A stretch of 47,874 bases of DNA from assembly GCA_903842575.1 (NCBI GenBank), contig CAIMMM010000163.1, forward strand, positions 1 through 47,874, written 5' to 3'. This DNA comes from an uncultured Bacteroidota bacterium. GTDB lineage: Bacteria > Bacteroidota > Bacteroidia > Flavobacteriales > Flavobacteriaceae. The notes under the pieces are model-generated. The model searched no databases. It worked only from the letters and a program-made list of their open reading frames with translations, and had not been told where the DNA came from. The position numbers and the translations under genes were made by a program. Positions 1 to 47,874 of this stretch are shown here, in pieces (position 1 is the stretch's first letter; each line of letters starts with the position of its first letter).

Positions 1-41
1 AATTATTTAAAAAATTAATCAATTAATTTTTAGCTATAAAC

Positions 42-72
42 AAAAAAGGCTCCACATTGTGGAGCCTTTTTT
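42..72. terminator. Bidirectional intrinsic terminator after hemL
   Basis: An 8-bp stem GGCTCCAC/GTGGAGCC (48-55 and 59-66) with a 3-nt loop is flanked by a run of A on the left and a run of T on the right. It lies directly after the hemL stop codon and can work in both directions. Confidence 0.85.
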
Positions 73-74
73 GT

Positions 75-1361
75 TTATAGTTCTTTTGAAACTTTATGGA
101 TTGCCTTTATTGTAAAATCTAAATCCTCATATGTCAATGCATCTGTTATAAACCATGTTTCATAAGCCGAAGGAGCAATATAAATGCCCTCTCTTAACAA
201 TCCATGGAAGAATTTTTTGAAGGTTTCATTGTCACCATTCTTTGCTGTTTGAAAATCGGTCACTGGATTTTCATCAAAATGTACCGAAATCATTGATCCT
301 ACTCTATTGATTGTGAAGACTATTTTATTTTCTGTTAACACTTTGCGAATACCCTTTTCCAAATAGGCCGTTTTTTCTTCAAGTCTTTGAAAAATTGCCG
401 CATCATTATTTAATGTTTCCAACATGGCTAAACCCGCAGCCATTGCCAATGGATTTCCTGACAAAGTTCCCGCTTGATATACTGGTCCAATTGGAGCCAA
501 ATAATTCATGATTTCATTTCTTGCTGCAAATGCACCGACTGGCAATCCACCACCTATAACTTTTCCAAAGCAAACAATATCTGCTACCACATTGGACAAT
601 TCTTGAACACCTCCTTTTGCTAACCGAAATCCTGTCATAACTTCATCAAAGATCAACAAAGTATTATTCTCATTACAGAGCTTTCTTAAATCACTTAAAA
701 AATTTTCTTTTGGTGGCACACAACCCATATTTCCTGCAACGGGCTCTATAATTAAAGCTGCGATTTCATTTTTATTAGCTTCAAATACGGCTCTAACATT
801 TTCAATATCATTAAAATTTGCTAATAACGTGTCCTTTGCTGTCCCTTCGGTTACACCTGGACTATTTGGGATTCCAAAAGTACTTAAACCGCTCCCCGCC
901 TGAATTAAGAAAGAATCGGAATGCCCGTGATAGCATCCTGCAAACTTTATTATTTTATCTCTCTTCGTGAAACCACGAGCCAATCGAATGGCGCTCATAC
1001 AAGCTTCTGTTCCTGAATTTACAAACCTAATTTTATCAATATTTGGAACCATAGAAATCGCTAATGCTGCAATTTGCGTTTCTAATTCTGTTGGCATTCC
1101 AAAGGAAGTTCCTTTTTTGGCTTTTTCAATTACTGCATCAACTACGGGTTGGAATGCGTGTCCTAAAATCATTGGACCCCATGAATTGATATAATCGATT
1201 AATCGATTTCCATCTTCATCATAGAGATAAGCGCCTTTAGCACTTTTTACAAAAATAGGAGTGCCACCAACACCTTTAAATGCTCGTACTGGTGAGTTAA
1301 CTCCTCCAGGAATTACTTTTTCAGCTTCAGCAAACAGCTGACTGCTTCTTTGATATAACAT
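75..1361 (-). CDS. hemL: Glutamate-1-semialdehyde 2,1-aminomutase
   Basis: PLP-dependent enzyme that converts glutamate-1-semialdehyde to 5-aminolevulinate, the C5 route into haem. The 428-residue length is normal for HemL. Visible class III aminotransferase features are the N-terminal [15 protein letters not shown], the [10 protein letters not shown] segment with the PLP-ring Asp at about residue 239, and the Schiff-base Lys in CFGKVIGGG at about residue 267. YHGHSDS near residue 144 is also typical. It is the last gene of a minus-strand group with the glucosaminidase gene, 2 bp away, and ends at a strong terminator. The start was chosen at the first ATG because it aligns with the usual HemL N terminus. 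Identification is secure. Confidence 0.97.
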
Positions 1362-1363
1362 AT

Positions 1364-2260
1364 TTATTTTATAATTAATGATTGCCCTAACGAAAGGGAA
1401 TTGTCTGAAAGACTGTTTTTCTTTTTCAATTCTTCTATTGTCAAATTATATTTTTTTGAAATAGAAAACAAAGTGTCCCCTTTAACCACTTGATGTGTTT
1501 CTGTATTGATTGTAGGCTGATTGCTGGCAATAGCTAAAACATAATCATTTTCCAATACTTCACTATCAAATTTATTCAATTGGTAACGTTCAATTAATGC
1601 TATCAATTTATCAGGATATTTTGGATCTGTGGCATAACCGGCGTCTTTTAAACCTTTTGCCCATGCTTTATAATCTGATTTATCCAATTGAAAAAGGGAA
1701 GCATACCGTGGTCGACTTGCTAAAAAATAAGAATGATCTTTGAAGGATTCACTTGGTTCATTATATTTTCTAAAACATTCATTTTCTTCATCATCAGTAT
1801 ATCTTATGCTTGGTCCATTCCATTCTACATGACATTTTATACCAAAATGATTATTGGCTTGAACGCTTAATGGTCCAGTCCCAGCTCCCGATTCTAAAAT
1901 AGCTTGTCCTAAAATAATACTTGAAGGAATTCCATTTTTAATCATATTGTCTTTAGCAATCTCCTTATATTTTTCAATATAGGCCAAAACCATTTGCGTT
2001 GTGACTTTAACTCTTGTTGTTGCTTCAAGTACTTCTGTAGTGTTTGAATTCTCTTTTGTTTCAGATTTTTTTGAACTGGCTCCTTCAATCTTTTCTGATT
2101 TTTTTACGCCTGTTGGTCTGTATATTGGTTTTTTGGCACGTTGTACAACCTGTCCATTTTTTTTTGCATAATCGGGATTTGAAGTCCTAACAATAGAATT
2201 ATTTGAGCTGCAAGCAACAATTAAAATTAAGGCTACAATTAAAATTATTTTCTTAATCAT
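1364..2260 (-). CDS. Glucosaminidase-LysM lipoprotein (peptidoglycan hydrolase)
   Basis: Predicted cell-wall hydrolase of 298 residues. An N-terminal hydrophobic stretch ends in the lipobox IVAC with Cys at about residue 17, so it is likely a lipoprotein. A low-complexity Lys/Ser/Thr linker (about 20-85) leads to a glucosaminidase domain (GH73, FlgJ/LytG type, about 90-235) with the motif [17 protein letters not shown] holding the likely catalytic Glu. Residues 255-298 form one LysM domain ([25 protein letters not shown]) for glycan binding. Its start overlaps the end of the upstream PLP-enzyme gene by 8 bp and its stop lies 2 bp before hemL, which suggests co-transcription. Confidence 0.9.
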
Positions 2261-3170
2261 AATAATCTATTAATGTTTGTTTTTTATTTTTTAATAGCAT
2301 ATTCATGCCCTTGATTCCTTGCAATCCGCCCGTATGGATTAATAAAATTTTGGATCCTTTTGGGAAATAGTTTTTATTAATTAAATCTATAACGCCAAAA
2401 ACCATCTTTCCCGTATAAATTGGATCTAAAAAAATATCGTTTTCTTTTTTAAAATCATTTATAAAACCAATTAAGTCCGCCGATACTTTACCATAGCCGC
2501 CAAAGTGATAATCGGTTATTAATTCCCAATTATTATTTTTGGTAAATTTACGAATATCTTCGTTTAAAAAATTACCTTTTAGTGCTGGGAAACCTAAAAC
2601 TTGTTGACTACTTTTTGAACAATTTATAATCCCCGAAATTGTACCTCCAGTTCCAACAGCACAGCAAATGTAATCAAAATCTTCATCCTCTTTTGTTAGA
2701 ATTTCGTTGCATCCCTTGATGGCCAATGCATTGGTTCCCCCTTCGGGAATCAGATAAAAAAACCCATGTTTTAATTTTAATTTTTCTAAAAAAGCAGTGT
2801 CATTTTTATTTCTATAGGTTTCTCTGGGAACAAATTCGAATTGCATTCCAAATTCTTGCGCTTTTTGAAGTGTTGGGTTTTCGTCAATTTTTGAAATCAA
2901 TTCTTCACCACGGATTATTCCAATAGTTTTGAAATTTTGCTCTTTTCCAGCTGCGGCCACTGCCAAAATATGATTTGAAAATGCACCCCCAAATGTTAAC
3001 AAGGTGTGATGATTGTTGGCTTTTGCCTGAAGTAAATTATATTTTAATTTTCGGAATTTATTGCCAGAAATAAAGGGATGGAGTAAATCTTCACGCTTGA
3101 TATACAAGGTAATGTCTGGATTGTTAATTGTTGTTTTTTGATTGAAAACTTCCAATGATTTATTTTTCAC
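2253..3170 (-). CDS. PLP-dependent ACC deaminase / D-cysteine desulfhydrase family protein
   Basis: Fold-type II PLP enzyme of 305 residues. The motif ISGNKFRKLKYNL near residue 35 holds the probable PLP Lys, followed by FGGAFSNH for phosphate and substrate contacts, and glycine-rich AVGTGGTISG near 170. The family contains 1-aminocyclopropane-1-carboxylate deaminases and D-cysteine desulfhydrases. Flavobacterial members of about 300 residues are usually annotated only at family level, so the substrate cannot be assigned. It overlaps the glucosaminidase gene by 8 bp and is probably first in that small operon with hemL. Confidence 0.85.
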   Translation of the reverse strand: MKNKSLEVFNQKTTINNPDITLYIKREDLLHPFISGNKFRKLKYNLLQAKANNHHTLLTFGGAFSNHILAVAAAGKEQNFKTIGIIRGEELISKIDENPTLQKAQEFGMQFEFVPRETYRNKNDTAFLEKLKLKHGFFYLIPEGGTNALAIKGCNEILTKEDEDFDYICCAVGTGGTISGIINCSKSSQQVLGFPALKGNFLNEDIRKFTKNNNWELITDYHFGGYGKVSADLIGFINDFKKENDIFLDPIYTGKMVFGVIDLINKNYFPKGSKILLIHTGGLQGIKGMNMLLKNKKQTLIDYYD

Positions 3171-3210
3171 AAAGCTAGGCCTTCTTCCTTTGAATGCATC
3201 CTTTTATCAT

Positions 3211-3241
3211 AAAAAAAACGACTAATAAAAGTCGTTTTTTT
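3211..3241 (-). terminator. Intrinsic terminator of the first T9SS cargo gene
   Basis: Stem ACGACT/AGTCGT with loop AATAAA is flanked by eight A and a T run and lies just past the stop codon at 3241. A diverged copy, including about 25 bp of flank, follows the paralogous gene at 6266. Confidence 0.8.
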
Positions 3242-5061
3242 TATTCATTTCTTGCATTTGAAATTAATATTTTTTGTACTTCTTTCCGTTTATCAGTTGA
3301 AAATAATTCGACTAGGTAAACCGATTCGGGTAACCCATTTGTAGAAAATTGATAACTTTCTTTAACGCCTAATTTTACTTTGTTGAAAATTTGTTTACCT
3401 GTTAAATCATATAAAGCTATGGACTTTACATCCGCCAAATTTGGGTTTGAAACGGTAAGCATTTGATTTCCATTATTTTCAAAAATAACAAAATTATTTT
3501 TTACTGTTTCGTTTATATTCAAAGTTGGATTTAAAAAAGTGATTTCAAATCTGTTATTGTAAATTCCTGTCGGCAAAACCACATCATAGGCTTGATCTTT
3601 TAAATCGTGATAGGTTCCATCTTCACCATCATATAGATAAATATTTTGATTTTCATCAAAATTTTCTATTGTAGAAAGTGAAAATTTAAAATTTGCATTA
3701 TCCGTAGCTTTTACACCAAGGGGAATTCTTTTAGTAATATCAAAATTTATACCTTGAATAACATATCTGTCATTTGCTAAGAAAAAATACACATCATTTG
3801 GCAAACTAATTGATGAAGCTCCCAAAGCATCAATTCCTCTATCAACACCATCTGTAGCTTCGGGAAGAAATGCAAGTGCAATTTGTTTTGTAAACTGACT
3901 ATTAAATGTAGTATTTAGTCTTAAAAGGGAAACGGGTTCATTGCCATTCTGAATTGAACTTAAATTATTTGTTTCTCTACTTTTAGGCTGACTAGAACGT
4001 TCAAATTGCGATAAAGCACCGCTTTCCTTATAATATTCACGATGTGAATTTTTTAATGTAATTGATCCCGAAGGCACCAAAGGATCTCCTTTAACCATAA
4101 AACCTTGCCCTATTGGGGCATATTTCCTTTCAATTAATAATCCGGAAGAGAAAGCCACTGCATTGGGACTTCCATCACTATTGTATGTATTAAAAGTTGC
4201 GGCAACGTAAGCTCCAGTAGAATTTAGCCCCATTGGAGAATAAACACCATAACCCCCTTGATATTGGGCAAGAAAATGGGAATTTGTAGCTTTGTTTTGC
4301 TCCCAATAATAAGCAATTGCTGTACAAGCTAAGTTAGAACCATCTAATAAAAACTTATTTACATTCAAAGCACTAGGATATGGATTTCCTGTTAATGTAT
4401 ATTTACCTGTAACAACATTCACTGTGATATCCCCGTCATTTGGTTTTCCTCTAAAATCATATCGTTGTGCACCATCTCCGCCTGAATTATTCACAACCGT
4501 TTCTCCAACATTTGTTGCGTCCGTACCGCTTGTTCCTTTCATCGAAAATCCTTCTCCAGATTGAATTGTAGTGGCTTCCCCTACCTGTATCCACCCTGAA
4601 TATGCAGATGATGATAAAAATTTATAAATCCAATAGGGTGCAATTTGAAGCGGATTTGAAACCCCATCATAGCTATTCATAGCAAGCATAGTTGCAGGGG
4701 TACTTGCCATAACAGTTGTTGGTTGATTAAGCATCGTTATTCCAAAACTGTCATTTCCAACAGCTGCTGAAGCAATTCCAACTGGGGAACACCAATAATT
4801 GTAATCATAGTTGTCTGAAGTTCCTTCTTGAAATACAGACACTGTTCCACTTCCTTTGTTTGTGGAAGTTATCGTGCCTGTCCCTTGCAGTAACTGCCCT
4901 TCATTTCTTAAATAAAAATTGCCGTTGCTATTTAATTCTATCCCTTTATTTACAAAAAAAACTGTTCCTTTATTATAAACACAACTACCCGAACTAACAT
5001 ATAGTTGCGAAAATGAATCAGTTGTTATAAACAAAATAAAGAAGCAAAGAAGCTTTTTCAT
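3241..5061 (-). CDS. T9SS type A sorting domain-containing surface protein (paralogue 1)
   Basis: Secreted protein of 606 residues. It has a signal peptide (about 1-18, KKLLCFFILFITTDSFS) and a long N-terminal and central region rich in Gly, Ser, Asn and aromatic residues, with phrases such as TLTGNPYPSALN and YYWEQNKATNSH. The C-terminal 70-80 residues form a T9SS sorting domain (LTVSNPNL, SIALYDLTGKQIF, GVYLVEL-like core), which directs export across the outer membrane and surface attachment or release. No enzyme motif is visible. It is closely similar along its whole length to the protein at 6266-8095, and its last 240 residues match the short protein at 5140-5964. Function is unknown, with adhesion or surface-layer roles only possible. 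Confidence 0.88.
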   Translation of the reverse strand: MKKLLCFFILFITTDSFSQLYVSSGSCVYNKGTVFFVNKGIELNSNGNFYLRNEGQLLQGTGTITSTNKGSGTVSVFQEGTSDNYDYNYWCSPVGIASAAVGNDSFGITMLNQPTTVMASTPATMLAMNSYDGVSNPLQIAPYWIYKFLSSSAYSGWIQVGEATTIQSGEGFSMKGTSGTDATNVGETVVNNSGGDGAQRYDFRGKPNDGDITVNVVTGKYTLTGNPYPSALNVNKFLLDGSNLACTAIAYYWEQNKATNSHFLAQYQGGYGVYSPMGLNSTGAYVAATFNTYNSDGSPNAVAFSSGLLIERKYAPIGQGFMVKGDPLVPSGSITLKNSHREYYKESGALSQFERSSQPKSRETNNLSSIQNGNEPVSLLRLNTTFNSQFTKQIALAFLPEATDGVDRGIDALGASSISLPNDVYFFLANDRYVIQGINFDITKRIPLGVKATDNANFKFSLSTIENFDENQNIYLYDGEDGTYHDLKDQAYDVVLPTGIYNNRFEITFLNPTLNINETVKNNFVIFENNGNQMLTVSNPNLADVKSIALYDLTGKQIFNKVKLGVKESYQFSTNGLPESVYLVELFSTDKRKEVQKILISNARNE

Positions 5062-5139
5062 AATAAAATATTTTGGATAAAATATATGTATTAATTAATA
5101 AACAATAAAAAAATAGATAAAAAAAGTTGCTTGTTACTA

Positions 5140-5964
5140 TTAATTTCTAGAATTTGAAATTATTATTTTCCTAACTTCTTTCCGATTATCATTTAAAATT
5201 AATTCGACGAAATAAATAGCGGCAGACAGTCCATCTGTAGAAAATTGATAACTTTCTTGAGCGCCTAATTTTACTTTGTTGAAAATTTGTTTCCCTGTTA
5301 AATCATATAGAGCAACCGACTTCACAACCAATAAGTTTGGATTGGAAACCGTAAGCATTTTTGACTCATTATTTTCAAAAATCGCAAGCTTGTTTTTTTC
5401 TATATTATATATTCTTTGTGTTGGATTTACAAATGTGATTTCAAATCTATTGTTGTAAACTCCTGTCGACAAAAGTACATCAAAAGCTTGATCTTTCAAA
5501 TTGTGATAACTTTCATCTTCAGCATCATAAAGATAAATATCTTGGTTTTCATTAAAATTTTCAATACTAGAAAGGGCAATTTTAAAATTTGCATTATCAG
5601 TAGCTTTAACACCTATCGCAATTCTTTTAGTGATGTCGAAATTAATACCCTGAATAACATATCTGTTATTTTGCAGAAAAAAATAAACATTATTTGGCAA
5701 ACTGTTTGATGTGGGATCCAAAGCATCAATTCCTCTATCAACGCCATCGGTAGCTTCGGGAAGAAATGCAAGGGCAATTTGTTTTGTATACTGATAGTTG
5801 AAAGTAGTATTTATTCTTAAAAGAGAAACTGGCTTATCAACACTTCGATTTGAATTTGAATTACCCAACAATTGCGGAACCGTGTAACTTGATTTACTTA
5901 CTTTCATTGGTTGGGAGAAACCAATAGTTGCAAATAATAATGCAGTTAATAATAGTGTCTTCAT
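5140..5964 (-). CDS. Short T9SS sorting domain-containing protein (paralogue 2)
   Basis: Secreted protein of 274 residues. It carries its own signal peptide (TLLLTALLFATIGFSQ), a short unique stretch (about 19-42) and then the same C-terminal module as its neighbours, beginning at KPVSLLRINTTFN and ending in the T9SS sorting domain. Compared with the 606- and 609-residue paralogues it lacks roughly the first 375 residues. It is not simply 5'-truncated, because a functional-looking signal peptide and a good promoter (6003-6034) precede it. It may be a minimal version of the family or the result of an internal deletion or gene conversion. No function is assigned. Confidence 0.85.
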   Translation of the reverse strand: MKTLLLTALLFATIGFSQPMKVSKSSYTVPQLLGNSNSNRSVDKPVSLLRINTTFNYQYTKQIALAFLPEATDGVDRGIDALDPTSNSLPNNVYFFLQNNRYVIQGINFDITKRIAIGVKATDNANFKIALSSIENFNENQDIYLYDAEDESYHNLKDQAFDVLLSTGVYNNRFEITFVNPTQRIYNIEKNKLAIFENNESKMLTVSNPNLLVVKSVALYDLTGKQIFNKVKLGAQESYQFSTDGLSAAIYFVELILNDNRKEVRKIIISNSRN

Positions 5965-6002
5965 AGCTTTGAGGTTTTGATATTAATTGGTATTTAACAA
6001 AT

Positions 6003-6034
6003 CAAATGTAAACGCTAATCCGTTTAAAAGCAAA
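6003..6034 (-). promoter_or_regulatory. Bacteroidota-type promoter for the short T9SS gene
   Basis: Read on the minus strand, TTTG (6031-6034) is followed after 20 bp by TACATTTG (6003-6010), matching the -33 TTTG / -7 TAnnTTTG pattern of the Bacteroidota housekeeping sigma factor. It lies 39 bp upstream of the start codon at 5964. The rest of the 5965-6265 gap holds only AT-rich sequence and the terminator of the next gene. Confidence 0.7.
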
Positions 6035-6231
6035 TAAATCAGATTAAATACATGTTTTTGTTATGAATTAATATAAAAAACCTACAAAATAAACAATTTA
6101 AAAACAAACCTCTATCTTAAACATCCAAAAAAATCTTGGCTACAATAATTAAGGTCTTTTAATTTTTATACACTTATGCTAAAATTAAATTCTTTATAGG
6201 CCCTCTTCTATTGAATGCAAACTTTTGTCAT

Positions 6232-6262
6232 TAAAAAGCAACTAATTAAAGTCGCTTTTTAA
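6232..6262 (-). terminator. Intrinsic terminator of T9SS paralogue 3
   Basis: The stem AAAAAGCAACT / AGTCGCTTTTT has one mismatch and lies just past the stop at 6266. Together with its upstream flank (about 6204-6231) it resembles the terminator region at 3185-3241, so gene and terminator were probably duplicated together. Confidence 0.7.
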
Positions 6263-6265
6263 ATA

Positions 6266-8095
6266 TTAATTTTTAGAATTTGAAATTATTATTTTCTGCA
6301 CTTCTTTCCTATTATCATTTAAAAAGATTTCAACTAGATAAACTGATGCAGGCAAACCATTTGTAGAAAATTGATAACTTTTTTGAACTCCTAATTTTAC
6401 TTTACCAAAAATTTGTTTCCCTGTTAAATCATATAGAGCAACAGACTTCACATTCATCAAATTCGGATTTGAAACAGTAAGCATTTGATTCTCATTGTTT
6501 TCAAAAATCACAAAATTATTTTTTACAATATTGTTTCCTTTTTGTGTTGGATTTAAGAATGTTATTTCAAATCTATTGTTGTAAATTCCTGTCGGCAAAA
6601 CCACATCAAAAGCTTGATCTTTTAAATCATGATAAGTTCCATCTTCAGCATCATAAAGGTAAATATCTTGGCTTTCATCAAAATTTTCAATTCCAGAAAG
6701 GGCAATTTTAAAATTTGCATTTTCCGTGGCTTTCACACCAAGTGGAATTCTTTTTTTGACATCGAAATTTATACCCTGAATAACATATCTATCATTATTT
6801 AAGAAAAAATAAATATCGTTTGGCAAACTGATTGACGAAGCCCCCAGAGCATCAATTCCTCTATCAACACCATCGGTAGCTTCGGGAACAAATGCAAGTA
6901 CAATTTGTTTTGTAAACTGACTGTTGAAAGTAGTGTTTATTCTTAAAAGAGAAACTGGCTGATCATTATTTTGAGTTAAATTTGAATTATCTAACACATT
7001 TTTAATATGCTGATTAGAACGTTCAAATTGAGAATAAGGATCACTTTCTTTATAATATTCACGGTATGAATTTCTTAAGGTAATTGATCCGCCAGAACTT
7101 CCTTTAACCATAAATCCTTGTCCTATTGGAGCATATTTTCTTCCAATTGATAATCCAGAAGAGGTTCCAGCTGCATTTATACTTCCATCATTATTGTAGG
7201 TATTAAAAGTTGCAGCCGTATAAATTCCAGCAGAGCCTAAACTAACCGGAGAATAAACACCATAACCCCCTTGATATTGAGCAAGGTAATGGGAGTTAGT
7301 TTTTTTATTTTGCTCCCAATAATAGGCAACTCCTGTACATGCTGAATTAGCTGCATCTAATAAAAATGCATTAACATTCAAAGCACTAGGATATGGATTT
7401 CCTGTTAATGTATATTTATTTGTATCCACATTTACAGTAATATCTCCATCATTTGGTTTTCCTCTAAAATCATATCGTTGCGCACCATCTCCACCTGGAT
7501 TATTCACAACCGTTTCTCCAACATTTGTTGCGTCTGTACCGCTTGTCCCTTTCATTGTAAATCCTTGTCCAGGTTGAATTGTAGTGGCTGCTCCTACTTG
7601 TACCCATCCTGAATAATCAGATGATGATAAAAATTTATAAATCCAATAGGGAGCAATTTGAAGCGGATTTGAAATTCCGTCGTAACTATTCATAGCAAGC
7701 ATAGTTGCGGGAGTAGCTGCCGTTACTGTTGTTGGCTGGTTTAGTAATGTAATTCCAAAAGGATTATTTATTGATGTTGCTGATGCTACATTTCCAACAG
7801 GGGAACACCAATAATTGTAATCATAATTATCCGAAGTTCCTTCTTGAAATACAGATACTGTGCCTAGCCCTTTATTAGCCCCTGAGCCCGTGGTTCCTTG
7901 TAAAAGTTGCCCATCTTTTCTTAAATAAAAATTACTGGTAGATGCATTTAACTCTATGTCGTTTTTTACATAAACATAGTGGTTACTTGCATAAACATAA
8001 GTGTTGGCTTTCAAATACATATCTTGGGAATTTGCTTGAATCTGGAATAAAAATCCAGCTGTAAGCAATATCGATTTTAAAAGTATTTTTTTCAT
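6266..8095 (-). CDS. T9SS type A sorting domain-containing surface protein (paralogue 3)
   Basis: Secreted protein of 609 residues with an N-terminal signal peptide (LLKSILLTAGFLFQIQANS) and a C-terminal T9SS sorting domain (MLTVSNPNLMNVKSVALYD). It is a full-length paralogue of the 606-residue protein at 3241-5061. Long blocks such as SVFQEGTSDNYDYNYWCSPV and LQIAPYWIYKFLSS are identical or nearly so, while linker regions differ. Repeats of the type NxYxxNxxxYVxNDIELN near residues 27-50 are visible but no known catalytic motif. The three adjacent paralogues suggest tandem duplication with later divergence. Surface exposure is inferred from the sorting domain, and the biochemical role is unknown. 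Confidence 0.88.
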   Translation of the reverse strand: MKKILLKSILLTAGFLFQIQANSQDMYLKANTYVYASNHYVYVKNDIELNASTSNFYLRKDGQLLQGTTGSGANKGLGTVSVFQEGTSDNYDYNYWCSPVGNVASATSINNPFGITLLNQPTTVTAATPATMLAMNSYDGISNPLQIAPYWIYKFLSSSDYSGWVQVGAATTIQPGQGFTMKGTSGTDATNVGETVVNNPGGDGAQRYDFRGKPNDGDITVNVDTNKYTLTGNPYPSALNVNAFLLDAANSACTGVAYYWEQNKKTNSHYLAQYQGGYGVYSPVSLGSAGIYTAATFNTYNNDGSINAAGTSSGLSIGRKYAPIGQGFMVKGSSGGSITLRNSYREYYKESDPYSQFERSNQHIKNVLDNSNLTQNNDQPVSLLRINTTFNSQFTKQIVLAFVPEATDGVDRGIDALGASSISLPNDIYFFLNNDRYVIQGINFDVKKRIPLGVKATENANFKIALSGIENFDESQDIYLYDAEDGTYHDLKDQAFDVVLPTGIYNNRFEITFLNPTQKGNNIVKNNFVIFENNENQMLTVSNPNLMNVKSVALYDLTGKQIFGKVKLGVQKSYQFSTNGLPASVYLVEIFLNDNRKEVQKIIISNSKN

Positions 8096-8180
8096 AATAG
8101 CGAAATTTATATATTCATTGTTTGCAAAATATATGCAGTGTATTAATTTTCAAAGAATAAATTATACTTCCTTCTTTTTA

Positions 8181-9407
8181 TTAATTATTAGCATCAATAC
8201 ATTCCGTTGCCCCACCTATAAGGTTAAATTGATCATTAGCATGCGCTTCAGACCATTGAATTGTAACTGTTACGGAATTATTTACTGTTGTATCAAATGT
8301 AGCGGATGTATTATAGTCGGCATTACTCGCCACATTGTCTTGCTGTATCTTCCCATAACTTATTACAGATCCAGAACTTCCAATACTTCTAATTGTAAAT
8401 CTAATATCTATATCCCAAGGTCTGAGAGAAGAGGCTGTTGTTGCGTTTGAAGTTGTAGTTAGAATAACATTACTACCTTCTTTTACTCTAATAGTAAATG
8501 TTGGTCCATTGTCTCTAGTTCGATAATTACCATATAATTTAATATTTACCAATTTTCCAACGGTAAGGTAGTTTGCAGCCATTGTGGAGGTATAAATTGT
8601 TGTTTCTGTTGAAGTATTGGTAACAGGAACATTCGCGACCACAACATCTTGCGCCAGCATTATACTTCTTCTTACTAAATAGGTGGAGGCATAAAAAGTA
8701 TGCTCTTTATATTCGATACATCCAGGCTCAACAGTTGTCATTAATGGCCCATCGGTAAGTTTTAACGGAGCAGTTCCTGCAGCAGTTGTGCCAGCTTTTA
8801 TTTGTAAATAAGCTGTTGGAGATGTAACTCCAATACCAACATTCCCTCCTGATAAAACTCTCATTCGTTCTGTATTATTAGTTTTTAAAACCAAATCTTT
8901 TGCATCCGTTGTCCCAACAAAATTTGTACCTGCAATCGTGCCGGTATTCCCTGTTAAATCCCAATTTGATGATGTTGAAGAATTGTAATCATTCGATGTT
9001 TTCCATTCTGTTCCGTTACTAAAAATTGTTACAGCTTCTCCATTTTTAGCCAAGATCAAATCTGTTACCCCATCTATTGTTCCAGCCACAGTAACATTTG
9101 CGGTACTAGTTGCTTCTCTTTTAACGGTATAAAAACGACCACTAATTCCCGTGGCAGTAGGTAAAGTTATAGTAATTGCTGTTGATCCGTTATTGCAAAT
9201 AACAAGATTGTAGGTGTCATCTAAAGTTGTATTAGCGGTTACCGTAGTTACCTTCTGACCAAACGAACCATTTACTTCAAATGTAGATTTTGGAGTTACG
9301 GTATTAATTCCAACTTGAGCAACACTAATATTACTACCAAGAAGAAAAAATGAAATTGCAAAAAAATTCAATAAGATGTTTTTGCGTTTTGGGATGATTG
9401 TGTTCAT
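8181..9407 (-). CDS. Secreted tail-fibre-like surface protein, function unknown
   Basis: Protein of 408 residues with a likely signal peptide (about 1-31, hydrophobic NFFAISFFLLGSNISVAQ). Directly after it comes VGINTVTPKSTFEVNGSFG, a motif common in secreted flavobacterial proteins. The middle contains NTERMRVLSGGNVGIGVTSP followed by YLQIKAGTTAAGTAPLKLT, a pattern also seen in phage tail-fibre and head-fibre proteins. Residues about 230-400 form a Thr/Ser-rich beta-strand-like C-terminal region without a recognisable sorting domain. It lies upstream of the T9SS cluster in the same orientation. No other phage gene is near, so a prophage origin is not supported. Confidence 0.75.
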   Translation of the reverse strand: MNTIIPKRKNILLNFFAISFFLLGSNISVAQVGINTVTPKSTFEVNGSFGQKVTTVTANTTLDDTYNLVICNNGSTAITITLPTATGISGRFYTVKREATSTANVTVAGTIDGVTDLILAKNGEAVTIFSNGTEWKTSNDYNSSTSSNWDLTGNTGTIAGTNFVGTTDAKDLVLKTNNTERMRVLSGGNVGIGVTSPTAYLQIKAGTTAAGTAPLKLTDGPLMTTVEPGCIEYKEHTFYASTYLVRRSIMLAQDVVVANVPVTNTSTETTIYTSTMAANYLTVGKLVNIKLYGNYRTRDNGPTFTIRVKEGSNVILTTTSNATTASSLRPWDIDIRFTIRSIGSSGSVISYGKIQQDNVASNADYNTSATFDTTVNNSVTVTIQWSEAHANDQFNLIGGATECIDANN

Positions 9408-9478
9408 AATTGTAGGTGTTTTATTTATGTTTGTAAGATGTTTAACGTGAAAATATATAATATATGTAATTCATCGAA

Positions 9479-9486
9479 CAAATTTA
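9479..9486 (-). promoter_or_regulatory. Possible -7 element for the 8181-9407 gene
   Basis: On the minus strand TAAATTTG matches TAnnTTTG, 71 bp before the start codon. No good TTTG -33 element is visible at the right distance. The remainder of 9408-9677 is AT-rich with no other recognisable feature. Confidence 0.4.
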
Positions 9487-9682
9487 CCTTTTATCGATAA
9501 ATTAAAATATGATTACAATCATACTATGAAATTATTTTATATTAATTAATCTTCTGGTTATAAAAAATTACCAAAAACAGAGGTTGGTAATTGTGAATTA
9601 GAAGACGGATGCCACTAGATTAAAGAAAATATTTAAAGAATTAAATATTGGGTTACTATTAGAAAGATTCGCTTAAAGTGTA

Positions 9683-9690
9683 TAAATTTG
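9683..9690 (+). promoter_or_regulatory. Possible -7 element immediately before the Cys-rich small gene
   Basis: TAAATTTG matches TAnnTTTG and ends 5 bp before the ATG at 9696, so transcription would begin at or within a few bases of the start codon. No clear -33 element is seen. If used, the mRNA would be nearly leaderless. Confidence 0.35.
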
Positions 9691-9695
9691 TACTC

Positions 9696-9881
9696 ATGAA
9701 TGAACAAAGCAATGAAAATATATTAATCGAAGGCGAAGATTTCTATTATACACCAGAAGGTTACAAATGTTTTACCGAGAAGTACCATCTAAAAAAAGGG
9801 TATTGTTGCAAAAGCGGATGTCGTCATTGCCCGTATGGCTACGATAAAAAAACAGGAGAAATTAAAAAACCTTCAAAATAA
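9696..9881 (+). CDS. DUF5522-type small Cys-rich protein
   Basis: Protein of 61 residues from the ATG at 9696. A GTG at 9678 would add six residues but overlaps the likely -7 promoter element, so the ATG is preferred. The C-terminal half reads YCCKSGCRHCPYGYDKKTG, with four Cys and one His that could bind a metal. This matches the DUF5522 family of short bacterial and eukaryotic proteins of unknown function. It is followed after 22 bp by the urocanate hydratase gene in the same direction, so the two are probably co-transcribed. Nothing in the sequence defines its role. Confidence 0.75.
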   Translation: MNEQSNENILIEGEDFYYTPEGYKCFTEKYHLKKGYCCKSGCRHCPYGYDKKTGEIKKPSK

Positions 9882-9903
9882 CCACATCAACGAATTAACA
9901 AAC

Positions 9904-11886
9904 ATGACCTTTCAAGAGCAAATACTACAAGGAATTCCATCGGTTTTACCCAATTTGAAACCCTACGAAGTTGACATCAATCATGCACCAAAGCGAAAAG
10001 AAATTCTTTCTAAAGAGGAAATAAAATTAGCATTAAAAAATGCATTACGTTATTTTGAACCCAAACATCACGCTGAATTAATTCCCGAATTCAAAAACGA
10101 ATTGCAAACTTACGGGCGCATTTATATGTACCGCCTGCGTCCTGATTATAAAATGTTCGCTCGTCCTATTTCCGAATATCCGGGGAAATGCGAACAGGCC
10201 AAAGCCATTATGCTCATGATTCAAAACAATTTGGATTATGCTGTAGCACAACACCCTCATGAGTTGATTACCTATGGCGGAAACGGTGCCGTTTTTTCCA
10301 ATTGGGCTCAATATTTATTGACTATGAAATATTTGGCGGAAATGACCGAGGAACAAACTTTAGCTATGTATTCGGGTCATCCAATGGGTTTATTTCCTTC
10401 ACATAAAGAAGCCCCAAGAGTTGTAGTGACTAATGGAATGGTAATCCCCAATTACTCCAAACCCGATGATTGGGAAAAAATGAATGCCTTAGGTGTTTCA
10501 CAATACGGACAAATGACAGCAGGAAGCTATATGTACATTGGTCCACAAGGCATTGTTCACGGCACTACCATAACCGTTTTAAACGGATTTAGAAAAATAA
10601 AAAAAGCACCAACTGGTGGTTTATTCGTAACATCTGGATTAGGCGGAATGTCTGGAGCACAACCAAAAGCAGGAAATATTGCTGGTTGTGTAACTGTTTG
10701 CGCCGAAGTCAATTCAAAAATTACCCACATACGCCATTCGCAAGGTTGGATAAATGAGGTTATTGATGAACTAAATGAATTAGTGCCAAGAGTTAAAAAA
10801 GCATTGGAAAACAAAGAAATAGTTTCCATTGCTTACCTCGGAAATATTGTGGACGTTTGGGAAAAGTTTGACCAAGAAAATCTTCATATTGATTTAGGTT
10901 CCGACCAAACTTCCCTTCACAATCCGTGGGCTGGAGGCTATTATCCTATCGGATTTACTTTCGAGGAATCGAATGAAATGATGGCCAATAATCCTGTGAA
11001 ATTCAAAGAAGAGATTCAAAAAACATTACGGCGACATGCGTCAGCTATCAACAAACACACTGCTAAAGGAACCTATTTTTTTGATTATGGAAATGCTTTC
11101 TTACTAGAAGCTTCCCGCGCTGGCGCCGATATTATGGCTCCAAACGGAATTGATTTTAGATATCCAAGTTATGTACAAGATATTATGGGCCCTATGTGTT
11201 TCGATTACGGATTTGGACCTTTTCGTTGGGTTTGTGCTTCAGGCAAATCGGAAGATTTAGCCAAGACAGATAAAATTGCTTGCGAAGTGCTGGAAGAAAT
11301 GATAAAGAAATCTCCATCCGAAATTCAGCAACAAATGGCGGATAATATTCAATGGATAAAAGGCGCACAAGAAAACAAATTAGTTGTTGGTTCACAAGCT
11401 CGAATTCTTTACGCTGATGCGGAAGGAAGAATTAAAATTGCAGAAGCGTTCAATCAAGCTATTTCCCGTGACGAAATTGGGATTGTCATTTTAGGCCGAG
11501 ATCATCACGACGTTTCAGGAACCGATTCACCTTATAGAGAAACCTCCAATATTTATGACGGCTCCCGTTTTACTGCCGATATGGCCATTCAAAATGTCAT
11601 TGGCGACAGCTTCCGTGGCGCAACTTGGGTATCCATTCATAACGGCGGCGGCGTGGGTTGGGGAGAAGTAATTAACGGTGGATTCGGCATGGTTCTTGAC
11701 GGGTCAAAAGATGCATCAAGACGTTTAGAATCAATGCTTTTCTGGGATGTAAACAACGGAATTTCGAGACGAAGTTGGGCAAGAAATGAAGGGGCTATTT
11801 TTGCAATAAAAAGAGCAATGGAGACGCAACCTTTATTAAAAATTACCATCCCTAATAAAGTGGAAGATGGATTGTTGGATTTTTAG
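9904..11886 (+). CDS. hutU: Urocanate hydratase
   Basis: Histidine degradation enzyme that adds water to urocanate to give imidazolone propionate, using tightly bound NAD+ as electrophile. The start at 9904 (MTFQEQILQGIPSVLP) was chosen because an earlier possible start (9835) lies inside the upstream gene. The 660-residue product is about 100 longer than the classical Pseudomonas enzyme. Typical segments are GGNGAVFSNWAQY, YIGPQGIVHGTT, the NAD-binding GLGGMSGAQPKAG and the late GRDHHDVSGTDSPYRETS and NGGGVGWGEVINGGFG. No other hut gene (hutH, hutI, hutG) is near, so the pathway genes must lie elsewhere in the genome. Confidence 0.95.
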   Translation: MTFQEQILQGIPSVLPNLKPYEVDINHAPKRKEILSKEEIKLALKNALRYFEPKHHAELIPEFKNELQTYGRIYMYRLRPDYKMFARPISEYPGKCEQAKAIMLMIQNNLDYAVAQHPHELITYGGNGAVFSNWAQYLLTMKYLAEMTEEQTLAMYSGHPMGLFPSHKEAPRVVVTNGMVIPNYSKPDDWEKMNALGVSQYGQMTAGSYMYIGPQGIVHGTTITVLNGFRKIKKAPTGGLFVTSGLGGMSGAQPKAGNIAGCVTVCAEVNSKITHIRHSQGWINEVIDELNELVPRVKKALENKEIVSIAYLGNIVDVWEKFDQENLHIDLGSDQTSLHNPWAGGYYPIGFTFEESNEMMANNPVKFKEEIQKTLRRHASAINKHTAKGTYFFDYGNAFLLEASRAGADIMAPNGIDFRYPSYVQDIMGPMCFDYGFGPFRWVCASGKSEDLAKTDKIACEVLEEMIKKSPSEIQQQMADNIQWIKGAQENKLVVGSQARILYADAEGRIKIAEAFNQAISRDEIGIVILGRDHHDVSGTDSPYRETSNIYDGSRFTADMAIQNVIGDSFRGATWVSIHNGGGVGWGEVINGGFGMVLDGSKDASRRLESMLFWDVNNGISRRSWARNEGAIFAIKRAMETQPLLKITIPNKVEDGLLDF

Positions 11887-11959
11887 ATAGATATATTCTT
11901 TTGCGTTTTCCATTTTTTCAAACAATCAAAAAAGAGACTAATTAAAAAATTGATAGACT

Positions 11960-12490
11960 ATGAAAACAACAAAATTTTTACCAATACTCCTACTCTTCGT
12001 TTTAGCGTCCTGTAGTTCCGTAAGTGTAAATTCGGACTATGACAAGAAAGTTGACTTCACACAATTTAAAACCTATGCTTACTTAAAAAATGGAGTTGAT
12101 AAAGTACAAATATCCGATTTGGATAAAAAAAGAATCCTGCGTTCTATTGATGAAGTAATGGCCACCAAAGGTTTAACCAAAAGCGAATCGCCCGATATGT
12201 TGGTAAGCATTTTTACCAAAGAAAGTGAGCGACTTGATGTATACAATCAAGGTGGATTTGGTTGGAATTGGAGTCCTTATTGGGGAATGGGGATTGGATA
12301 TACCAACGTATCCTCTACTCCCGAAGGTACTTTATATATTGATTTAATTGATGCCAAATCCAAAGAACTCATTTGGCAAGGAGAAGGAACAGGTTATCTT
12401 ACAAAAGACCGTGAGAAAAAAGACGAACGAATCAAAGAATTTGTAGCTAAAATTTTAACGCAATATCCACCGGGTTCGAATAAAAAATAA
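11960..12490 (+). CDS. DUF4136 domain-containing lipoprotein
   Basis: Lipoprotein of 176 residues. The N-terminal signal ends in the lipobox VLASC with Cys at about residue 17. The mature part starts with VNSDYDKKVDFTQFKTYAYL, the usual opening of DUF4136, and continues to residue 170 with YIDLIDAKSKELIWQGEGTGYL. Proteins of this family are envelope lipoproteins of unknown function that are common in Bacteroidota. It follows hutU after 73 bp, which leaves open whether it shares that transcript, and ends at a strong bidirectional terminator. Confidence 0.88.
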   Translation: MKTTKFLPILLLFVLASCSSVSVNSDYDKKVDFTQFKTYAYLKNGVDKVQISDLDKKRILRSIDEVMATKGLTKSESPDMLVSIFTKESERLDVYNQGGFGWNWSPYWGMGIGYTNVSSTPEGTLYIDLIDAKSKELIWQGEGTGYLTKDREKKDERIKEFVAKILTQYPPGSNKK

Positions 12491-12493
12491 AAT

Positions 12494-12520
12494 AAAAACC
12501 TCCAAACAGGAGGTTTTTTT
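12494..12520. terminator. Bidirectional terminator between DUF4136 gene and BCKDH E1
   Basis: The perfect stem AAAAACCTCC/GGAGGTTTTT with loop AAACA lies between two converging genes, 3 bp after one stop codon and 5 bp before the other. Confidence 0.88.
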
Positions 12521-12524
12521 ATGT

Positions 12525-14573
12525 TTAATATTTCATCAACTCTTCCATTTTAATTCTAACTTTCTCTGCGTTAGGAATCATGGTGAATTCTAAAGTGCTA
12601 TTCAATGGAATGGCTGGCATATTCTCAGACCCAATTACCATTACGGGTGCGTCTAAATGTTTGAAGCATTTTTCCTGTATCATACCCGCTAAACTTCGAG
12701 CGAAAGAGTTATTTGAAGGTTCTTCGGTTATGATAAGGCATTTTTTAGCTTTCTTAACCGATTTTAGAATAGCGAATTCGTCTAATGGAAATAAGGTTCT
12801 TAAATCGATGATTTCTGCTTTGTTTTTAAAATCTGCCGAAGCATTCAACGCCCAATGCACTCCCATGCCATAAGTAATTACCGAAATCGTTTCTTCACTT
12901 TCCTGCTCCCAAATTTCCTGTACGACATTGGCTTTGCCAAAAGGCAAAACATAATCTTCGCTTGGTTCGTAAACACGTGCTTCATCCGTCCCTTTCACTT
13001 TACTCCAATACAAACCTTTATGTTCTAAAATCACAACCGGATTGGGGTCGTAATACGCGGCCTTTAGCAACCCTTTTAAATCCGCGCCATTACTTGGATA
13101 GGCAATTTTGATACCGCGAATATTGGTTAATACACTTTCTACAGAGGATGAATGATAAGGTCCACCACTTCCATAAGCCCCAATGGGTACTCTCAAAATC
13201 ATGCTCACTGGCCATTTCCCATTAGACAAATAGCAAGAACGACTTACTTCTGTAAACAACTGATTCAAGCCTGGCCAAATGTAATCGGCAAACTGCACCT
13301 CAACAATTGGTTTTAATCCAACAGCCGACATTCCGACAGTAGAACCTACAATAAAGGCTTCTTGAATGGGTGTATTGAACACTCTTTCGTCTCCAAATTT
13401 TTGTGCTAAAGTTGCGGCTTCCCTGAAAACACCACCCAATCGACCTCCAACATCTTGGCCATAGAGTAAACATTCTGGGTGTTTTTTCATTAATTCTTCG
13501 ACAGCAAACAAAGCGCAATCGACCATCACTACTTTATCTTCTCGTGTGGGATTTCGTTCCCCAGCTTCTTCTGTGATTGGAGTAGAAGCAAAATCGTGGG
13601 TGAATAAATCCTCCGGATTTGGATCTTCCGCTTTTTTCGCTTTTTCAAAATCGGCTTCCACTTTGGCAATAGCCTTATTTTCTATAGTTTTAATTTCATC
13701 ATTTGAAAACCCAGCTTCCAATAGTTGATTTATCAATACTGGATAAGGATCCCGAGATTGGGCTTCTTCCAAATCGTCGCGATACCATTCCATTCGAACG
13801 CCAGATGTATGGTGATTCAACAACGGTACTTTCGCATGAATTAAAAATGGTCTTCGTTCTTCACGAATTATTTTTATTACCTTTTGAACTGCGGAATAAC
13901 ACTCATTAAAATTGGCGCCGTCAATAGAAATGGATTCTATTCCGTGGAAACCTTTTATATATTCAAAGGCATTTTGCGCACGGGTTTCTGCCGCATTTGC
14001 TGAAATATCCCAACCGTTATCCTGCACTAAATACAAAATAGGAAGTTGTTTTAAAGCCGCCATTTGAAAGGCTTCTGCTACTTCACCTTCCGTTACAGAG
14101 GCATCGCCAAGGGAACAAACAACAATTGGCGCTTCTTGATTTTTATCTTGGATACCTATATTTTCTTTATACCAAAAACCCATTGCAGCACCAGTAGCAG
14201 GAATCGTTTGCATCCCTGTTGCGGAGGATTGATGTGGTATTTTTGGTTTATCTGCATCGTTCAAACTCGGATGGCAATAATAGGTTCGTCCACCCGAAAA
14301 CGGATCGTCTTTTTTTGCCATTAATTGTAACATCAAATCATAAGGTTGCATACCGATTCCGAGCAACATCGCGTCATCTCTATAATACGGAAAAGCAAAA
14401 TCTTGCGGCAATAATTGCATCGCCATTGCAATTTGAATGGCTTCATGTCCACGTGAAGTAGCGTGAACGTATTTGGAAACTAGCTTAAAATTAGCTTCAT
14501 ACAAATTGGTCATTGCCTTGGCAGTAGCCATTGTAGAAAATGCTTTTTCGAGAGTTGATTTATCTAAATTCAT
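12525..14573 (-). CDS. Branched-chain 2-oxoacid dehydrogenase E1, fused alpha and beta subunits
   Basis: Thiamine-diphosphate-dependent E1 component of 682 residues that decarboxylates branched-chain 2-oxoacids and passes the acyl group to the lipoyl domain of E2. The N-terminal half (about 1-330) is the alpha subunit with the ThDP motif from GDASVTEG to QDNGWDIS. After an acidic linker the beta subunit begins near residue 345 (REDKVVMVDCALFAVEELM) and ends at the C terminus, including GQDVGGRLGGVFREA and the transketolase-type C-terminal domain. Alpha-beta fusion is common in Bacteroidota. It is the last gene of the minus-strand block, 42 bp downstream of the aminotransferase gene. E3 is not in the window. 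Confidence 0.93.
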   Translation of the reverse strand: MNLDKSTLEKAFSTMATAKAMTNLYEANFKLVSKYVHATSRGHEAIQIAMAMQLLPQDFAFPYYRDDAMLLGIGMQPYDLMLQLMAKKDDPFSGGRTYYCHPSLNDADKPKIPHQSSATGMQTIPATGAAMGFWYKENIGIQDKNQEAPIVVCSLGDASVTEGEVAEAFQMAALKQLPILYLVQDNGWDISANAAETRAQNAFEYIKGFHGIESISIDGANFNECYSAVQKVIKIIREERRPFLIHAKVPLLNHHTSGVRMEWYRDDLEEAQSRDPYPVLINQLLEAGFSNDEIKTIENKAIAKVEADFEKAKKAEDPNPEDLFTHDFASTPITEEAGERNPTREDKVVMVDCALFAVEELMKKHPECLLYGQDVGGRLGGVFREAATLAQKFGDERVFNTPIQEAFIVGSTVGMSAVGLKPIVEVQFADYIWPGLNQLFTEVSRSCYLSNGKWPVSMILRVPIGAYGSGGPYHSSSVESVLTNIRGIKIAYPSNGADLKGLLKAAYYDPNPVVILEHKGLYWSKVKGTDEARVYEPSEDYVLPFGKANVVQEIWEQESEETISVITYGMGVHWALNASADFKNKAEIIDLRTLFPLDEFAILKSVKKAKKCLIITEEPSNNSFARSLAGMIQEKCFKHLDAPVMVIGSENMPAIPLNSTLEFTMIPNAEKVRIKMEELMKY

Positions 14574-14615
14574 TTATTTTATTTAATGCTTAACTTGAAA
14601 GTAAGAGCAAACAAC

Positions 14616-15683
14616 TTATTTTGCTTCTACAATCCAACCAAATTTATCTTCGATATCTTGAACTTTTATAGCATTCAACGTTTCATTTACCATTACCGAT
14701 ACTGGATTTTCTTCTGGAAATTTAATGCACAAATCTTTATTCCCAATCTCTCCAACCATGGCAATGCCAACTGCTGTACCTGTTCCGAATGCTTCTTCTA
14801 GGGTTCCGTTTTTTGAAGCTTCAATGATTTCCGAAATGGTGATTGGCCTTTCAATTACTTCAAATCCTTTATCCCGTAATACATCAATAACACTCATCCT
14901 AGTAATTCCGGATAAAATACTACCGCTCAAATCGGGGGTGATAAATTTGCCGGCTATTTTAAAGAAAATATTCATGGTTCCCACTTCTTGAATGCATTCA
15001 AAACCTTGAGCATCCAACCACAAAACTTGGTCGTATCCTTGCGCTTTTGCATATTCGGTTGGACGAATAGCTGCTGCGTAATTTCCAGCTGCTTTGGCTT
15101 CTCCAGTTCCACCATTAACAGCACGAACATATTTTTTTTCTGCGTATAATTTAATTTTTCTATTAAAAAAAGGTCCGGCCGGCGATGCCATTATAATAAA
15201 CTTGAAGCTCGTTGCCGCCCGCATTCCAATAAACGCTTCATCGGCATACATAAACGGACGCAAGTACAAGGCGCTTCCCTCCGACGTTGGAATCCATTCT
15301 TTTTCAAGAGCAGTGAATTGTTTTAAAGCTTCCACAAATAAATCTTCGGGAAACAATGGCATTCCCATTCTATTGGCGCTGAAATTTAAACGTTTTGCAT
15401 TTTCATATGGACGAAATAATAACGGCGTTCCTTCCTTCCCTAGAGTGGCTTTCATTCCTTCAAAAATGGCTTGACCGTAATGTAAAGCCATCGCTGCAGG
15501 ATGTGTTGGAATTAAAGTTAAAGGCTCAATTCTAGGATTGTTCCATTCCCCATTTTCATAATCACAAATAAACATATGATCGGAAAAATGAGTTCCCATT
15601 GAGACGTTATTCAAGTCCACTTCATCCACTTTAGACTGTCCAACTTTGGTTATTTTTATTGATTGTGTTATTATATTTTCCAT
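14616..15683 (-). CDS. ilvE: Branched-chain amino acid aminotransferase
   Basis: PLP enzyme of 355 residues (fold type IV, type II BCAT subgroup) that interconverts Leu, Ile and Val with their 2-oxoacids. The PLP Lys lies in GGTGEAKAAGNYAAA. Other visible features are FEGMKATLG, LYLRPFMYADEAFIGM and EAFGTGTAVGIA for cofactor phosphate binding. It lies between the E2 and E1 genes of the branched-chain 2-oxoacid dehydrogenase, with short gaps of 15 and 42 bp. That context supports a catabolic direction, with transamination followed by oxidative decarboxylation. Confidence 0.94.
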   Translation of the reverse strand: MENIITQSIKITKVGQSKVDEVDLNNVSMGTHFSDHMFICDYENGEWNNPRIEPLTLIPTHPAAMALHYGQAIFEGMKATLGKEGTPLLFRPYENAKRLNFSANRMGMPLFPEDLFVEALKQFTALEKEWIPTSEGSALYLRPFMYADEAFIGMRAATSFKFIIMASPAGPFFNRKIKLYAEKKYVRAVNGGTGEAKAAGNYAAAIRPTEYAKAQGYDQVLWLDAQGFECIQEVGTMNIFFKIAGKFITPDLSGSILSGITRMSVIDVLRDKGFEVIERPITISEIIEASKNGTLEEAFGTGTAVGIAMVGEIGNKDLCIKFPEENPVSVMVNETLNAIKVQDIEDKFGWIVEAK

Positions 15684-15698
15684 AATAAATAATTTCTT

Positions 15699-16994
15699 TT
15701 AAATTCCCCCTTCGAGCGTTAGGGGGCTAAATTGTTCTAAATAATCACCTGTTTTTCGCAAGAAAGAACCTCCTAAAAAACCATCAACCACACGATGGTC
15801 AAAGGAAAGGGAAAGATACATCATACTTCTGATGGCTATTTCGTCGCCTTTTGAAGTAGTAATCACCTCGGGGCGTTTTTTTATAATTCCGAATGCTAAA
15901 ATGGCCACTTCGGGTTGGTTAATGATTGGCGTTCCCATCAAACTTCCAAAAGTTCCCACATTGGAAATTGTAAACGTACTCCCTTGAATTTCTTCCGGTT
16001 TTAGTTTGTTATTTCGAGAACTATCTGCTAGATGGTTCACGTCTTTTGCTAATGCAACCAAGTCTTTTTCATTGGCATTTCGAACCACAGGAACAATTAA
16101 ATTCCCATTAGGCAAAGCCGTTGCCATTCCGATATTAATGTCTTTATGAATGATAATGTTTTTCTCATCAACCGAGACATTTATCATTGGGAAATCCTGA
16201 ATTGCTTTGGCTACCGCTTGAACAAAAACAGGGGTAAATGTCAATTTTTCTTGGAATTTTTCTTGGAATTCTTCCTTGTTTTCATTGCGCCAATTCACCA
16301 AGTTGGTAACATCCACTTCAATATAGGAAGTCACGTGAGGTGACGTTTGTTTGGAATACACCATATGATCGGCAATCATTTTGCGCATACGATCCATTTC
16401 TACAATTCGGTCTTTTCCTTCCACAAAATTGATTTTTGGTTTTTGAAAAGTTGACTGTTGTCGGTTGTCGATTGTTGGTTTACTTTGGATTGGATATTTT
16501 CGGTTTTTTAAATAATTGAAAACATCGCTTTTTTGCAATCTCCCCTCAGCACCTGAGCCAAGAATGGATTGTAATTCTTCAATCGAAAGATTTTCTTTTT
16601 GAGCAATGCTAATGATTAGTGGGGAAATGAAAGCGTCTTGGTTGGATTTCAGTTGTCGGTTGTCGGTTGTCGGTTTTTGCCCTTCGACTGCACTCAGGGT
16701 GACAGTTTTAGTTTCGACTACTTCTGCTTTCTGCTTTCTGCCTTCTGCCTTCTCATCAGAATCAATCAACGCCAATACTTCTCCCACGCCTACAACCGCA
16801 TCCTTTTGAAAGCGAATTTCAGTAATCACTCCCGAAACGGGTGACGGCACATCGCTATCTACTTTATCAGTGGCAACTTCCACAATGGTCTCTTCCGCTT
16901 CCACAAAATCACCCACGTTTTTCAACCAGGCAATAATAGTAGCTTCGGATATACTTTCACCCATTTTGGGCATTTTGAATTCGAGTATTGGCAT
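15699..16994 (-). CDS. Branched-chain 2-oxoacid dehydrogenase E2 (dihydrolipoyl acyltransferase)
   Basis: E2 core of 431 residues that moves the acyl group from lipoamide to CoA. Domains are a lipoyl domain at about 1-78 with the lipoyl Lys44 in EVATDKVDSDV, a peripheral subunit-binding domain at about 122-162 (ISPLIISIAQKENLSIEEL), and the acyltransferase domain from about 193 to the end with the active-site motif SFDHRVVDG. The linkers are odd. Residues 81-119 and 164-190 are encoded by tandem and dispersed DNA repeats, giving AEGRKQKAE, TLSAVEGQ and two copies of a TxDNRQ motif. The other domains look intact, so the protein is probably functional. It starts the bkd part of the long minus-strand run. 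Confidence 0.93.
   Translation of the reverse strand: MPILEFKMPKMGESISEATIIAWLKNVGDFVEAEETIVEVATDKVDSDVPSPVSGVITEIRFQKDAVVGVGEVLALIDSDEKAEGRKQKAEVVETKTVTLSAVEGQKPTTDNRQLKSNQDAFISPLIISIAQKENLSIEELQSILGSGAEGRLQKSDVFNYLKNRKYPIQSKPTIDNRQQSTFQKPKINFVEGKDRIVEMDRMRKMIADHMVYSKQTSPHVTSYIEVDVTNLVNWRNENKEEFQEKFQEKLTFTPVFVQAVAKAIQDFPMINVSVDEKNIIIHKDINIGMATALPNGNLIVPVVRNANEKDLVALAKDVNHLADSSRNNKLKPEEIQGSTFTISNVGTFGSLMGTPIINQPEVAILAFGIIKKRPEVITTSKGDEIAIRSMMYLSLSFDHRVVDGFLGGSFLRKTGDYLEQFSPLTLEGGI
16455..16480. repeat. GTTGTCGGTTGTCGATTGTTG-type tandem repeat inside E2 linker 2
   Basis: Imperfect 7-nt units (TTGTCGG, TTGTCGA, TTGTTGG) read in frame as PTIDNRQQS on the minus strand, residues about 173-181 of E2. 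The same repeat type occurs again at 16651-16677 in linker 1. Confidence 0.7.
16651..16754. repeat. Three adjacent repeats inside E2 linker 1
   Basis: Three different elements sit side by side in coding sequence: TTGTCGG units (16651-16677, encoding PTTDNRQ), a 25-bp dispersed repeat (16680-16704, encoding TLSAVEGQ) that differs at one base from the intergenic copy at 36048-36072, and about four and a half 7-nt TTCTGCY units (16722-16754, encoding AEGRKQKAE). Confidence 0.8.
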
Positions 16995-16997
16995 ATT

Positions 16998-17047
16998 TTT
17001 AGTTTTCAGTCGCAGTTCAGTCGCAGTTCAGTAATAGCTGAAAACTG
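16998..17047. repeat. Palindromic tandem repeat between E2 and PaaY-like gene
   Basis: An 11-nt unit of the type CAGTCGCAGTT is repeated, and the outer parts AGTTTTCAG and CTGAAAACT are inverted, so the whole stretch can fold into a hairpin. Confidence 0.6.
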
Positions 17048-17061
17048 TGACTGAATACCGA

Positions 17062-17658
17062 CTACTTCTTTTTAAATTCTTCTAATGTTTTGTAAAACGC
17101 TTCTTGTGTTGGACGATCCGCTGGAATTTCTCGTAACGGCTCGACTGCTTTTAATGTATCGTAACATTCCTTCGGCAATTGTTGGTATAAAGCAGTTCCT
17201 TTTGTTTTCCATTCGATCATTTCATCGGTCACGTCTTTTATAATTATTGCTGGATTTCCAACGACCATTTTCCGATTTGGAATTTGCATTCCTGCTTTAA
17301 TAAAACTCAATGCTCCGATGATACATTCATCCCCCACATTCACATCATCCATAATGACAGCGTTCATTCCTACAAGGCAATTCGCACCAATGTTGGCTCC
17401 ATGAATTATCGCTCCGTGACCAATATGTGCTCCAGATTTTAAAACCATTGTCTTTCCTGGGAACATGTGAATAGTACAGTTTTCCTGAACATTACAACCA
17501 TCTTCTATGATAATCCCCCCCCAATCGCCACGAATGGCAGCGCCTGGGCCCACATATACATTTTTTCCAATAATTACATTGCCTGTAACCGCAGCTTGCG
17601 GGTGAATGAAACTACTTTCGTGAATGACGGGGATAAAGCCTTTGAATTCGTAAATCAT
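17062..17658 (-). CDS. paaY: PaaY-like gamma-carbonic anhydrase family hexapeptide protein
   Basis: Left-handed beta-helix protein of 198 residues from the ATG at 17658. An upstream start at 17694 would add 12 residues encoded by a TTGGTTG repeat and is less likely. Hexapeptide repeats run from about residue 12 to 150. Metal-ligand type His occur in NCTIHMFPG and SGAHIGHGAIIHGA. PaaY proteins of phenylacetate clusters are reported to have thioesterase activity on CoA dead-end products, and others are carbonic anhydrases. The position next to paaF and paaZ supports PaaY, but the activity cannot be read from sequence. It is 36 bp downstream of paaF. Confidence 0.82.
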   Translation of the reverse strand: MIYEFKGFIPVIHESSFIHPQAAVTGNVIIGKNVYVGPGAAIRGDWGGIIIEDGCNVQENCTIHMFPGKTMVLKSGAHIGHGAIIHGANIGANCLVGMNAVIMDDVNVGDECIIGALSFIKAGMQIPNRKMVVGNPAIIIKDVTDEMIEWKTKGTALYQQLPKECYDTLKAVEPLREIPADRPTQEAFYKTLEEFKKK

Positions 17659-17694
17659 GGTTGTTGGTTGTTTGATAGTCCCACAAATTATCAA

Positions 17695-18444
17695 TTATTT
17701 AAATTTCTTCAACGTTTCTTTTGTAAAATCCGACAGTACTAATCTTCCGCTTATAGCCGCCCTTTCGGCAAGTAGGGTATCCCAATCTTCAGTTCCTCGC
17801 CAAAACACTTTTTTCATTTCAATCATCGCTTCTAGATTATAGGCACATAAATTTTCTGCAAGTTGCTGTACCGCTTCGTCTAGTTCTTCGATGCTTTCAA
17901 AAATAGTAGCATATAATCCTTTTTCTTTTGCCCAAGTAGCGTCGTAAAATGTGTTGGCATCAATAGCAATTTGTGACATCGCAGAAACGCCCATTTTTCT
18001 TTCGATAGCTGGCGAAACTACAAAAGGTCCAATTCCAACATTGAGTTCGCTTAATTTTATCGCAGCAAATTTTGTTGCCATACAATAATCGGTGGCGGAA
18101 GCTATTCCAACGCCGCCACCCACTGTTTTTCCTTGAATGCGCCCAATAATGAACTTCGGACATTTGCGCATTGCATTAATAACATTGGCAAAACCCGAGA
18201 AAAACACTTTCCCTGTTTCGGCATCGTTAATGGCAACCAATTCCTGAAAACTAGCTCCTGCGCAAAAAGTTCTTTCCCCGCCACTTTTTAGAATGACAAT
18301 TTTTACATTGGGATCATTTCCAACACTGGTAATCGTTTCGACCAGTTGCGCTAGAATATGGCCTGGCAATGAATTTTGTTCTGGATGAAAAAACTCGATT
18401 GTAGCAATTCCGTTTTCACTATTTTGTTTTACGTAGGCTTCCAT
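17695..18444 (-). CDS. paaF: Enoyl-CoA hydratase/isomerase family protein (PaaF-like)
   Basis: Crotonase-family protein of 249 residues from the ATG at 18444 (MEAYVKQNSENGIATIEF). An upstream ATG at 18456 adds four residues. Oxyanion-hole segments are AGASFQEL near residue 62 and GRIQGKTVGGGVGIASATDY near 100. In the phenylacetate pathway PaaF hydrates 2,3-dehydroadipyl-CoA. The window has two crotonase genes. This one pairs with paaZ and paaY, and the one at 23856-24635 resembles PaaG more closely, so the F/G assignment is by similarity and position and is only moderately certain. Confidence 0.8.
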   Translation of the reverse strand: MEAYVKQNSENGIATIEFFHPEQNSLPGHILAQLVETITSVGNDPNVKIVILKSGGERTFCAGASFQELVAINDAETGKVFFSGFANVINAMRKCPKFIIGRIQGKTVGGGVGIASATDYCMATKFAAIKLSELNVGIGPFVVSPAIERKMGVSAMSQIAIDANTFYDATWAKEKGLYATIFESIEELDEAVQQLAENLCAYNLEAMIEMKKVFWRGTEDWDTLLAERAAISGRLVLSDFTKETLKKFK

Positions 18445-18467
18445 AAAATGATACATTTGATCGTTAA

Positions 18468-20963
18468 TTATATTATTCCAAATTGCTCAAAATGATGATT
18501 CAAATGTTTTCGTTCCAACAACTGCCATTCATATCTATTCATTTCGCCAAAAACAGCGTTCTTCAAAAGCGCTTCTGGATTTTGTTTGTAAAAGGCAATA
18601 TATTCCGAACGAGCTTCCAACATTTTTTCTTTGGCTGTAGCTAAATCAGCATATTGTAATTCGTTAATTTTTGATTTTGCAGCTAATGGAAAATCAAAAT
18701 TTTGCGGCATTTTGCTATAGTCATATAGCATGTTGTGCACTTTTTCTATAATCTTTTCAGGTGTTGTGATATCAAAATCTTGAATTTCTCCCGATGCGAT
18801 TCGGTAACCGTATTCCAAATGCTCAACCATTTGTTGCGCCGATAGGATTCCCCATTTTGGTTTGGAACTATCCGTTAGTTTATGCAAACACTCCTGAATT
18901 TTAGCTTCGGTCATTTCAACAAATATTTCTTGCTTTTTCTGCACCATAGTCAAAATAGTGGCTACTGCTACCAATTCATCTTCGGCATCAAAAACTTCTA
19001 CAAACCATTTTACAATTCCACTTGGATGTTCGGCAGAAGCCACATCTCTATCTACTTTTTGTTTGCAGGTTAAACGCACATATACTGTATCGTTGTGATA
19101 TATTGGCCGCAAGAATCGGCATTCTTCCAACCCATAATTTGCGGCAACAGGCCCTTTATTTGGATACACGAACAATCCCGCAGCAGCAGCCAAAATGAAA
19201 TAGCCGTGAGCGGTTCTTTTTTTGAAGATACTCCCGTCGAGCGAAGTAATATCGGTGTGTGCATAGAAATGATCCCAAGTTAAATTGGCAAAATTAATAA
19301 TGTCTGTATCCGTAACTGTTCGGTTGTGCGTTCGCAATGACATCCCTGGCTGGATGTCTTCCCAATGGTATTGAAATGGATGTTGTGTAATCTCTTTGTA
19401 TTTTGAATTGGGTTGATAAATCCCCGTAATTTCCGTTAATGTGGTTGGCGAACCTTGAATGGCACAGCGTTGCATATAATGCTTGATACCGCGAACGCCA
19501 CCCATTTCTTCCCCACCACCGGCGCGACCTGGACCACCGTGAACCAATTGTGGCAATGGTGAGCCATGACCCGTACTTTGCTTGGCATTTTCCCTGTTTA
19601 AAACTAAAATTCTACCGTGATGTGATGCGGCATTAATTACGTAGTCCTTAGCAATTTCATCCGAATTGGTTACGATAGAAGACACTAGCGAGCCTTTGCC
19701 CATTTGGGCCAATTCGATAGCTTCATCTATGTTTTTATAAGGCATAATCGTAGCAATCGGGCCAAAAGCTTCGGTTTCGTGAACGGAGATATTTTTAAAC
19801 GGATCCTCTTCCCGAAGCAACATTGGACTAATAAATGCCCCTTTATTGTCGGCTCCAATTAGGTTTATTTTATCAAAATCACCATAAACAATTTTGGCCG
19901 TTTTGGCAATTTCATGTGTTCTTGCTTTTACTTCTTCTACTTGATCTTTTGAAACTAAAGAACCCATTCGGACTTCTTTTAATCGTGGATCACCAATAGT
20001 TACTTTGTCTAATGCTTTTCCTAATGCTACTTGCACCTCATCCATTAAATTTATTGGAACAATCAATCTACGAATGGCCGTACATTTTTGACCGCATTTC
20101 ACGGTGATTTCACTTCTTGCTTGGTTGATAAACAAATCAAATTCGGGTGTTCCTGGGACGGCATCTTCTCCTAAAACAGAACCATTTAACGAGTCGGCTT
20201 CCATGTTAAATGGAACCGATTCGTTGATTATTCTTGGATGTGCTTTCAACATGCGGCCTGTCGTTGCCGAACCTGTAAACGTAACTACATCTTGACTTTC
20301 GACAGTGTCTAAAAGCGAATGCGCCGAACCACAAATTAATTGCAAAGCGCCTTCTGGCAAGATATTAGAAGCTATGATTTCTCGAACAACTGCTTCCGTT
20401 AAATACGAAGTTGATGTTGCCGGTTTTACCACGGCTGGAACTCCTGCCATCCAATTGACAGCGCATTTTTCTAGCATTCCCCAGATTGGAAAATTGAACG
20501 CATTGATATGAACAGCAACACCTTTTTTAGGAACCAAAATATGATGCGCCATGAAGTGGCCGCCTTTGGATAAATCGATGGCATCGCCTTCCACGTGATA
20601 GGATTGGTTTGGAAATAATTTTCTCAAAGAGGCATTGGCAAATAAATTTCCAAATCCCCCTTCGATGTCAATCCATGAATCAACACGTGTGGCACCCGTT
20701 CTATAGCTTATTTCATAAAATTGTTCTTTTCGTTTGGTTAAATACATCGCCAAACTTTTAATCATATTTCCACGTTCTTGGAAGGTCATTTTTCGGAGCT
20801 TCTCACTACCTTTTGTTCTTCCGTAATGGAGGATTTCACCAAAATCCAGACCTTGTGTAGAAACATTCCCTATAATTTCTCCGGTAACCGAATCAAACAA
20901 AGGGACTCCTTCACCGGTACCTGAAGTCCAATTTCCTAGAATGTAATTTTGTATTTTACTCAT
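18468..20963 (-). CDS. paaZ: Bifunctional oxepin-CoA hydrolase / aldehyde dehydrogenase PaaZ with C-terminal DinB-like extension
   Basis: Enzyme that opens the oxepin-CoA ring and oxidises the resulting aldehyde. The start at 20963 (MSKIQNYILGNW) fits the family, and an upstream ATG at 20981 adds six residues. The aldehyde dehydrogenase domain spans about 1-520 with catalytic Glu in FNMEADSLN and Cys in VKCGQKCTAIRR. The MaoC-type hydratase domain spans about 535-680, with Asp and His in TWDHFYAHTD. E. coli PaaZ ends at 681 residues, whereas this protein has about 148 more. The extension contains LSAQQMVEHLEYGYRIASG and a final RKHLNHHFEQF, reminiscent of DUF1569/DinB-like four-helix proteins. 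Confidence 0.94.
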   Translation of the reverse strand: MSKIQNYILGNWTSGTGEGVPLFDSVTGEIIGNVSTQGLDFGEILHYGRTKGSEKLRKMTFQERGNMIKSLAMYLTKRKEQFYEISYRTGATRVDSWIDIEGGFGNLFANASLRKLFPNQSYHVEGDAIDLSKGGHFMAHHILVPKKGVAVHINAFNFPIWGMLEKCAVNWMAGVPAVVKPATSTSYLTEAVVREIIASNILPEGALQLICGSAHSLLDTVESQDVVTFTGSATTGRMLKAHPRIINESVPFNMEADSLNGSVLGEDAVPGTPEFDLFINQARSEITVKCGQKCTAIRRLIVPINLMDEVQVALGKALDKVTIGDPRLKEVRMGSLVSKDQVEEVKARTHEIAKTAKIVYGDFDKINLIGADNKGAFISPMLLREEDPFKNISVHETEAFGPIATIMPYKNIDEAIELAQMGKGSLVSSIVTNSDEIAKDYVINAASHHGRILVLNRENAKQSTGHGSPLPQLVHGGPGRAGGGEEMGGVRGIKHYMQRCAIQGSPTTLTEITGIYQPNSKYKEITQHPFQYHWEDIQPGMSLRTHNRTVTDTDIINFANLTWDHFYAHTDITSLDGSIFKKRTAHGYFILAAAAGLFVYPNKGPVAANYGLEECRFLRPIYHNDTVYVRLTCKQKVDRDVASAEHPSGIVKWFVEVFDAEDELVAVATILTMVQKKQEIFVEMTEAKIQECLHKLTDSSKPKWGILSAQQMVEHLEYGYRIASGEIQDFDITTPEKIIEKVHNMLYDYSKMPQNFDFPLAAKSKINELQYADLATAKEKMLEARSEYIAFYKQNPEALLKNAVFGEMNRYEWQLLERKHLNHHFEQFGII

Positions 20964-20993
20964 ACTCTTTTCTTTAACCATATTAAGGTTAGT

Positions 20994-22196
20994 TTAAACT
21001 CTTTCAATAATTGTGGCATAGCCTTGACCAACACCAATACACATGGTGATTAAGGCATATCGTTTGCCTGTCAATTGTAATTCCAATGCTGCCGAATAGG
21101 TTATTCTTGCTCCAGTTACTCCTAGTGGATGACCAATTGCAATGGCGCCTCCATTTGGATTTACTCTTGGATCGTTATCTTTTAATCCTAATTCACGAAG
21201 GCAAGCAATGCTTTGTGATGCAAAGGCTTCATTTAATTCGATGATATCCATTTGGTCTAATGTTAAATTGGCTTTTGCTAAAGCTTTTTTAGTAGCTTCA
21301 ACGGGGCCAATTCCCATTATTCTTGGTTCTACTCCCACTACTGCTGAACTCACAATTCGCGCTAGTGGTTTCAGATTGTATTGTTTCACCGCTTCCGCAG
21401 ATGCTATAATCGTTGCACAAGCACCATCATTTAAACCAGAGGCATTTCCTGCCGTTACACTTCCATCTTTTTTGAATGCTGGACGCAATTTTGACAATCC
21501 TTCCAATGAAGTATTCGGCTTGATGAATTCATCTTTAGAAAAGAGAATCGGGTCGCCTTTGCGTTGGGGAATTTCCACGGTTACTATTTCTTTGGCAAAT
21601 CTGCCTGATGCTTGCGCTGCTGAAGCTTTTTGCTGACTATGTATGGCAAACGCATCTTGGTCATCACGGGAAATATTATATTTTTCTGCTAAATTTTCGG
21701 CGGTATCGCCCATGGCATCTGTTCCAAACATGGCGTGCATTTTTGGGTTGATGAAACGCCATCCAAAACTCGAATCGTACATTTTAGAATCGGTTCCATA
21801 AGCTGTTGAAGGTTTAGAAACTACTAAGGGTCCGCGTGTCATATTTTCAATTCCACCGGCAATAAAGACATGTCCGTCGCCCGCTTTTATAGCACGACTG
21901 GCGTGAATAATTGCTGATAAACCTGAACTGCACAAACGGTTTACGGTTTCTCCGGGAACAGTATAGGGCAATCCTGCCAACAATAACGACATGCGCGCCA
22001 CATTGCGATTGTCTTCCCCCGCTTGATTAGCACAGCCCATTATGACATCGTCATAAGCCTCTTTTGGAATGCTTGGATTATTGCCTACCACTGTTTTGAT
22101 AACCAATGCGCCTAAATCATCAGGGCGAACTGACGCTAATGTTCCTTGATAACTTCCAATTGGAGTTCGAACTCCGTCTATGATGTATGCTTCCAT
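20994..22196 (-). CDS. paaJ: 3-oxoadipyl-CoA / 3-oxo-5,6-dehydrosuberyl-CoA thiolase
   Basis: Thiolase of 400 residues that cleaves beta-ketoacyl-CoA intermediates of phenylacetate degradation to acetyl-CoA and a shortened acyl-CoA. The nucleophilic Cys89 is in NRLCSSGLSA. The catalytic His is in NPNGGAIAIGHPLGVTGAR, and the second Cys is in ITMCIGVGQG near the C terminus. Length and motifs match degradative thiolases. The gene lies 30 bp upstream of paaZ. A generic acetyl-CoA acetyltransferase would look similar, but the surrounding paa genes make PaaJ the best call. Confidence 0.9.
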   Translation of the reverse strand: MEAYIIDGVRTPIGSYQGTLASVRPDDLGALVIKTVVGNNPSIPKEAYDDVIMGCANQAGEDNRNVARMSLLLAGLPYTVPGETVNRLCSSGLSAIIHASRAIKAGDGHVFIAGGIENMTRGPLVVSKPSTAYGTDSKMYDSSFGWRFINPKMHAMFGTDAMGDTAENLAEKYNISRDDQDAFAIHSQQKASAAQASGRFAKEIVTVEIPQRKGDPILFSKDEFIKPNTSLEGLSKLRPAFKKDGSVTAGNASGLNDGACATIIASAEAVKQYNLKPLARIVSSAVVGVEPRIMGIGPVEATKKALAKANLTLDQMDIIELNEAFASQSIACLRELGLKDNDPRVNPNGGAIAIGHPLGVTGARITYSAALELQLTGKRYALITMCIGVGQGYATIIERV

Positions 22197-22200
22197 TTAA

Positions 22201-22238
22201 ATAATTATGAATTATGAGTTTTGAATTATGAGTTCTAA
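22201..22238. repeat. ATTATGAATTATGAGTT-type tandem repeat between paaJ and paaI
   Basis: A unit near 17 bp (AATTATGAGTTTTG / AATTATGAGTTCT) occurs two to three times in the 50-bp gap. It belongs to the same style of short intergenic tandem repeats seen at other junctions of this operon. Confidence 0.5.
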
Positions 22239-22246
22239 ACTTAATG

Positions 22247-22654
22247 CTATTTTTCCCATTCTTTTAGAGTTCTGAATGCCACTCCTTTGAAAAGTGCTAC
22301 GAGCGTTTCTCCTCTTTTAACTTCTATAATATAAAATCCAACCTTATTTTTCAAGCTTTCTAATGTTGCTTCTGCCACGATATAATCTCCTTCCTCTAGT
22401 GCTTCAATATGATTGATTGAAGTATCAATAGAAACAGCATATCTTCCATTAGTGTTCACAGCAAATCCAAATGCAGTATCGGCTAATGAATAACTAATCC
22501 CACCATGCGCTTTGTTCATACTATTCAACATTTCTTTACGAATCGTCATTGCTACTTTGCATCTCCCTATTTCACATTCGAGAATTTCAATCCCAAGCCA
22601 TTGACTGAATGCGTCAAGGGAAAGCATCTTGTATGGAATTTTTGTGCCTTCCAT
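22247..22654 (-). CDS. paaI: Hotdog-fold acyl-CoA thioesterase PaaI
   Basis: Small thioesterase of 135 residues that hydrolyses CoA esters, probably rescuing stalled phenylacetate pathway intermediates. The PaaI-type active-site segment is AHGGISYSLADTAFGFAVN, with the HGG motif followed by Asp in the helix. Its ATG at 22654 abuts the stop codon of paaH (22655), so translation of the two is probably coupled. Length is typical of the family. Confidence 0.9.
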   Translation of the reverse strand: MEGTKIPYKMLSLDAFSQWLGIEILECEIGRCKVAMTIRKEMLNSMNKAHGGISYSLADTAFGFAVNTNGRYAVSIDTSINHIEALEEGDYIVAEATLESLKNKVGFYIIEVKRGETLVALFKGVAFRTLKEWEK

Positions 22655-23803
22655 TTAGAAAAAAATTTTATTTTCTTTATTCATTTTACGTAATAAAGCA
22701 CAGCATCTGTATCTGTCTTCATGATATTCGTTATATAAATCATCCAATTTTTCGACACACCATTGGATTCCTAATTCGTTTGCCCAAGCGAGTAATCCTT
22801 TTGGATAATTTACTCCTTTGGTCATGGCGTTATCAATATCATTTGCAAAAGCTACTTTTAAAAACAAAGCATCTGCAGCTTCATTGATGAGCATTACAAT
22901 TACACGTTCAAAGATTGTTTTGGATAAAGTTAAATCTTCGTTAGGTTTTGGCATTTCGATAGCATAATTGTAAAACCCTCTTCCTGATTTTCTGCCTAAA
23001 AACCCAGCTTCCACTAATCTTTTTTGAGTGAATGAAGGTTTATATTTTGGGTCGAAATAAAAAGAAGTGAAAACACTTTCTGTAACTGCATAATTCACAT
23101 CGTTTCCAATGAAATCCATTAATTCGAAAGGTCCCATTTTAAAACCCCCTAGGGTTTTCATTGCAAAATCAATAGTGGCAAAATCAGCTACTCCTTCATC
23201 ATAAATTCGTAAAGCTTCACTATAAAAAGGGCGAGCCACTCTGTTGACAATAAATCCGGGAGTATCTTTAGTAACCGCAACTACTTTTTTCCAATCGGAA
23301 ATAATTTTTGTAGTAAATAAAAGCACTTCATCACTAGTTTGAATTGCAGGCACTACCTCAACTAATTGCATTAATGGGGCAGGATTAAAAAAGTGAATTC
23401 CAATAACGCGTTCAGGTTTTTTACAAGAAGCTGCAATGGAAGTAATGGAAAGGGATGAAGTATTGGATGCTAAAATAGTTTCGGGAGACACATAAGTTTC
23501 TAACTCGGAGAAAAGTTTTCTTTTTATTTCAATATTCTCAACAATTGCTTCAATGACCAGATCGGAATGAGATAATTCACCCATCGTATGAACATAGGAA
23601 ATGTTGCTTGTAATTCTGAATTTTTCGGCTTCATCAATTTTAGCTTTCTCAACTAATTTTGATAGTGTAATTTCGAGGTTGGCTTTGCTTTTGGCTAACA
23701 CTTCTTGATTTGTGTCATAAATTTTTACTTCACAACCCGAAGTTGCAGCTACTTGTGCAATACCACTTCCCATAGTTCCTGACCCGATTACTGCTATTTT
23801 CAT
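22655..23803 (-). CDS. paaH: 3-hydroxyacyl-CoA dehydrogenase PaaH
   Basis: NAD-dependent dehydrogenase of 382 residues that oxidises 3-hydroxyadipyl-CoA. The Rossmann motif GSGTMGSGIAQVAATSG begins at residue 7. SNTSSLSIT and ERVIGIHFFNPAPLMQLVEVV carry the catalytic His region, followed by KDTPGFIVNRVARPFYSEA. Residues about 185 to 382 include two helical dimerisation-type domains, as in the longer two-domain PaaH proteins. It sits between paaG and paaI in the operon. Confidence 0.92.
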   Translation of the reverse strand: MKIAVIGSGTMGSGIAQVAATSGCEVKIYDTNQEVLAKSKANLEITLSKLVEKAKIDEAEKFRITSNISYVHTMGELSHSDLVIEAIVENIEIKRKLFSELETYVSPETILASNTSSLSITSIAASCKKPERVIGIHFFNPAPLMQLVEVVPAIQTSDEVLLFTTKIISDWKKVVAVTKDTPGFIVNRVARPFYSEALRIYDEGVADFATIDFAMKTLGGFKMGPFELMDFIGNDVNYAVTESVFTSFYFDPKYKPSFTQKRLVEAGFLGRKSGRGFYNYAIEMPKPNEDLTLSKTIFERVIVMLINEAADALFLKVAFANDIDNAMTKGVNYPKGLLAWANELGIQWCVEKLDDLYNEYHEDRYRCCALLRKMNKENKIFF

Positions 23804-23819
23804 TTGAATTAGGATTTAG

Positions 23820-23842
23820 CCCGTCGACTATGCTCAGGGGGA
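23820..23842. repeat. Diverged copy of the dispersed 25-bp repeat
   Basis: CCCGTCGACTATGCTCAGGG resembles the copies at 16680-16704 and 36048-36072 with several substitutions. It occupies most of the 52-bp gap between paaH and paaG. Confidence 0.6.
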
Positions 23843-23855
23843 TAAAATATTTTTT

Positions 23856-24635
23856 TTAATTTCCTTTAAATTCGGGTTTCCTTTTTTCTACAAAAGCAGC
23901 TACACCTTCTTTATAATCATTAGAAGAACTAGCTTCAATTTGCAAATCGCTTTCCAATTGCAATTGTTGTTCTAACGTATTGGTCATCGATTGATTCAAT
24001 AATCTTTTGGTTAATCCTAATGCTTTTGTTGGCATATTGGCTAAGGTTGTGGCTAAACTCATTGTATCCTCTTGAAAAAAAGCAGTTGGATAAATTTTAT
24101 AAACCAATCCCATATTTAATGCTTCATCAGCTGTTACTTTATCTCCTAACATCATCAAGGCCGTAGCTTTTTGTAGGCCAATGATTCTTGGTAAGAAAAA
24201 AGTTCCTCCACTATCTGGTATTAAACCAATTTTACTAAAGGCTTGAATAAAAGAGGTATGCTCAGTTGCCACAACAAAATCACACGCTAAAGCAATATTG
24301 GCTCCTGCTCCTGCAGCCACTCCATTTACAGCAGCTATTATTGGTTTTTCTATGTTTCTAATTCTTTGGACAATTGGATTGTAATGTTCTTCCAAAATCT
24401 TTCTAAAACCTGGGTTTAATTCTGGGTTGGTTACTTCTTTTAAGTCTTGTCCGGCACAAAATGCTTTCCCATTTCCTGTGATTACGATTGCACGAACATT
24501 AACGTCATTATTGCAGTCGTCTAAGGTTTTTTGCAATAACAAAGCCATTTCACGATTGAAACTATTGAAAACTTCAGGTCTGTTGAGTGAAATCCACGCA
24601 ACGCAATTTTCTATTTTTAAAAGGATACTCTCCAT
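23856..24635 (-). CDS. paaG: 2-(1,2-epoxy-1,2-dihydrophenyl)acetyl-CoA isomerase PaaG
   Basis: Crotonase-family enzyme of 259 residues from the ATG at 24635 (MESILLKIENCVAWISL); an upstream ATG adds two residues. In phenylacetate degradation PaaG isomerises the ring epoxide to oxepin-CoA. Visible features are AFCAGQDLKEV for one half of the oxyanion hole and VNGVAAGAGANIALACDFV for the other. FSKIGLIPDSGGTFFLPR carries the acidic residue typical of PaaG-like isomerases. It lies between paaD and paaH. The alternative assignment as PaaF is less likely from similarity. Confidence 0.87.
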   Translation of the reverse strand: MESILLKIENCVAWISLNRPEVFNSFNREMALLLQKTLDDCNNDVNVRAIVITGNGKAFCAGQDLKEVTNPELNPGFRKILEEHYNPIVQRIRNIEKPIIAAVNGVAAGAGANIALACDFVVATEHTSFIQAFSKIGLIPDSGGTFFLPRIIGLQKATALMMLGDKVTADEALNMGLVYKIYPTAFFQEDTMSLATTLANMPTKALGLTKRLLNQSMTNTLEQQLQLESDLQIEASSSNDYKEGVAAFVEKRKPEFKGN

Positions 24636-24642
24636 TATCATC

Positions 24643-24669
24643 GGTTATTTGGTTATTTGGTTATTTGGA
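24643..24669. repeat. GGTTATTT tandem repeat between paaD and paaG
   Basis: Three to four copies of an 8-nt unit (GGTTATTT) lie in the 70-bp gap. A nearby copy type (GGTTATCT) lies upstream of alaS at 34915-34934. Confidence 0.65.
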
Positions 24670-24705
24670 AATCGAATAAACGAATTACAAAATTATCAAA
24701 TGAAC

Positions 24706-25206
24706 CTATTTTAAACATTTAAAATAGTCGAATGGCTCTAAACAGTCTTCACATTTAAACAATGCTTTACATGCTGTAGAACCAAATTGACTTACTAGTT
24801 TTGTATTAAATGAACCACATTGTGGACATTTCACTACTTTTTTATTTCCAAGAAGTGCCTCTTTATCAGCTTCTGCAGATAATGGTGATGCAATTCCATA
24901 TTTTTCTAATGCTACTCTGCCTTTTTCTGTGATCCAATCTGTTGTCCATGCTGGTGAAAGAATTAAAGTAACATTAGCTTCATATCCTTTTATTTTAAAA
25001 GCACTTTTAATATCATCTCCAATTACATCCATTGCTGGACATCCACTATAGGTTGGGGTTATTTCAACCTCAACGATGTTATTTATGTATTTGGCAGAAC
25101 GCACTACACCCATTTGAACAATTGAAAGCACAGGGATTTCTGGATCGGAAACAAGTTCTAGAATTTCTAAAAGTGTTTTGTCAATTGACAGTTGTGATGT
25201 TGTCAT
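24706..25206 (-). CDS. paaD: Phenylacetyl-CoA epoxidase-associated protein PaaD
   Basis: Protein of 166 residues with an N-terminal MIP18/DUF59 domain (about 10-105, DPEIPVLSIVQMGVVR and TPTYSGCPAMDVI) thought to help iron-sulfur cluster assembly. The C-terminal Cys-rich part reads CPQCGSFNTKLVSQFGSTAC followed by CEDC, a probable metal site. PaaD is thought to mature the PaaE reductase or the diiron oxygenase. It begins 1 bp after paaC ends, as in other paa operons. Confidence 0.93.
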   Translation of the reverse strand: MTTSQLSIDKTLLEILELVSDPEIPVLSIVQMGVVRSAKYINNIVEVEITPTYSGCPAMDVIGDDIKSAFKIKGYEANVTLILSPAWTTDWITEKGRVALEKYGIASPLSAEADKEALLGNKKVVKCPQCGSFNTKLVSQFGSTACKALFKCEDCLEPFDYFKCLK

Positions 25207-25207
25207 T

Positions 25208-25960
25208 TTACCAATTCATATTAGGATACGTACGTTGCATGTATTGCAATTCGGTTAGAATAAAACCCATGTGTTCGCTGTGAATTCCTTGTTTTCCTCC
25301 TTTTTGGAAGTATTCAATTGCTGGAATTTGCAACGTTGACTCTTCTAAAATTTTGCTTACTTTTTTATAGAAATTTATTTTTAAAAGTGTTGTATCCACT
25401 CCAATTCCTTGAGAAACCATCACACTATCAGCATCTGTTTGGTGAAATAATTCATCCGTGAAAATCCATAAGTCGTTGATTGATGTTTGGATTCTATTAT
25501 GACTCTCTTCGGTACCATCGCCTAATCTTCTAATCCAATCGGAAGAGAATCTTGTATGATAAAGAACTTCTTTAATACTTTTTTTAGCAATTGCAGCAAG
25601 CATTTCATCTTTGCTGTTTTGCAACTCTTCTAACAAAGCCAAATGGAAAACATCAAACAAGAACTGTCTTGCTATAGAATAACCAAAATCGGTATTCGGT
25701 TGTTCAACCAGAAGTACATTTTTGTATTCTCTTTCTAAACGAAGAAACGCAACTGTATCTTCATTAGCATCTCCGCCTTGCAATTTGGCTATATATTGAT
25801 AATAACTACGTGTTTGCCCTAATAAATCGAGGGAAATATTAGTCAACGCAATATCGGTTTCAATGCTTGGTCCATGACCGCAAAGTTCCCCAAGACGTTG
25901 TCCTAAAATAAGGGAATTATCGGCAATTCCGAATATATATTGAATCAGATTGTCTTTCAT
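25208..25960 (-). CDS. paaC: Phenylacetyl-CoA epoxidase subunit PaaC
   Basis: Structural ferritin-like subunit of 250 residues of the PaaABC(D)E multicomponent epoxidase. The N-terminal segment YIFGIADNSLILGQRLGELCG and the following LTNISLDLLGQTRSYY are typical of PaaC. The subunit lacks a functional diiron site in known complexes and supports PaaA. It is 1 bp from paaB and 1 bp from paaD, showing tight operon packing. Confidence 0.94.
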   Translation of the reverse strand: MKDNLIQYIFGIADNSLILGQRLGELCGHGPSIETDIALTNISLDLLGQTRSYYQYIAKLQGGDANEDTVAFLRLEREYKNVLLVEQPNTDFGYSIARQFLFDVFHLALLEELQNSKDEMLAAIAKKSIKEVLYHTRFSSDWIRRLGDGTEESHNRIQTSINDLWIFTDELFHQTDADSVMVSQGIGVDTTLLKINFYKKVSKILEESTLQIPAIEYFQKGGKQGIHSEHMGFILTELQYMQRTYPNMNW

Positions 25961-25961
25961 C

Positions 25962-26243
25962 TTACATGTGCTTTAATTCGTCAGGCAATTCATAAAACGT
26001 AGGATGACGATAAGCTTTGTCCATTGCTGGCTCAAACGTTTCTCCGTTATTTTCTGGATTTGAAGCTGTTATTTGAGCAGAGGGCACAACCCAAATACTT
26101 ACACCTTCCATTCTACGTGTATACACATCGCGAGCGTTCTCTAATGCCATTGTTGCATCACTTGCGTGAAGACTTCCACAATGACGGTGTTCTAATCCGT
26201 TTTTACTTCTAATAAATACTTCCCAAAGTGGCCAATTCTTCAT
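25962..26243 (-). CDS. paaB: Phenylacetyl-CoA epoxidase subunit PaaB
   Basis: Small epoxidase subunit of 93 residues. WPLWEVFIRSKNGLEHRHCG at the start and LHASDATMALENARDVYTRR are characteristic of PaaB, which joins PaaAC dimers in the complex. It is separated from paaC by 1 bp, while a 74-bp gap with a palindromic repeat separates it from paaA. Confidence 0.95.
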   Translation of the reverse strand: MKNWPLWEVFIRSKNGLEHRHCGSLHASDATMALENARDVYTRRMEGVSIWVVPSAQITASNPENNGETFEPAMDKAYRHPTFYELPDELKHM

Positions 26244-26246
26244 AGT

Positions 26247-26311
26247 GTTATCGGTTATCGGTTGTCCGTTATTGGTTGTCCGTTTAAAACAGAGAACGGA
26301 TAACAGACAAT
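26247..26311. repeat. Palindromic GGTTGTCCGTTA repeat between paaA and paaB
   Basis: Tandem units of GGTTRTC/TTGTCCGTTA (26247-26285) are followed by an inverted partner (26293-26310, GAACGGATAACAGACAA), so transcripts across the paaA-paaB junction can fold into a hairpin. It fills most of the 74-bp gap. Confidence 0.7.
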
Positions 26312-26317
26312 TATTAT

Positions 26318-27274
26318 TTATACTGCTTGTTTTACTTCTTTATTACTTTGTTTCTCCGCATAAACCATGGCTGCATCGCGAACCCATTTTCCGTCTTCAT
26401 GTGCTTTCACTCTTGCCGCAATTCGTTGTTTGTTGCATGGGCCGTGCCCTTTTACAACTTGCCAGAATTCACTCCAATCAATATCACCCCAATCATAACG
26501 TTTGGTTTTTTCGTTCCATTGTAATTTTGGATCTGGAATTGTTAAACCTAGAATGTCCGCTTGTGGAACCGTTTGATCCACAAAGGCTTGTCTCAACTCA
26601 TCATTTGTTTTACGTTTCAATTTCCATTTTACAGATTGTTCTGTATTTGGAGAATCTACATCACGTGGTCCAAACATCATTAACGACGGCCACCACCAGC
26701 GATTAATAGAATCTTGTGCCATTGCTTTTTGTTCAGGAGTTCCATTGCAAAGAGTCAGTAAAATTTCATAACCTTGACGTTGGTGAAAACTTTCTTCTTT
26801 ACAAATTCTAACCATACCACGAGAATACGGTCCATAGGAAGTTCCCATTAATGCAACCTGATTCATAATAGCGGCTCCATCCACTAACCAACCAATAGTT
26901 CCCATATCTGCCCACGTTACCGCTGGGTAATTAAAAATACTAGAATATTTAGCTTCACCTGAGTGTAATTGATCGATGAGCTCATCACGAGAAATTCCGA
27001 GTGTTTCTGCTGCGCTGTATAAATACAACCCGTGTCCACCTTCGTCTTGGATTTTGGCTAATAAAGCTACTTTTCTTCTTAGAGAAGGAGCTCGGGTTAT
27101 CCAATTACCCTCTGGCAACATTCCTACGATTTCGGAATGGGCATGTTGTGAAATTTGGCGGATGTGTGTCTTGCGATACTTTTCTGGCATCCATTCTTTT
27201 GGTTCGATTTTTTCATCGCGAGCGATTCTTGCTTCGAACATTTCTTCCAAATTTTTAATTTCTTTTTCTGACAT
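26318..27274 (-). CDS. paaA: Phenylacetyl-CoA epoxidase catalytic subunit PaaA
   Basis: Diiron catalytic subunit of 318 residues of the phenylacetyl-CoA 1,2-epoxidase. The ferritin-like fold carries Glu and His ligands in regions such as [20 protein letters not shown] and [20 protein letters not shown]. The conserved N-terminal [16 protein letters not shown] stretch and the C-terminal [18 protein letters not shown] are also typical. It is the second gene after the operon promoter, 32 bp downstream of paaE. Confidence 0.95.
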
Positions 27275-27306
27275 AACGTATTTTGTTATTTAGATTTCGT
27301 TATATT

Positions 27307-28377
27307 TTATAAACCAAAATCGACCACCACTTTATTAGATGTTGGAACGGCTTGGCAACTTAATATATAATTTTTGGCTAATTCGTCTGCTTCTAGCGAA
27401 TAATTTAGCTTCATTTCTACAGATCCTTCTACTACTCTACAACGGCATGTACTGCAAACCCCTCCTTTACAGGCAAAAGGCAAATCGGCGCCAGCTGCTA
27501 AAGCTCCGTCGAGGATGGTATCAAAATCGGCTCCCATAGTAAAATGAAATTCTTTACCTCCATCAACTATAGTCACTTCTGTTCCTTCAACTTTTTTCTC
27601 AACTATTTTGCTTATTCGCTGCTTATCTTCTTCGGAAAGCCCTGTTGTGAAAAGCTCGTAGTGTATTTTGTCTTTCGACAATCCAGCATTTGATAATTCA
27701 TCACGCAAAAGAAATATCATTTCTTCTGGTCCGCAAATGAAACATTCATCGGTTGATGGAATATCGATTATTTTATCGGTTAAAACTTTTAATTTATCTT
27801 TTGTAAAACGACCGTTGAATAATTCTGACATACGGTGTTCTTTGGTTAAAAAATGGAATATCTCAAATCGGTTGAAATACACATTCTTTAGTTGCTCAAT
27901 TTCTTCTTTAAATATAATTGATTTAACAGTACGATTTAAACAAAACAACTTAAAAGTACTATTTGGCTCGGATGCCAAATGAGTTTTGACGATTGAAATA
28001 ATTGGTGTAATTCCGCTTCCGGCCGCAAATGCAATATAGTTTTTGGCTTTTGAACTGATTTCTGTAAAAAAAGTTCCGTTGGGTGGCATCACATCAATAA
28101 AATCACCGGTTTTTAATTGGTCTTTAACGAAAGAGGAAAACAAACCACCATCTATTTTTTTAACAGCTACTTGCCATTTATTTTCTATTGGACTTGAACA
28201 TAAAGAATACGAACGCCTCACTTCATTTCCGTTGATTGTAGTTCTAAGGGTTAAATGTTGGCCTTGCTTATATTGGAATTCCCCTTTTAAATCCTGTGGG
28301 ATTTCAAAAGAAATGACAGAGCAATCCTTTGTTTCTTTATAAATATCTGCAATTTTTATACTATGGAATTTTGACAT
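27307..28377 (-). CDS. paaE: Phenylacetyl-CoA epoxidase reductase subunit PaaE
   Basis: NADPH- and flavin-dependent reductase of 356 residues that feeds electrons to PaaA. The FAD-binding domain spans about 1-105 with RRSYSLCSSP. The NAD(P) domain spans about 110-235 with FAAGSGITPIISIVK and ECFICGPEEMI. A plant-type 2Fe-2S ferredoxin domain follows at about 265-356 with CKGGVCSTCRCRVVEG and a last Cys in LSCQAVP. It is the first structural gene after the intergenic promoter and operator region. The order E-A-B-C-D differs from the E. coli A-B-C-D-E order. Confidence 0.95.
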   Translation of the reverse strand: MSKFHSIKIADIYKETKDCSVISFEIPQDLKGEFQYKQGQHLTLRTTINGNEVRRSYSLCSSPIENKWQVAVKKIDGGLFSSFVKDQLKTGDFIDVMPPNGTFFTEISSKAKNYIAFAAGSGITPIISIVKTHLASEPNSTFKLFCLNRTVKSIIFKEEIEQLKNVYFNRFEIFHFLTKEHRMSELFNGRFTKDKLKVLTDKIIDIPSTDECFICGPEEMIFLLRDELSNAGLSKDKIHYELFTTGLSEEDKQRISKIVEKKVEGTEVTIVDGGKEFHFTMGADFDTILDGALAAGADLPFACKGGVCSTCRCRVVEGSVEMKLNYSLEADELAKNYILSCQAVPTSNKVVVDFGL

Positions 28378-28397
28378 TTATTAACAATTAGTTAAGA

Positions 28398-28460
28398 CTA
28401 ACGGTTGTTAGTTTGTTATGCAAATTTAAGGATTTTTTCAATACACAACGAAAACGTTGT
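28398..28460 (-). promoter_or_regulatory. paa operon promoter with two operator-like palindromes
   Basis: On the minus strand a TTG -33 element (28446-28448) and TAAATTTG -7 element (28421-28428) are 17 bp apart. The palindrome ACAACGAAAACGTTGT (28445-28460) overlaps the -33 element. CTAACGGTTGTTAG (28398-28411) lies just downstream of the -7 element. The second matches nine of ten fixed positions of CNAACGNNCGTTNG, the PaaR operator reported for Thermus thermophilus. This is consistent with repression by the adjacent TetR-family protein. Confidence 0.65.
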
Positions 28461-28502
28461 AATTATTTAATCTTAATAAATGCTATTATAATAAAAAACA
28501 CA

Positions 28503-29072
28503 TTATAAAATACCATTAAGCAACACTTTTGTAATGGTTGTTTTTAACGTTCTTGCGTTTAAACTTTTTGTTTTGTCATACCAAATATAGAGTGTCCGTA
28601 GTGTAGACAAAATTGAAAAAATAATAACTTCATGATTTAGATTTTGGATTTCTCCGTCATGAATGCCTTTTTTAATTATGGTTCGAAAGCTTTGTTCATA
28701 GTCTTCACGCATTTTAACAAAATAAATCAATTCTTTATCTGTTAGATGCATCCAATCGTTATTTAAACAGGCTAAAGCATCCGAATTCCTCAAAGTAATA
28801 TCGATATGTAATTGAATTACATTTTCTATTTTTTGAATAGCCGAAACCTCAGAACTGACAATTTCATTGATAACATTGGTAAATTCTTCGGCAATTTCAA
28901 TAATGATTAAAACAAGGATTTCTTGTTTGGATTTGATATGATTGTACAAACTAGCTGCTTTGATATCCATGGCTTGTGCAATATCGCGCATCGTTACAGC
29001 GCTATATCCTTTCTCCTTAAAAAGTTTGGCAGAAATGGTAATAATTTCGGTTTTACGCTCAGAGGGTTTCAT
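28503..29072 (-). CDS. TetR-family transcriptional regulator, probable PaaR
   Basis: DNA-binding regulator of 189 residues. The N-terminal TetR helix-turn-helix is at about 10-56 (LFKEKGYSAVTMRDIAQAMD, followed by KAASLYNHIKSKQEI). The helical C-terminal part (about 75-189) is the expected ligand-binding and dimerisation region. It lies 125 bp upstream of paaE in the same direction, with two operator-like palindromes in between. It is therefore likely to repress the paa genes and respond to phenylacetyl-CoA, as described for PaaR of Thermus. The ligand is inferred from context only. Confidence 0.85.
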   Translation of the reverse strand: MKPSERKTEIITISAKLFKEKGYSAVTMRDIAQAMDIKAASLYNHIKSKQEILVLIIIEIAEEFTNVINEIVSSEVSAIQKIENVIQLHIDITLRNSDALACLNNDWMHLTDKELIYFVKMREDYEQSFRTIIKKGIHDGEIQNLNHEVIIFSILSTLRTLYIWYDKTKSLNARTLKTTITKVLLNGIL

Positions 29073-29151
29073 GTTTTCAAATGTAGCATTTATTTCGTTT
29101 TTAGTATACTATCAATAACAAATTAATTGCAAACCTCTAAATGTCTATGTC

Positions 29152-29224
29152 AAAAAAAAGTCCTTTTCAAACCTAAAGTTATTTTGCTCGCCTTTAGTTG
29201 TTTTTGAAAAGGACAACAATAAAA
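29152..29224 (-). terminator. Long-stem intrinsic terminator after the GSCFA gene
   Basis: A 12-bp outer stem GTCCTTTTCAAA/TTTGAAAAGGAC (29160-29171 and 29213-29224) encloses an inner CTAAAG/CTTTAG stem. On the minus strand it is followed by eight T. It separates the GSCFA gene from the TetR gene. Confidence 0.8.
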
Positions 29225-29309
29225 ACAACCTGTTTTTACTTTCTTAATTTTAATCAAATACCACTTTGAGTAAAATATAGGCTATAAAAAATACGGCAAA
29301 TTTCGTATT

Positions 29310-30269
29310 TTAAAAAAATTTAAGATGTGGGATTTTCTCTTCTAGAAGCAAAATCTTTTGAGTAAGATTTGCTAAAAATAGCTGATGGCTTTCAGAGTTT
29401 GGATTGAAAGGTCGGTGTGCCAATCCTTTTTGAATAGCACCAACTTCTTCCATTATTGGAAAATTAGCTTCTGTAATTTGAGTTTGAAAAAACCTTTCCC
29501 AAATATAATCTATCGCCACTTGATTGGGATGCAACATGTCTTCGGCGTAGAAACGATAATCTCTTAATTCGTCCATCATGATTTCGTAGGAAGGGAAGTA
29601 TGCAGTGTTCCGTTTGCAGTGTTCCGTTTGCAGTTGTTGATAAATAGCAGTTAACAAATTTGATTTACTAACCGTATTTTCAACGAAGCCATCCTTGATA
29701 TGACGTACAGGAGAAACAGTAAAAATCAAATGACAATTTGGATTCGCTTTTTGAATTAAAGCAATGGTGTTTTGAATAGATTGCTCAATTCTTTCTATAC
29801 TAAGTAATTCTTTTTCAAACTCTTTTTGAGGCACTTTATGACAATTGGCAACGACTTGATTGTTGCTTTTTAACTTATAAATCCATGATGTCCCATGAGT
29901 AATAATGATGTGGGTGGATTTGGTTATTTGGTTATGTGTTGATTCTAGAATTTGATTTAAATTATTGAGTAAAAACTCTTTGTCTGGATGACTTAACTCA
30001 GAATGAACTTCATAACAATGCCAAAGTTCATTGTGGGAGAAAATATCTTTTTCTGTGAATGGGATTTGATGTACAACCCTATAGATAAGTTTTTCAATAG
30101 AAACAGGATTGAAGATAATGCCAAAAGGATTAACGGTATTTGGAAACTTATAATATTCCAATTTAGCTCCCATGTTTTCAGCAAAACACGAACCCAGAGA
30201 CACTATCTTGGAATGATATGTTATTGGATGTTTAGAAGAAGCTATTGGTACTTTGGTAGAAAAGCGCAT
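29310..30269 (-). CDS. GSCFA domain-containing protein
   Basis: Protein of 319 residues (one more from an adjacent ATG). The name-giving motif GSCFAENMGAKLEYY lies near residue 28, and a late DMLHPNQVAIDYIWERF resembles the block V Asp-His of SGNH-type hydrolases. The GSCFA family is related to GDSL/SGNH esterases and is common in Bacteroidota, with no well-defined substrate. Two short DNA repeats lie inside the gene. A 14-nt unit is present twice at 29599-29630 and gives QTEHCKRNTA, and a GGTTATTT-like repeat lies near 29918-29932. The reading frame stays open, so the gene is probably functional. Confidence 0.88.
   Translation of the reverse strand: MRFSTKVPIASSKHPITYHSKIVSLGSCFAENMGAKLEYYKFPNTVNPFGIIFNPVSIEKLIYRVVHQIPFTEKDIFSHNELWHCYEVHSELSHPDKEFLLNNLNQILESTHNQITKSTHIIITHGTSWIYKLKSNNQVVANCHKVPQKEFEKELLSIERIEQSIQNTIALIQKANPNCHLIFTVSPVRHIKDGFVENTVSKSNLLTAIYQQLQTEHCKRNTAYFPSYEIMMDELRDYRFYAEDMLHPNQVAIDYIWERFFQTQITEANFPIMEEVGAIQKGLAHRPFNPNSESHQLFLANLTQKILLLEEKIPHLKFF
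29599..29630. repeat. 14-bp tandem duplication inside the GSCFA gene
   Basis: GCAGTGTTCCGTTT is present in two head-to-tail copies followed by a partial third. Because 14 is not a multiple of three, the two copies are read in different frames. Confidence 0.75.
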
Positions 30270-30345
30270 CATGTGTTTAATCTATTCCAAAAGTACAAAA
30301 TAGAATACTATAAATAGTATCCAATATTATACATTCCTGTAAATT

Positions 30346-30378
30346 AAAAACCCTTTCCTTGACCGGGGAAAGGGTTTT
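30346..30378 (-). terminator. Intrinsic terminator of the 30436-31233 lipoprotein gene
   Basis: AAAAACCCTTTCC and GGAAAGGGTTTT form a stem of at least 11 bp with A/T tracts, downstream of the stop codon on the minus strand. Confidence 0.8.
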
Positions 30379-30435
30379 CGGGCAATAATGTCTGATTTTA
30401 ATATTTTGAACTATGAAATTATTATTTTTTAAAGC

Positions 30436-31233
30436 TTATTCGTAGAAATAAAGTGATTTAAGATGATTCCCATTTTGATTTTCAAAAACGGGTCTGTCCG
30501 AAATTGTTTCTGTTGGATAGTCATTATTATCATATTGAAAAACTCTTGGAAGTTGAATAGCGGTTGAAACCACTTGATCTGTTTCCAAAAAAGACGTTGA
30601 AGCAGTTTCAATACTAGAAGTAGCATTATTAGCTGAAATATTTTTAAAATGATCTAACAATTTGTTATATCCAGTAATATTGTTCAAAGGATTTCTTTTA
30701 GTATCATAAACAAAACTAACTTCTTCTTTTGACAACACATTTAGACCTGTAGTGTCGAGTATTTTTTTGTCTTCATATATATTTTCCCCTTGAAAAGAAA
30801 AAGTTCCATGAAAAAGTAATACGATATTGTTATTAAGATCTCTAGTTGTTTTTTCGTAAGAAACAGTTCCGTTTTCATTATAAATATAATTCAATTCATA
30901 GTTATCTGAACAAATTACTTTAGTCAATTTGTCATTACTATAGGTATAATCGAAAGTCGTTTGAAGTTGAGTTATAGTATTCAATTCGATGATTCTTGTA
31001 ATTAAATTACCAGCATAGTTAAAGGTTTGAGTATTAACTTCTGAATTGATGCTCACAATTTTATTACCATTGTAAGTAAAATTAAAAGTAGAGGAAGTCC
31101 CATCGGTATTAACTTCAATTATTCTTTTTAATAATTTTTCTTGAAAAGTGTTATTACTGTCAGAGGAACAGGAAGTAAACGTTACTATAAAAAGTGTAAC
31201 AAAAAGAAGTTGAATAGCTTTTTTCATAATCAT
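30436..31233 (-). CDS. Lipoprotein with YD-repeat-like beta strands, function unknown
   Basis: Lipoprotein of 265 residues. The signal peptide has a lipobox-like end FTSCSSDSN with Cys at about residue 22. The mature part carries repeated phrases of the type FTYNGNKI, FNYAGNLITRIIELN and FDYTYSNDKLTKV, spaced about 20-25 residues apart. This resembles RHS/YD-type strands seen in many flavobacterial lipoproteins. It is followed by a similar paralogue (31447-32211), and both genes end at terminators with an AAACCCTTTC stem. No enzymatic motif is visible. Role unknown. Confidence 0.8.
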   Translation of the reverse strand: MIMKKAIQLLFVTLFIVTFTSCSSDSNNTFQEKLLKRIIEVNTDGTSSTFNFTYNGNKIVSINSEVNTQTFNYAGNLITRIIELNTITQLQTTFDYTYSNDKLTKVICSDNYELNYIYNENGTVSYEKTTRDLNNNIVLLFHGTFSFQGENIYEDKKILDTTGLNVLSKEEVSFVYDTKRNPLNNITGYNKLLDHFKNISANNATSSIETASTSFLETDQVVSTAIQLPRVFQYDNNDYPTETISDRPVFENQNGNHLKSLYFYE

Positions 31234-31385
31234 TAGTAGTTTTAATGTATAGATTTACTGGGGCGTATTTCATTACAGGTCAAATGTAGATAAGCATATC
31301 TATCCAAAGAAAAATTTTCGATATACTGTCAATAAATCTGTTATTCTACCGTTTTTGAATGATTTTGAACCGTTTATCGATAAAA

Positions 31386-31426
31386 TAAAAACCCTTTCAA
31401 TGTTTGAGAACACTGAAAGGGTTTTT
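31386..31426 (-). terminator. Intrinsic terminator of the 31447-32211 lipoprotein gene
   Basis: An 18-bp stem with one mismatch (left arm from 31386 beginning AAAAACCCTTTC, right arm ending GAAAGGGTTTTT) lies after the stop codon. Its stem sequence is shared with the terminator at 30346-30378. Confidence 0.8.
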
Positions 31427-31446
31427 ATACGTAATTTTAACTGGAA

Positions 31447-32211
31447 TTATTCGTAAATATACTGAACTGTTTCCATTGTGATTCCTAATTGACTAACTAC
31501 AGAAGTTAAAGGAAAATCGGAAGAATTATAAGTATAAGCATAATTATCAGTATAGGTAACACCTGAATTTGCATCTAGATGCGCTTCTGTTACAATATTA
31601 TGCATAATACCTAAATTTTCTCCATCGGCATAACCCGCTAATTTATCATATCCTAAAATATTTTTGAGCTGATTGTTTTTAGTATCATAGGTATAAGTAT
31701 ACGTAGAATCATCATTCCCTGTAGAAACTGTGGTATGAACTTCACCATCTAGCAGCGTTATTACACGTGTTGTTACCATATCAGTTGGAGTAGCAGAGGC
31801 TGAATTTCCATAATAGTAGGATGATGAAATGGTTCCGTTTGCGTTATAGGTAAACACCTCTTTTTCGGCTGTATCCTGTACAAAATCTAAATAAATATAA
31901 GATTCCAATTTGTTATCCGAATTGTATGTATATGTTGATTGTTCTATCAAAGTATCTGTATCATCATAATCTTCAAACTTTGTAATCAAGTTTCCGGTAT
32001 AATAAGCTTTCGTATAAGAACCGTCTGATGAGTCAATTCTAAGCAATTTATTACCATTGTATGTAAACGTATCCGTATCTGAAATTCCAGAATTATCCGT
32101 GATGATTTGTTGGTGTAATTTTAAAGTACTTGACGAACTACTATCACTCGAGGAAGAACAAGAAGACAGTATCAATAAAAAAACACTACAGGCTAAAGCT
32201 AATTTTTTCAT
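31447..32211 (-). CDS. Lipoprotein with YD-repeat-like beta strands, paralogue
   Basis: Lipoprotein of 254 residues from the ATG at 32211 (KKLALACSVFLLILSSCSSS), chosen because it gives a normal signal peptide with lipobox LSSC. Upstream ATGs at 32238 and 32262 would add 9 or 17 residues. After a Ser-rich linker the repeats FTYNGNKLLRIDSSDGSYTK, YTYNSDNKLESYIYLD and FTYNANGTISSSYYY follow, as in the neighbour at 30436-31233. Both share a C-terminal phrase ending in YFYE or YIYE. The pair arose by tandem duplication. Function unknown. Confidence 0.8.
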   Translation of the reverse strand: MKKLALACSVFLLILSSCSSSSDSSSSSTLKLHQQIITDNSGISDTDTFTYNGNKLLRIDSSDGSYTKAYYTGNLITKFEDYDDTDTLIEQSTYTYNSDNKLESYIYLDFVQDTAEKEVFTYNANGTISSSYYYGNSASATPTDMVTTRVITLLDGEVHTTVSTGNDDSTYTYTYDTKNNQLKNILGYDKLAGYADGENLGIMHNIVTEAHLDANSGVTYTDNYAYTYNSSDFPLTSVVSQLGITMETVQYIYE

Positions 32212-32263
32212 TTTTTTTTCATTTTTTTTTGTAAACATAATATTAAATAAAATAACTAGCAAT

Positions 32264-34900
32264 TTATTTTATAAAATCAATCGCTTTCTCAAATGCTTCT
32301 TTAATTCCTCCAACATTTTTCCCTCCAGCGGTTGCGAAAAAAGGTTGTCCGCCACCACCACCTTGAATGTATTTACCCAATTCCCGAACTACTGTTCCTG
32401 CATTTAGGTTTTTGGAAACTACTAATTCTTTGGAAAGATAACAACTTAACATCGGTTTGTCATCCTCAACAGTGGCTAAAACAAGGAATAAATTGGTTCC
32501 TAAAGTACCCAATTCATAAGCCAAATCTTTCGCTCCTTCTGGATTCAAATCGACTTGTGTTGCTAAAAATTGCACTCCATTGATTTCTTTTAATTGGGAC
32601 GCAACAGTTGCTTTTAAGTTTTTGACTTTTTCTTTTAGAAATTGCTCAATTTGTTTGCTCAGTTTTGCATTATCTTCTTGTAGAGAAACTACAGCTTTCA
32701 AAACATCTTGCGGATTTTTAAGCGTTGTTTTAATTTCTTGTAATTCCTTTTCTTGCAAAGCATAGTTGGCTTTTACAGCATCACTCGTTATTGCTTCAAT
32801 ACGGCGAATTCCAGCAGCAACTGCTCCTTCGCTTACAATTTTGAAGTGCCAAATTTCGCCAGTGTTTTTCACGTGAATACCACCACAAAGCTCCATGCTA
32901 TCGCCAAATTTAATGGCACGAACACTATCCCCATATTTCTCTCCAAACAAGGCCATCGCTCCTTCTTCAACTGCTTGTTTAAAAGGGATATTTCTTCTTT
33001 CAATTAATGGCAATTGCTCTTGAATTCTTTCGTTTACAAAATTTTCTACTTGCTGAATTTCATCATCTGTCATTTTTGCAAAATGAGAAAAATCGAAACG
33101 CAAATATTTCGGGTTTACCAACGACCCTTTTTGTTCCACATGAGTTCCCAAAACTGTTCTTAAAGCCAAATGCATCAAATGGGTTGCCGAGTGATTTTTG
33201 GAAGTTAACGCTCTTAAATCAGCATTTATATTCGCTACAAAACCGGCGTTTACATTTTCGGGCAATCGTTTTGCAAAATGCAGGATTAAATTATTTTCTT
33301 TCTTCGTGTCAATGATTTCAATGGATTCGTTTGCGGAAACCAAGGTTCCTTTATCGCCAACTTGTCCTCCACCTTCCGGATAAAACGGCGTAGCATTCAA
33401 AACAATCTGATATAAAACACCATCTTTCTTACTATCTATTTTACGGAAACGCGTAATCTTAACTTCATTGGTAGTTTGGTCATACCCAACAAAACTTTCG
33501 GTATTGCCTTCCACTAAAATGGTCCAATCATCGGTTGACATTTCCGAAGCAGCACGCGACCGTGTTTTTTGTTCTAGCATGGAAGTATCAAATTCAGCTT
33601 CGTTGAAAGACATATTTTTTTCTTTCAAAATCAAAGCTGTTAAATCTTTTGGGAATCCATAAGTATCATACAATTCAAATGCTTTTGCACCCGAAACTTC
33701 CAAACCATTTGTTTTTGAAATTACGTTATCCAATAGTTGCAAACCTTGATCTAACGTTCTTAGAAAAGAAGCTTCTTCTTCCCGAATTACATTGGTAACC
33801 AATTGTTGTTGTGATTTGATTTCTGGAAAAAATTCTCCCATTTGATTCGCCAACACTTCTACCAATTTATTGACAAACGGTTCTTTGGTATTCAAAAAGG
33901 TGAATCCGTAACGTATCGCCCGACGCAAAATTCTTCGAATCACATAACCTGCACCAGTATTGGATGGCAATTGTCCGTCGGCGATAGCAAACGCAACCGC
34001 ACGAACGTGATCCACTATTACACGGATAGCAATATTGGTTTTGTTTTGTTCCTCACTAATGTTTTGAACTTCATTAGTCGTATATTTTAAACCCGTTATT
34101 TGTTCTACTTTTTCGATAAGCGGAGTAAAAACATCGGTATCATAATTGGACGTTACGCCTTGCAAAGCCATGCACAGTCGTTCAAATCCCATTCCTGTAT
34201 CCACGTGCTGCGCTGGTAATTTTTCTAAAGAGCCATCGGCTTTACGATTGAATTCCATGAAAACGTTATTCCAAATTTCCACCACTTGTGGGTGGTCATT
34301 GTTCACCAAACTTTTTCCTGAAACCAACGCTTTTTCTGCAGCAGAGCGAATATCCACATGAATTTCGGAACACGGACCACACGGGCCTTGATCTCCCATT
34401 TCCCAAAAGTTGTCTTTTTTATTTCCAAGGATAATTCGGTCTTCATCAATCAACGTTTTCCAAATATCCCAAGCTTCTTGGTCAAACGGAACATTTTCAT
34501 CTGGATTTCCTTCAAAAACAGAAACGTATAGATTTTCTTTTGGAATTTTATACACTTCGGTCAATAATTCCCATGCCCAATTGATTGCGTCTTTCTTAAA
34601 ATAATCTCCAAAAGACCAGTTGCCCAACATTTCAAACATGGTATGGTGATAAGTGTCAAAACCAACATCTTCCAAATCATTGTGTTTTCCTGACACACGA
34701 AGACACTTTTGCGTATCGGCAATTCTTGGGCATTTTGGTGTGGCGTTGCCAAGAAAATATTCCTTGAATTGCGCCATCCCGGAATTATTGAACATCAACG
34801 TTGGATCGTCTTTTAAAACGATTGGCGCTGATGGTACAATTAAATGTCCTTTGCTTTCAAAGAATTGTAAAAATTGCTTACGAATGTCTTGTGATTTCAT
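32264..34900 (-). CDS. alaS: Alanine-tRNA ligase
   Basis: Class II aminoacyl-tRNA synthetase of 878 residues, the usual length. The catalytic domain includes [16 protein letters not shown] and [18 protein letters not shown]. The editing domain has the zinc-type [12 protein letters not shown] and a later [12 protein letters not shown]. The C-terminal DHHA1-like region ends in [19 protein letters not shown]. The essential gene is preceded by a 157-bp gap with a GGTTATCT tandem repeat, and it begins 53 bp upstream of the lipoprotein gene at 32211. Confidence 0.97.
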
Positions 34901-34912
34901 TTTTATTGTTTA

Positions 34913-34934
34913 TTCGGTTATCTGGTTATCTGGT
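34913..34934. repeat. GGTTATCT tandem repeat upstream of alaS
   Basis: CGGTTATCTGGTTATCTGG contains two copies and a partial third of an 8-nt unit, similar to the repeat at 24643-24669. Confidence 0.6.
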
Positions 34935-35057
34935 TCCCGTGATTTCAAATCCACATCCTAAAAAATAAATTTAGGGAATGACTGAAACATTTCTTAAATT
35001 TGTTCGTACAACCAATGTTATTCTTAAAACTTGCACAAAAATAGCATAAAATAAAAA

Positions 35058-36038
35058 ATGGCGAAGAAAGTAAAGTATTATTTCGATACTGAAAGTTTGG
35101 CTTATAGAAAAATCAAACCAAAATTAGCCAAACAATTGGGTTATATAGGATTATTTTTATTGTCTTCGGCACTGTTTGGTTTTTTATGTTTTGTAATTTT
35201 ATTGAATATTCCTTTTTTTGAAACCCCAAAAGACAAGTTGCAAACAAGAGAAATTGAAAATATGAAACTTCGTTATGCCATTTTAAATAAAAAAATGGAT
35301 CAAATTAATGAAGTTTTAGAAGATGTTGAGGATAGAGACAATAATATTTATAGAGCTTATTTCAATACCAATCCAATTCCACTAGAAAAAAGAAAATCGG
35401 GTTTTGGTGGTATAAATAGGTATAAGGAATTAGAAGGTTATAACAATTCTGATTTGGTTATTAATACTTCCAAACGTGTGGACATTCTCTCTAAGGAATT
35501 AGCAATGCAATCCAAATCATTGGATGAAATATTAAAATTAGCCAAAGCAAAAAATAAATTATTATCAGCCATTCCGGCCATTCAACCGGTAAAGAATGAA
35601 AATTTAAAACACATTGCTTCAGGTTTTGGCTATCGAAGTGACCCTTTTACAAAAGTGAGAAAAATGCACGAAGGGATGGATTTTACTGCTAAAACAGGAA
35701 CTCCAATTTTTGCGACTGGTGATGGCGTTGTTGAAAAAGCAGACAACACCGCTTCGGGTTTTGGGAATCATATTGTAATTCGACATGGTTTTGGATATGA
35801 AACCTTGTATGGGCATTTGAGCAAATATAAATGCCATGCTGGGCAAAGTATCAAACGAGGTGACATTATTGGATATGTTGGCAGTACAGGGCGAAGTGAA
35901 GCGCCTCATTTACACTATGAAGTGCATAAAGATGGGAGAGTTGTTAATCCAATAAATTTTTATTACGGAAATATATCGGCTGCAGAATATGTAGCCATTT
36001 CAAAAGTAGCGAATCAAGAAAATCAATCGCTGGATTAG
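35058..36038 (+). CDS. M23 family metallopeptidase (membrane-anchored)
   Basis: Peptidoglycan endopeptidase of 326 residues. One membrane segment lies at about 29-53 (IGLFLLSSALFGFLCFVILL) and a coiled-coil-like stretch at about 65-100. The C-terminal LytM domain (about 195-300) has zinc ligands in HEGMDFTAKTGTP (His and Asp) and in HLHYEVHKDG (HxH). The layout of a short cytoplasmic N terminus, membrane helix, coiled coil and LytM domain resembles cell-shape or division-related M23 proteins of Bacteroidota. A TAAATTTG -7 element at 34995-35002 could drive it. The MerR gene follows after 59 bp. Confidence 0.92.
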   Translation: MAKKVKYYFDTESLAYRKIKPKLAKQLGYIGLFLLSSALFGFLCFVILLNIPFFETPKDKLQTREIENMKLRYAILNKKMDQINEVLEDVEDRDNNIYRAYFNTNPIPLEKRKSGFGGINRYKELEGYNNSDLVINTSKRVDILSKELAMQSKSLDEILKLAKAKNKLLSAIPAIQPVKNENLKHIASGFGYRSDPFTKVRKMHEGMDFTAKTGTPIFATGDGVVEKADNTASGFGNHIVIRHGFGYETLYGHLSKYKCHAGQSIKRGDIIGYVGSTGRSEAPHLHYEVHKDGRVVNPINFYYGNISAAEYVAISKVANQENQSLD

Positions 36039-36047
36039 GAAGCTTAG

Positions 36048-36072
36048 CCCTTCGACTGCGCTCAGGGTGACA
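36048..36072. repeat. Intergenic copy of the dispersed 25-bp repeat
   Basis: CCCTTCGACTGCGCTCAGGG plus GTGACA differs at one base from the copy inside the E2 gene (16680-16704). It lies in the short gap between the M23 and MerR genes. Confidence 0.8.
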
Positions 36073-36097
36073 GTATTAATAAAGAAAAACTAACACG

Positions 36098-36430
36098 ATG
36101 CAAATAGAATTACAACCCGACAAAAGATATTACAGCATTGGCGAATTGGCCAAAGCATTTGATGTAAATGCCTCTTTAATCCGTTTTTGGGATAAAGAAT
36201 TCGATATTTTAAAACCCAAGAAAAACGCAAAAGGCAACCGAATGTTCACGCCCGAAGATGTGAAAAACTTACAACTGATTTATCATTTGGTGAAAGAACG
36301 CGGATTTACATTGGATGGTGCTAGAACCCATTTGAAAGAAGGACAAAAGAAAACATTGGACAAATTTGAAATTATCAGCAAATTGGAAGGTATAAAAATG
36401 CACTTAACAAATATCAAAAATCAACTTTAA
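36098..36430 (+). CDS. MerR-family transcriptional regulator
   Basis: Protein of 110 residues with an N-terminal MerR winged helix (about 8-78). YYSIGELAKAFDVNASLIRF begins it, followed by WDKEFDILKPKKNAKGNRMF and a coiled-coil-like end. No C-terminal effector domain is visible, so it belongs to the short MerR proteins widespread in Bacteroidota. No target can be inferred. Neighbours are the M23 peptidase gene upstream and lemA downstream. Confidence 0.9.
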   Translation: MQIELQPDKRYYSIGELAKAFDVNASLIRFWDKEFDILKPKKNAKGNRMFTPEDVKNLQLIYHLVKERGFTLDGARTHLKEGQKKTLDKFEIISKLEGIKMHLTNIKNQL

Positions 36431-36493
36431 GACTGATTTTTTGTAACATTCGAAACGATTTAGAAACTAATAACAAACTTAAATTAAACAAAC

Positions 36494-37087
36494 ATGGATT
36501 TTAAAAAATTTTTACCTTGGATTATTGGAGCAGTTGTAATTTTTGGAATTTACAGCTATGTAAAAGGAATTAATAATACTGCAGTTGGATACGAGCAGGG
36601 AATTAACGAAGCATGGGGAAATGTACAAACTTCTTATCAAAGAAGAAATGACCTTATTGGGAATTTAGTAAATACGGTGAAAGGCGCAGCCGACTTTGAA
36701 AAAAGCACATTAACAGCAGTGATTGAAGCCAGAGCGAAAGCAACAGCAGTAACTGTTGACCCAACAAACATTACTCCGGAACAATTAACCGCCTTCAATT
36801 CAGCACAATCTGGTGTTTCCTCTTCTTTATCGAGATTATTGGTTTCTGTAGAACGTTATCCTGAGTTGAAAGCCAATGCCAATTTCTTGAAATTACAAGA
36901 CGAATTAGCCAGTACCGAAAATCAAATTTTAACTGCCAGAACTCGTTTTAACGAACAAGTAAAGCCTTATAACACACATATTAAAACTTTTCCAAACAAT
37001 CTTTTTGCAGGCATGTTTGGCTTTAAAGAAAAAGCCTATTTTGAAGCTGTAGCCGGTGCTGAAAAACCAGTTGAAGTAAAATTCTAA
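36494..37087 (+). CDS. lemA: LemA family protein
   Basis: Membrane protein of 197 residues. One N-terminal helix (about 8-25, LPWIIGAVVIFGIYSYVKG) precedes a helical bundle beginning INEAWGNVQTSYQRRNDLIG and continuing VKGAADFEKSTLTAVIEARA, the family signature. The typical end YNTHIKTFPNNLFAGMFGF is present. Function is not settled. LemA genes are often followed by TPM-domain genes, as here, which suggests a common membrane process. Confidence 0.94.
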   Translation: MDFKKFLPWIIGAVVIFGIYSYVKGINNTAVGYEQGINEAWGNVQTSYQRRNDLIGNLVNTVKGAADFEKSTLTAVIEARAKATAVTVDPTNITPEQLTAFNSAQSGVSSSLSRLLVSVERYPELKANANFLKLQDELASTENQILTARTRFNEQVKPYNTHIKTFPNNLFAGMFGFKEKAYFEAVAGAEKPVEVKF

Positions 37088-37141
37088 AACCTCCATAGCC
37101 CTACCAAAAGTGGGGTTTTTCAAGAAAAAAAACATACACAA

Positions 37142-37579
37142 ATGTCAAAAGAAGAAGAGTTTTTAACTAAAGAAGAGGAGCAAGAAATTGTGGACGCAAT
37201 TTGCAATGCCGAAAAAAATACCTCTGGAGAAATTCGCGTTCATATAGAAAACACTACTTCTATTGATGCCTATGACCGTGCTATAGAAGTTTTCCATCAA
37301 TTGGGCATGGATAAAACCGAGCTTAAAAATGGCGTTTTACTTTACCTTGCCGTGAAAAATAAAACCTTTGTAGTTTGTGGAGACGAAGGCATCAATGATG
37401 TGGTTCCCGAAGATTTTTGGGACAGTACTCGAGATGTAATGGTTACGCAATTTAAGCAAGGGAATTACAAACAAGGTTTGATAAACGGCATATTAAAAGC
37501 CGGGGAACAGTTGAAAAATTATTTTCCTCATCAAGGAAATGACATCAATGAATTATCGAATGAAATATCAAAAGGATAA
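37142..37579 (+). CDS. TPM domain-containing protein (soluble)
   Basis: Protein of 145 residues made mainly of one TPM (TLP18.3/Psb32/MOLO-1) domain. Evidence is AICNAEKNTSGEIRVHIENT-like strands, LGMDKTELKNGVLLYLAVKN and VCGDEGINDVVPEDFWDS. There is no signal peptide or membrane segment, so it is probably cytoplasmic. Its stop codon overlaps the start of the next TPM gene by one base (TAATG), indicating translational coupling. It lies 54 bp after lemA. Confidence 0.9.
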   Translation: MSKEEEFLTKEEEQEIVDAICNAEKNTSGEIRVHIENTTSIDAYDRAIEVFHQLGMDKTELKNGVLLYLAVKNKTFVVCGDEGINDVVPEDFWDSTRDVMVTQFKQGNYKQGLINGILKAGEQLKNYFPHQGNDINELSNEISKG

Positions 37580-38385
37580 TGCTAGTTAGCAAAAAAAATA
37601 AATCACTTTTCCTAAAACTGCTTGTTTGTATTTTCATAACATCGTTTAGTTTTGCGCAATACACCATTCCTGAAATTCCAAAACTTCAGACATCGGTGTA
37701 TGATTACGCCAATGTTTTAAGTGCTTCAGAAAAATCCCAATTAGAAGAAAAACTCATTCGTTATTCCGATTCAACCACAACGCAAATTGTTGTCATTACC
37801 ATTGAATCACTCAAAGGGGAAGATGTAAGTCAGCTTGCTACAAAATGGGGACAAACATGGGGAATTGGCGGTACCGCTAAAGAGGATAATGGCGTAATCA
37901 TTCTTTTGGCAAAAGCTGAAAGAAAAATTGCCATAAATCCAGGCTATGGCCTTGAAGATAGATTAACTGCTGGTACAGGTGGTGAAATTATTAGAAACAT
38001 TATCATTCCAGAATTCAAAGCAGGAAGTTATTACAATGGCTTAGACAAAGGCGCCGATGCTCTTTTTGATGTTTTTAAAGGCAAATACAAAGGCGAAAGA
38101 AAACAAAACAAGAAAGGGACGGGCATCCCAATTCTTCCTATAATTGTTATTTTTATAGTAATCCTATTCATCATTGCCAAAAACAAAAAAAACGGAGGAA
38201 ACTCTGGAAATAATAGTGGTGGACCCAGTTTAATGGACATCATTATTTTAAGTAGTTTAGGTCGAGGTGGCGGTTTTGGCGGCTCTTCTGGAGGTGGATT
38301 TGGAGGAAGTTCCGGCGGTGGCGGTTTTGGTGGTGGTTTTGGCGGCGGCGGATTCTCTGGTGGCGGTTCTAGTGGCGGCTGGTAA
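37579..38385 (+). CDS. TPM domain-containing protein with Gly-rich C terminus (exported)
   Basis: Protein of 268 residues. It has a signal peptide (about 1-26, ending ITSFSFAQ) and a TPM domain (about 36-175) with VYDYANVLSASEKSQLEEKL and GIGGTAKEDNGVIILLAKAE. A membrane helix follows at about 188-205 (GIPILPIIVIFIVILFIIAK) and then a tail made almost only of Gly, Ser and Phe (about 230-268). The exported TPM domain plus helix plus Gly-rich tail is the usual form of partners of LemA. Together with the soluble TPM protein this gives one domain on each side of the membrane. Confidence 0.92.
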   Translation: MLVSKKNKSLFLKLLVCIFITSFSFAQYTIPEIPKLQTSVYDYANVLSASEKSQLEEKLIRYSDSTTTQIVVITIESLKGEDVSQLATKWGQTWGIGGTAKEDNGVIILLAKAERKIAINPGYGLEDRLTAGTGGEIIRNIIIPEFKAGSYYNGLDKGADALFDVFKGKYKGERKQNKKGTGIPILPIIVIFIVILFIIAKNKKNGGNSGNNSGGPSLMDIIILSSLGRGGGFGGSSGGGFGGSSGGGGFGGGFGGGGFSGGGSSGGW

Positions 38386-38420
38386 TAGAAGAAGTTCCCT
38401 TTTTTCGATATAACTTTATA

Positions 38421-38452
38421 AAAAAACTCGTTCAAATTGAACGAGTTTTTTG
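38421..38452. terminator. Bidirectional terminator between TPM gene and der
   Basis: The perfect stem AAAAAACTCGTTC/GAACGAGTTTTTT with loop AAATT lies between converging genes. Confidence 0.9.
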
Positions 38453-38453
38453 T

Positions 38454-39763
38454 TTATTTTTCCCTGATATAAATATCTATTGGAACTCCTGAAAAATCCC
38501 AGTTTTCCCGAATTTTATTTTCTAAGAAACGCTTGTACGCTTCTTGAACATACTGTGGTAAATTGGCAAAAAACACAAACTGTGGTGTTGGTGTTGGCAA
38601 TTGCATACAATATTTAATTTTTACATATTTCCCTTTTAACGCTGGTGGCGGATGATTTTCAATTAGCTTCAACATAAAATCGTTGAACTTGGAAGTTGGG
38701 ATTCTTTGTTTTCTATTTTCAAAAACTTGAACCGTTGCTTCTAATGCTTTTAATAATCTTTGTTTGGTTAATGCCGAAACAAAAAGAATAGGCACATCGA
38801 TAAAAGGTTTTAGTTCTTCCCGGATTTTTGCTTCATAATCTCGGGTTGACATGGTGTCTTTCTCCACCAAATCCCATTTGTTTACCAAGATTACAACTCC
38901 TTTTCTATTCTTTTCGGCCAACCAAAAATACTTTGGTCCTGTCCTTCAAAACCACGGGTGGCATCGATTATTAAAATACAAATATCGGCGTGTTCAATAG
39001 CACGAACGGATCGCATCACCGAATAAAACTCCAAATCTTCTTTCACTTTGGCTTTTCGACGAATTCCTGCAGTATCTACCAAATTAAATTCGAAACCAAA
39101 ACGGTCAAATTTTGTGTCAATAGCATCGCGAGTGGTTCCTGCAATATCGGTAACCATAAATCTTTCTTTACCAATTAAAGCGTTGATAAAACTGGATTTT
39201 CCGGCGTTGGGCCTTCCTACTACGGCGAAACGTGGCAATTCTATTTCCTCTTGTGTTGGTTCTGGTTTTATTGGAAAAGCATCGATTAATGCATCCAATA
39301 AATCGCCGGTTCCACTTCCAGAAATACTGGCAAACGTATAAAATTCGCCTAATCCTAAATTGTAAAATTCCAAAGCATCTTTTTCGCGCATGGCGTTATC
39401 TACTTTGTTTACAGCTAATAAAACAGGTTTTTTAACTTTACGCAACATCTTGGCAACGGTATCGTCCATTGGCGTTATACCTTCTTCAACATCCACCACA
39501 AAAATAATCACATCGGCTTCATCAATGGCGAGTTCCACTTGTTTACGAATTTCACCTTCAAAAACATCATCGGAACCTTTAATGTAACCTCCTGTATCAA
39601 TTACGGAAAACTCTTTCCCATTCCATTCGCTTTTCCCATAGTTTCTATCGCGAGTTACTCCCGAAATAGAATCTACAATAGCTTCGCGTCTTTTAATCAA
39701 TCTGTTAAAAAGAGTTGATTTTCCAACGTTTGGTCTTCCTACTATGGCTACAATATTGTTCAT
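38454..39763 (-). CDS. der: Ribosome-assembly GTPase Der (EngA), with apparent one-base frameshift
   Basis: Double-GTPase of about 436 residues needed for 50S ribosome assembly. The first G domain has [14 protein letters not shown] and DTGGYI, the second [14 protein letters not shown] and [11 protein letters not shown], followed by NKWDLVEKD and the KH-like C-terminal domain. The reading frame breaks at 38924-38928. On the minus strand there are five T where six would restore the expected [11 protein letters not shown]. As it stands, frame one ends after 290 codons (the last nine out of frame) and the rest would need a TTG start at 38921. Der is essential in studied bacteria, so a missing base in the sequence is the most likely cause. 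Confidence 0.92.
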
Positions 39764-39900
39764 AATGCTTTTTCAAATATTTACTTCGCCCGATCGCCCT
39801 TGCGCTTTCGGGTTGCAAAGGTAGTTTATAATACGATAATATCAATTTTTTTACTACTTTAGCTCTAATCTTAATTTTTAATATCTAAACACTTTATCCT

Positions 39901-40398
39901 ATGGACGCCAATAATGAGATTCGATTGCTTTTGCGTTTTTATAAAGATATTTCTGAAAACATAGACCAATTAAGACATAAATTTGAAAAAAGCTGTAAAG
40001 AAAAGTCTAGTGATTATGCCATAAAAATAAAAGGGAATCATATTTGGATTTCTATTATTGGCTCTAAAAAACAATACTGGTCACCCCATTTACATTTAGA
40101 ACTTGAACCAAAAAATGAAAATGAAACTCACATAAGAGGATTGTTTGGGCCCGATCAATCGTTATGGACTTTGTTTATGTTTTTGCATTTCATTATTGCT
40201 GGTATATTTATAGTATTTAGTGGAATTGCCTATTCCCATTATATTTTAAAATCTTCCACAACTATGGATTTTATTGTAATGACACTTATGGTTATCGTTT
40301 GGATATTATTTTATTTTATTGGGAAACAAATTAGAAGAAACGGCAACGAACAGATGAATGAATTGGAAATTGAATTTTTAAAAATACTAGCATCCTAA
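39901..40398 (+). CDS. Small membrane protein of unknown function
   Basis: Protein of 165 residues. Residues 1-75 are polar. HIWISIIGSKKQYWSPHLHL and RGLFGPDQSLWTLFMFLHFI are conspicuous and recall uncharacterised flavobacterial proteins. Two membrane helices follow, at about 93-115 and 122-141. It stands alone between der and era, with terminator-like stems on the downstream side. No family with a known function is recognised. Confidence 0.75.
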   Translation: MDANNEIRLLLRFYKDISENIDQLRHKFEKSCKEKSSDYAIKIKGNHIWISIIGSKKQYWSPHLHLELEPKNENETHIRGLFGPDQSLWTLFMFLHFIIAGIFIVFSGIAYSHYILKSSTTMDFIVMTLMVIVWILFYFIGKQIRRNGNEQMNELEIEFLKILAS

Positions 40399-40428
40399 AT
40401 AGAACTTACTCCTCTATTTTTAACTTAA

Positions 40429-40462
40429 AAAACTCAATAATAATTGCTTACTATTGAGTTTT
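40429..40462. terminator. Bidirectional terminator between the membrane protein gene and era
   Basis: The stem AAAACTCAATA/TATTGAGTTTT (40429-40439 and 40452-40462) with a 12-nt loop lies between converging genes. Confidence 0.75.
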
Positions 40463-40486
40463 CAATATATTGATAAAAATATTAGA

Positions 40487-41368
40487 TTACTGATTATACC
40501 CAAATCGCTTCAACATATTGGCATTACTTCTCCAATTTTTATTCACTTTTACATACAATTCAATATGGATTTGTTTGCCAAAAAACTTTTCTAAATCGGC
40601 ACGAGATTCCACTCCTACTCGTTTCAAGGCTTCGCCTTTATGCCCGATAACAATTCCTTTTTGGGTTTCGCGTTCTACCATAATCAAAGAACGAATTCGG
40701 ATGATGTTATCATCTTCAAAAAATTCTTCGGTTACAATTTCAACGGCATAAGGTATTTCTTTGTTGTAATGCAATAATATTTTCTCCCGAATGGTTTCAT
40801 TCACAAAGAAACGCTCTGGTTTATCGGTTAAAGTATCTTTTGGATAATAAGCGGGAGAGGCTGGTAAGATTTCAATTATTCGAGCAAAAACTTCTTTCAC
40901 ATTAAAATTTTGCAAGGCCGATATTGGAAAAATCTCTGCGTTGGGAACTTTTTCTGTCCAAAATGCTACTTGCTCTTCCAATTGCTCCTGATTGGATGTA
41001 TCTATTTTGTTTAATAAAAGTAATACTGGAATTTTGGCATTGATAATTTTATTAAAAAAAGCTTCGTCTTTCAATTCTTTTTCCCCTATTTCCACCATGT
41101 ACAATAAAATATCGGCATCTTCGAAAGCCGATTTTACAAAGTTCATCATGGATTCCTGAATTTCGTAGGCCGGTTTAATAATTCCAGGCGTATCCGAAAG
41201 GATAACTTGAAAATCATCTCCATTTACAATACCCAGAATTCTGTGGCGAGTAGTTTGGGCTTTTGAAGTGATGATGGATAATCTTTCACCCACAAAGGCG
41301 TTCATTAGTGTTGATTTACCAACGTTTGGGTTGCCAATAATATTTACAAATCCTGCTTTGTGTGTCAT
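40487..41368 (-). CDS. era: GTPase Era
   Basis: GTPase of 293 residues that binds the 3' end of 16S rRNA in 30S maturation. G1 is [15 protein letters not shown]3 DTPGIIKP and G4 LLNKID. The C-terminal KH domain includes VIGHKGEALKRVGVESRADL and VKVNKNWRSN. Length is normal. It is the last clearly core gene before the accessory region: the next feature on the same strand is a tRNA remnant. Confidence 0.96.
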   Translation of the reverse strand: MTHKAGFVNIIGNPNVGKSTLMNAFVGERLSIITSKAQTTRHRILGIVNGDDFQVILSDTPGIIKPAYEIQESMMNFVKSAFEDADILLYMVEIGEKELKDEAFFNKIINAKIPVLLLLNKIDTSNQEQLEEQVAFWTEKVPNAEIFPISALQNFNVKEVFARIIEILPASPAYYPKDTLTDKPERFFVNETIREKILLHYNKEIPYAVEIVTEEFFEDDNIIRIRSLIMVERETQKGIVIGHKGEALKRVGVESRADLEKFFGKQIHIELYVKVNKNWRSNANMLKRFGYNQ

Positions 41369-41389
41369 AATAATTTAAAGTATTTCAAT

Positions 41390-41422
41390 AATAAAAAAGC
41401 CACTCATTGCTGAATGGCTTTC
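41390..41422 (-). terminator. Terminator-like stem after the tRNA fragment
   Basis: The stem AAAAGCCACTCA/TGAATGGCTTT with one mismatch follows the tRNA 3' end on the minus strand. It is probably the original tRNA terminator. Confidence 0.65.
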
Positions 41423-41423
41423 T

Positions 41424-41467
41424 AGTAGCGGGAACAGGAATCGAACCTGTGACCTTCGGGTTGTGAG
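41424..41467 (-). pseudogene. 3' fragment of a tRNA gene, probable attachment-site remnant
   Basis: Read on the minus strand, the sequence contains an anticodon loop CTCACAA, the 3' anticodon-stem strand CCCGA, variable loop AGGTC, a perfect T arm ACAGG-TTCGATT-CCTGT, the acceptor strand TCCCGCT and discriminator A. The 5' half is missing. Upstream of the loop there is no matching anticodon stem, D arm or AGCGGGA acceptor strand. This is what the chromosomal side of a tRNA-integrated element looks like. The intact tRNA would then lie at the other end of the element, beyond the window. The loop would read anticodon CAC, but the original identity cannot be fixed. Confidence 0.75.
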
Positions 41468-41526
41468 TTGGATTTTTTTCAAAATTTTAACTCCCTTTAT
41501 ACCGCTTTTTTTCTAATGCCGCGCTG

Positions 41527-41548
41527 AATCGTGTACGAAATCGTGTAC
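41527..41548. repeat. Two direct AATCGTGTAC repeats next to the tRNA fragment
   Basis: AATCGTGTAC occurs at 41527-41536 and 41539-41548, 12 bp apart. They could be recombinase arm sites, or the degraded end of a gene (minus-strand frame VHDFVHDSARH then stop). Confidence 0.5.
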
Positions 41549-41576
41549 TGTTAATAATGCCACAAAGGTAGTTTTT

Positions 41577-41768
41577 TTAATCATTAAACTTCTTAAAAAA
41601 AATATTTTTTAATAAATAGTCTATTGCTTGTTTATCCGTAATCTGTATTCTCTTTTTTGTTTTAGAGATAGCAACCGCATTTATTTTTTCACTCATCATA
41701 GCATACAATCTTTCCATTTCCTTTTCGGGAAGATGGAGGGCGATAGTATATACTTCTAAAGCTATCAT
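41577..41768 (-). CDS. Small hypothetical protein
   Basis: Open frame of 63 residues with normal composition. The N-terminal half is IALEVYTIALHLPEKEMERL and the C-terminal half is rich in Lys and Ile (KTKKRIQITDKQAIDYLLKN), suggesting a small alpha/beta or helical DNA-associated protein. An A-rich stretch precedes the ATG. It lies between the tRNA fragment and the recombinase gene, pointing towards the tRNA. A transfer-related role is only a guess from position. Confidence 0.45.
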   Translation of the reverse strand: MIALEVYTIALHLPEKEMERLYAMMSEKINAVAISKTKKRIQITDKQAIDYLLKNIFFKKFND

Positions 41769-42007
41769 TTTGCTTATTTAAAAACCAAAGTTGTTTTTTA
41801 TAAAAAATCTGGGAGAGGTTTCACGTAGTTTAATTTGGTTTAGCGTGATTTCACATATACTTTTAGTGATGCGCCTATTTATTCTTGTTTTTCATATAAG
41901 CCCCTAAATATTACAACTATAAATATTTATACAAAAAAAATATTGTAGGAAAATCGTATTAAAAATAAAATGTTTTATTACCTTAGTATCCTAAATTATA
42001 AGCCGTT

Positions 42008-43051
42008 ATGAAATGGGAATCCAAAATTATGAAGCATAAAGGGGAAAGCCGAATTGCTGTTTACTTTGAAAAAAATCAGGAATTGATTGACCGTATTAAG
42101 AGAATTGAAGGTTCTAGATGGAGTCAGCAAATGAGCGTTTGGCATTTGCCTGATACACCTGAAAACAGAATGCGATTTCAACTACCCTCTTTATTAGACA
42201 GTATGCCGAGCACTGAAGGTATGGAACAAATGGAGCGATTTAAAAAATGGTTGCATTCCAAACGATATAGCGAAAGCACTATAAAAACCTATGTTGATGC
42301 TTTGAAGTCATTCTTGGTTTTTTACAGAGGAAAACCTATAGAAGAAATTTCAAATGAGGATGTGATTAATTATAACAATGAGTATATTTTAAAGAACAAA
42401 TTATCGGCTTCGTATCAGAATCAGATTGTGAATGCTGTGAAGCTTTTTTTTAGCACCATTCAAAATAGAAAAATAGACATTGATTTGATTCATCGACCAA
42501 AACGCGCGAAAGTTTTACCGAATGTTTTGAGCAAGGAAGAAGTAAAGGCTATTTTGGAGGCATTAACGAATGTTAAACACAAAACAATGTTAAGCCTTAT
42601 TTATGCTTGTGGTCTTCGTAGAAGTGAGCTTTTAAATTTAACATTTAAGGATATTCAAAGTGATAGAGGCTTGTTGTTTATAAAACAATCTAAAGGAAAA
42701 AAAGATAGAATAGTACCCATTAGCGACAAAATAATTGAAATGTTGAGAGCCTATTATAAGCAATATTTACCTAAAACGTGGCTATTTGAAGGGCAACAAG
42801 AAAATACAAAATATTCGGACAGAAGTTTAGAAGAAGTTCTAAAAAAAAGTATTAGATTAGCTGAAATTAAAAAACCCGTAAGTTTGCATTGGCTTCGGCA
42901 TAGTTATGCTACGCATTTGCTTGAAAGTGGTACCGATTTAAGATATATTCAAGAACTATTGGGACATAGCAGTAGCAAAACTACTGAGATTTACACCCAT
43001 GTAAGCACAAAAAATATACAAAACATTAAATCTCCTTTTGATGATTTGTAA
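42008..43051 (+). CDS. Tyrosine recombinase, probable integrase of the cassette array
   Basis: Site-specific recombinase of 347 residues. The catalytic set is complete: Arg204 in GLRRSELLNL, Lys229, His294 and Arg297 in LHWLRHSYATHLL, His320 in LLGHSSSKTTEIYTHV and the nucleophile Tyr329. Residues about 72-165 are the SAM-like core-binding domain. Residues 1-65 are an added domain (GESRIAVYFEKNQELIDRI, RWSQQMSVWHLP) that recalls HARP-type nucleic-acid-binding motifs. The end IKSPFDDL resembles the RSPLDAL end of IntI integrases, but the roughly 16-residue IntI-specific insertion before the HxxR box is not seen (only KQYLPKTWLFEG). The gene points towards the cassettes, as in reverse integrons such as that of Treponema. 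Confidence 0.9.
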   Translation: MKWESKIMKHKGESRIAVYFEKNQELIDRIKRIEGSRWSQQMSVWHLPDTPENRMRFQLPSLLDSMPSTEGMEQMERFKKWLHSKRYSESTIKTYVDALKSFLVFYRGKPIEEISNEDVINYNNEYILKNKLSASYQNQIVNAVKLFFSTIQNRKIDIDLIHRPKRAKVLPNVLSKEEVKAILEALTNVKHKTMLSLIYACGLRRSELLNLTFKDIQSDRGLLFIKQSKGKKDRIVPISDKIIEMLRAYYKQYLPKTWLFEGQQENTKYSDRSLEEVLKKSIRLAEIKKPVSLHWLRHSYATHLLESGTDLRYIQELLGHSSSKTTEIYTHVSTKNIQNIKSPFDDL

Positions 43052-43071
43052 AAAAATAATACTCAACTAGA

Positions 43072-43147
43072 GTTACGTATATACAGCCAAAAAAGATAGA
43101 TATACTCAGTTTTTGTCTTAGAAACTGAGCATATATACAAGTTACCA
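43072..43147 (+). promoter_or_regulatory. Candidate attI-like site between recombinase and first cassette
   Basis: GTTAC occurs at 43072 and again at 43141, where the first cassette begins. GTATATACAGCC and CATATATACAAG repeat an ATATAC core. A hairpin CTCAGTTT/AAACTGAG (43105-43112 and 43122-43129) lies between them and could instead serve as the recombinase terminator. Position argues for attI, but no consensus exists to test it. Confidence 0.45.
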
Positions 43148-43909
43148 GTAATTTTATGGAAAAAACTACAAAGACAAAACACTCATTGATTTTAACAACA
43201 ATCGTCTGTTGCGTTTATCTTTTGTTGACAATATTTTACCATCATATTGACAAGTATTTATCTGGAATTCTATACTTGTTTTTGACAATTCTAATTCCAA
43301 TAGCATTTATAACAATTGTTATTTTTGAAATTAAGGGAATCATTAAAATTATTCTCAATAGAAAGTATTTGAATTTTAAACTTTGTTTACCAACAATAGT
43401 TTGCTCAATAACACTTTTGTACACTATTTTTTGTCCATATAGAATTGACTCTGAAAATCTTGAAAGCGAAGTAGAATTTAGAGCCTGTTATGAAGGAACT
43501 CAAAATCAAGCATACATTCTTTTCCGAAAAGACAAAACATTTGAACTGAATTGGACTGGTGTTTTTGGATATAACAAATGGTGGACAGGAAAGTGGGAGA
43601 AAAATGGAGATATTTTAACGCTTAAATATGACAATGAAAAGACTGAGCAACTAGGAGACAAAATTTTGATTTCAAAAGGTTATTTAAATCCAATTGGAAA
43701 ATCATTTGACAGAAAGAAATATCCATACCCAATGTTTTATCTTGGATATTGTAGAGGTGAAAATTAAAACGTTATAAAAACTACTGGTAACAGCCGTTTG
43801 GCGCAATAGCTGCAATTGCTTAATCATGATGTCGATTTTCCGCTGGAAAATCTTATCTTAGTAGAAAATAATTCGTTCCGCAGTCGCTACTGCGCCAAGC
43901 GGCGGAACG
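43142..43909 (+). mobile_element. Integron-like cassette 1 (768 bp)
   Basis: The unit runs from TTACCAGTA after the G at 43141 to the G at 43909. Its first ten bases including the G (GTTACCAGTA) are the exact reverse complement of TACTGGTAAC, the left end of its own attC-like site. It holds one gene in the same direction, starting 14 bp inside. Confidence 0.8.
43156..43767 (+). CDS. Cassette-encoded membrane protein of unknown function
   Basis: Protein of 203 residues. Three membrane helices lie at about 10-26, 36-60 and 75-94. A C-terminal domain of about 100 residues reads EFRACYEGTQNQAYILFRKD, then NKWWTGKWEKNGDILTLKYD. This strand-rich segment resembles small lipocalin-like domains seen in other Bacteroidota proteins, though the match is weak. 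The ATG lies only 15 bp after the recombination point, so expression probably depends on a promoter upstream in the recombinase or attI-like region. Function unknown. Confidence 0.8.
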   Translation: MEKTTKTKHSLILTTIVCCVYLLLTIFYHHIDKYLSGILYLFLTILIPIAFITIVIFEIKGIIKIILNRKYLNFKLCLPTIVCSITLLYTIFCPYRIDSENLESEVEFRACYEGTQNQAYILFRKDKTFELNWTGVFGYNKWWTGKWEKNGDILTLKYDNEKTEQLGDKILISKGYLNPIGKSFDRKKYPYPMFYLGYCRGEN

Positions 43910-43915
43910 TTAGCA
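43785..43915 (+). repeat. attC-like recombination site 1 (131 bp)
   Basis: The left end TGGTAAC-A is followed by an 18-nt arm (43793-43810, GCCGTTTGGCGCAATAGC). The complementary arm is at 43886-43903, then GGAAC and the crossover point G^TTAGCA (43909-43915). The arms pair except at arm positions 5 and 14. A perfect inner hairpin GATTTTCC-GCT-GGAAAATC lies at 43834-43852. Length equals that of the two other sites although the sequence differs. Confidence 0.8.
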
Positions 43916-44618
43916 GATATTATAAAAAAACACTATGAAATCACTATTTTCGGTTTTATTAATTATCCTTATAAATCAGACAATCCTGTCGCAAAGTGAT
44001 TTAACTGATTTATCAAAAATTAAATTGTGTGAAACTAAAATTTCAGATTTTGAAGAACCTTTTACTATTGTTCCAGTTAAAGAATTAAATGAATGCTCAA
44101 ATGGAATTACAGCCTTAAAAATTCCTGGATACCAAAACAAAAGTGGTTTTGCTTTTTCTTCATACGAAAACGTTACATTTCAAATTCATTTAGCAGATAG
44201 TACTGTTTATAAAATAATTTTGAATAAGGATTTTAAAGGTTATCTAACAGATGGAAAATATATAGATTTGACAACTCTTAAAGCAAAAGATATCAAATAT
44301 AAAGATTCTTTATATTGGTTTAAAGAAGGTTGTTCAGAATATTTAGGATTAGGATATAAAAATTTTAAGTTTCATATTAAACAAGATAAATCAATTTTAT
44401 CTGAAAATACAATTAATCAAAAATTATACAGCGAAAAAAATATCGAAATTGTAACAATAGAAAGTAATTGTTATAAACGAGAATAATAACATCTGCTAAC
44501 AGCCGTTTCAAGAAACTGCGAAATATCCGGTAAATTCATATTTTCCTTTCGCTAGTTTTTTTATCTTAGCCGAGAGTACGCAGATACGAAGTTCGCTGCT
44601 TCTTGAAGCGGCGGAACG
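43910..44618 (+). mobile_element. Integron-like cassette 2 (709 bp)
   Basis: The unit runs from TTAGCAGAT to the G at 44618. GTTAGCAGAT at its start is the exact reverse complement of ATCTGCTAAC at the left end of its attC-like site. It holds one gene in the same direction. Confidence 0.8.
43935..44486 (+). CDS. Cassette-encoded secreted protein of unknown function
   Basis: Protein of 183 residues with an N-terminal signal peptide (about 1-19, LFSVLLIILINQTILSQ) and no further membrane segment. The mature part is rich in Lys, Ile and Thr, with four Cys, and shows no recognised domain. HLADSTVYKIILNKDFKGYL and YWFKEGCSEYLGLGYKNFKF are noticeable phrases. It starts 25 bp after the cassette boundary and ends 7 bp before the attC-like site, the compact arrangement expected of a one-gene cassette. 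Confidence 0.8.
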   Translation: MKSLFSVLLIILINQTILSQSDLTDLSKIKLCETKISDFEEPFTIVPVKELNECSNGITALKIPGYQNKSGFAFSSYENVTFQIHLADSTVYKIILNKDFKGYLTDGKYIDLTTLKAKDIKYKDSLYWFKEGCSEYLGLGYKNFKFHIKQDKSILSENTINQKLYSEKNIEIVTIESNCYKRE

Positions 44619-44624
44619 TTATAG
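44494..44624 (+). repeat. attC-like recombination site 2 (131 bp)
   Basis: TGCTAAC-A is followed by a 21-nt arm (44502-44522, starting GCCGTTTCAAGAA). The inverted partner is at 44592-44612, then GGAAC and G^TTATAG (44618-44624). 18 of 21 arm positions pair, with breaks at positions 5, 14 and 16. It is nearly identical to site 3 in the centre (TTTCCTTTCGCTAG and CTTAGCCGAGAGTACGCAG). Confidence 0.82.
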
Positions 44625-45074
44625 CTGATGGCTCAGTTGGAAAATTCACAAATGAATTTACTCAGGAAAAACGAATTGTGAAACCGAAAATTGAACTAAA
44701 TAGATTTTTTAAAGTATGCCAAAATAGGAGTTTTAAAATCGCCAGTTTTAAAAGTAATTTATCGAGCGAAGCTCGATTTTTTTTTACTTATTTAGTGAAT
44801 TTTTGAAAAAGTTGAAATTGAAAAAAAATTGACCACTCGCCTACTTAAATAAGTTGGATTAAATAGATTTTTGAATGTTTTAGGTTGATTTGGATTGGAA
44901 TATTGGAATACGATAATTTTGTCTGCTTATGTTTGTGTTTCGCCACCAGCCATAACAGCCGTTTCAAGAAACTGCGAAATATGTAGTAAAATTCTATTTT
45001 CCTTTCGCTAGTTTTTTTATCTTAGCCGAGAGTACGCAGTTACGAAGTTCGCAGCTTCTTGAAGCGGCGGAACG
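44619..45074 (+). mobile_element. Integron-like cassette 3 (456 bp), no recognisable gene
   Basis: The unit runs from TTATAGCTGATGG to the G at 45074. Its start (GTTATAGCTGATGG) matches the reverse complement of the left end of its attC-like site at 12 of 14 positions. The 330 bp before the site contain no ATG-started frame longer than 17 codons on the plus strand, and only an intrinsic terminator is recognisable. It may be a decayed gene or encode an RNA. Confidence 0.75.
44761..44785 (+). terminator. Intrinsic terminator inside cassette 3
   Basis: ATCGAGC-GAA-GCTCGAT is a perfect 7-bp stem with a stable GAA loop, followed by nine T. There is no coding gene before it in the cassette, so it could end a read-through transcript from cassettes 1-2 or a small RNA. 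Confidence 0.8.
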
Positions 45075-45080
45075 TTGTAC
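44950..45080 (+). repeat. attC-like recombination site 3 (131 bp)
   Basis: CCATAAC-A is followed by a 21-nt arm (44958-44978). The inverted partner is at 45048-45068, then GGAAC and G^TTGTAC (45074-45080). 19 of 21 arm positions pair, with breaks at 5 and 14, the same places as in sites 1 and 2. Confidence 0.82.
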
Positions 45081-45142
45081 CCAATGCTATTTGACGACCT
45101 CGTAAAATAGAAAACTTCAAAAAAAATCTAATTAAAAAATTA

Positions 45143-45183
45143 TTTGTCTGAACTTTTTTTATAAATTTGTCAAAACTTGACAA
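45143..45183 (+). promoter_or_regulatory. Promoter with operator palindrome before the controller gene
   Basis: TAAATTTG (45162-45169) fits the -7 element, with TTTG at 45143-45146 a somewhat close -33 (15 bp). The perfect palindrome TTGTCAA-AAC-TTGACAA (45167-45183) overlaps the -7 element and the expected transcription start, the position of an autoregulatory operator. Confidence 0.6.
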
Positions 45184-45202
45184 GTCTATAAATAAAAGTC
45201 AT

Positions 45203-45529
45203 ATGAAAGAAAGTTTTGGTAGTTATATAAAAAAGTTACGTGTTGAAAATAATTTGACACTAACTCAGCTTGCTGCTAAATTAGATTTAGATTCTGCAAA
45301 TTTGAGTAAAATTGAAAATGGCAAACGAGATTTTGATGAAAAAAGATTAGTATTATTATCTGATACTTTCAAGATCGAAATTGACGAATTAAAAAAAGAA
45401 TATTTTGGCGATTTCATTGCTCGAAAAATATATGATTCTAATTGTTCAGAAGAGATATTACTTGTAGCAGAAGAAAAAGTAAAATATCTACGTTCAATAA
45501 ATACTAAACAAATAAATTTAGATTTATGA
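45203..45529 (+). CDS. XRE-family HTH protein, probable R-M controller
   Basis: Protein of 108 residues from the ATG at 45203. A TTG-started frame from 45167 would run through the operator and is rejected. An XRE/Cro-type HTH spans about residues 5-65: FGSYIKKLRVENNLTLTQLA, then SANLSKIENGKRDFDEKRL. A C-terminal helical tail of about 40 residues follows. The ATGA overlap with the methyltransferase gene (4 bp) shows translational coupling. Similar HTH proteins precede many type II methyltransferases and time their expression, and the palindrome in its promoter supports autoregulation. The precise role is inferred from context. Confidence 0.85.
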   Translation: MKESFGSYIKKLRVENNLTLTQLAAKLDLDSANLSKIENGKRDFDEKRLVLLSDTFKIEIDELKKEYFGDFIARKIYDSNCSEEILLVAEEKVKYLRSINTKQINLDL

Positions 45530-46536
45530 GAAACGAAATAAATTACATTGACCTTTTTTCAGGTGCTGGTGGAATGTCATTAGGTTTTGACCAAGTTGGT
45601 TTTAATAATATTTTTTCAATAGATATTGAACCAAGATTTTGCGAAACTTATAAAACAAATTTCCCAAAACATAATCTTATCCAAAAAGATATTTCCAAAC
45701 TTTCCAATGAAGAAATAAAGTTATTAATCGGAAATCAAATTATTGATGTAATAATTGGCGGTCCACCTTGCCAAGGTTTCAGTATGGCTGGAAATATCGG
45801 AAGAAAATTTATTGATGATTCAAGAAATCAATTATTTAGAGAATTTGCTAGAATAGTTGAAATAGTTCAACCTAGTTATTTTGTTATGGAAAATGTTGCT
45901 AGACTTTTCACACACAATAAAGGAGAAACAAAAAAAGAAATTATTGCGCTTTTCAAAAAAATGAATTACAACGTTGATTGCAAAGTTGTAAATACAGCAG
46001 ATTTTGGAATTCCTCAAGTTAGAAATAGAGTTTTATTTATTGGAAATAGAATTTCCAATAATATTGTTTTTCCAACAAAAACAATTGATAAACCGATTTC
46101 AATTAAAGAAGCTATTGACAAACTTCCAAAACTTAAATCTGGAGAAAAATCAAAAATTCCTAATCATATTTCTATGAAACATTCAGAACAAATGCTTGAA
46201 AAAATGAAATATGTTTCAGATGGTGGAAATAGGAACGAAATTCCAGAATTAATAAGACCAAAAAGTGGTGATGTTAGAAAATATATAAGATACAAGAGTA
46301 CAGAACCTGCGGTTTGTGTAACTGGTGATATGAGAAAAATATTTCATTATTCACAAAACCGAGCATTGACAGTTAGAGAATTAGCAACGCTACAAACTTT
46401 TCCGTTAGATTTTATATTTAAAGGTTCTACAATTTCTCAACAACAACAAGTTGGAAATTCAGTTCCTCCAATTTTAGCAAAGGAAATTGCATTAACTATT
46501 AAAAAAATGATGAAAAATGATGAACAAATTTCCTAA
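45526..46536 (+). CDS. DNA (cytosine-5) methyltransferase
   Basis: C5 methyltransferase of 336 residues with all main motifs in order: motif I IDLFSGAGGMSLGF (8-21), IV GGPPCQGFSMAG with nucleophile Cys82, VI MENV (121-124), VIII DFGIPQVRNRVLFIG (Q164, R166, R168) and X QQQVGNSVPPILAKEI near the C terminus. The target-recognition region between VIII and IX is short (about 175-270), so the recognition sequence cannot be told. It overlaps the HTH gene by 4 bp and the adenine methyltransferase gene by 20 bp. Confidence 0.95.
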   Translation: MRNEINYIDLFSGAGGMSLGFDQVGFNNIFSIDIEPRFCETYKTNFPKHNLIQKDISKLSNEEIKLLIGNQIIDVIIGGPPCQGFSMAGNIGRKFIDDSRNQLFREFARIVEIVQPSYFVMENVARLFTHNKGETKKEIIALFKKMNYNVDCKVVNTADFGIPQVRNRVLFIGNRISNNIVFPTKTIDKPISIKEAIDKLPKLKSGEKSKIPNHISMKHSEQMLEKMKYVSDGGNRNEIPELIRPKSGDVRKYIRYKSTEPAVCVTGDMRKIFHYSQNRALTVRELATLQTFPLDFIFKGSTISQQQQVGNSVPPILAKEIALTIKKMMKNDEQIS

Positions 46537-47569
46537 AATAAATTTCATTGGCAATAAAGAAAAAATTGCTAAATGGATTACAGATTATTTTCCAAAAGAT
46601 GCCGAAAGTGTTTTTGATGCTTTTTCAGGTGGAAGTTCTGTAAGTTATCAGTCTAAAATGAAAGGATTAAAAGTAATTTCTAATGATATTTTAGAAATAA
46701 ACTATTTACTTTCTAAAGCTTTAATTGAAAATAATTCAACAAAACTTTCTTATGAAGATGTAGAATTAATATTTTCGGGAGAACCGAAAGAAGGGTTTAT
46801 GTTCAATCAATATTCAGAAGTTTATTTTTTTCCAAATGAATGTAAAGAACTTGATTTATATAGAGAAAATATAGAAAAATTAGATTCAGAGTATAAAAAA
46901 GCTTTAGCTTTAATTTTAATGCGTCGAGCAATGATTCGCAAAATGCCTTATTCTCGTTTTAATATCAATTGGGATAAAATCGTACAATTAAGAGACGAAA
47001 AGTACAGCTATGAAAAATATAAAAGAAAACGAGCTTATCACAATCAATCATTTAAATCGCATTTTATTGAAAACGTAAGTGAATACAACAGAGCAATTTT
47101 TGATAACCTTAAAGATAATTTATCAATAAATGATGATGTTTTTAATGTGCTTGATTCTGTTGAAGCTGATATAATTTATTTAGATCCTCCATACACAGGA
47201 ACAATGAATAACTATTTTGGCTTTTATGGTATGCTAGATGAGTATATTGTTGGGAAAAAATTGCAACCTTTTGAAAATAATTTTATTGATAAAAAAACTT
47301 CAATTGAATTGTTTGATAAATTATTTTCAAAATTAAGCAATTTCAAATATTGGTATTTAAGCTATAACAACTCATCGTATCCAACCAAAGAGCAACTTAT
47401 TGAACTTTTAGAGAAATATTCAAATAATGTTAAATTAGTTGAAAAACCACACGTCTATAAAATAACTGGTAAAGAGAATAAAAAGATAAATTTAGAATAT
47501 TTATTTATTGTAGAAAATACTAATTTAACATCCAAAAAAAAACATACTTATGAGCGAGCAGAATTATGA
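46517..47569 (+). CDS. DNA (adenine-N6) methyltransferase, D12 class
   Basis: Methyltransferase of 350 residues (an adjacent ATG would give 349). The order is that of the Dam/D12 class: motif X INFIGNKEKIAKWI at 8-21, motif I VFDAFSGGSSVSYQSKM at 32-48, an intervening recognition region, and motif IV IIYLDPPYTG with DPPY at 223-226. It overlaps both neighbours by 20 bp. A pair of m5C and m6A enzymes in one operon is known for type IIS systems with asymmetric targets such as HphI, where each enzyme protects one strand. Confidence 0.93.
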   Translation: MMNKFPKINFIGNKEKIAKWITDYFPKDAESVFDAFSGGSSVSYQSKMKGLKVISNDILEINYLLSKALIENNSTKLSYEDVELIFSGEPKEGFMFNQYSEVYFFPNECKELDLYRENIEKLDSEYKKALALILMRRAMIRKMPYSRFNINWDKIVQLRDEKYSYEKYKRKRAYHNQSFKSHFIENVSEYNRAIFDNLKDNLSINDDVFNVLDSVEADIIYLDPPYTGTMNNYFGFYGMLDEYIVGKKLQPFENNFIDKKTSIELFDKLFSKLSNFKYWYLSYNNSSYPTKEQLIELLEKYSNNVKLVEKPHVYKITGKENKKINLEYLFIVENTNLTSKKKHTYERAEL

Positions 47570-47874
47570 GGAATATTGGAGCATTACAAATGCTTTTACT
47601 GATTATAACGGTGATGGTTTTTTATCTACTTTAAGAATTTCTGTTGAGTTTATTGATGAATTTAAAAGTGAAGAGTACAGCTCTGAAAAATACACAAGGC
47701 TTCAGTTGAGAATTCAAAATATTATTGGTATTGATTTAATTTCAATCAGAAAAGCAATTAATCAATTAGTGAAAATGGGGTTTATAAATTCTTTTTTGGC
47801 TTCTTATCAAAAAGAATCATTAGAATATTTGAATGCCAAAACAAATCGAAAAAGAAATACATTACTTTCAAAAA
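47550..47874 (+). CDS. Partial gene after the methyltransferases, possible restriction endonuclease
   Basis: Open frame of 108 codons from the ATG at 47550, cut by the window end. It overlaps the adenine methyltransferase gene by 20 bp. The visible part begins SEQNYEEYWSITNAFTDYNG, followed by a helical region (RLQLRIQNIIGIDLISIRKA) and a Lys/Arg-rich stretch. No nuclease motif (PD-ExK, HNH, GIY-YIG) falls in this part. Only its place as the last gene in a controller and two-methyltransferase operon suggests an endonuclease. This is inference. Confidence 0.6.
   Translation, partial: MSEQNYEEYWSITNAFTDYNGDGFLSTLRISVEFIDEFKSEEYSSEKYTRLQLRIQNIIGIDLISIRKAINQLVKMGFINSFLASYQKESLEYLNAKTNRKRNTLLSK

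What the first reader, a model, noticed from the sequence alone, without database searches (positions are those of the whole stretch)
43142..47874. Integron-like cassette array with three 131-bp attC-like sites in a flavobacterial background
Four head-to-tail units follow a tyrosine recombinase. Three are closed by sites of identical length (131 bp) with the layout NNNTAAC-A-arm-centre-arm-GGAAC-G^TT. Genes all point the same way, with the site at their 3' end. This is the organisation of integron cassettes. The bases after GTT(A/G) do not follow the classical GTTRRRY consensus, the sites are longer than the common 60-bp type, and the recombinase is not a standard IntI. Integron detection tools tuned to the classical pattern could miss it, so it may be a variant system.
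Basis: partly seen in the sequence, partly recalled or inferred. Interest (0 to 1): 0.95.

Follow-up and report, generated by a model that had tools for sequence, protein, structure and literature searches.

The report
Hidden gene-capture arrays in Flavobacterium
Flavobacterium and related bacteria carry chains of small gene units behind a recombinase that lacks the part defining known integron enzymes; copies of the same unit sit between different neighbours, cut at one exact point, so the units likely move as folded DNA circles in a gene-capture system that seems to have been overlooked.

Summary
Three 131-bp sites close head-to-tail cassettes behind a tyrosine recombinase. A model of such sites matches 127 of 150 genomes of the genus, Flavobacterium; one array has 54 sites.

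The decisive evidence is at the cassette ends. In 251 cassettes the 12 bases after G^TT pair with the end of the same cassette, not with the neighbour's; only position +8 does not pair (A in 250 of 251). This suggests selection on the closed form. Closed sites fold better on the bottom strand in 244 of 247. All 26 near-identical cassette pairs have unrelated flanks. Window cassette 2 recurs in another species behind an attI-like site, homology starting at the G of G^TT.

The recombinase lacks the ~41-aa IntI insert, groups apart from IntI and has a weakly HARP-like N-terminal domain. It works like an integron but fails the IntI test and the GTTRRRY consensus (4 of 251). No report turned up in the open library. 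No bench test was made.

The parts
42008..43051 (+). Tyrosine recombinase (347 aa), proposed cassette integrase; lacks the IntI-specific insert
   Evidence: PF00589 E 6e-42, PF13495 E 4e-18; TIGR02249 209.6 bits under cut-off 265, NF040815 225.7 over 220; insert absent
42008..42187 (+). N-terminal domain, residues 1-60, weakly HARP/DUF5710-like; lies before the part that aligns with IntI
   Evidence: IntI model aligns from residue 76; family profile A6: best PDB match SMARCAL1 HARP 4o66 E 0.001; Pfam HARP in 4 of 34 and DUF5710 in 13 of 34 members at E<=0.1; fold search ranks 4o66 first but E 0.62
43052..43141 (+). attI-like region, ending at the cut G^TT (43141^43142)
   Evidence: Motif [TA]ATA[AT]NNNAGTT at 43132-43143; within 200 bp after the recombinase stop in 63 of 74 loci (window included), median cut 102 nt after the stop, 1 of 74 in the upstream control
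43142..43909 (+). Cassette 1 with attC1 43785-43915; ORF 43156-43767 (203 aa), weak Lipocalin_4-like
   Evidence: Own ends pair GTTACCAGTA / TACTGGTAAC; PF13648 E 6.5e-4, 21 bits, below its cut-off 22.4
43910..44618 (+). Cassette 2 with attC2 44494-44624; ORF 43935-44486 (183 aa, no known family)
   Evidence: Own ends pair GTTAGCAGAT / ATCTGCTAAC; cassette body 90% identical over 600 bp in G082, directly behind an attI-like site, homology starting at the G of G^TT
44619..45074 (+). Cassette 3 with attC3 44950-45080; no convincing gene
   Evidence: Own ends pair imperfectly, AT.GCTG.T after GTT; the only sense ORF over 60 aa listed there starts inside the upstream site
45075..47874 (+). Cassette 4, cut by the contig end: restriction-modification system (control protein 45203-45529, C5 methylase 45526-46536, D12-type methylase 46517-47569, type II restriction enzyme 47550 onward)
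   Evidence: Pfam and PADLOC matches

Best explanation
The locus is an integron-like gene-capture platform: its linked tyrosine recombinase, which lacks the IntI-specific insert, is predicted to join cassettes at G^TT between an attI-like site about 100 nt behind its gene and long hairpin-forming attC sites, likely through single-stranded, circular cassettes. Shown by sequence: head-to-tail same-strand cassettes; a conserved attI-like motif; covarying site stems; own-end pairing of each cassette over GTT+12 with one fixed mismatch; near-identical cassettes between different neighbours with the break at G^TT. Inferred: that the closed circle is the selected form, that the bottom strand is the substrate, that this recombinase (not host XerC/D) does the joining. 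More tentative: the N-terminal HARP-like domain and the one-sided bulge (GGAAC on the top, GTTCC on the bottom strand) take over the recognition of folded DNA that the I2 insert and extrahelical bases give in IntI integrons.
For: Own-end pairing in 251 cassettes: 7.53 of 9 matches against 3.69 with shuffled partners (largest of 1000 shuffle means 3.95) and 3.70 between the two arms flanking one array site (279 sites); pairing per position 249, 246, 242, 242, 249, 242, 181, 1, 239, 221, 224, 203 of 251, then background from +13. Second set: 98 cassettes in genome contigs records, +8 is A in 98 and paired in 0; 40 of these from records not titled Flavobacterium; 35 are attI-to-first-site cassettes. 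Mobility: 26 of 26 near-identical pairs have both flanks unrelated; case between species. Linkage: 106 of 106 site matches on the recombinase strand, 105 downstream; 0 site matches in 20 real IntI loci. attI-like motif 63 of 74 against 1. Stems: 14 of 14 predicted pairs keep pairing through changes on both sides. Folding: bottom strand more stable in 244 of 247. Genes: longest ORF sense in 220, antisense in 6, none of 60 aa in 25, of 251.
Against: No experiment. Sites occur in more genus genomes (127 of 150) than the recombinase at E<=1e-45 (84 of 150), so at least 43 have sites without a close recombinase (decay, draft gaps, divergence, or another enzyme). 9 of 46 loci with >=1.5 kb behind the recombinase lack a model match, and 6 lack any cassette by either method. 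4 de novo cassettes and 1 model match lie upstream. In G022 the three weak matches lie on the strand opposite to the recombinase. The HARP likeness is not supported by fold comparison (E 0.62; 4o66 not among the rows shown). The L-stem T.G pair (207 of 279) is a mismatch on the bottom strand, opposite in sense to the R-box mark.
Confidence: 0.87

Rival explanations
1. It is an ordinary integron (or an array without integrase) of the IntI family that standard tools simply score low.
For: Architecture, cut triplet, site length (like VCR) and cassette orientation are integron-like; NCBI names some relatives 'site-specific tyrosine recombinase/integron integrase'; Foldseek's best match is IntI4 2a3v, closely followed by XerA.
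Against: IntI-specific insert absent in all 11 recombinases of the window's clade that were aligned and present in 8 of 8 IntI; separate groups, 100/99 and 99/90; below the TIGR02249 cut-off; the site model finds nothing in 20 IntI loci; GTTRRRY in 4 of 251.
Confidence: 0.08
2. The cassettes are moved by host XerC/XerD on double-stranded sites, as in dif-module plasmids (recalled); the linked recombinase is incidental.
For: The genome has two further Xer-like proteins (C77, C89; label by similarity only); arrays exist without the linked recombinase.
Against: 105 of 106 site matches lie downstream of this recombinase family; the conserved attI-like motif sits at a fixed distance from its stop; free sequence variation with kept own-end pairing points to structure, not a dif-type sequence.
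Confidence: 0.04
3. The sites are static 3' repeats (terminators or REP-like elements) copied by homologous recombination; cassettes do not move site-specifically.
For: Sites are strong hairpins behind genes and alike within an array.
Against: Own-end pairing across a whole cassette, unrelated flanks in 26 of 26 near-identical pairs, and a cassette shared between species behind an attI-like site in one and an attC in the other have no cause under this view.
Confidence: 0.01

Closest known systems
Sedentary chromosomal integrons (Vibrio cholerae superintegron type: VchIntIA/IntI4 with VCR sites)
   Same: Integrase gene, adjacent attI, long head-to-tail same-strand array, cut at G^TT, long site with stem, unpaired spacer and large terminal part, folded bottom strand favoured
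   Different: Recombinase lacks the I2 insert that reads extrahelical bases; R box is 15 bp with a fixed non-paired +8 position, not the 7-bp GTTRRRY (7 bp recalled); array and recombinase gene usually on one strand
Archaeal XerA / simple Xer recombinases (5hxy, 4a8e)
   Same: Closest solved sequences (E 8e-40); catalytic region without the insert; NF040815 match
   Different: Added N-terminal domain; linked to cassette arrays rather than one dif site
CTXphi integration by XerCD through a folded single strand (described in PMC4792948, passages)
   Same: Recombination through a hairpin made of single-stranded DNA without an I2 domain
   Different: CTXphi encodes no integrase of its own; no cassette array
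Archaeal integrons (PMC9668308, passages)
   Same: Integron outside the classical bacterial set
   Different: Those IntIs carry the IntI-specific domain

Membership tests
Integron (IntI-based) | Integrase with the IntI-specific additional domain (I2, patch III) | tested here: not met
   23 residues where IntI4 has 65; 71-72 letters against 113 in the aligned stretch, 11 recombinases of the window's clade against 8 IntI
Integron (IntI-based) | Integrase falls in the intI clade | tested here: not met
   Separate groups in a 53-row tree, midpoint-rooted; the 16 Xer-like rows come from Flavobacteriales only
Integron (IntI-based) | attI next to the integrase | tested here: met
   Conserved motif ending in G^TT, 63 of 74 loci, control 1; by sequence only
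Integron (IntI-based) | attC: imperfect inverted repeat at the cassette end, R/L boxes, G^TT | tested here: met
   Covarying stem, own-end R box, break at G^TT
Integron (IntI-based) | R box consensus RYYYAAC / GTTRRRY | tested here: not met
   4 of 251 heads, 8 of 279 tails, both in 0 of 279 sites
Integron (IntI-based) | Head-to-tail mostly single-gene cassettes in one orientation | tested here: met
   Longest ORF in sense in 220 of 251; there it covers a median 91% of the cassette; absence of promoters not shown
Integron (IntI-based) | Extrahelical bases giving bottom-strand choice | tested here: inconclusive
   Strand asymmetry present in silico (244 of 247), apparently from a bulge and wobble/mismatch pairs; extrahelical bases as in VCR were not identified
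Integron (IntI-based) | Excision circles and attC x attI recombination | not testable with these tools
   Bench only
Integron (IntI-based) | Pc promoter and SOS-regulated integrase | not tested
   -
HARP domain (PF07443) | Profile match of the window protein over the curated cut-off | tested here: not met
   No HARP match for the window's domain; 4 of 34 relatives match at E<=0.1, best 2e-4, their bits not shown; L254 12.8 bits against 25
HARP domain (PF07443) | HARP fold | tested here: inconclusive
   4o66 best PDB profile match E 0.001, Foldseek rank 1 but E 0.62, not in the rows shown

The most novel reading that the evidence does not exclude
A second, I2-less lineage of integrons: Bacteroidota capture genes through folded single-stranded attC hairpins without the IntI-specific domain, reading the hairpin by a HARP-like N-terminal domain and an asymmetric bulge, with a 15-bp own-end box and an invariant wobble mark. 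It is either the pre-insert sister branch of all IntI integrons or an independent invention of the integron.
Probability: 0.55. Interest if true: 0.94.

Novelty: new variant of a known kind. Interest (0 to 1): 0.9.

Why it matters
In its survey of RefSeq genomes IntegronFinder 2.0 names one complete integron in Bacteroidetes proper, besides those of Chlorobi and Ignavibacteriae (PMC9024848, passages). The sites here occur in 127 of 150 genomes of the genus Flavobacterium and the recombinase in 43 of 148 genomes of the order, so a large reservoir of mobile genes, restriction systems among them, seems unseen by tools that require the IntI domain. PMC4792948 (passages) puts as a paradox how the I2 domain and attC sites could arise before each other; a working attC array without I2 would make that question testable.

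Tried and rejected
Classical attC comparison inside the phylum: in 20 IntI loci my detector found 28 candidate sites and 4 candidate cassettes, 3 usable, too few for a profile. Viral contigs: 20 pattern matches, none a relative. Rfam gave no match in the window at the gathering threshold. tRNA search gave 0. N-terminal domain alone: the window's sequence gave no PDB match at E<=10 and no Pfam match under E 0.1. The full-length model gives low TM (about 0.40-0.43) to its best Xer/IntI matches, probably because of domain placement; only the ranking was used. Promoter idea: TAnnTT[AT]G lies in sense in 96 of 254 sites, 9 antisense, 25.6 in shuffles, but the sites are related by descent, so this is a lead only. 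The 10 truncated site rows were dropped, and 5 of 284 sites lacked AAC or GTT at the expected place. In G030 (L047) no repeat array was seen beside the related recombinase. Composition, tandem-repeat and promoter/terminator scans of the window were not run.

Literature: 7 paper searches and passages of 10 papers; no paper was read whole. By title and start of abstract, none of the rows listed describes chromosomal integrons of Flavobacterium; several searches held more papers than were listed. Integron integrases in the Bacteroidetes/Chlorobi group as such are in print (PMC2426708, passages). The library holds open-licence PMC papers only, no preprints, so a description elsewhere is possible.
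Full report
What is there. A tyrosine recombinase (42008-43051) is followed by four head-to-tail units. Three end in sites of 131 bp each. The patterns TAACAGCCGTTT and GGCGGAACGTT, one mismatch allowed, each occur three times in the window, against means of 0.28 and 0.34 in shuffles. Unit 1 encodes a weak lipocalin-like protein, unit 2 a protein of no known family, unit 3 no convincing gene, and unit 4 a restriction-modification system cut by the contig end. The same genome has 11 more sites on contig C57, where a type IV restriction enzyme, a cytosine methylase with an NgoFVII-like enzyme, and a Fic protein are among the genes. The genus is Flavobacterium: contig C23 of genome G007, same genus, and the named contig NZ_SMFM01000005.1 (F. 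caseinilyticum) have the same length and the same recombinase position.

How common. A covariance model built from 17 sites matches 127 of 150 genus genomes at E<=1e-3, 107 of the 124 good ones; at most 22 candidates were scored per genome. On 39 sources (652 kb) it gave 294 matches at E<=0.01. Sites counted without truncated ones: G133 54, G162 42, G143 40 (over five contigs), G060 34, G147 29, G011 20. Across the family, 26 of 199 genomes match at E<=1e-6, two of them in the genus. The recombinase is found at E<=1e-45 in 84 of 150 genus genomes, and a profile of it at E<=1e-60 in 43 of 148 genomes of the order, 27 of 62 genera, own genome included. The protein search returned 7998 of 8000 scored candidates at E<=1e-40, so the true number is unknown but large.

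Cassette ends. Each cassette begins after G^TT and ends before the AAC of its own site. In 251 cassettes the first nine bases after GTT match the reverse complement of the same cassette's tail in 7.53 positions on average; shuffled partners give 3.69 (largest of 1000 means 3.95), and the two arms that flank one site in the array give 3.70 (279 sites). Pairing runs over positions +1 to +12 and falls to background at +13. Position +8 is not paired (1 of 251 is): the right arm is A in 250, the left arm C in 215. On the top strand A opposite C is a mismatch and on the bottom strand a G.T wobble. All four bases occur at +2, +3, +4 and +6, so structure, not sequence, is kept. A second set of 98 cassettes from genome contigs records shows the same (A at +8 in 98, paired in 0), including 40 from records not titled Flavobacterium (many of these are MAGs of unnamed genus) and 35 that start at an attI-like site. 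Ends that pair only within a cassette, and not across the array junction, are expected if the closed cassette is what selection sees. That step is inference.

Sites. The inner stem covaries: all 14 predicted pairs have sequences in which both sides changed and the pair is kept, in 150 sites. Between R box and inner stem lie A on the left and mostly GGAAC on the right, a one-sided bulge. With DNA parameters the closed site folds better on the bottom strand in 244 of 247 cases (mean -31.3 against -27.3 kcal/mol), and of the outer 12 bases 11.3 pair with the other arm in the closed bottom strand against 3.3 in the array. The L-stem has a T.G pair on the top strand in 207 of 279 sites, which is a mismatch on the bottom strand. 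GTTRRRY is met by 4 of 251 heads and RYYYAAC by 8 of 279 tails.

Movement. Among 247 cassettes, 15 families hold near-identical copies, all within one genome each. All 26 pairs have unrelated flanks on both sides, with ungapped identity 0.24 to 0.43; 22 of the 26 are at least 99% identical in the body. The gene of window cassette 2 occurs in 5 of 150 genus genomes, its own included. In G082 the cassette body is 90% identical over 600 bp, starting at the G of G^TT and ending in the left arm of the site. There it follows TATAAACGAG^TT, which fits the attI-like motif, while in the window it follows an attC. No close recombinase lies in the 18 kb around it (best tblastn E 0.79) and the site model finds no site in that locus, so it looks like a decayed platform.

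Recombinase. Positions R204, K229 and K232, H294, R297 and Y329 are invariant and H320 at least 90% conserved in 52 aligned members; that these are the catalytic ones is recalled. Against IntI4 (2a3v) the alignment leaves 23 residues where IntI has 65; in a multiple alignment 11 recombinases of the window's clade have 71-72 letters where 8 IntI have 113. Not all of the 11 were seen beside an array. The window's protein scores 209.6 bits with TIGR02249 (cut-off 265) and 225.7 with NF040815 (cut-off 220). In a midpoint-rooted tree of 53 rows the 15 IntI form one group (100/99), the 22 relatives of the window's recombinase another (99/90), and 16 Xer-like proteins of Flavobacteriales (label by similarity only) a third. 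Real IntI are present elsewhere in the phylum (46 of 148 genomes over the cut-off, 45 of them outside the class), and the site model finds nothing in 20 such loci (306 kb, E<=0.1).

Linkage. 41 of 80 loci have a downstream match, 37 of the 46 with at least 1.5 kb downstream; a detector that asks only for own-end pairing with an unpaired A at +8 finds 87 cassettes downstream, 4 upstream, 0 on the reverse strand of the downstream part and 0 in shuffled sequence, and raises 37 to 40 of 46. The attI-like motif lies within 200 bp after the stop in 63 of 74 loci, 1 in the upstream control, with the cut at a median of 102 nt.

N-terminal domain. Residues 1-60 are predicted as two strands, helix, two strands, helix. 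A profile of 34 members has the SMARCAL1 HARP domain (4o66) as its only good PDB match, E 0.001, next 0.31; Pfam HARP matches 4 and DUF5710 13 of 34 at E<=0.1. Fold comparison does not settle it. Fusing HARP domains to other SNF2 proteins confers annealing helicase activity (PMC4035279, passages). A role in holding folded DNA is a guess built on this.

Reading. It works like an integron and is not an IntI integron by the tests above. PMC4792948 (passages) states the I2/attC origin paradox; [quoted passage not shown] An I2-less array with folded-site signatures speaks to both. Whether the clade is the sister of IntI or an independent case needs a wider tree.

Noticed in passing
window 38454-39763 (-): The Der/EngA-like GTPase (name by eye) reads as two overlapping ORFs (155 and 290 aa), a frameshift or assembly error.
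   Followed up: no
window 41425-41560: By eye a tRNA 3'-end-like stretch beside the recombinase; ARAGORN finds no tRNA. Possibly an old attachment scar.
   Followed up: partly
attC sites, 55-59 nt before G^TT: A sense-strand TAnnTT[AT]G motif, like a Bacteroidota -7 promoter box (recalled), in 96 of 254 sites against 9 antisense; it most often starts 55-59 nt before G^TT, with another peak at 34. It could drive the next cassette.
   Followed up: partly
attI-like regions, e.g. L209, L210: By eye, the ~90 nt before the cut hold direct and inverted repeats whose letters differ between species but agree within one; attI may also covary.
   Followed up: no
L229, L263: Contigs labelled Ignavibacteria and Azoarcus carry close relatives of the recombinase, probably mis-binned.
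   Followed up: no
G000:C36, G004:C1, G017:C27, G036:C34: Short stretches matching only the C-terminal part of the recombinase, perhaps remnants of decayed platforms.
   Followed up: no
L053:12354-14640 (G037, another family of the order): Different, about 130-bp attC-like repeats behind a related recombinase, not seen by the model.
   Followed up: partly
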